Made by a program: the position numbers and the translations under genes. A DNA stretch of 23,420 nt from a virus, in IMG/VR virus record IMGVR_UViG_3300028400_000031, positions 1 to 23,420 of that record; one strand, given 5' to 3'. A model generated the notes under the pieces. The model saw only the letters and a program-made list of their open reading frames with translations, was not told the DNA's origin and ran no database searches. Shown piece by piece: positions 1 to 23,420 of the stretch (the first letter of the stretch is position 1; every line of letters begins with the position of its first letter).

Positions 1-238
1 CGGTTTTGAGCGAATGGGTCACAAGATAGGGTCTTGGAAGATACTTTTTGGCCAAATTGACGGCTTTTTCATACTCTCCCAGCGGCCTTTGGCGAAGCTT
101 GCGGCTATAGAACCAAGCGTAGTAGAAGAGCATATCGTGATGGAGTCTTTGCAGCTCTTTGGCATACTGATATGTCACATAGCCTATACCGCTGAGGTCT
201 TTAAGCAAAGGAGTGGTATCCATCAAGATTTTTGGCAT
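1..238 (-). CDS. Glycosyltransferase (family 4-like), N-terminal part, cut by window edge
   Basis: This minus-strand reading frame is open from an ATG at 236-238 to the window edge, giving about 79 residues. It begins MPKILMDTTPLLKDLSGIGY, then VTYQYAKELQRL. The pattern 'hydrophobic strand, D-x-T-P-L, then sGIGxxTYxxAKEL' is the usual N-terminus of GT-B fold glycosyltransferases of the GT4 type, which transfer sugars from nucleotide-sugars onto cell-surface glycans. The catalytic C-terminal half is outside the window, so donor and acceptor cannot be judged. The ribosome site is weak. It looks like a host chromosomal gene rather than a phage gene and would mark the flank of the prophage. Most of the family call rests on this short motif. 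Confidence 0.6.
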   Translation of the reverse strand, partial: MPKILMDTTPLLKDLSGIGYVTYQYAKELQRLHHDMLFYYAWFYSRKLRQRPLGEYEKAVNLAKKYLPRPYLVTHSLKT

Positions 239-344
239 GAAGTATCCATCGTTGTGGTGATTGTTTGGTTGTATTGTAGCATATTGGAAGATTTTTGGTG
301 GAGGTGTGGGGAATCTATATATCTCGATTTATAGCGCTTTCCAA

Positions 345-370
345 TTTGGGGTCGATACTTTAGCCCCAAA
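345..370. repeat. Inverted repeat TTTGGGG / CCCCAAA in the junction region
   Basis: Perfect 7-bp arms (345-351 and 364-370) are separated by 12 bases. A second copy of CCCAAAT follows at about 376-382. No T-run follows on either strand, so it does not look like an intrinsic terminator. It lies between the host-like gene and the first phage-side gene, so a protein-binding or attachment-site role is possible but unproven. No other gene was seen in 239-535. Confidence 0.35.
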
Positions 371-453
371 TACGACCCAAATCCACCAATTTGCTACTAC
401 ACAACCAGATTTCTTTTTGTGCGTATTATATCACACCGTCAAATCCTCAAAAG

Positions 454-511
454 GTTTAGCAAATCTAAACAATTTTAAGCTATATTTCAGTATAGTTAAG
501 TTATACTAAAC
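454..511. promoter_or_regulatory. Left operator region: two GTTTAG-N5-CTAAAC-type dyads with TATACT box
   Basis: Two spaced dyads lie upstream of the plus-strand operon. The first is GTTTAG-CAAAT-CTAAAC (454-470, perfect arms). The second is GTTAAG-TTATA-CTAAAC (495-511, one mismatch). The second overlaps a TATACT -10-like box at 502-507, about 30 bases before the ATG at 536. No good -35 box is seen, which is common for sigma-70 promoters in Campylobacterota. The same half-sites recur at 20886-20901 on the other side of the phage region. This arrangement fits a repressor-controlled promoter for the genes at 536-1664. Confidence 0.5.
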
Positions 512-535
512 TTATAGAAACAAAAGGAGGAAGAG

Positions 536-781
536 ATGGAAAAAATCATCTGGGAAGTAAGTGGAGTAATTACAAATGATAACGAACTTATCGATCTTGG
601 GAAAAACCCTCGTGGTGGTATCGCTATTGATAAAGACGGAAACGCCCTATACGCCATCAGCTACGATGGCGTGGTAAGAGTCGATGCCAAAAATATCGAT
701 ATCGTCATTGAGCGTTCAGAAGATGGAAGAGAATTTCAATTGCCACTCGCTGAGTGGCTCGAAAACATAGAGGAGGTGTAA
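536..781 (+). CDS. Hypothetical protein, first gene of left plus-strand operon
   Basis: This 81-residue acidic protein starts with ATG after an excellent ribosome site (AAAGGAGG, 5-base spacer). I do not recognise a family. The middle reads RGGIAIDKDGNALYAISYDG, an alternating beta-strand pattern with two D-x-G turns, so a small beta-rich fold is likely. There is no signal peptide, membrane segment or cysteine. It is followed one base later by the next gene, so the two are surely co-translated. Position between the host flank and the end of the late operon is where phages often carry accessory genes. Its promoter region has operator-like dyads, so it may be silent in the lysogen and expressed on induction. 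Confidence 0.7.
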   Translation: MEKIIWEVSGVITNDNELIDLGKNPRGGIAIDKDGNALYAISYDGVVRVDAKNIDIVIERSEDGREFQLPLAEWLENIEEV

Positions 782-782
782 A

Positions 783-1196
783 ATGTTGGTTGATTTCATT
801 CCTGCATCGGAATTTGAAAACAAGTATATCGTTTCAAGCGAAGACACTGCATACGAGCCTTTCACCCACCACTTGTGGGGGCTCGCAGTACAGGAAGTGC
901 ACTACGAGCCTGTCAAAGCAGGTCACACAATTCTTCGGAGCGAGCTATATGCTCCTGGGGTTCATGAGGGCGAAGGGAATGTAGATGTTGTGGAGTGCTG
1001 GAGCTCCACAGGAAATTTTGCGGGAATAATGGCATCTAATTGTCTTTACAGGATCACAAAAGATGGCTACCTTGTTTCTACGGACAACCCAAGATTTTTC
1101 TTTAGGACAGAGGAAGAGCGGGAGGCTTTCTTGGGATCAGAGGAAAAAAGAGACCAATATTTTCAAGACCTATATTTTCAAAGGGAGCAAAAATGA
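783..1196 (+). CDS. Hypothetical protein, second gene of left operon
   Basis: This 137-residue protein has an ATG start preceded by GAGGAGGT, an almost perfect ribosome site that overlaps the end of the previous gene. I see no known domain. The sequence is rich in aromatic and acidic residues, with a short Cys pair (VECWSSTGNF and SNCLYRI) and a charged C-terminal helix ending in KRDQYFQDLYFQREQK. No membrane segment or signal peptide is present, so it is probably a cytoplasmic globular protein. Its stop overlaps the next start (ATGA, 1193-1196). Function is unknown; its context suggests an accessory or early phage role. Confidence 0.7.
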   Translation: MLVDFIPASEFENKYIVSSEDTAYEPFTHHLWGLAVQEVHYEPVKAGHTILRSELYAPGVHEGEGNVDVVECWSSTGNFAGIMASNCLYRITKDGYLVSTDNPRFFFRTEEEREAFLGSEEKRDQYFQDLYFQREQK

Positions 1197-1483
1197 AAAT
1201 CTCAATAGACGCAAAGCACAGAGAAGAGATAGATGGCTACAAAGCCATCGAACTTATCGAAAAAGGCGACTACATAGTTGCCACAGGGCAATATATCGGG
1301 AGCTTCAAAGACCCCGAAGGCAATCTCGCCCACATCTACGGAGTCATAAGCTCAGATGACATTCCAGTATACGCAGCCTGCTATCACGGCGGAATGTACC
1401 CTGGCCACATTCCTACCGAAGAGGTAGAGAAAATGGCAAAAAACGGCGAGCTGTTCATATATGGAGGTGATGAGAATGAATGA
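1193..1483 (+). CDS. Hypothetical protein, third gene of left operon
   Basis: This 96-residue protein is translated from an ATG that overlaps the previous stop by 4 bases, with AAAGGGAG upstream. The protein has a helical start (KHREEIDGYKAIELIEKGDY) followed by beta-type segments (YIVATGQYIGSF, LAHIYGVISS). It has two His residues near the end (CYHGGMYPGH) with Cys and Gly, which could bind a metal, but this is a guess. No family was recognised. The last eight bases overlap the helix-turn-helix gene that follows. Confidence 0.65.
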   Translation: MKISIDAKHREEIDGYKAIELIEKGDYIVATGQYIGSFKDPEGNLAHIYGVISSDDIPVYAACYHGGMYPGHIPTEEVEKMAKNGELFIYGGDENE

Positions 1484-1664
1484 AGATCGCCTCAAAGAAC
1501 TCGAAAAAATCCTCGGTAAAAAGCCGAGGGCTGCTGATCTGGCGAGACACCTCGGCGTAACAAAAGGAGCTGTGAGTCAGTATGACCCAGAAAAGAAGGA
1601 ACTTATGCTCCTTGGGTTGTGGGTGAAGAAATATCTCGAGGCTAAACCGCCTTCGCTCGGTTGA
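1476..1664 (+). CDS. Small helix-turn-helix DNA-binding protein (Cro/YdaS-like)
   Basis: This 62-residue protein contains a clear helix-turn-helix: RAADLARHLGVTKGAVSQYD (about residues 19-38). The ADLARHLGV helix, turn and TKGAVSQY recognition helix match Cro/YdaS-like phage regulators. I chose the ATG at 1476 because GGAGGTGAT lies 8 bases upstream; an in-frame ATG at 1461 would put that ribosome site inside the gene. It ends the plus-strand operon and overlaps the 3' end of the endolysin gene by 23 bp on the opposite strand. Its coding sequence also contains the terminator of the late operon read in reverse. It could bind the GTTTAG/CTAAAC operators, but other regulators in the window are equal candidates. 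Confidence 0.7.
   Translation: MNEDRLKELEKILGKKPRAADLARHLGVTKGAVSQYDPEKKELMLLGLWVKKYLEAKPPSLG
1504..1529 (-). terminator. Rho-independent terminator of the late/lysis operon, inside an antisense gene
   Basis: Read on the minus strand, CCTCGG-CTTTTTA-CCGAGG forms a perfect 6-bp GC-rich stem (1511-1529) followed by A and six T (1504-1509). This is a standard intrinsic terminator about 110 bases after the endolysin stop. It lies inside the coding sequence of the small plus-strand helix-turn-helix gene, where it encodes part of the K-I-L-G-K-K-P-R-A segment. Late transcripts would therefore be antisense to the 3' part of that gene. Confidence 0.65.
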
Positions 1665-2220
1665 GCCAGCCGTCCTCAAAGCGGGCGAATTTCTCCTTAG
1701 CCCGCACCAGGCTTTCGTAATACTCCGCCTCCCCCGCATCAAAGACTATATCAAATAACTTGTCATTGTAGCCATTCAACGCCGCCAGTGTCCTTGGCCC
1801 CACAATTCCATCTGGCTTCACACCAACAATCTTTTGCGCCAGCTTGATAGCTCTATCTATTCCCGCATTCACGCCAAAAACGAAAATCTCCTCGGCGATT
1901 TTTTGGCTATTTACATCGTAGAGTTTCGCTCTATTCCAATATTCGCTTCGGTAGATCTTCTTGACCTCTTGCAAAGCGTTTGTGTTGTTGCACATCAAGA
2001 TCGAGAGCCTCTTGAGCTGCTCTTCCGTCGGCTCGCCATCGATGTCCTCGATAAATTTGTAGTTGTCGAGGATCTCCCACAAAATGCTGTCTGGGTGGGC
2101 TTTTTGGTACACACCCATAAACGTATAGCCCTCTTCGCCCTCGTTTTTGTGCAGCGCATCCTCACAATTTGACCACTCCAGCCTCATGAGCGTCTCAAAC
2201 GCCTTGTTGAAATCAGCCAT
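1642..2220 (-). CDS. Endolysin, GH108-type N-acetylmuramidase with C-terminal peptidoglycan-binding domain
   Basis: This 192-residue lysozyme-type protein cuts the peptidoglycan glycan strand at the end of infection. The N-terminal half carries HKNEGEEGYTFMGVYQKAHP (residues 24-43), where E27 sits at the catalytic glutamate position of the GH108 'E-G-G-Y' motif. The second half holds VNSQKIAEEIFVFGVNAGID and then GVKPDGIVGPRTLAALN, a typical PG_binding_3 repeat. There is no signal peptide, so export would depend on the holin at 2822-3280. The start ATG overlaps the small coiled-coil gene upstream by 8 bp. It is the last gene of the lysis block (holin, Rz, Rz1, small protein, endolysin). GH108 is more likely than a phage T4-type or GH24 lysozyme because of this bipartite pattern. 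Confidence 0.8.
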   Translation of the reverse strand: MADFNKAFETLMRLEWSNCEDALHKNEGEEGYTFMGVYQKAHPDSILWEILDNYKFIEDIDGEPTEEQLKRLSILMCNNTNALQEVKKIYRSEYWNRAKLYDVNSQKIAEEIFVFGVNAGIDRAIKLAQKIVGVKPDGIVGPRTLAALNGYNDKLFDIVFDAGEAEYYESLVRAKEKFARFEDGWLNRAKAV

Positions 2221-2377
2221 TTTCTTCCTTCTTTGCGAATTTTTTGTTGTACTCTCTGATCTGCTTGTTCAAAAACTCGTTTGCCCTATTGCACTCTTTG
2301 AGCTGTTTTTCCAGCTCACGTATGCGATCTACGAGTTTTTTGAACTCCTCTGCACTCAATACAACTTTTTTACTCAT
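2213..2377 (-). CDS. Small coiled-coil protein in the lysis cassette
   Basis: This 54-residue protein starts MSKKVVLSAEEFKKLVDRI and continues as an almost unbroken charged amphipathic helix (RELEKQLKECNRANEFLNK). It is translationally coupled on both sides: its ATG lies 8 bp inside the Rz1 gene end, and its stop overlaps the endolysin start. Such tight packing argues that it is real even though it is short. It has no membrane segment and no lipobox, so it is not another spanin. A role as a chaperone or regulator in lysis is only a guess. Confidence 0.65.
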   Translation of the reverse strand: MSKKVVLSAEEFKKLVDRIRELEKQLKECNRANEFLNKQIREYNKKFAKKEENG

Positions 2378-2549
2378 CACGCACCTCGTAGTGCAAGATA
2401 AGAGGTTCTCGCTTCGTCTTGTTCGTCTCCCACGTCTGCAATTTTGGACAAGTCGGTCGCACGTACACGACCCGATCTTTGCATGTGCAAGCGCTAATGA
2501 ATGACGATAGTATGAGCGCCGATAGAGAGATTGATATCTTTCTTGTCAT
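2370..2549 (-). CDS. Rz1-like outer-membrane spanin lipoprotein
   Basis: This 59-residue protein has MTRKISISLSALILSSFISAC, where the N-terminal KIS...LSSFISA is a signal peptide and Cys21 ends a lipobox. The mature part has VYVRPTCPKLQTWE, which is typical of Rz1-family o-spanins ('CPKLQ' motif). The start at 2549 is inside the 3' end of the Rz gene in another frame, giving a 56-bp overlap. A longer reading frame upstream exists but has no export signal at its own start. The mature protein would be anchored in the outer membrane and pair with Rz across the periplasm to disrupt the outer membrane after endolysin action. Confidence 0.8.
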   Translation of the reverse strand: MTRKISISLSALILSSFISACTCKDRVVYVRPTCPKLQTWETNKTKREPLILHYEVRDE

Positions 2550-2838
2550 ATTGTGAGGCCTCCAGTCGTTGTAGTCGTTTTTTGATCGCTTTTTGCTTCT
2601 CCTCGAAGATCTCCTTCGCTCGCTGCTCCTTGAGGGTCGATAGCTTTTGGACGAGATCTCGCAATATCTCCTGCTTGCGCAGCAGCTCGGATCTTTGCTT
2701 TTCGAGCTCGCTTTTTTGACGCTCGATCGGCTGGTAGTGCCACACATAGAGAAACACCACGAGAGCTATTGCCAGCACGGCTCCAAACGTGAGCTTGAGA
2801 TTGATGCGGGAAAACAAGAGGCTAATAAGTCGTATCAT
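2494..2838 (-). CDS. Rz-like inner-membrane spanin
   Basis: This 114-residue protein has a short cytoplasmic N-terminus, one transmembrane helix (FGAVLAIALVVFLYVWHY, about residues 18-35) and a long charged coiled coil (residues 40-95, with KSELEKQRSELLRKQEILRD). This is the standard i-spanin architecture. Its start overlaps the end of the holin gene by 17 bp and its 3' end contains the start of the Rz1 gene. The pair would link inner and outer membranes and complete lysis. No sequence motif separates it from other short coiled-coil membrane proteins, so the call rests on architecture and on the embedded Rz1 gene. Confidence 0.75.
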   Translation of the reverse strand: MIRLISLLFSRINLKLTFGAVLAIALVVFLYVWHYQPIERQKSELEKQRSELLRKQEILRDLVQKLSTLKEQRAKEIFEEKQKAIKKRLQRLEASQYDKKDINLSIGAHTIVIH

Positions 2839-3280
2839 TGTCGCCCTCCCATCGCATCATAAAGCGGCGCACCTTATTGCCAAGAGCCGCCACAACGTCA
2901 TACTCAGGAAGCTCTTTTTTGGTGCGGATGGAGTAGATATTGCCAACGATGCTGTAAAACTCCGATATGGCCAAGATATTCATCCCCATGTAGAGCACCA
3001 TGTCGTAGTTTTGGGCGCCGATAATCTTTGCCAAGATGGCCATGGTGAAGGGGATAAGGATGAGCACAAACTTGGAGAATATCCCATACTTCATCTTGTT
3101 CGACGTGATACTATGCCCCAATCTGCGGGCCTTGATGAGCCCCGTGAGGTAGTCGATGAGCAGAAGCGAAGCGAAGAGCCCAAAAGCCTCCTTGTCCACG
3201 CCAAGATACGCCATGATCGAGCTATATGCCAGGGCCACCGAGAATGCCACAAATTTGAAAAAAGCGATGTGATCGTTCAT
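2822..3280 (-). CDS. Phage holin family membrane protein
   Basis: This 152-residue protein has several hydrophobic segments: residues 7-27, 31-48 (FGLFASLLLIDYLTGLI), 68-88 and 93-115. The motif LLIDYLTGLIKARRLG followed by ITSNKMKYGIFSKFVLIL matches the Phage_holin_4 family, in which the D-x-x-T-G-x-x-K/A segment and a following S-x-x-x-x-x-G are conserved. It would form lesions in the inner membrane that release the endolysin. Its start overlaps the upstream gene by 4 bp (ATGA-type), and its end overlaps Rz. The C-terminus is soluble and charged. Confidence 0.75.
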   Translation of the reverse strand: MNDHIAFFKFVAFSVALAYSSIMAYLGVDKEAFGLFASLLLIDYLTGLIKARRLGHSITSNKMKYGIFSKFVLILIPFTMAILAKIIGAQNYDMVLYMGMNILAISEFYSIVGNIYSIRTKKELPEYDVVAALGNKVRRFMMRWEGDNDTTY

Positions 3281-3636
3281 CGAAGATTGGCCCCCACTTC
3301 GACTTTTTCTCCGATGTAGATCAGATCCTCGTACTTGACTATCTCCAGCCCTACCTCACGATACGGCAAACGTGTCCAAAGCAGATAGCCGGTCCTTGGG
3401 TCCATCCCCTCCAGTCTGTAGAGGTTTTTGGATTTGGCCACGATATACGCCCAATCGTACGGCCCTCGATCGTAGTGGATGAAGTAGCCCTCTATCGGCC
3501 AAATTTTCGATTTGAGCTTTGCTATGGTGGTGTTTTGATTGAGATCGGAATCGATATCGGCTCCAAAGAGGCTCTTGTACGCAAGTCCGATCGCAAGTAC
3601 CGAAATACCGGCTATCTGGATGATTTTTCGCATCAT
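3277..3636 (-). CDS. Hypothetical exported or membrane-anchored protein of the lysis region
   Basis: This 119-residue protein begins MMRKIIQIAGISVLAIGLAYKS, a signal-anchor or signal peptide. The remainder is soluble and rich in Tyr and Trp: GYFIHYDRGPYDWAYIVAKS, then LYRLEGMDPRTGYLLWTRLP. I chose the ATG at 3636, whose ATGA overlaps the stop of the gene upstream; the frame extends to 3795 but that extension overlaps the upstream gene deeply. A start at 3633 is equally possible. I recognise no family. A periplasmic role in lysis or a virion role is possible from its place between the tail-region genes and the holin. Confidence 0.6.
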   Translation of the reverse strand: MMRKIIQIAGISVLAIGLAYKSLFGADIDSDLNQNTTIAKLKSKIWPIEGYFIHYDRGPYDWAYIVAKSKNLYRLEGMDPRTGYLLWTRLPYREVGLEIVKYEDLIYIGEKVEVGANLR

Positions 3637-3992
3637 ATATCCTTTGTGTGGGTTTGGAATTCGTGGAGCTCTTTTTTGTAGCTTCGCTCGCAATGCCCAT
3701 GGCCAAAGACGAGATCGATGAGCTTTTGGAAAATGCACGCCGCTTTGTTCGATCTGTATCTGCACAAGTAGTGCGTGTAGCTGGAAATCGTCCAATCCTC
3801 TTGCGCATATATTACGCTCCCGCCAAGCTGGTCGAGCCCTACCGCAATCGTGTGAAAGTAGCTTGCTATGCTATGCCCCAAGACAGCTTTGCGAGCGATG
3901 TTTACGACAAAGACTATCGGGCTCAGCAGCGCCACGCCCGCAAGGGCTACGAGCATAAGGGCGAACTCTTTAATCGAGCTGATTGAGAACAC
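3633..3992 (-). CDS. Conserved phage membrane protein of unknown function
   Basis: This 119-residue protein starts with GTG, supported by GAGGAG 8 bases upstream inside the preceding gene. It has one strong transmembrane stretch (FALMLVALAGVALLSPIVFVV, about residues 11-31). A Cys/His-containing soluble part follows, with the pattern AVGLDQLGGSVI, then Trp/Ser/Tyr-rich DWTISSYTHYLC, and finally KLIDLVFGHGHCERSYKKE. The 'xGxDQ...C...xxDxxF...HC..x' arrangement resembles a small membrane protein family found in many tailed-phage late regions; I recall it as uncharacterised. It could be a lysis accessory protein. Confidence 0.6.
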   Translation of the reverse strand: MFSISSIKEFALMLVALAGVALLSPIVFVVNIARKAVLGHSIASYFHTIAVGLDQLGGSVIYAQEDWTISSYTHYLCRYRSNKAACIFQKLIDLVFGHGHCERSYKKELHEFQTHTKDI

Positions 3993-4425
3993 CTATTAGC
4001 TCCTCTACGCTTTGCGCCTGCATAGCTTGTACCCCAAGCCCAGCGCCTTTTTGCACATAACTTACTACTGCATCAAGAGAGTCGTTGAGTAGTTGACTAT
4101 CTGTATAGTCAGAGCCTCCAAGCGCAGACATTTTGTCGAATGCGCTTTTTTGCAGTTCAGTCAAATTTGATGTGTCTGGGTTTTGTGAGGCTATGATTGA
4201 AGCAAGCAATGCGATAGCCTTTGAGTTTGCGGCACTTAGTTTTACGAAATCGCCAGTTGCTTTTTTAACTTTGTCGCCAACCCACCAATTGATAGTGTCT
4301 AAAACGACTGGCAAAAGCTCTTGCACATTATTAGGAATATTCCAAACTTCGTTGCCATTTTCGTCTATACTTCTCTCTTCGTAGTTTTGGTATATCAAAT
4401 CTTGTATTTTCATTAGCTTAATCAT
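3970..4425 (-). CDS. Hypothetical protein downstream of the tail fibre
   Basis: This 151-residue acidic, mostly helical protein starts at an ATG with AAGGAG 6 bases upstream. Residues 5-60 look like a short N-terminal domain (NVQELLPVVLDTINWWVGDK); the rest is Ala/Ser/Leu-rich helix (VKLSAANSKAIALLASIIAS). No membrane segment, signal or known domain was recognised. Directly after the tail fibre gene it could be a tail fibre assembly or attachment protein, but no motif supports this. DNA here is more AT-rich than in the neighbouring structural genes, as in the fibre gene, so the two may have been exchanged together. Confidence 0.6.
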   Translation of the reverse strand: MIKLMKIQDLIYQNYEERSIDENGNEVWNIPNNVQELLPVVLDTINWWVGDKVKKATGDFVKLSAANSKAIALLASIIASQNPDTSNLTELQKSAFDKMSALGGSDYTDSQLLNDSLDAVVSYVQKGAGLGVQAMQAQSVEELIGVLNQLD

Positions 4426-4434
4426 TATTTCTCC

Positions 4435-5424
4435 TTATAGGACTATATTGCTTAAGATGTTGCGAGATTTACCATCCGTATCTCTAACAATTCCAACTAC
4501 TAAATCATCCCAAGATAAATCTGAGCCATCTATCTTTTTGCCCAAGCTTATACCAGATACAGATAATCTCGTAGTCCCTTCTTCTATATACAAAAAAACA
4601 CCATTTTTGTTAGCTCCATTACAAGAAATAGAATAATTTTGAGCATAATCTCCATAACCATTTCTGTATCGCATTTGTATATCAACCCCGTGTGGTGTAT
4701 TAAAGTCTATACGAGCAAATGGGGTGTCGCCGAGTAGAACTGAAGTCCCGCTTAACTTAACAACCGATGAATGAGAACTCCGTCTTTTAATGAAGCCTTG
4801 GTAAAAACTATCTCCTTGAGAACTATCAGCCCAGTTTGCTGTTTGTATTGTACATCTATATATCTCCAATACACTATTTTGTAAAACAAAACCAGTTGTA
4901 GCATTACCGTAATTGTCTGTATAACTAATATTTTTGATCAAAGCAGATGAGCTTGGAGCACTTGATCCAGATATATATATATATTTATTGTAAAGCGTTA
5001 TATCATTCTCTATATTTATTTCATTGCTTAATATTCTAATAGACCCATACCCGCCTATAGGTACACTATCAATAGCTTTTTTAATCGTCTTAAATGGACT
5101 CCCACCGCTTCCATCATTTACATCATCACCATTCACTGCGTCCACATAATAAGTCCTACTCATCGGAGGATTGTATTTCGTATCGAGATAAGCCTGCGAA
5201 TACCCGCCATCTACCGCTTGGTTTTTTACCGCAATGTATTTGTCATTTATCTCTTGCCGAATCTGCTCTAAGATTGGACTCCAATTGTTTATCTCTGGGA
5301 TAGTTGTACCATTCCAAAAATTCAGATATGGGTGGATCGCATCGGCAAACTCCTCGTCAGTCATCGTGGCTTTGTTTGGTATCAAATTTGGGTCGTAAGC
5401 CGTTAAAGTCGGTAAAGTCGCCAT
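4435..5424 (-). CDS. Tail fibre or tailspike with right-handed beta-helix domain
   Basis: In this 329-residue protein residues 1-88 form an N-terminal part likely to attach to the tail. They are followed by the hallmark YYVDAVNGDDVNDGSGGSPF (residues 92-111) and KTIKKAIDSVP. This 'YVd..nG.D.ndG....PfkTI.kAi' motif opens right-handed parallel beta-helix repeats of secreted polysaccharide lyases and phage spikes. The rest is Ser/Asn/Gly/Ile-rich beta sequence. It probably binds or cuts a surface glycan of the host. A ribosome site AGGAG lies 7 bases before the ATG, which overlaps the upstream stop by one base. The gene is clearly more AT-rich than its upstream neighbour (single lines of about 30-42% against about 55% GC), as expected for an exchanged host-range gene. 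Confidence 0.7.
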   Translation of the reverse strand: MATLPTLTAYDPNLIPNKATMTDEEFADAIHPYLNFWNGTTIPEINNWSPILEQIRQEINDKYIAVKNQAVDGGYSQAYLDTKYNPPMSRTYYVDAVNGDDVNDGSGGSPFKTIKKAIDSVPIGGYGSIRILSNEINIENDITLYNKYIYISGSSAPSSSALIKNISYTDNYGNATTGFVLQNSVLEIYRCTIQTANWADSSQGDSFYQGFIKRRSSHSSVVKLSGTSVLLGDTPFARIDFNTPHGVDIQMRYRNGYGDYAQNYSISCNGANKNGVFLYIEEGTTRLSVSGISLGKKIDGSDLSWDDLVVGIVRDTDGKSRNILSNIVL

Positions 5425-6362
5425 TAGATTACTCCTATCATTGTGATTTGGCTTTCGTTTTTGGCTGGGTTGTCTATCGGCAGCGGGGCGCTCTCGATAT
5501 ATGCGATGTTGCTCATCTCGCTAAACCTGTCGAGCTTTGTTGGAATCCACAGCACGTTTTTGCCGATTATCTCGCTAATTCTTTGCGCTACCTGGTTAAA
5601 GTCGCCAGTATCGATAAGTATCTTCGCATCGAGCACCCGCACGTTTCCGTAGCGCACCACGTTGCGAAAGCCCGTAATTTCATCGGTCTTGACCACGGAT
5701 TTGTCTTGAAATTCCAAGCTCGTTCCATAGAGCGTCACGCCCATGTCTTGCGCCCTGCCGATTACAACCGTGCCTATCTCCACACTGCCGCTAAAGGTAA
5801 TGCGAAGCGTGGAGGACTTGAGCCATGTAAGGTTGTCCAAGATTATCCTCGTTTTATACTTCGCATCGGCAAAGAAATACTCGCTAAAGCTCTTGCAGCC
5901 GATAGTCCTGCCGTCTATCTGCACGCTGTTTACGATGTCGCCCGTGCTGTCGTCTATCTGCTCTATCTGCACGCTCTCAAAGCGGGTGTTTACGAACGCT
6001 ATCGTGGTGGCTCTCGCGAAGTCAAACTCCATTGCGACGTCCGCACCCGTTGTCTTTTCGTTTATCTGCTCGTCCACCGCCAGCATGCGGTAGCTGTTTA
6101 CGAAGCCAAAGTCCACCCACTTGAGCTTGTCGGATGGCGGGAATACCCCGCTCACGCCGTCAGCCGCGCATCTGTAGATAGCTTGGAGGGCTGGGACTAT
6201 TACGTAGTCGCCCGTGTTGTATGTAGCGCTTGGGCTGTAGTCTGGATAGCTCTCGTCCACCACGCCGCTTAAACTCTTTGGAATCGCGTAGCAGCGCTTG
6301 GTGTATGTAGTCCCGCTATCCGTCGCGCTTAATACACTCTCTCTCGGTACCGCGTATCTCAT
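5424..6362 (-). CDS. Phage tail-tip or fibre-connecting protein, hypothetical
   Basis: This 312-residue protein follows the tape measure gene, with its ATG overlapping the tape measure stop (ATGA). Early residues include YSPSATYNTGDYVIVPALQA and IYRCAADGVSGVFPP, resembling the carbohydrate-binding-like 'Y..Gd.V...g..Y.c....g..P' pattern of ChiA-type or tail modules. The middle and end are beta-rich (SSTLRITFSGSVEIGTVVIG). Its position after the tape measure suggests a distal tail or tail-hub component that carries the beta-helix fibre encoded next. No lambda M/L/K/J-like protein is seen, so the tail tip is either simple or built from unfamiliar proteins. Confidence in the role is moderate, in the gene high. 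Confidence 0.65.
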   Translation of the reverse strand: MRYAVPRESVLSATDSGTTYTKRCYAIPKSLSGVVDESYPDYSPSATYNTGDYVIVPALQAIYRCAADGVSGVFPPSDKLKWVDFGFVNSYRMLAVDEQINEKTTGADVAMEFDFARATTIAFVNTRFESVQIEQIDDSTGDIVNSVQIDGRTIGCKSFSEYFFADAKYKTRIILDNLTWLKSSTLRITFSGSVEIGTVVIGRAQDMGVTLYGTSLEFQDKSVVKTDEITGFRNVVRYGNVRVLDAKILIDTGDFNQVAQRISEIIGKNVLWIPTKLDRFSEMSNIAYIESAPLPIDNPAKNESQITMIGVI

Positions 6363-9300
6363 CCAGCCACCCTTGCTCGTGCGTCTTTTTTGGTGTTTTT
6401 ATCCACGTTTGGCAAATGTCTCGCCACGATAGCTCGAAGCTCGGCGTTTTCTCTTTTTACTTCTTTGAGCTCTTTGAGAATCTCCATGAAAACGCCCCCG
6501 TTGTCTTTGTTTAGCCCAAGCCGCCTCGTGGTCGGGGCATTTACCACAAACTCCTGCCCATGCACTACGCCAGCGACAACGGATGGAGGGATGTCGCCCG
6601 TGTAGCCGCCCGTGGCGTAGCCGTGGTCTTTGATATACTGATCAATGTCCGCATAAAAGTTTGGCAAGTCCTTAACAAATTTATACTGGTCGCTCAGTCC
6701 AACTACGAAATTACCAAAATTTTGCCCACCCTCTGGGTCGAGCTGTAAGAGAGCTTTAGCGTATGTGCTGATCTCGTATGCGAGTTGTCTGTACAACGGG
6801 GCCGACTCGGCATCGAGCGTGCGAGACTTGAGCAGCTCTTCGTATTGCAAGGCGGCTTGAGCGAGTGGAGTGTAGTAGTCCGCTGCCAGCTGCCCTTCGG
6901 CGGTGGAAATATACTCTGGCGTGATCGTATAGTCGGAGAGGATGTATTGCCTCGTGGCTTCCGAAATGGACGGCATAGAGACCGCCATTTTTTTGACTAC
7001 CGCCTCCAGCCGCTTCGCTTCCATCTGCCAGATGCCGTATGTGTTTCGCTCGATCCCTTGCAGCTTGCCGCTTTGATCGAAGGCGAAGGTCATATCCGTC
7101 ACGCCGTCTCGGTCGAAATCGGCGAGTATCTTCATCCTGCCGTCTGCAGTCTCGATCGTATCGAGCTTGGCGATAGGTGCGAGGCGCTGCTTGACCGCTT
7201 CGATCGGATCGCCTACAACTGCTTGAAAGTCTCCCGACTTGATCGCTTGGATCTGCCCGTCACGTGTGATCTCCTCGAAGCTTTTGCCCCCGATTTTTAC
7301 ATCCACAAGCTCGAGCATTTTCTCTTTTTGCGCCGTCGTCTGCTCCAAAATGGCCTCGTTGCTCTCTTTAATAGCCTGCAGCTGCTCCAGCATCTGGTCG
7401 GTCGGGGATTTGAGGTCTTTGAGCTGGTTCGCCACGACCGCCATCTCGTAGCGTTTCTGCTTGCTGGAGGCAAAGAGCTTGTCGTCTATATAGTCCGCAT
7501 AGCCGCTCGCTTTTTGCAGATATTCCGCATAGTCTTTGTAGTTGCCTGCCGCAAATGCGGTCTTGGCGAGATCCAAGAAGCTATGGAATAGCGCCTCACG
7601 CTCTTTTGGAGACTGCAGTGGCTTGACGAACTTGTCTATCAAAGACTGCAAAGAGCTTGATGCGTTTTGCAAAGAGCCTATCTTTTCCGAGACCGCATCG
7701 ATCACTTTGCGTATGCGCTCGGCCTCTTTTTTCGCCTTTTGCTCTTCGATCCGGTCGATGTAGTCGCTCCACTTCTTGGCACTCTCCTTGACCGCCTGCC
7801 AATAGGCGTTCATCGAATTTTTTTGTGCCTCAGCAACTTCTTGCAGGCTTTTGCTATACTCTTGATTAGCCCGAGAAGCATCCTCTATCGCATTTTTAGC
7901 CTGACTCCAAAGTTCAAGCTCTTCGGGGGTAGGGGTGGCAGCCATTGCTTCCTCATAGTATTGAAGAAAATTATCTTTTGATAGGTCGGCAATATGAAGT
8001 TTTGTACGAATGTACTCAAGAGCTTCATCTGCCTGTGTTTTCTTTTGCTCAAGCAATTCTGCTTTTTTCTTCGCTCTTTCTATTGGATTTTCGATATTTT
8101 CTACTTCTGACATTGCAAAATCTTCAAGCCACTTCGTAAAATCAACTTTGACTTGAAGTATATTTTTGAAGTATTCGCTTGCTCTTTGAAGATTTTGTAC
8201 ATCTTCAGTTGTGATTTTATCTATATCCATCGATACAACTTTTTCAATAAAATTATCTAATGTTAAAACAAAGTCGTATCTATCCTCAAGAGATTTTTTC
8301 GCTTCATATGCTTGCTTGAGCGATGAGATTGAAAAATCTCCATGAATACCTTTTGCTTGGGCGTACATGTTTTGCAAATCTAATACAACCCCTTGCAAAA
8401 CATCACGAATTTGTTTTTCAATCTTTTCAAGTTGTTTTCGTTTTTCTTCCCAAGCCTTCCAAGCGTTGCCGAGATTGCTCTCACCCATAAGAATAGTAGT
8501 CTTGAGGTCATCCGTGAAACCAATTTGATCATAAGCAGAGTCTTCATGTCCTGCAATCTCTTTAAACCCATATGTAGGGTATGCTGGATTGAAATCATGA
8601 ACAAAATTTCCTTCTTCATCAAAATGATCCCCATAGTAGCTGGCAGGATTGAGCCGTACTGCATCTTGTAGAGCGAATTTCGCAAAATCTTTATAAGACC
8701 AAGAATCGATATCGACTCCCATTTTGTCCAAATACGCTTTCGCTTGTTGTCCCCAAGGAACATAACCAGGGAACCCTCCATGTTCTCGCAATTGTTCAAG
8801 CCACGCTTTTGCTGCATGTTCCTCTTTTCTTGCAATTTCAATCGTAATCCCATTGTTCGGATAATACACATCGTTAAAAAATTGGTGCTGGTTACTATAT
8901 GCGTTGGCTTCCGCCGCATGGGTAAATTCTAAGGGACTAGCATACGATTTCCCAGCTGCATAGTCAGTCTCCGAAAAGGGGAACAATCCGGCTGCATTGT
9001 TTTGACCACTACTCTGCTCAACCTGCTGCTGCAGTCCAGGCAAATACGGCTGCAGCTTTGCGAAAAACTCATCTTTATCGAGAGGATTGCCACTCAAATC
9101 TGTCCAATTGTCCCCAGATTGATTTTTGGTAGTATAGAGCCAATCCGCTATAGATGTTGGGTCGGACCAGTCTACGCCAATGGTTTGTGAGAGACGATCG
9201 GCCGCTCCTGGCCCAAGAGCTTGATCCACCGCTGCTTTGATCTGATCGGTCGCTTTTGGCGCTTGGATGGTCTCTCCGTGTGCTTGAGCATGTATCGCAT

Positions 9301-12300
9301 CTATCATCGCAAAAGCGCTCTGCGCTTTCTGTGCAAGCGTCAAAAACGCATCACCCAGCCTGTTCAGCGCATCGAGCGTCTGCGGAGTGGGATTGTTGTG
9401 GATCACGGCGTTGTAGATCTGCTCGAAATTTTCTGTCGTGATGTCGCCGAAGGATTCCACGTCCACACCGGCATCCTGGAGCGTCTCCTTGAGATCCTCG
9501 AAAGAGGTTTTCATTGTCTTGGACGCTCGCTCCACCTCGACGATCGCATTGCCGTCCAGTCCCATCTGATCCAGTTTGAAGGCTCGAAATCTGTCGTGGA
9601 GTTGCAGGACTTGGCCAAAAGCCTCTTGGATCACTTCGTCCACAGACTTTTTCTGCGACTCGGCATAGTCTTTCCAAATATTGTAGAGCCCGTAGAGTTT
9701 TTGCAGCCTCGCTTTGTCCTCTTTGAGGGCTTTTCTGACCCCCTCGTTTGGAGCTTCGGCTATGAGCTTGTCTATGTCTTTCATACGCTTTTCGTATGTA
9801 CCCGCCACATACCAAAAAGCCTCCGTGCCCCAATCTTTTTCTTTGAGTACCCGTTTCGCTCCCTCTTTGAATAGCGTCTCGAATTTGCCGTCGAGGCCTA
9901 CCATTTTGGCTAAAAACTCTTTGACGACGTACTCTTGGAATTTGTTTTTGTTTTTGTCTACGATGAGCTTGGCTTTGTCGAATGTGAGGATGAACTCCCT
10001 GTGTGATTTATCCAGCTCGGTGAGTAGATTTTCATACGATTTGAAGTACGCTTTGATTTGCTCGATCTCGCCAGGTTTGAGTCCTTTGAGGTCAGTTTTT
10101 GAGGATCCGTCAAACCAGCTCTTTTTCGTGCTGTGTACGAAGTCAAAAATCTGATCGAGCTGGGTGGAGTCTATTGAGTGAGTCCACATCAAGCCTTTGT
10201 TTTTTACTTTCCATCTGGCAAACATGCCGCCGATAGCAGATCCAATTGCAGATCCGATTGCCGCACCAAGAGGACCGCCGATAGAACCTATTGCCCCACC
10301 AATGGCTCCATATTCGCCCGCTCTTGTTTGTGTACCAAAAATTGCATCTCCAAGTTTCCCCATTCCATAGCCCATAGCGGCCCCAGTCAAAGCACCACCG
10401 CCGTAGTAGCCGATAGATTGTGCTGTGGTCATAGGAGTACCGCCGCCCCACCATGCTGCGTAGCCCGTAGACATACCGCCCAGGGTGCTATACCCGGCAG
10501 CCGACAATCCTGCACCATGGGATGAGAAGTAGTTCGCCAGGCTTCCTGCTGGATTTGACAAAAAAGCGGCTGCGTTCGATACGGTCCCGATACCGCTTGG
10601 CAGCCCGCTCACACTGCTCAAAGCTATCGGATTGCCGCTTGCGTCGAATGCCTGCACCTGCCCGCCAGCTATTTTGACCTGCTGGCCGAGAGCGTTTTTG
10701 AACACCCCGTCACTCACGGCTTGAAAGCCAGCTTGTGTGAGGCTTTGAGCGATCGAGACGCCGCCGGCACCTACGGGCATACCGATAGCGCCCATCAAAG
10801 CGCCAGATAGGCTGCTGGAGAGATAGCGGGCGAATGGGTTTATGATGCTGTTTAGAATGTCTCTAAAAAGAGAGCGCAAAAAGTCCTTAAAGTCGTGGAA
10901 TTTACCCGTAATCGCACTAAAGAAGTTGTCATCGAATGATTTGTAAATGTTTTGCGTTGCTCTATCAAATGCGGTTTCAGTGTATTTTGCGGTCTCTTTG
11001 ACCGTCTTTTTGGTGTCAGATAGTAAAAGATTCATGGAGAGTTTGTATTTTTGTGCGCTCGCCTGCCAGCCTCTTTTGATGTCTTCGAAGGTGAGCTGAG
11101 TGGCTTTGCTGGTGGCATTTACCGCACCATCGACTGCACCCTTGACCTCTTTTGTAGTTTTCTCGGTTGCTTTCTTGATGTTGGATGAAAACTTTTTGTA
11201 TTGTATATCCACTTTACGTAAAAAGTTTTCAACTATCTTGTCATAGTCCTTTGTTTTCTCCAGAGAGAGATCCACAAATTCATCAAGCGCTTTTCTTACC
11301 TCCGCCCTGGCTTCTTCTGCAAGCTTATCGAAGGCTGTCTCATTTATTTTGTTGATCCATTTGGACTGCCATCTCTCTGGGAGAGCGCTATTGACCATCT
11401 TCGCAAATTTGACCATCCCTTGAATACCAGTAAAAATCCCCGACTTAAGTCCTTTCCACGCTATCTCTATAGATTTGATGGCGACCTTTACCCAATGCCA
11501 GCTTTTGGCAAATTCAGCCACGGCTTTTACGGTCTTTTTGATGCCATCTATAATAAAATTTGCCCACTTTTGGACATTTTCTTCGTTGTCTGCCAAAGTT
11601 TTGGCAAGCTCTTCGCCGACCACCCTCGTGACGGACTTAACGTAGTTATAAACCCCACTTTGCAAAACGGATATCTTAAACTTTGTCCAATTGTCACGCA
11701 TGTTACTTAAGATACCCTCTAAAGTCTGCGCCCGTTTCTGTGCAGCGCCTTCAAATTTGCTGTTCCATATAGCCTCAAGTGTGGATTGGATAATCTCTTG
11801 GTTGTTTTGCACTACGATGTGCTTTACCTTACCACTCGCATTAGCCCACTGGAATGCTACTTTATCTCCCTGGTTGTAGGCCTTTATCCCAAATTCTTTT
11901 AGCCTCTCAAATTCGCCGTTAACCGCATCAGCTATGGCTTCTACAGCCTGCTCAAGAGGCTTACCCATCGCCGCTGCGGTATCTCCGAGAGTTTTCAGGA
12001 GTCCTTTTGTAGGCTCGAGGCCATAGGCTCGAAGTTTCACGAAGGATTCGGTAACTTCTGCGAGTTGATAAGGCGTTTTTTGCGTAAAATCCACAATCCA
12101 CTGCATGGATTTTTGCGCCTGTTGGCTGCTGCCCTCGATAGTAGACAAAACTGCAGTAAATTTCTCGAACTCCATGCCAGTTTTGATAAAGCTACCACCC
12201 AAGGCAATAGCCGCATCGCTAAGCTGCTTTAATGCGTAAATCGCTACGCCTGCCGTTGCGAGGCCTTTAATCGTATTGGTAAATTTCTCTACGCTCGTAG

Positions 12301-12433
12301 CAGATTTCTTTATGGATTTCGAGAGGGACATGGCGGCTTTGTCAAGTTTGCCTAATTCGCCCTGGTAGACTTTCAACTCTCCCGTTTTGGCATCGGTCTT
12401 GATAACTAATTTAAGCTCTTTTTTGCCGCTCAT
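6359..12433 (-). CDS. Tail tape measure protein (2024 aa)
   Basis: This is by far the longest gene. Residues about 85-185 match the tape measure domain (MEFEKFTAVLSTIEGSSQQA, then TPYQLAEVTESFVKLRAYGL). Residues about 660-745 are a Gly/Ala-rich hydrophobic stretch (GAIGGAIGSIGGPLGAAIGS), likely to insert in the host membrane during DNA delivery. Long coiled coils fill the remainder. A D-x-D-x-D-G loop (DFDRDGVTD, about residue 1775) may bind calcium. The C-terminus has GGYTGDIPPSVVAGVVHGQE followed by FVVNAPTTRRLG, a conserved tape measure end motif. By the usual 0.15 nm per residue rule the tail would be about 300 nm (inference). Its ATG overlaps the chaperone-extension stop (ATGA at 12430-12433). 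The part 7800-9000 is markedly AT-richer than its flanks. Confidence 0.92.
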   Translation of the reverse strand: MSGKKELKLVIKTDAKTGELKVYQGELGKLDKAAMSLSKSIKKSATSVEKFTNTIKGLATAGVAIYALKQLSDAAIALGGSFIKTGMEFEKFTAVLSTIEGSSQQAQKSMQWIVDFTQKTPYQLAEVTESFVKLRAYGLEPTKGLLKTLGDTAAAMGKPLEQAVEAIADAVNGEFERLKEFGIKAYNQGDKVAFQWANASGKVKHIVVQNNQEIIQSTLEAIWNSKFEGAAQKRAQTLEGILSNMRDNWTKFKISVLQSGVYNYVKSVTRVVGEELAKTLADNEENVQKWANFIIDGIKKTVKAVAEFAKSWHWVKVAIKSIEIAWKGLKSGIFTGIQGMVKFAKMVNSALPERWQSKWINKINETAFDKLAEEARAEVRKALDEFVDLSLEKTKDYDKIVENFLRKVDIQYKKFSSNIKKATEKTTKEVKGAVDGAVNATSKATQLTFEDIKRGWQASAQKYKLSMNLLLSDTKKTVKETAKYTETAFDRATQNIYKSFDDNFFSAITGKFHDFKDFLRSLFRDILNSIINPFARYLSSSLSGALMGAIGMPVGAGGVSIAQSLTQAGFQAVSDGVFKNALGQQVKIAGGQVQAFDASGNPIALSSVSGLPSGIGTVSNAAAFLSNPAGSLANYFSSHGAGLSAAGYSTLGGMSTGYAAWWGGGTPMTTAQSIGYYGGGALTGAAMGYGMGKLGDAIFGTQTRAGEYGAIGGAIGSIGGPLGAAIGSAIGSAIGGMFARWKVKNKGLMWTHSIDSTQLDQIFDFVHSTKKSWFDGSSKTDLKGLKPGEIEQIKAYFKSYENLLTELDKSHREFILTFDKAKLIVDKNKNKFQEYVVKEFLAKMVGLDGKFETLFKEGAKRVLKEKDWGTEAFWYVAGTYEKRMKDIDKLIAEAPNEGVRKALKEDKARLQKLYGLYNIWKDYAESQKKSVDEVIQEAFGQVLQLHDRFRAFKLDQMGLDGNAIVEVERASKTMKTSFEDLKETLQDAGVDVESFGDITTENFEQIYNAVIHNNPTPQTLDALNRLGDAFLTLAQKAQSAFAMIDAIHAQAHGETIQAPKATDQIKAAVDQALGPGAADRLSQTIGVDWSDPTSIADWLYTTKNQSGDNWTDLSGNPLDKDEFFAKLQPYLPGLQQQVEQSSGQNNAAGLFPFSETDYAAGKSYASPLEFTHAAEANAYSNQHQFFNDVYYPNNGITIEIARKEEHAAKAWLEQLREHGGFPGYVPWGQQAKAYLDKMGVDIDSWSYKDFAKFALQDAVRLNPASYYGDHFDEEGNFVHDFNPAYPTYGFKEIAGHEDSAYDQIGFTDDLKTTILMGESNLGNAWKAWEEKRKQLEKIEKQIRDVLQGVVLDLQNMYAQAKGIHGDFSISSLKQAYEAKKSLEDRYDFVLTLDNFIEKVVSMDIDKITTEDVQNLQRASEYFKNILQVKVDFTKWLEDFAMSEVENIENPIERAKKKAELLEQKKTQADEALEYIRTKLHIADLSKDNFLQYYEEAMAATPTPEELELWSQAKNAIEDASRANQEYSKSLQEVAEAQKNSMNAYWQAVKESAKKWSDYIDRIEEQKAKKEAERIRKVIDAVSEKIGSLQNASSSLQSLIDKFVKPLQSPKEREALFHSFLDLAKTAFAAGNYKDYAEYLQKASGYADYIDDKLFASSKQKRYEMAVVANQLKDLKSPTDQMLEQLQAIKESNEAILEQTTAQKEKMLELVDVKIGGKSFEEITRDGQIQAIKSGDFQAVVGDPIEAVKQRLAPIAKLDTIETADGRMKILADFDRDGVTDMTFAFDQSGKLQGIERNTYGIWQMEAKRLEAVVKKMAVSMPSISEATRQYILSDYTITPEYISTAEGQLAADYYTPLAQAALQYEELLKSRTLDAESAPLYRQLAYEISTYAKALLQLDPEGGQNFGNFVVGLSDQYKFVKDLPNFYADIDQYIKDHGYATGGYTGDIPPSVVAGVVHGQEFVVNAPTTRRLGLNKDNGGVFMEILKELKEVKRENAELRAIVARHLPNVDKNTKKDARARVAG

Positions 12434-13043
12434 TTATCCCTCTTTACGTTATTAGCCCATACCACGCCAGCTTGTACGAATATGGGCGTCCACTCTTTTA
12501 CCTCGAAGTTGCTCCACTCCAGAAAGTCTTTAATGGCATCATACCTCTTGCCAACTATGCCGCCCATCCCACCATGCTCCCAAGGGATTTGCAAAAAAAT
12601 GCGGGAGGCCAGCTTGTAGATTTCATTGTCAAATACAACGACTTTGGAAGCTGGATTTTCAAGGATTTGTTCAAGCTCTTCCTCGTCAAGATCCAGCTCC
12701 CCGATACCCTTCGCATTTTGCTCACACCAAAGATAGAATTTTTCTATCTCCTCTTGCGTCGCTTTCCCAGCTCTTCTTGTAGGTTGCCCACAAACTCGAA
12801 GAGGTTGCCATGCTCTTCAAGCTCCTCTATCATCTTCTCTTTTAGCTCCTCGTCTCCGATTACGTTCTCTTGCAAGATTTTAATATGCAGCGCATAGCGC
12901 TCATCGTCGTCCATCTCTGCGATCCTGGAGAACTCTTGGATCTGCTTAGTATTCATGTCACGAAATTTGAATTCCGCCTTGCTACCATCCAGAAACTCGA
13001 ACTCGAATGGGAATTCGGTAAGTTTTGCGCTAAATTTTTTCAC
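12430..13043 (-). CDS. Tail assembly chaperone, -1 frameshift fusion (lambda gpGT-like)
   Basis: This is the predicted long product of the chaperone gene. Ribosomes reading the 99-codon frame reach G GGA AAG (12762-12768), can slip back one base after codon 94, and then read 110 further codons to a TGA at 12430-12432. The predicted product is 204 residues. The extension begins ATQEEIEKFYLWCEQNAKGI and ends WANNVKRDK. It has no ATG, GTG or TTG start upstream of residue 66 of the extension, and the -1 frame is closed by a TGA just before the overlap. In lambda the equivalent gpGT binds the tape measure through T and recruits tube protein through G. Its stop overlaps the tape measure start. Confidence 0.8.
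12744..13043 (-). CDS. Tail assembly chaperone, short form (lambda gpG-like)
   Basis: This 99-residue acidic helical protein lies between the tail tube and tape measure genes, the invariant place of tail assembly chaperones in siphoviruses. It starts MKKFSAKLTEFPFEFEFLDG, a beta-rich start seen in such chaperones, then becomes helical and highly charged, ending LQEELGKRRKRR. Sequence similarity of this class is poor across phages, so the call rests on position, size and the frameshift site near the 3' end. It prevents early tube polymerisation and is not expected in the finished virion. Confidence 0.75.
   Translation of the reverse strand: MKKFSAKLTEFPFEFEFLDGSKAEFKFRDMNTKQIQEFSRIAEMDDDERYALHIKILQENVIGDEELKEKMIEELEEHGNLFEFVGNLQEELGKRRKRR
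12762..12768 (-). other. Programmed -1 ribosomal frameshift site GGGAAAG
   Basis: On the minus strand the heptamer reads G GGA AAG in the chaperone frame and GGG AAA G after a -1 slip. This is the same heptamer used in phage lambda gene G/T. The short-frame stop TAG follows 15 bases later (12744-12746). The frame-shifted reading stays open for 110 codons. A purine-rich AGGAGA lies just downstream of the slip. No strong stem was identified after it, as in lambda. Confidence 0.8.
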
Positions 13044-13055
13044 TCAACCTCCTTA

Positions 13056-13958
13056 TTACATATATGTGATGGTAAAATCGTTGCTTGCGATAAACTCGCG
13101 TGTCGCTTCCAGTTCGTCAGTTCCGCTCTCGTTCACGTTCGTGTAGCTGAGAGTCGGCAAGTGCAAGACGAATTTGTGCCCCGCTCTATCGGTAAGCTCT
13201 ATTTCGAGAGATTTTACTTGTCCGCTTAGGAGCTCAGCCCAGTAACCAATGTCGCTGCCAACTTTTTCCGTAATGGAAACTTTTGCGGTAAAGTCGCTGC
13301 GATAGAAACTCTTGTCGCTGATTGCGTAAATCTCGTTTATCTGGTTGCCCAAATCGAACGAGCAGCTTGTTACGGATAAAGTCGTACCGCTTAGCGTAAC
13401 GGCCTGCATGGAGGTTACAACCAAAAGGTCGTTGTCATCAAGTGTAACGCTCGGGTTGGCTTCTTCGACTGGAGTATCACTGTACCCCTGGATATCGAAG
13501 CTTGCTTTTGCTGGCGCTCCAACCTCGAAATCGAGCTTCAGATTTGCGCTCACCCCAGTGAAGTGTCGTTTAATGCCATCCAGATACCAGATAATCTCCC
13601 CGTTTGCCAGCTCGTCAGAGTTTGGCGTATATACATAGGCGTCATTGGTGCCATCACTGTCCGTATCGACCGCGGCACCCGTCAGTCCAGCCATCTTGAA
13701 CATCTCGTCTAGTTTGGGAATATTCGCACCGCCCCCGTTGGACCTCAAAAAAGCCGAGATAGTCCCGCTTACGGATAGATAATCCTTATCCACCCATGTT
13801 TTTGTAGTCCCCATTTTCCCGTCAAACTGCTTGTATTCGCCGCTCTTCGTGCTAAATGAAGGTTGAAAAGCGTCGCTTATATCTACCGCATTTGATGCTG
13901 TGGGCGTCGCTCCAACAGCAGCCAGAATGACGGAGTTTTTTACAAGTCGTTTTGCCAT
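13056..13958 (-). CDS. Major tail tube protein
   Basis: This 300-residue protein has a good ribosome site (AAGGAG, 6-base spacer). It is beta-rich with many Ser/Thr/Asp residues: KTWVDKDYLSVSGTISAFLR early, LKLDFEVGAPAKASFDIQGY in the middle. The latter 'f.fevga.a..sfd..G' is the usual core pattern of siphovirus tail tube proteins. A D-x-D-x-D-G-x-N-D loop (DTDSDGTND, residues 98-106) may bind calcium. The C-terminal part could be an added surface domain. It is followed directly by the tail assembly chaperone, and it polymerises round the tape measure to form the tube. The upstream genes are tail-terminator-like and head-tail joining proteins, as expected. Confidence 0.8.
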   Translation of the reverse strand: MAKRLVKNSVILAAVGATPTASNAVDISDAFQPSFSTKSGEYKQFDGKMGTTKTWVDKDYLSVSGTISAFLRSNGGGANIPKLDEMFKMAGLTGAAVDTDSDGTNDAYVYTPNSDELANGEIIWYLDGIKRHFTGVSANLKLDFEVGAPAKASFDIQGYSDTPVEEANPSVTLDDNDLLVVTSMQAVTLSGTTLSVTSCSFDLGNQINEIYAISDKSFYRSDFTAKVSITEKVGSDIGYWAELLSGQVKSLEIELTDRAGHKFVLHLPTLSYTNVNESGTDELEATREFIASNDFTITYM

Positions 13959-13967
13959 TTTCTCTCC

Positions 13968-14264
13968 TTATACTTGCGCCAAAATCGTGGCGTTCATGAA
14001 AATATAGGTAGCCTTAAGGTCCTCTTTCGTATCGACCTCGGTACCACCAAATTTGATAGGCTTGTCTTCGCGCACGTCAAGTTGGATAAGCGCCGTAATA
14101 AGCTCTTGCGTCACCTCGTCGGTGCTGGCGCGTATAGCGATTTGGAGCTCATACATAGCCGCTTCGATTGGCTCACGCTTGAATACGATCACATCGTATG
14201 AGCTAAGCGGCATTAGCTTCTCTTTTACGTATGCGATCGCCTCGCTCTCGCTTATCACTCTCAT
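13968..14264 (-). CDS. Tail terminator-like protein (lambda gpU position)
   Basis: This 98-residue alpha/beta protein sits between the head-tail joining gene and the tail tube gene. It begins MRVISESEAIAYVKEKLMPL and has a beta strand with KREPIEAAMYELQIAIRAST in the middle. Length and position fit minor tail proteins of the gpU or tail-completion type, which cap the tube and contact the head. No decisive motif was seen. Its start overlaps the stop of the gene upstream (ATGA at 14261-14264). Confidence 0.55.
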   Translation of the reverse strand: MRVISESEAIAYVKEKLMPLSSYDVIVFKREPIEAAMYELQIAIRASTDEVTQELITALIQLDVREDKPIKFGGTEVDTKEDLKATYIFMNATILAQV

Positions 14265-14557
14265 TGCGCTTTCTCCAATCTCACCTCATATGCACCAACG
14301 ATGTCACGCGCGTCGGTGATTTTGTATGCGATCCCTCGCACGGTGAGTGTCGTAGCGCTCTTGTTTGCAATGTACGCGTCGAACCACTCGCCATAAGGCA
14401 TCGTGAGGAAAATCTCCTCCATGCCAAACTCATTGAGTCCGTCCTCGACAAGGGCTTTGATGGTGAAAGATGTAAATGGCGTGGCGATGGTCACATTTTC
14501 GCCGAGTCTCTCGCACACGGTCGACAATCTGCTGGCCATCAAGTCGCTAAAGCTCAC
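14261..14557 (-). CDS. Head-tail joining protein (lambda gpFII-like)
   Basis: This 98-residue protein starts with GTG at 14555-14557, the GTGA overlapping the stop of the gene before. The fold pattern is a short helix, then beta strands: NVTIATPFTSFTIKALVEDG, EEIFLTMPYGEWFDAYIANK and TTLTVRGIAYKITDARDI. Size, charge and a 'V...F..G..Y.i.d...D..G...l.L' ending are like lambda gpFII and its relatives, which sit at the head-tail interface. The position, after small head genes and before the tail terminator, agrees. Confidence 0.6.
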   Translation of the reverse strand: MSFSDLMASRLSTVCERLGENVTIATPFTSFTIKALVEDGLNEFGMEEIFLTMPYGEWFDAYIANKSATTLTVRGIAYKITDARDIVGAYEVRLEKAQ

Positions 14558-14682
14558 TTCACCCTCACCGCTATGCCATTAAGAATCATCTTTTCGGCAA
14601 GAACGGGATCGACATCGATGACCGACCCCTTTTTATACTTCTTGCCTCTATAGACTCTTTGCTCAAGAAGCTTTACTTTCAT
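14554..14682 (-). CDS. Small head-region protein (42 aa)
   Basis: This is a 42-residue basic protein: MKVKLLEQRVYRGKKYKKGS, then a VIDVDPVLAEKMILNGIAVR end. The pattern 'kVklLe....gk.Y.kGdvieVd...Aek.i..GiA' is frequent in tiny phage proteins encoded between capsid decoration and head-tail connector genes; their role is not known. The ATG is three bases downstream of the stop of the DUF2190 gene, and the stop overlaps the GTG of the next gene, so it is translated in the same chain. Confidence 0.7.
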   Translation of the reverse strand: MKVKLLEQRVYRGKKYKKGSVIDVDPVLAEKMILNGIAVRVK

Positions 14683-14685
14683 GCT

Positions 14686-15051
14686 CTACCCCTGATTGAG
14701 CTTTACGTTCACTGTCCCCGCAACATTCGCAGCCTTTGCAGCTACAGCTCTCCCAGCTGGCGCAAAAGGCGTTCCTGTCCCATCTCCGTTGCTATCAGAT
14801 TTGAGCGTGAGCTCTCTATTTGTGTGATCAAAATAAAGCTTGTCTCCAACGCCAATACCATCTGCCGTGGCAGCGGGCATCTGGTAGACATTCTCGATAG
14901 CTAATGCAATAGTTTCACCCGCAAGCCCGCTAACAGTTGCAACCCCAATCATCCCGGTACCAAGAAGCACAACGTCTCCAACGCTCACATCCTCTGTAAG
15001 CGTATAGTCGATAGTCTTTCCGTCTTGAATCTCAATCGCTTCTTTTGCCAT
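14686..15051 (-). CDS. DUF2190 family capsid decoration/cement-type protein
   Basis: This 121-residue beta-rich protein directly follows the capsid gene. The core reads VSVGDVVLLGTGMIGVATVS, then GETIALAIENVYQMPAATAD, and ends with a GxGDKLYFD strand and GRAVAAKAANVAGTVNVKLN. This is the DUF2190 pattern ('GDvV..g.. .GVa. ...G. .a..v.GVf..p'), a family seen as small capsid proteins in many siphoviruses. A D-S-N-G-D-G loop near residue 88 may bind calcium. Two ATG codons are adjacent (15054 and 15051); the second is 6 bases after AGGAG and was chosen. Confidence 0.75.
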   Translation of the reverse strand: MAKEAIEIQDGKTIDYTLTEDVSVGDVVLLGTGMIGVATVSGLAGETIALAIENVYQMPAATADGIGVGDKLYFDHTNRELTLKSDSNGDGTGTPFAPAGRAVAAKAANVAGTVNVKLNQG

Positions 15052-15068
15052 CATCTACTCCTTTCTAA

Positions 15069-17006
15069 TTACGCGCCAGCGTTTTTGTAAAGGCCTCGGT
15101 AATCCTCGGCGAATAGACCAAAATCAAACACACACTCGTAACTCACATAACGAAGGGTTCGCTCTTTTTCAGCCACGATTGGACGCTTGCCCGTGCCAGA
15201 TAGATACCCAACTTTAATAGTTCTTCTGTTTGCAGCCAGATACCAAGGAGTTGGATCGAGCTCAGCATCCACAATCACTTCAAGCGCCCCTCTAAATGGA
15301 TTGACCACACCTGGGTTGTCCTGGCCTACGGCTGTTTCGCTCGTGATGAGCTGCCTTACTTTCGTCTCGTTTTCTGGGCCAACGAGGATGTATTTAGGAT
15401 TGATATTGAGCGGCGTACCGGATGCGTCTTTTTGTCTTCGCATCTTCACTCTTGCAGCGGTCAAAGTATCGATACCTGGCGCTGCACCGCTGGTATCGAC
15501 ATTTTTGTGCGCGCTGTCGAAAATTGGCTTGCCATCAGCCATTTTGTAGTTGGCATATTCGCCTTTACCTTGCAGCAAGTCGTACACAAGACCATTGGCA
15601 GTGCGCTTGGCCATAAGCGCAAAATCTTGAATAATGTCCGTAAACGCATTAAGATCATCATTGATGATCATCTCTCGACTAAGTACAACCTCGTCGCCAT
15701 AGCTGTAAAGCCTCCAGCTTTCAGCCTCTTCGCCAACCTCTTTTCTTTTTGGCTCTCCATATTCAGTAAGCTTTTGAAGCCTGCCAGCCATTTTTGTTCT
15801 ACTAACTTCAGTTCTTGTTCTAAAATCTGGCAGCTCTGTAGATGCTGTCCACAAATTAAACGTGCCCTCTGCCTCATCAAAGGCTTGGCTTAGCACTCTA
15901 TTTGCCACATTGCCAAGAAGCACTGGAAAATCGCTCGTACTCATAGCACGCTTAATCATTTCATCCCTGTCGTATCCCATATAACTGGTTACTGCACGGA
16001 TAATGTCAGAAAGCTTTGCGCTCATGAACATGTGTGCATCTTGATGCGGTTTGTCAAGTTTCACGCCACTTCGCATAATCAGCGCATCGGCTGCCGCTCT
16101 TTTAACCTCTTCCTCCTTCTGAGGATTACCCACTTGCACGCCAGGCACAAATCCTGGGTTATCATCAGTAGTTTTTTTACTCAAAAGATGTCTTGCGAGA
16201 TCATCTGCAGTTTTGCTTGGGTCATCCAAGAAGCGCTGCAGCTCTTCATCACTCACCAAATCTTTGTGTGCGTATGCAAGCTTTTCGATCTCGCCTCTTC
16301 TTTTAAGCTCCGCATTTTCTTTCTTAACCTCCTCCATGCTCATGCCGATTTCTTCCATAGCTCTTGCAATCTCATCGAGCTTTTTTTGGATCGTCTCGGC
16401 ATCCGCGCCTTCTTTTCTCAATTCCGCCAGTTGTCTCTTCAACTCTTCGATAGGCATTTCCTCTCCTTCCTCAAATTTTCTACCAATTCCAGCAGACGGA
16501 TCTGCACCTATATCCACCAAGCTAGCCTCTTGAAACTCCCACCTCGTCACCTCCACCAGGGGCACGTTCCCATCTCTCTCAGTTACCCGTACTTCAAGCT
16601 TCCTGCCTCCTACAGAAATTTCGCTAAGCGTCCCCTCCTCGACCATCCGCCAAAGCATGTCCGCATCTGGGTTGGCTTTGGAGAAAATAGCGTCAGCTCT
16701 AAGCTGCCTGTTTTCAAGCCTTACATTCTCAAGCCTGCCAATAGGCAGCTCGCCATATTTGCCGCTGCCGTGCATATAGCGAAGCTTTGCATTCGCCGCG
16801 CGGCTTAAATCCACATTCTCCTCCCCATGCAGCAGCACTTCCTCGTACACCTCGCCGCTCCACCAGTCGGTGCGCCTAATGGGAGTCTCTGTCGAAATCA
16901 AAATAGAGACTCTTCTCTCTTCAGAATTAATGTTTTTCCTGTCGATAGTAGCCCGCCGCTCTATCGGCTCTGCTATCAGTCTTTTTTCTTCCATTCTCTT
17001 AGGCAT
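15069..17006 (-). CDS. Fused prohead protease / scaffold / major capsid protein
   Basis: This 645-residue fusion has three parts. Residues 30-175 are an HK97-type prohead protease: His79 in LRYMHGSGKYGELPIGRLEN, Ser131 in GTLSEISVGGR and E160 in FQEASLVDIGADPSA match catalytic positions. Residues 184-270 are charged coiled coil (PIEELKRQLAELRKEG...), a scaffold-like delta region. Residues about 330-645 are a major capsid protein, with RTANGLVYDLLQGKGEYANY, NPKYILVGPENETKVRQLI and ending FGLFAEDYRGLYKNAGA. Cleavage after the scaffold would release mature capsid subunits. The ATG has GGAGG 6 bases upstream and overlaps the portal stop by 8 bp. The same fusion is known in other siphoviruses. A second start at 16457 may give scaffold-capsid without protease. 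Confidence 0.85.
   Translation of the reverse strand: MPKRMEEKRLIAEPIERRATIDRKNINSEERRVSILISTETPIRRTDWWSGEVYEEVLLHGEENVDLSRAANAKLRYMHGSGKYGELPIGRLENVRLENRQLRADAIFSKANPDADMLWRMVEEGTLSEISVGGRKLEVRVTERDGNVPLVEVTRWEFQEASLVDIGADPSAGIGRKFEEGEEMPIEELKRQLAELRKEGADAETIQKKLDEIARAMEEIGMSMEEVKKENAELKRRGEIEKLAYAHKDLVSDEELQRFLDDPSKTADDLARHLLSKKTTDDNPGFVPGVQVGNPQKEEEVKRAAADALIMRSGVKLDKPHQDAHMFMSAKLSDIIRAVTSYMGYDRDEMIKRAMSTSDFPVLLGNVANRVLSQAFDEAEGTFNLWTASTELPDFRTRTEVSRTKMAGRLQKLTEYGEPKRKEVGEEAESWRLYSYGDEVVLSREMIINDDLNAFTDIIQDFALMAKRTANGLVYDLLQGKGEYANYKMADGKPIFDSAHKNVDTSGAAPGIDTLTAARVKMRRQKDASGTPLNINPKYILVGPENETKVRQLITSETAVGQDNPGVVNPFRGALEVIVDAELDPTPWYLAANRRTIKVGYLSGTGKRPIVAEKERTLRYVSYECVFDFGLFAEDYRGLYKNAGA
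16455..16468 (-). promoter_or_regulatory. Internal ribosome site and ATG inside the protease-capsid gene
   Basis: On the minus strand AAGGAG-AGGAA-ATG places a strong ribosome site 5 bases before an in-frame ATG (Met184), exactly at the boundary between the protease domain and the scaffold coiled coil. Starting there would make a 462-residue scaffold-capsid protein. The purine run also encodes E-E-G-E-E, so coincidence is possible, but the position at a domain boundary is suggestive. Confidence 0.5.
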
Positions 17007-18414
17007 AGGCTTCCTCCGCTAATATTCCAGCTTCTTTAAGCATTTGGATCTCCTCCTTTCTTTGCGCTATCAAATCCTCGATATCCTCGCCTCTGCTACC
17101 TGCCACCTGCTTGAGTGTTGTAAGCCCAAGCTTTAACTCCTCTTCAATCGCTTTGATGTCTCTGAGAGGATCTACCCACTCTCTTTTTGGAGGTATCCAT
17201 AGCGGCCTAAACTCGTCTTCGTTTTCATAAAACGCCAAAGGCGAAACGCCTTTAATGTTGCCAGCAAGCACATTGAGTTCGAGCCACTCCATAAAAATTG
17301 GCGTAAGCACGTAGGTAACTAAATGAATCTGCTCTCTTGAAAATCTTTTATGATCTTGTATGATTGAAGCTCTTGCACTTGAGAAATTCACTTGCGAATA
17401 GTCCCTGAAAGCCAGCTCGTAGCTCACTTGTCTTGCCACAGCCATGAGTCTTACTGCAGATTGCACGAATTTTTCGTGGTCGACACCATTCATATTGGCT
17501 GCAAGCAAGTGCGGTTTTTCCCCTGGAGAAAGATATTCAACGATGATGTCGTTCACTTCCTCTATCGGATCGCCATCGAGGCTCTCTTCTTGCGCTCTGA
17601 GTCTAGCTTCAAGGTCGTAAGTCTCTATCATGTAGGCTATAGTTGCTCTAGCTCTGGTGGATTTAATAAAAGCCTGCATGTAGCCGTGAAAGTTTCTCAA
17701 ATCAATAATGGCTTGTTTGTACTCGCTTATACCTCTATATTGCGTGGCTCTATTGTCGATTTTGTAGTAGTGGATAATGTTTTTTGCCGGGATTTGTTTG
17801 GTTTTCATATTTGGTTGCCTAATGGCATAGGTTTTTGGGGCGCCATTGGCATCTAATACAATCCCATCTACAAACACATCGTCGATGTTTTTCAGCCTCA
17901 TTGCGCTCGTAACGGATGAGTCGATCCTGTCAGCCTCGATAAGCTGCAGCGATAACTGTTTGTCTTTGTAGCGCTTTACGATAAGTATCTCGCCATCCAT
18001 CATTCTTTGGCCAAGAATGAGGCGCTGCATATCGCCAAAAGAGAGCCTCTTTGTGATGTCGCAAAACTCTTTTTCGCACCATTTTTGCCAAAGCTTCTCT
18101 ATACGCCCATTAAGATTTTTATCCTTGGTTTTCACCTGTAGCTTAAGCCCGTTGCCAACGGAGTTGTTCACAATGGCTTGGTCGATATTCGCCATAATGC
18201 CGTTGTTTTCGTGCAGCCATCTGGCTCTCGCTCGCAGCACATCCCTATCCAAAGAGGCGGTTGTTTCGAAATCAGCGTTGATAGAGTTGTTAAAGTCTCT
18301 GTTTTGGGTGCGCTTGCCTCCTTCATAGAAGCCTCTTTTAACGCCTCCAATACGCGCTGCTGCTCTTGCAAGCATTCTCGCCGCACCGATTCTCGCACTA
18401 CGAACCAAAGACAA
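16999..18414 (-). CDS. Portal protein, lambda gpB family
   Basis: This protein of about 471 residues forms the dodecameric ring through which DNA enters the head. Recognisable segments are RARARWLHENNGIMANIDQA, VNNSVGNGLKLQ, MMDGEILIVKRY, LQLIEADRID, IPAKNIIHYYKIDNRATQYR-type 'H......Q.RG.s' and QVSYELAFRDYSQVNFSSAR with ASIIQDHKRF; together they define the phage_portal_2 (lambda B) family. I place the start at TTG 18412-18414 because AAGGA lies 6 bases upstream, the same arrangement as for gpW. The frame is open to an ATG at 18471, which lacks a ribosome site and would overlap gpW by 74 bp. The stop overlaps the protease-capsid start. Confidence 0.88.
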   Translation of the reverse strand: MSLVRSARIGAARMLARAAARIGGVKRGFYEGGKRTQNRDFNNSINADFETTASLDRDVLRARARWLHENNGIMANIDQAIVNNSVGNGLKLQVKTKDKNLNGRIEKLWQKWCEKEFCDITKRLSFGDMQRLILGQRMMDGEILIVKRYKDKQLSLQLIEADRIDSSVTSAMRLKNIDDVFVDGIVLDANGAPKTYAIRQPNMKTKQIPAKNIIHYYKIDNRATQYRGISEYKQAIIDLRNFHGYMQAFIKSTRARATIAYMIETYDLEARLRAQEESLDGDPIEEVNDIIVEYLSPGEKPHLLAANMNGVDHEKFVQSAVRLMAVARQVSYELAFRDYSQVNFSSARASIIQDHKRFSREQIHLVTYVLTPIFMEWLELNVLAGNIKGVSPLAFYENEDEFRPLWIPPKREWVDPLRDIKAIEEELKLGLTTLKQVAGSRGEDIEDLIAQRKEEIQMLKEAGILAEEAYA

Positions 18415-18631
18415 GCCTCTTCCTTCTTGGCAATGGCTGTGAGTTTTGGCCCGGGATATAATTGCGTCCATATTTGGCTATCTGGGCAAGGAGCTCTTTT
18501 TCTCTTTTTTGCAGCAAGGAAAAGGGGGCCATCTCCACGCTCTTGCCATCGGCACTTACATTTTGCCCTTGAAGCGCCTTAGTGATGGCTTCTTGCACTT
18601 CGTCAAGCTGTTGTCCAAGAGTCTTGCCCAA
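18398..18631 (-). CDS. gpW-like head-tail connector
   Basis: This 77-residue mostly helical protein is encoded directly before the portal gene, where lambda has W. It begins MGKTLGQQLDEVQEAITKAL, then GQNVSADGKSVEMAPFS and LQKREKELLAQIAKYG. The order helix, short beta hairpin with 'G......g..v....', helix ending 'L...I..l' is the gpW fold pattern. The start codon is TTG (18629-18631), with AAGGA 6 bases upstream (18638-18642). This start lies inside one arm of a 12-bp inverted repeat, so its translation may be controlled. gpW seals the packaged head and prepares it for tail joining. Confidence 0.7.
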   Translation of the reverse strand: MGKTLGQQLDEVQEAITKALQGQNVSADGKSVEMAPFSLLQKREKELLAQIAKYGRNYIPGQNSQPLPRRKRLVFGS

Positions 18632-18667
18632 CTACAATCCTTGCCTATTTTTTCAGATTGTAGTTGG
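18628..18667 (-). promoter_or_regulatory. 12-bp inverted repeat that covers the gpW start codon
   Basis: CCAACTACAATC (18628-18639) and GATTGTAGTTGG (18656-18667) are perfect complements with a 16-base loop. On the minus-strand transcript the downstream arm contains the TTG start of gpW and the edge of its AAGGA ribosome site. Folding would hide this start. It could alternatively be a dyad for a DNA-binding protein. No T-run follows the stem on the minus strand, so it is not an ordinary terminator of upstream transcription. Confidence 0.5.
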
Positions 18668-18702
18668 ATTGGGGGATTTTTTGGTATTACGAAAAAATAG
18701 CT

Positions 18703-18786
18703 AAATAACTTTGGGAGTTATTTTGTCTAAATAAGCAGCGAAGTTATTATGACAAAATAAGCGCGGGAGTTATTTTGATAAAATAA
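18703..18786. repeat. Three 26-bp tandem repeats with internal dyads, between divergent genes
   Basis: Repeats occupy 18703-18728, 18729-18754 and 18755-18780, with the first six bases of a fourth copy at 18781-18786. Each starts AAATAA and carries GTTATT(T/A) near its centre. The first copy is a perfect dyad AAATAAC-N7-GTTATTT; the others are slightly decayed. The array lies between the gpW operon (minus) and the plus-strand gene starting at 18810, so it probably binds a regulator for one or both. The rest of 18632-18809 holds no gene. Confidence 0.7.
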
Positions 18787-18809
18787 AACAATCTATAGAG
18801 GGGAGACAA

Positions 18810-19562
18810 ATGAGAAAATTTCTATCTGCCGCTATGAGATGTGGGGTCTGGATGGCCGGATCTTTTTTCATTTTGGGTGTCATTATTCTTTTACTTGTCC
18901 TAATACCGGATGCAAAAGCTGAACTTGTATTGGACATTCTCAAAATAATAGGTACATTTTTTATCGCAATTTCAGTAGGTATTGCTGCTGCTCAATTTAG
19001 GTTTAATAGAAAACAAGTAGAAAAAGCAAATCTTTGGAATAAAAAACAACTAGCCATCACGCAAATGCACAATAGTAGGAAAATAATTAAACAAGCAATT
19101 GCTGATTTGCATGGGTATTTTGAAGTCTTAGAAAGAAAAAATCCATATGAGCTTTATGAAATTCATGATATTTTTGGTGTGAAACTCAATGATGGTTCTT
19201 TTGTGTTCCATTCTGAACAAACTCAAGAAGATATCAAAAAATTACCCAAACAACAGCCAGAACCAGATAAATATAGAGCTGTACAATTCAGAGAAGATGT
19301 AAATGGTAGAAAGGTTAAAGATACACTATTAATTTATTTAGGAGAGTTTGAGTATCTCTGCTCTGGCATCAATAATGATGTTTTTGATGAAAAAACGATA
19401 GAAACTCTTCTAGATAGAAGCATAGTGAGAGCATATGACTTATTCCAACATTATATTAACCACTTAAGAGATACAAGCCAACATGGAGAGAAAATATATA
19501 AAGAATTAGAAATTGTAGCCAACAAATTCAGAAATAGACTCCAAAACAAACAAGGCAGCTAA
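18810..19562 (+). CDS. Two-helix membrane protein, DUF4760-like, accessory gene
   Basis: This 250-residue protein is the only plus-strand gene in the right half. The ribosome site is GAGGGGAG before the ATG. Two membrane helices come first: about residues 15-32 (MAGSFFILGVIILLLVLI) and 40-62 (VLDILKIIGTFFIAISVGIAAA). A cytoplasmic helical domain follows. The segment LLIYLGEFEYLCSGINNDVF-DEKTIETLL resembles the 'l.yLn.FE.i..gI..g..De' core of DUF4760 proteins, a family of unknown function often carried on prophages and islands. It is AT-rich and sits between genes that are adjacent in lambda, so it is probably an accessory gene expressed from its own promoter in the lysogen. Immunity or exclusion is possible but not shown. 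Confidence 0.75.
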   Translation: MRKFLSAAMRCGVWMAGSFFILGVIILLLVLIPDAKAELVLDILKIIGTFFIAISVGIAAAQFRFNRKQVEKANLWNKKQLAITQMHNSRKIIKQAIADLHGYFEVLERKNPYELYEIHDIFGVKLNDGSFVFHSEQTQEDIKKLPKQQPEPDKYRAVQFREDVNGRKVKDTLLIYLGEFEYLCSGINNDVFDEKTIETLLDRSIVRAYDLFQHYINHLRDTSQHGEKIYKELEIVANKFRNRLQNKQGS

Positions 19563-19569
19563 TGCTGCC
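19541..19569 (-). terminator. Intrinsic terminator of the small RNA / KilA-N transcript
   Basis: On the minus strand GGCAGC-ATTA-GCTGCC (19554-19569) is followed by TTGTTTGTTTTGG. The 6-bp GC-rich stem and T-rich tail make a reasonable terminator for leftward transcripts. In the plus direction the same stem contains the stop codon of the upstream gene but has no T-run. Confidence 0.55.
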
Positions 19570-19702
19570 ACCACTATACGTCAGGCCATCCTTGAATAAC
19601 TACTCTCATTTTCATCTCCTTCCATACATACTAAATCAGACACCGAAGGAGGTCTCTGTATCAAACTATACACCTGCTGAACTTAAAATTTTCTTATTTT
19701 GG
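19541..19702 (-). ncRNA. Candidate small RNA with anti-Shine-Dalgarno hairpin loop
   Basis: A strong promoter (19709-19738) points into this stretch, which ends in a hairpin and T-rich tail (19541-19569); the transcript would be about 160 bases. It has a short stem-loop (19637-19658, stem CAGA.ACC / GGT.TCTG) whose loop displays CCTCCTTC, the complement of a ribosome site. Further on lies GGAAGGAG (19616-19623), which can pair with that loop, followed by ATG and an 11-codon frame (19574-19609, MRVVIQGWPDV). It may be a regulatory RNA, a leader peptide mRNA or both. The 3' end is antisense to the last bases of the plus-strand gene. Confidence 0.45.
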
Positions 19703-19708
19703 GCTGGA

Positions 19709-19738
19709 ATTATACCATGAATGTTACAAAATGTGCAA
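19709..19738 (-). promoter_or_regulatory. Extended -10 promoter for the small RNA
   Basis: On the minus strand TTGCAC (19733-19738), 18 bases, then TATAAT (19709-19714), preceded by TGG to give an extended -10. Expected start of transcription is near 19702. It begins just downstream of the KilA-N stop at 19739-19741. Confidence 0.6.
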
Positions 19739-20533
19739 TTATGTATATTTCCTATGCCTTAACTCCACATTTTGCCACTGCATCTCTTTGGCGTGTCTTG
19801 CGCTGGCGTTATCGGCTACATCTTTGGCTTTGGGCAACAATTTATAGATATTTTGCAAGAAATAGTCCACACTCTCTATTCTTTTATCCATCTCATCGGC
19901 GATGAAGCGAAGCGTTTCGGCTCTTCCTTGTAGCTCCTCTTTGAGTCTTGCGTAGCTGCCAGCCAAGTCCATTAGGTTGTGCTCAAGCATAATGGCTTGA
20001 TGCTTTTGTGTTTCAATTTGCTTTTTATACTCTTTGAGTACAGCTGCTCTTAGCGGTTGCACCACTTCATACTCTTTGAGTTTTTCGTTTGCTTGAATTA
20101 GCTCAAAGCGCAGGCGTTCGATCTCTTTGTTCTTTCTTGCTATCATTCCTTTATAGCCCGCTATTCGGCTATCGAATTGGTCTGCTGGGCAGTTTTTGGG
20201 TGGTTGGTTATCAATTACTGCAAGTGTTAAATCTTCTATAAAGTCCCTAAACTTTTTGGCTCTTTCACTTTTTATAAAAAAGCCAAGCCTAATAATGCCT
20301 CGTTTTGTCCACATAATTTTTGGAGTATTTCTGTAACTTCTATCGATAATATAATGCTTGCCTTCAACAAGTTCATCAGCGTGATTGTTTTTATTACTTC
20401 TTAATGTAGATTCAGAGATACCATAACCTTTTGCAACCTCTTTATTAGTTAGCAAAAAGTCAAACTGCGGATTGACAATTGGATGAAGTTCAACATCTTC
20501 AAATTTGATTTGTGGTACAATAGAAGTGTGCAT
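19739..20533 (-). CDS. KilA-N/BRO-type phage regulator (antirepressor-like) with coiled coil
   Basis: Residues about 25-115 of this 264-residue protein form a DNA-binding domain: LLTNKEVAKGYGISESTLRS (helix-turn-helix), ELVEGKHYIID, and WTKRGIIRLGFFIKSERAKK-FRDFIEDL. The 'wTkrGvirLgf.ikS.rAk.FRd' segment is typical of BRO/KilA-N-related phage antirepressors. Residues about 125-245 are a coiled coil (ARKNKEIERLRFELIQANEK). Such proteins often act as antirepressors or bind other regulators. The ATG has AAGGGAG 7 bases upstream, but this ribosome site is one arm of a perfect 11-bp hairpin. It is the third gene after the operator-controlled promoter at 20912-20940, so it should be expressed when repression is lifted. 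Confidence 0.75.
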   Translation of the reverse strand: MHTSIVPQIKFEDVELHPIVNPQFDFLLTNKEVAKGYGISESTLRSNKNNHADELVEGKHYIIDRSYRNTPKIMWTKRGIIRLGFFIKSERAKKFRDFIEDLTLAVIDNQPPKNCPADQFDSRIAGYKGMIARKNKEIERLRFELIQANEKLKEYEVVQPLRAAVLKEYKKQIETQKHQAIMLEHNLMDLAGSYARLKEELQGRAETLRFIADEMDKRIESVDYFLQNIYKLLPKAKDVADNASARHAKEMQWQNVELRHRKYT

Positions 20534-20538
20534 TTTAT

Positions 20539-20567
20539 CTCCCTTGACTTGGAATTAGTCAAGGGAG
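20539..20567 (-). promoter_or_regulatory. 11-bp hairpin masking the KilA-N ribosome site
   Basis: CTCCCTTGACT (20539-20549) and AGTCAAGGGAG (20557-20567) are perfect complements with a 7-base loop. In the minus-strand mRNA the 3' arm contains the AAGGGAG ribosome site of the KilA-N gene, so folding would block its translation. The 5' arm of this hairpin is also one arm of the 28-bp long-range inverted repeat. Confidence 0.6.
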
Positions 20568-20574
20568 CTTTTAG

Positions 20575-20670
20575 TTAGTGAGAGTGTTTGCCTTTGTATT
20601 TTAGATTTAGATAAATCGCCACTATTGCCAAAGCGGTAGAAATAATTGCAAGAATAATATTACCTTCCAT
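20575..20670 (-). CDS. Tiny single-span membrane protein (31 aa)
   Basis: This 31-residue protein is MEGNIILAIISTALAIVAIY followed by LNLKYKGKHSH. One hydrophobic helix (about residues 4-21) and a basic tail fit a small inner-membrane peptide. The ATG lies 11 bp inside the previous small gene, with AAAAAGGAGA upstream as ribosome site. Its stop codon is in the inverted-repeat arm. The form resembles type I toxins or small holin-like peptides, but there is no sequence match I can name. Confidence 0.6.
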   Translation of the reverse strand: MEGNIILAIISTALAIVAIYLNLKYKGKHSH

Positions 20671-20830
20671 CTAATCTCCTTTTTAGCCGATTGAAACCAT
20701 ACATTGCGACAATTGTCGTCACTACAATGGTTACATTGGCTATATCTATATCTCCTTGCATTATACCATAGCTTCCGTTGACAAATAAGCCAAGAGCTAT
20801 GTTGTGCAATGTCTCAATAAGCGCTTTCAT
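20660..20830 (-). CDS. Small two-span membrane protein (56 aa)
   Basis: This 56-residue protein begins MKALIETLHNIALGLFVNGS, then YGIMQGDIDIANVTIVVTTI and a basic end FNRLKRRLDGR. Two hydrophobic segments (about 5-24 and 29-46) suggest a hairpin in the membrane. It is the first gene after the consensus promoter at 20912-20940; the leader has AGG 6 bases before the ATG. It overlaps the 31-residue gene by 11 bp. Function is unknown; co-expression with the KilA-N protein points to an early or induction-phase role. Confidence 0.6.
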   Translation of the reverse strand: MKALIETLHNIALGLFVNGSYGIMQGDIDIANVTIVVTTIVAMYGFNRLKRRLDGR

Positions 20831-20885
20831 CGTTAGCCTATCCTCTCACTAACTTGTAGCTCCCTTGACTGTTAAAGAACAAATA

Positions 20886-20901
20886 GTTTAGATAACTAAA
20901 C
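20886..20901. promoter_or_regulatory. Operator GTTTAG-ATAA-CTAAAC at the transcription start
   Basis: Perfect dyad, extending to ATAGTTTAG / CTAAACTAT (20883-20904). It begins at the expected start site of the minus-strand promoter at 20912-20940, so a bound repressor would block it. It has the same half-sites as 454-470. Confidence 0.65.
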
Positions 20902-20911
20902 TATATTTGAA

Positions 20912-20940
20912 ATTATAATTAATATTCTAAATATTGTCAA
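20912..20940 (-). promoter_or_regulatory. Consensus sigma-70 promoter for the small membrane genes and KilA-N
   Basis: On the minus strand TTGACA (20935-20940), 17 bases, then TATAAT (20912-20917). Both boxes and the spacer match the bacterial consensus exactly, which is rare in Campylobacterota. Transcription would begin near 20905 and run through 20830-20575 and the KilA-N gene. Confidence 0.8.
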
Positions 20941-20947
20941 GGGTATT

Positions 20948-20994
20948 ATTTACTTTACTAAACAATATATTTCTATTGCTTTAGCTGTCTAAAT
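20948..20994. promoter_or_regulatory. Two further operator-like dyads upstream of the promoter
   Basis: ATTTAC-TTTA-CTAAAC (20948-20963) and CTTTAG-CTGT-CTAAAT (20979-20994) are degenerate copies of the GTTTAG-N4-CTAAAC site. The second overlaps the stop codon of the Cro-like gene. With 20886-20901 they give three sites, as in phage right operators. Confidence 0.4.
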
Positions 20995-21223
20995 TTTGGA
21001 CATCTAAATATTTATGAATAATTCTATGTGCTTTAACTATCTCTTTCAAATCTTTTTTAAGTTTATGATTTTCTAACAATAGTTCTAAAGTTTTCTCAGC
21101 CATTTTTGGAGTTTCAATATTCCATTGAGATACAGCAGATGGATTTACTCCTAACATTTCCGCCAGCTCCTTTTGCGTAATGCCCAGCTCTTTGCATACC
21201 TTTTTCACTATGTTGTCTCTCAT
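20981..21223 (-). CDS. Cro/C1-like XRE-family regulator
   Basis: This 80-residue protein begins MRDNIVKKVCKELGITQKEL. The helix-turn-helix is ITQKELAEMLGVNPSAVSQW (about residues 15-34), a standard lambda-repressor-like pattern; the rest is a helical tail (LELLLENHKLKKDLKEIVKA), likely for dimers. I chose the ATG at 21223 because AGGGG lies 5 bases upstream; an ATG at 21238 overlapping the previous stop would add five residues. It is the last gene of the operon behind the terminase and lies directly upstream of three operator-like dyads and the consensus promoter, so it is the best candidate to bind them. Confidence 0.8.
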   Translation of the reverse strand: MRDNIVKKVCKELGITQKELAEMLGVNPSAVSQWNIETPKMAEKTLELLLENHKLKKDLKEIVKAHRIIHKYLDVQNLDS

Positions 21224-21234
21224 TTCAACCCCTT

Positions 21235-21681
21235 TCACATACCACTTGCTAATTTCATAGTAAAATCAATCACCACATCGCTGAGCTTGTCAAAAAGCTT
21301 TTGTGTCAATGCAGTTTGCATTTGCTCTTGCATTTTATCACCAAGACTCTGTTTCTCCTCTATTGTCTTTGGAGGTGATTTCAGTATGGTTAAGCCTTTC
21401 GCCGTAAGCCTCACACATTGAAAAAAGGGATAAGGATCGTGTGGCATAGTGAACGGCTCTCTTTGTGTCGGCTTTTCAAACTTTAAAAAATCGTTCTCTT
21501 CAAGCCAAAAGAGCGTTTCACTAATTACGAGTCTTTTTGTAAGATCTTCTTCTTTGAGTGAAGCAAAAGGCTCTTTTTGCACTTCTTCGTAAATGTTGAT
21601 ATCTATGCAAATAGGAAAATTTTCATACAAAACATTTGCAAAGTGAACCACTGCAATATCAAAAAGTTCGATGTTTTTCAT
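21235..21681 (-). CDS. Hypothetical protein, winged-helix-like
   Basis: This 148-residue protein has in its N-terminal two thirds a pattern of helices and a wing: LVISETLFWLEENDFLKFEK, then CVRLTAKGLTILKSPP. The 'F..tl.WL.e.gfi.......v.LT.kGl..L...P' order is that of winged-helix DNA-binding proteins of uncertain family. The C-terminal part is helical with TQKLFDKLSDVVIDFTMKLA, possibly for oligomerisation. Start and stop both overlap their neighbours by 4 bp (ATGA), so it belongs to a strict operon with the membrane HhH protein before and the Cro-like protein after. Confidence 0.65.
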   Translation of the reverse strand: MKNIELFDIAVVHFANVLYENFPICIDINIYEEVQKEPFASLKEEDLTKRLVISETLFWLEENDFLKFEKPTQREPFTMPHDPYPFFQCVRLTAKGLTILKSPPKTIEEKQSLGDKMQEQMQTALTQKLFDKLSDVVIDFTMKLASGM

Positions 21682-22637
21682 TGCTCACCCTTTCTCTCTT
21701 TCAGTCGATTAATCATTCTTAATATCTCTTCAGATTTTTTATCTCCAATTCCATGTATTTTCATGAGATCTTTCTTTGTCAGCTTCAATAGTTTGTCCAA
21801 GGTATCATATCCAGCACTTACCAACTCTTGCGCATAAGGGATATGGTATTTTTCAAGTTCATCCACAGCTTGTGAAAAAGCCAATTGATCAAGATAAACA
21901 TCATACGGCTCCATATCATCATATTCATCCAATTCAAGCTCTTCTTGCAAGTATTTGCTTTTTTGAACCAGCTCGTTAAATTGTTTCTTTCTCTCCTCTT
22001 CCGATAGCTCTTCGCTTTCTAATATTTTTCTTATCTTCTTCAAATCTTGTAGCTTTGCTTTTGGACACTCTTCAAATATTTGCTGAGCATATTCCTCTTT
22101 AAGCTCATCGTTATCGTAAGTAATCGCATCTTCAAGCGTGATTTCATCATAACACTCTTTATATTCATCTGGGATTTGCTCATATTGCTTCGGAGCGATA
22201 AGCTTTCCTATGGTATTCAGAACTTCCAAAGGCATATCGACGGAACACTCACAAAAATCTGCAAAGTAATACCTATAAGTTTTTTGCATAGCCATATCGT
22301 ATGCCATTTGCAATATTTCATATTTTTCGTGAGACTTCAATACTCCATAAGAGTTTTCATCTTCATACTCGTCAATCTTTTCCTCTAAGTTATCAATTCT
22401 CTCTTGCAAAGACTCCAAACCTTTAGGTGTTTTAATTTTTTCAGCGATTCGTTTTGCTTCCTCTTTTTTTTCCTCTTCGCTCATTGGAGTGAATGTTTTC
22501 TGATTGGTAGTTTTGCTATTAGACGAAATTCCAAACTTTTTCATGGTTCTTTTTACTTTCTTGGTAGTTTTGTCGATAAAAACATAAACATACACGCCAA
22601 AGATGATTAGAATCGTGATACCTATAAGATTTTCCAT
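21678..22637 (-). CDS. Membrane-anchored acidic protein with C-terminal helix-hairpin-helix
   Basis: This 319-residue protein starts MENLIGITILIIFGVYVYVF, one N-terminal transmembrane anchor followed by KKVKRTMKKFG. A long acidic coiled-coil-like middle follows, then a C-terminal DTLDKLLKLTKKDLMKIHGI-GDKKSEEIL, a helix-hairpin-helix of the kind that binds DNA non-specifically. I chose the ATG at 22637 because AAGGA lies 6 bases upstream; an in-frame ATG at 22667 has none. A DNA-binding tip on a membrane anchor is unusual. It may tether DNA or act on incoming DNA at the membrane, but I know no characterised relative. Confidence 0.7.
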   Translation of the reverse strand: MENLIGITILIIFGVYVYVFIDKTTKKVKRTMKKFGISSNSKTTNQKTFTPMSEEEKKEEAKRIAEKIKTPKGLESLQERIDNLEEKIDEYEDENSYGVLKSHEKYEILQMAYDMAMQKTYRYYFADFCECSVDMPLEVLNTIGKLIAPKQYEQIPDEYKECYDEITLEDAITYDNDELKEEYAQQIFEECPKAKLQDLKKIRKILESEELSEEERKKQFNELVQKSKYLQEELELDEYDDMEPYDVYLDQLAFSQAVDELEKYHIPYAQELVSAGYDTLDKLLKLTKKDLMKIHGIGDKKSEEILRMINRLKERKGEQ

Positions 22638-22670
22638 ATTCGATCCTTTATGAGTAAAATTTCTCATATT

Positions 22671-22874
22671 TTACTCAACCTTCTCTTTTACTATCATTGT
22701 ATGCCATGCTTCTACATTTTTTGTAACAATCTCTCTAATAATTTCAGATTTTGTTTTATTTAGTCTCTTAGCAAGCTCCTCGATTTTTATTATCGTATCG
22801 ATATCGAACCTAATCGAGTTTACACACTTTGCCTCGTATGTAGGTCTTCTTCCGCTATTCATGTTTCCAGCCAT
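22671..22874 (-). CDS. Ribbon-helix-helix DNA-binding protein
   Basis: This 67-residue protein has a basic N-terminus (MAGNMNSGRRPTYEAKCVNS), then IRFDIDTIIKIEELAKRLNK and TKSEIIREIVTKNVEAW. The 'iRf.id......l.eLAkrlnkTkSEiIReiv' pattern is the CopG/Arc ribbon-helix-helix fold. It begins 10 bases after the terminase stop with AAAGG as ribosome site, so it is co-transcribed with the terminase. Possible roles are regulation of this cassette or of packaging; neither is shown. Confidence 0.75.
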   Translation of the reverse strand: MAGNMNSGRRPTYEAKCVNSIRFDIDTIIKIEELAKRLNKTKSEIIREIVTKNVEAWHTMIVKEKVE

Positions 22875-22883
22875 GCACCGCCT

Positions 22884-23420
22884 TTAAATAATATCTTCCA
22901 TCATTTCGCTTCTTCTACGCTTTTTTCTTCTTGGCTTTTTTTGCTCTACGATAGCGTTGCCAAACTTAATGTCTTTGCCGCTAATTTTGGAGATGTCTAT
23001 GCCAGCAAGCATCAGCGCAGCAGTCGCATACACCCTGCAGTCAAGCGCCTCGTTTCGCTCCCGCTTTTTCTCCCAACTGCCATCTTGTTTTCTTCGCTCT
23101 GCTGTAAGCTGCTTGAAGTACTCGCTATTGTATGCAGGCTTTTTAGGAAAGTGCATATAGTTTGGTCCTGGAGTTGTTGTCATAATTTTGGCATAGACGT
23201 CGTTTTTTATCTCGTTTACGCCTATGCGAAAGATGTTCATTTTGTATTTAGATTTTGAAGAGCGCACGGGCACGGCTGGAGTATTGGCGTTTTTTGAACC
23301 AAATACCGCAAAAATGCGCCTTGTAAGCTTGCCTCTGCAAAACTCGTCAATATACTTGGAACGATGTCCTCCTCTGTCTATTGCAGTAGCGTAAATTTTA
23401 AGCCTTCCACCGCCTTCTAC
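22884..23420 (-). CDS. Terminase large subunit (lambda gpA family), C-terminal part
   Basis: The frame is open to the window edge and gives 178 residues of the C-terminus. Motifs of the gpA nuclease domain are visible: YATAIDRGGHRSKYIDEFCR (acidic metal ligand followed by G-G-H), GPNYMHFP, YFKQLTAERR and ERNEALDCRVYATAALMLAG. The last is the strongly conserved 'NEaLDc.vYa.AA' of this family. The protein cuts phage DNA and drives it into the head. A basic tail (KKPRRKKRRR) ends it. The ATPase half lies beyond the right edge. An apparent GTG start at 23273 is internal. Confidence 0.88.
   Translation of the reverse strand, partial: VEGGGRLKIYATAIDRGGHRSKYIDEFCRGKLTRRIFAVFGSKNANTPAVPVRSSKSKYKMNIFRIGVNEIKNDVYAKIMTTTPGPNYMHFPKKPAYNSEYFKQLTAERRKQDGSWEKKRERNEALDCRVYATAALMLAGIDISKISGKDIKFGNAIVEQKKPRRKKRRRSEMMEDII

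Follow-up and report, generated by a model that had tools for sequence, protein, structure and literature searches.

In phage lambda, the tail assembly chaperones gpG and gpGT are made at a ratio of about 30:1, with the tape measure protein as the partner of G and the tube subunit as that of T (review PMC5009743). In E. coli, the slip site G_GGA_AAG ranks with the highly shift-prone heptamers; a haloarchaeal virus uses it too (PMC5009743). The gpG/gpT pair of the Lactococcus phage TP901-1 has a GGGAAAG slip site as well, which is required there for T and for tails; tails were lost when the heptamer was altered, and with a permanent fusion the particles looked normal but were not infectious (PMC4493119). 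The window analyzed here, an IMG/VR virus record of 23,420 bases with its tail genes on the minus strand, contained two overlapping ORFs, called G and T, in the order tube-G-T-tape measure. From the slip site, its register, the open -1 frame, their conservation, the coding signature of the -1 frame and the gene order, we consider it highly probable that this locus yields a predicted tail assembly chaperone pair, G and G-T, by a lambda-type programmed -1 ribosomal frameshift. In this Nitratiruptor-type deep-sea phage, both products very probably come from one gene by the predicted ribosomal slip.

Layout of the G-T locus

The features of the locus are listed in Table 1. The start codon of G was GTG, preceded by AAGGAGG, and the 3' end of the gene read GAA GAG CTG GGA AAG CGA CGC AAG AGG AGA TAG. 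A sequence-only reading of the window had described G GGA AAG five codons before the stop of the chaperone frame, and a -1 frame open for 110 codons up to a stop overlapping the start of the tape measure gene. Both descriptions held: five sense codons separated the heptamer from TAG, and the TGA of T (12432-12430) overlapped the tape measure ATG at 12433 as ATGA. The predicted fusion G-T consisted of G(1-94) and 110 residues, 204 aa in total. The same reading had found no usable start in the first 65 codons of the -1 frame, which was a fair description, although a TTG was present at codon 58 as the first ATG, GTG or TTG after the slip site; the next ATG was at codon 67.

Table 1. Features of the G-T locus and its neighbors in the window
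Feature	Position	Strand	Remarks
Major tail tube protein, 300 aa	13056..13958	-	PF18906 Phage_tube_2, E 5.2e-9; phrog_290, E 1.2e-20
G, predicted zero-frame tail assembly chaperone	12744..13043	-	ORF of 99 aa between tail tube and tape measure
Predicted -1 slippery heptamer GGGAAAG	12762..12768	-	register G_GGA_AAG
G tail after the slip	12744..12761	-	5 sense codons and TAG, overlapped by the first -1 codons
Predicted hairpin, 10 bp	12729..12751	-	about 10-11 nt past the heptamer, covers the G stop; possible stimulator
T, -1 extension (protein P0001)	12430..12765	-	read from the slip-site K codon; conserved protein, no shared start
Tape measure protein, 2024 aa	6359..12433	-	Pfam TMP_3, E 1.4e-22

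The lambda record showed the same G_GGA_AAG, as had been claimed, and in the same register and -1 direction; there too, five codons separated it from the G stop, and it lay between the tail tube and tape measure genes. The term "lambda-identical" was appropriate for the site and the architecture but not as a demonstration of common descent, because no sequence homology to lambda G or T was detected. The G protein was 99 aa long here and 140 aa in lambda, and hhalign of G against lambda G, where one lambda sequence made for a weak test, gave E 0.59 over 6 columns. Nor was the heptamer special to lambda, given its use in the haloarchaeal virus and in TP901-1. The latter differed in having eight codons between slip and stop, and no relation to the window family was seen in the searches. 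The slip-to-stop distance was 5 codons in lambda (L032) and in all 16 core loci described below, 8 in TP901-1 (L063), and either 6 or 3 among outlying loci; the distance common to lambda and the core loci may be a coincidence.

Within the window, GGGAAAG occurred once against 3.8 occurrences expected by chance, and the probability of the -1 frame being open for 111 codons by chance was about 0.01. On these numbers the heptamer and the open frame of the window, taken without relatives, were only suggestive; since a heptamer in one window proves nothing, relatives were analyzed.

Conservation of the slip site in related loci

Further relatives came from alignment queries run against viral and genome contigs. 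T alone (P0001) as the query gave no match among the viral contigs; the alignment queries succeeded. At the phylum level, 397 genomes were searched and yielded 8 matches, among them several new loci. The core set contained 16 distinct loci from phages and prophages of Campylobacterota; the cultured Nitratiruptor phages NrS-1/2/3 were among them. With three more distant loci (L028, L029, and L030), the total was 19. The related loci were labeled Nitratiruptor, Sulfurimonas, Sulfurospirillum, or Helicobacteraceae, or were unlabeled viral contigs. The tube-G-T order was kept in the relatives, and the tape measure gene was downstream where recognizable. A locus from a Nitratiruptor MAG (L011) was 98% identical to the window in G and 95% in the tail tube, and the host of the window virus is therefore probably Nitratiruptor or a near relative.

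NrS-1/2/3 were direct homologues of the window, with about 80% identity in G, 73-75% in T, and an identical slip site and spacing. Unlike the window, with its ATGA overlap, these phages had about 150 nt between T and the tape measure gene; T was annotated as a hypothetical protein starting from TTG, and the major capsid gene was separate. In the window, the protease and the major capsid protein were fused in one 645-aa ORF (15069-17006, minus strand; phrog_4523), unlike the separate major capsid gene of NrS-1, which pointed to a common tail module combined with a different head module. The main text of the paper on the NrS phages mentioned neither a frameshift nor a chaperone (PMC9723563).

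Conservation of the heptamer in relatives had been named as a test of the sequence-only reading. The results showed that 15 of the 16 core loci had the exact GGGAAAG in the identical register ([CT]TG GGA AAG), with frame and stop distance kept. The G stop followed exactly 5 sense codons after AAG in all 16, including the one exception, L005, which read CTG GGG AAG (GGGGAAG, L005:2648-2654). Among the distant loci, in all of which T was in the -1 frame, the corresponding sequences were GTG GGG AAG in L028 (heptamer near 1498), GCG GGA AAG in L030, and GAA AAA AAG in L029. In NrS-4, whose G and T were not recognizably related to the window family, A_AAA_AAG stood immediately before the G stop. 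Relatives lacking the heptamer had been named as a refutation, and L005 and L028 looked like such cases, but they were judged not to refute the reading. As compared across these sequences, the slippery character was always retained at the syntenic position while its letters drifted (GGGAAAG, GGGGAAG, and AAAAAAG). In L028, the tail tube was 77% and T 42% identical to the window, and its G was unrecognizable by BLAST; the chaperone G of this locus seems to have been replaced or to be very diverged, with its neighbors kept.

Compared with the window protein, G had about 30-38% identity between clades, LGK being among the few invariant stretches. The joint chance per genome of a Leu codon ending in G followed by GGA and AAG ranged from P 0.034 down to 0.0006. 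The lowest value belonged to L027 (GC3 0.09), where Leu codons ending in G made up 2% of Leu and AAG made up 6% of Lys. The codons of the slip site were held against codon bias. The conservation of the heptamer in relatives settled the reality of the site, and on sequence grounds it supports a gpGT-like chaperone fusion.

These results extend the predicted lambda-type chaperone frameshift to a Campylobacterota phage family that includes Nitratiruptor, Sulfurimonas, Sulfurospirillum, and Helicobacteraceae loci. Two "hypothetical proteins" of the cultured NrS-1/2/3 would be linked into one function, and their truncated annotations are corrected. The records had no link between the G and T ORFs; the gain is mainly one of annotation, and this kind of system is already well known. 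NrS-1/2/3 are inducible, which puts the prediction within direct reach of mass spectrometry.

Predicted products and alternative explanations

Searches of G and T against Pfam and PHROG found no described chaperone family up to E 0.1, with sub-threshold chance matches only, and sequence profiles had no match in the PDB. The AlphaFold model of G (pLDDT 87.6) contained a strand hairpin and four helices. Its best Foldseek match among 350,542 PDB chains was the HK97 tail assembly chaperone 2ob9, a weak match with E 0.05 and a probability of 0.80. VIA-align ranked 3fgx best (Z 5.6, rmsd 3.8, 82 aligned), with 2ob9 at Z 5.1 (rmsd 4.4, 87 aligned), 5ir0 at Z 4.3 (rmsd 4.8, 85 aligned), and YqbN (3klu) at Z 4.3 (rmsd 4.8, 90 aligned). 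The modeled G, a strand hairpin plus helices, appeared similar in fold to the HK97 chaperone and YqbN, although the scores were weak (E 0.05; Z 4.3-5.1) and the identity was 5-13%. Several BFVD matches of the G model were annotated as tail assembly chaperones. These structural scores, weak alone, agreed with the position of the gene. The model of T (pLDDT 84.5) contained five helices and had no convincing structural match; the best BFVD match had E 0.98, and the PDB matches reached Z 4.0 at most, to Bax.

The lack of sequence homology to known chaperones, together with a T domain without a convincing structural relative, would be consistent with a real frameshift whose products are not lambda-style tail assembly chaperones. 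The constant location between tube and tape measure, the two-product architecture, and the fold of the G model, which resembled those of the HK97 chaperone and YqbN, made this very improbable, even if it was the best surviving of the alternatives.

T was conserved across 14 aligned sequences, with 39-86% identity to the window. In a Sulfurimonas MAG (L013:3738-4062), the T frame was broken after about 45 codons and resumed in another frame, an interruption attributed to decay or to an assembly error. The extension had been expected to escape gene callers. It was not always missed, but it was truncated: the records of NrS-1/2/3 listed T as a separate 89-codon hypothetical protein with a TTG start (NrS-1 26552-26821, L004; NrS-2 29971-30240, L003; NrS-3 29995-30264, L002), and the record of NrS-4 (L031) listed T (28810-29079) from an ATA, although the -1 frame opened at A_AAA_AAG.

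The annotated TTG, at T codon 24, raised the question of whether T is a separate gene, translated from an internal start of this kind or by ribosomes that re-initiate past the G stop, with the heptamer being incidental. Re-initiation would also fit the AGGAGA motif that closely precedes the stop of G, both in the window and in the NrS phages. However, the TTG codon was CTG in the window and L011, and no start codon common to the T of the relatives was found; the first ATG, GTG, or TTG lay anywhere from codon 21 to codon 81, and several relatives had none before codon 50-80. With no shared initiator in the -1 frame, translation must enter it from G. A start codon for the extension had likewise been named as a refutation; in NrS-1/2/3 there was one, yet conservation at the protein level extended upstream of it, and the residues there ranked among the best conserved of T. 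In codons 8-23 of the -1 frame, which follow the G stop and precede the annotated TTG, pairs among the window, L011, NrS-1, and NrS-3 differed by 5-9 synonymous and 0-1 nonsynonymous codon changes, whereas the same bases read in other frames gave 5-10 nonsynonymous changes per pair. This synonymous evolution in the -1 frame argued against a separate gene, and an internal start would leave both the kept heptamer and the five-codon spacing unexplained. A separate T gene was therefore considered very improbable, slightly more so than non-chaperone products.

Two further explanations were considered hardly credible. Transcriptional rather than ribosomal slippage would be conceivable at the G-T junction of NrS-4, which has a run of eight A. 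Polymerase slippage normally requires long homopolymer runs, but no more than three identical bases stood in a row at the window site, and the site was conserved. An accidental frame relation, with one gene split by a point indel or a sequencing error, could be imagined for a single contig, and the T frame of L013 was indeed broken further down, but 19 distinct loci showed the same -1 relation, and these came from separate assemblies, finished phage genomes included.

Proposed mechanism and further features of the window

In the preferred reading, programmed ribosomal frameshifting, most ribosomes would end at the G stop and release the 99-aa G. In a minority, tRNA-Gly and tRNA-Lys(UUU) on GGA AAG would move back by one base onto GGG AAA, and these ribosomes would bypass TAG and continue in the -1 frame to give the 204-aa G-T. 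Known systems are the source for the proposed slippage, for its proposed rate of a few percent, and for the partners that G and T would bind. If lambda is a guide, the G part may coat the tape measure protein, a few T domains may recruit the tube subunit so that the tube polymerizes around the tape measure, and neither G nor G-T would remain in the virion. The genome holding an NrS-1-like prophage (G048) had 41 tRNA matches, and the identified ones included Lys(UUU), Gly(UCC), and Gly(GCC), with no Lys(CUU) and no Gly(CCC) among them. With this set, the tRNA on GGA can also pair with GGG, and the one on AAG with AAA.

GGGGAAG was carried by two separate lineages (L005 and L028). A tandem slip on GGGGAAG would leave the A-site tRNA mispaired, which counts against the preferred reading; these lineages may instead use a P-site slip, with Glu incorporated in place of Lys. 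No relevant literature was found on GGGGAAG in connection with tails and frameshifting. A broader proposal, that the slip is not always a two-tRNA event on GGGAAAG, with a P-site slip of a single tRNA-Gly on GGGGAAG, a hairpin that may set the rate, and T as an undescribed chaperone domain family, remains speculative, and we regard it as rather unlikely.

As for stimulators, the downstream hairpin had a z of -0.79 against synonymous recoding in the window and a mean z of -0.92 (+0.20 and -0.23 in the control windows). In the group of L010, L015, L020, and L027, a hairpin of 9-10 bp was stronger than under synonymous recoding (z -1.9 to -3.4), and p was below 0.02 in L010 and L027 only. Neither the window nor the NrS phages showed such an excess, and RNAalifold found no consensus structure in the hairpin region. 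A stimulatory role of the hairpin is not claimed, because of the p values reached only in those two loci and the lack of an RNAalifold consensus. A Shine-Dalgarno-like stimulator was also rejected, since by inspection nothing was conserved at the usual spacing of 10-14 nt; the GAAGAG or GAGGAG located 2 nt before the heptamer encoded the conserved EE.

Scaled on NrS-1 (tape measure of 1421 aa, tail of 210 nm) and NrS-4 (2178 aa, 337 nm) (PMC9723563), the tape measure protein of the window predicted a tail of about 300-313 nm. At 2370-2838 (minus strand), the ORF at 2494-2838, with a membrane segment at its N terminus, overlapped an out-of-frame ORF (2370-2747) that carried the lipobox-like LSSFISAC. 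These overlapping ORFs looked like a nested Rz/Rz1 spanin pair, and a likely endolysin (1642-2220) adjoined the putative pair.
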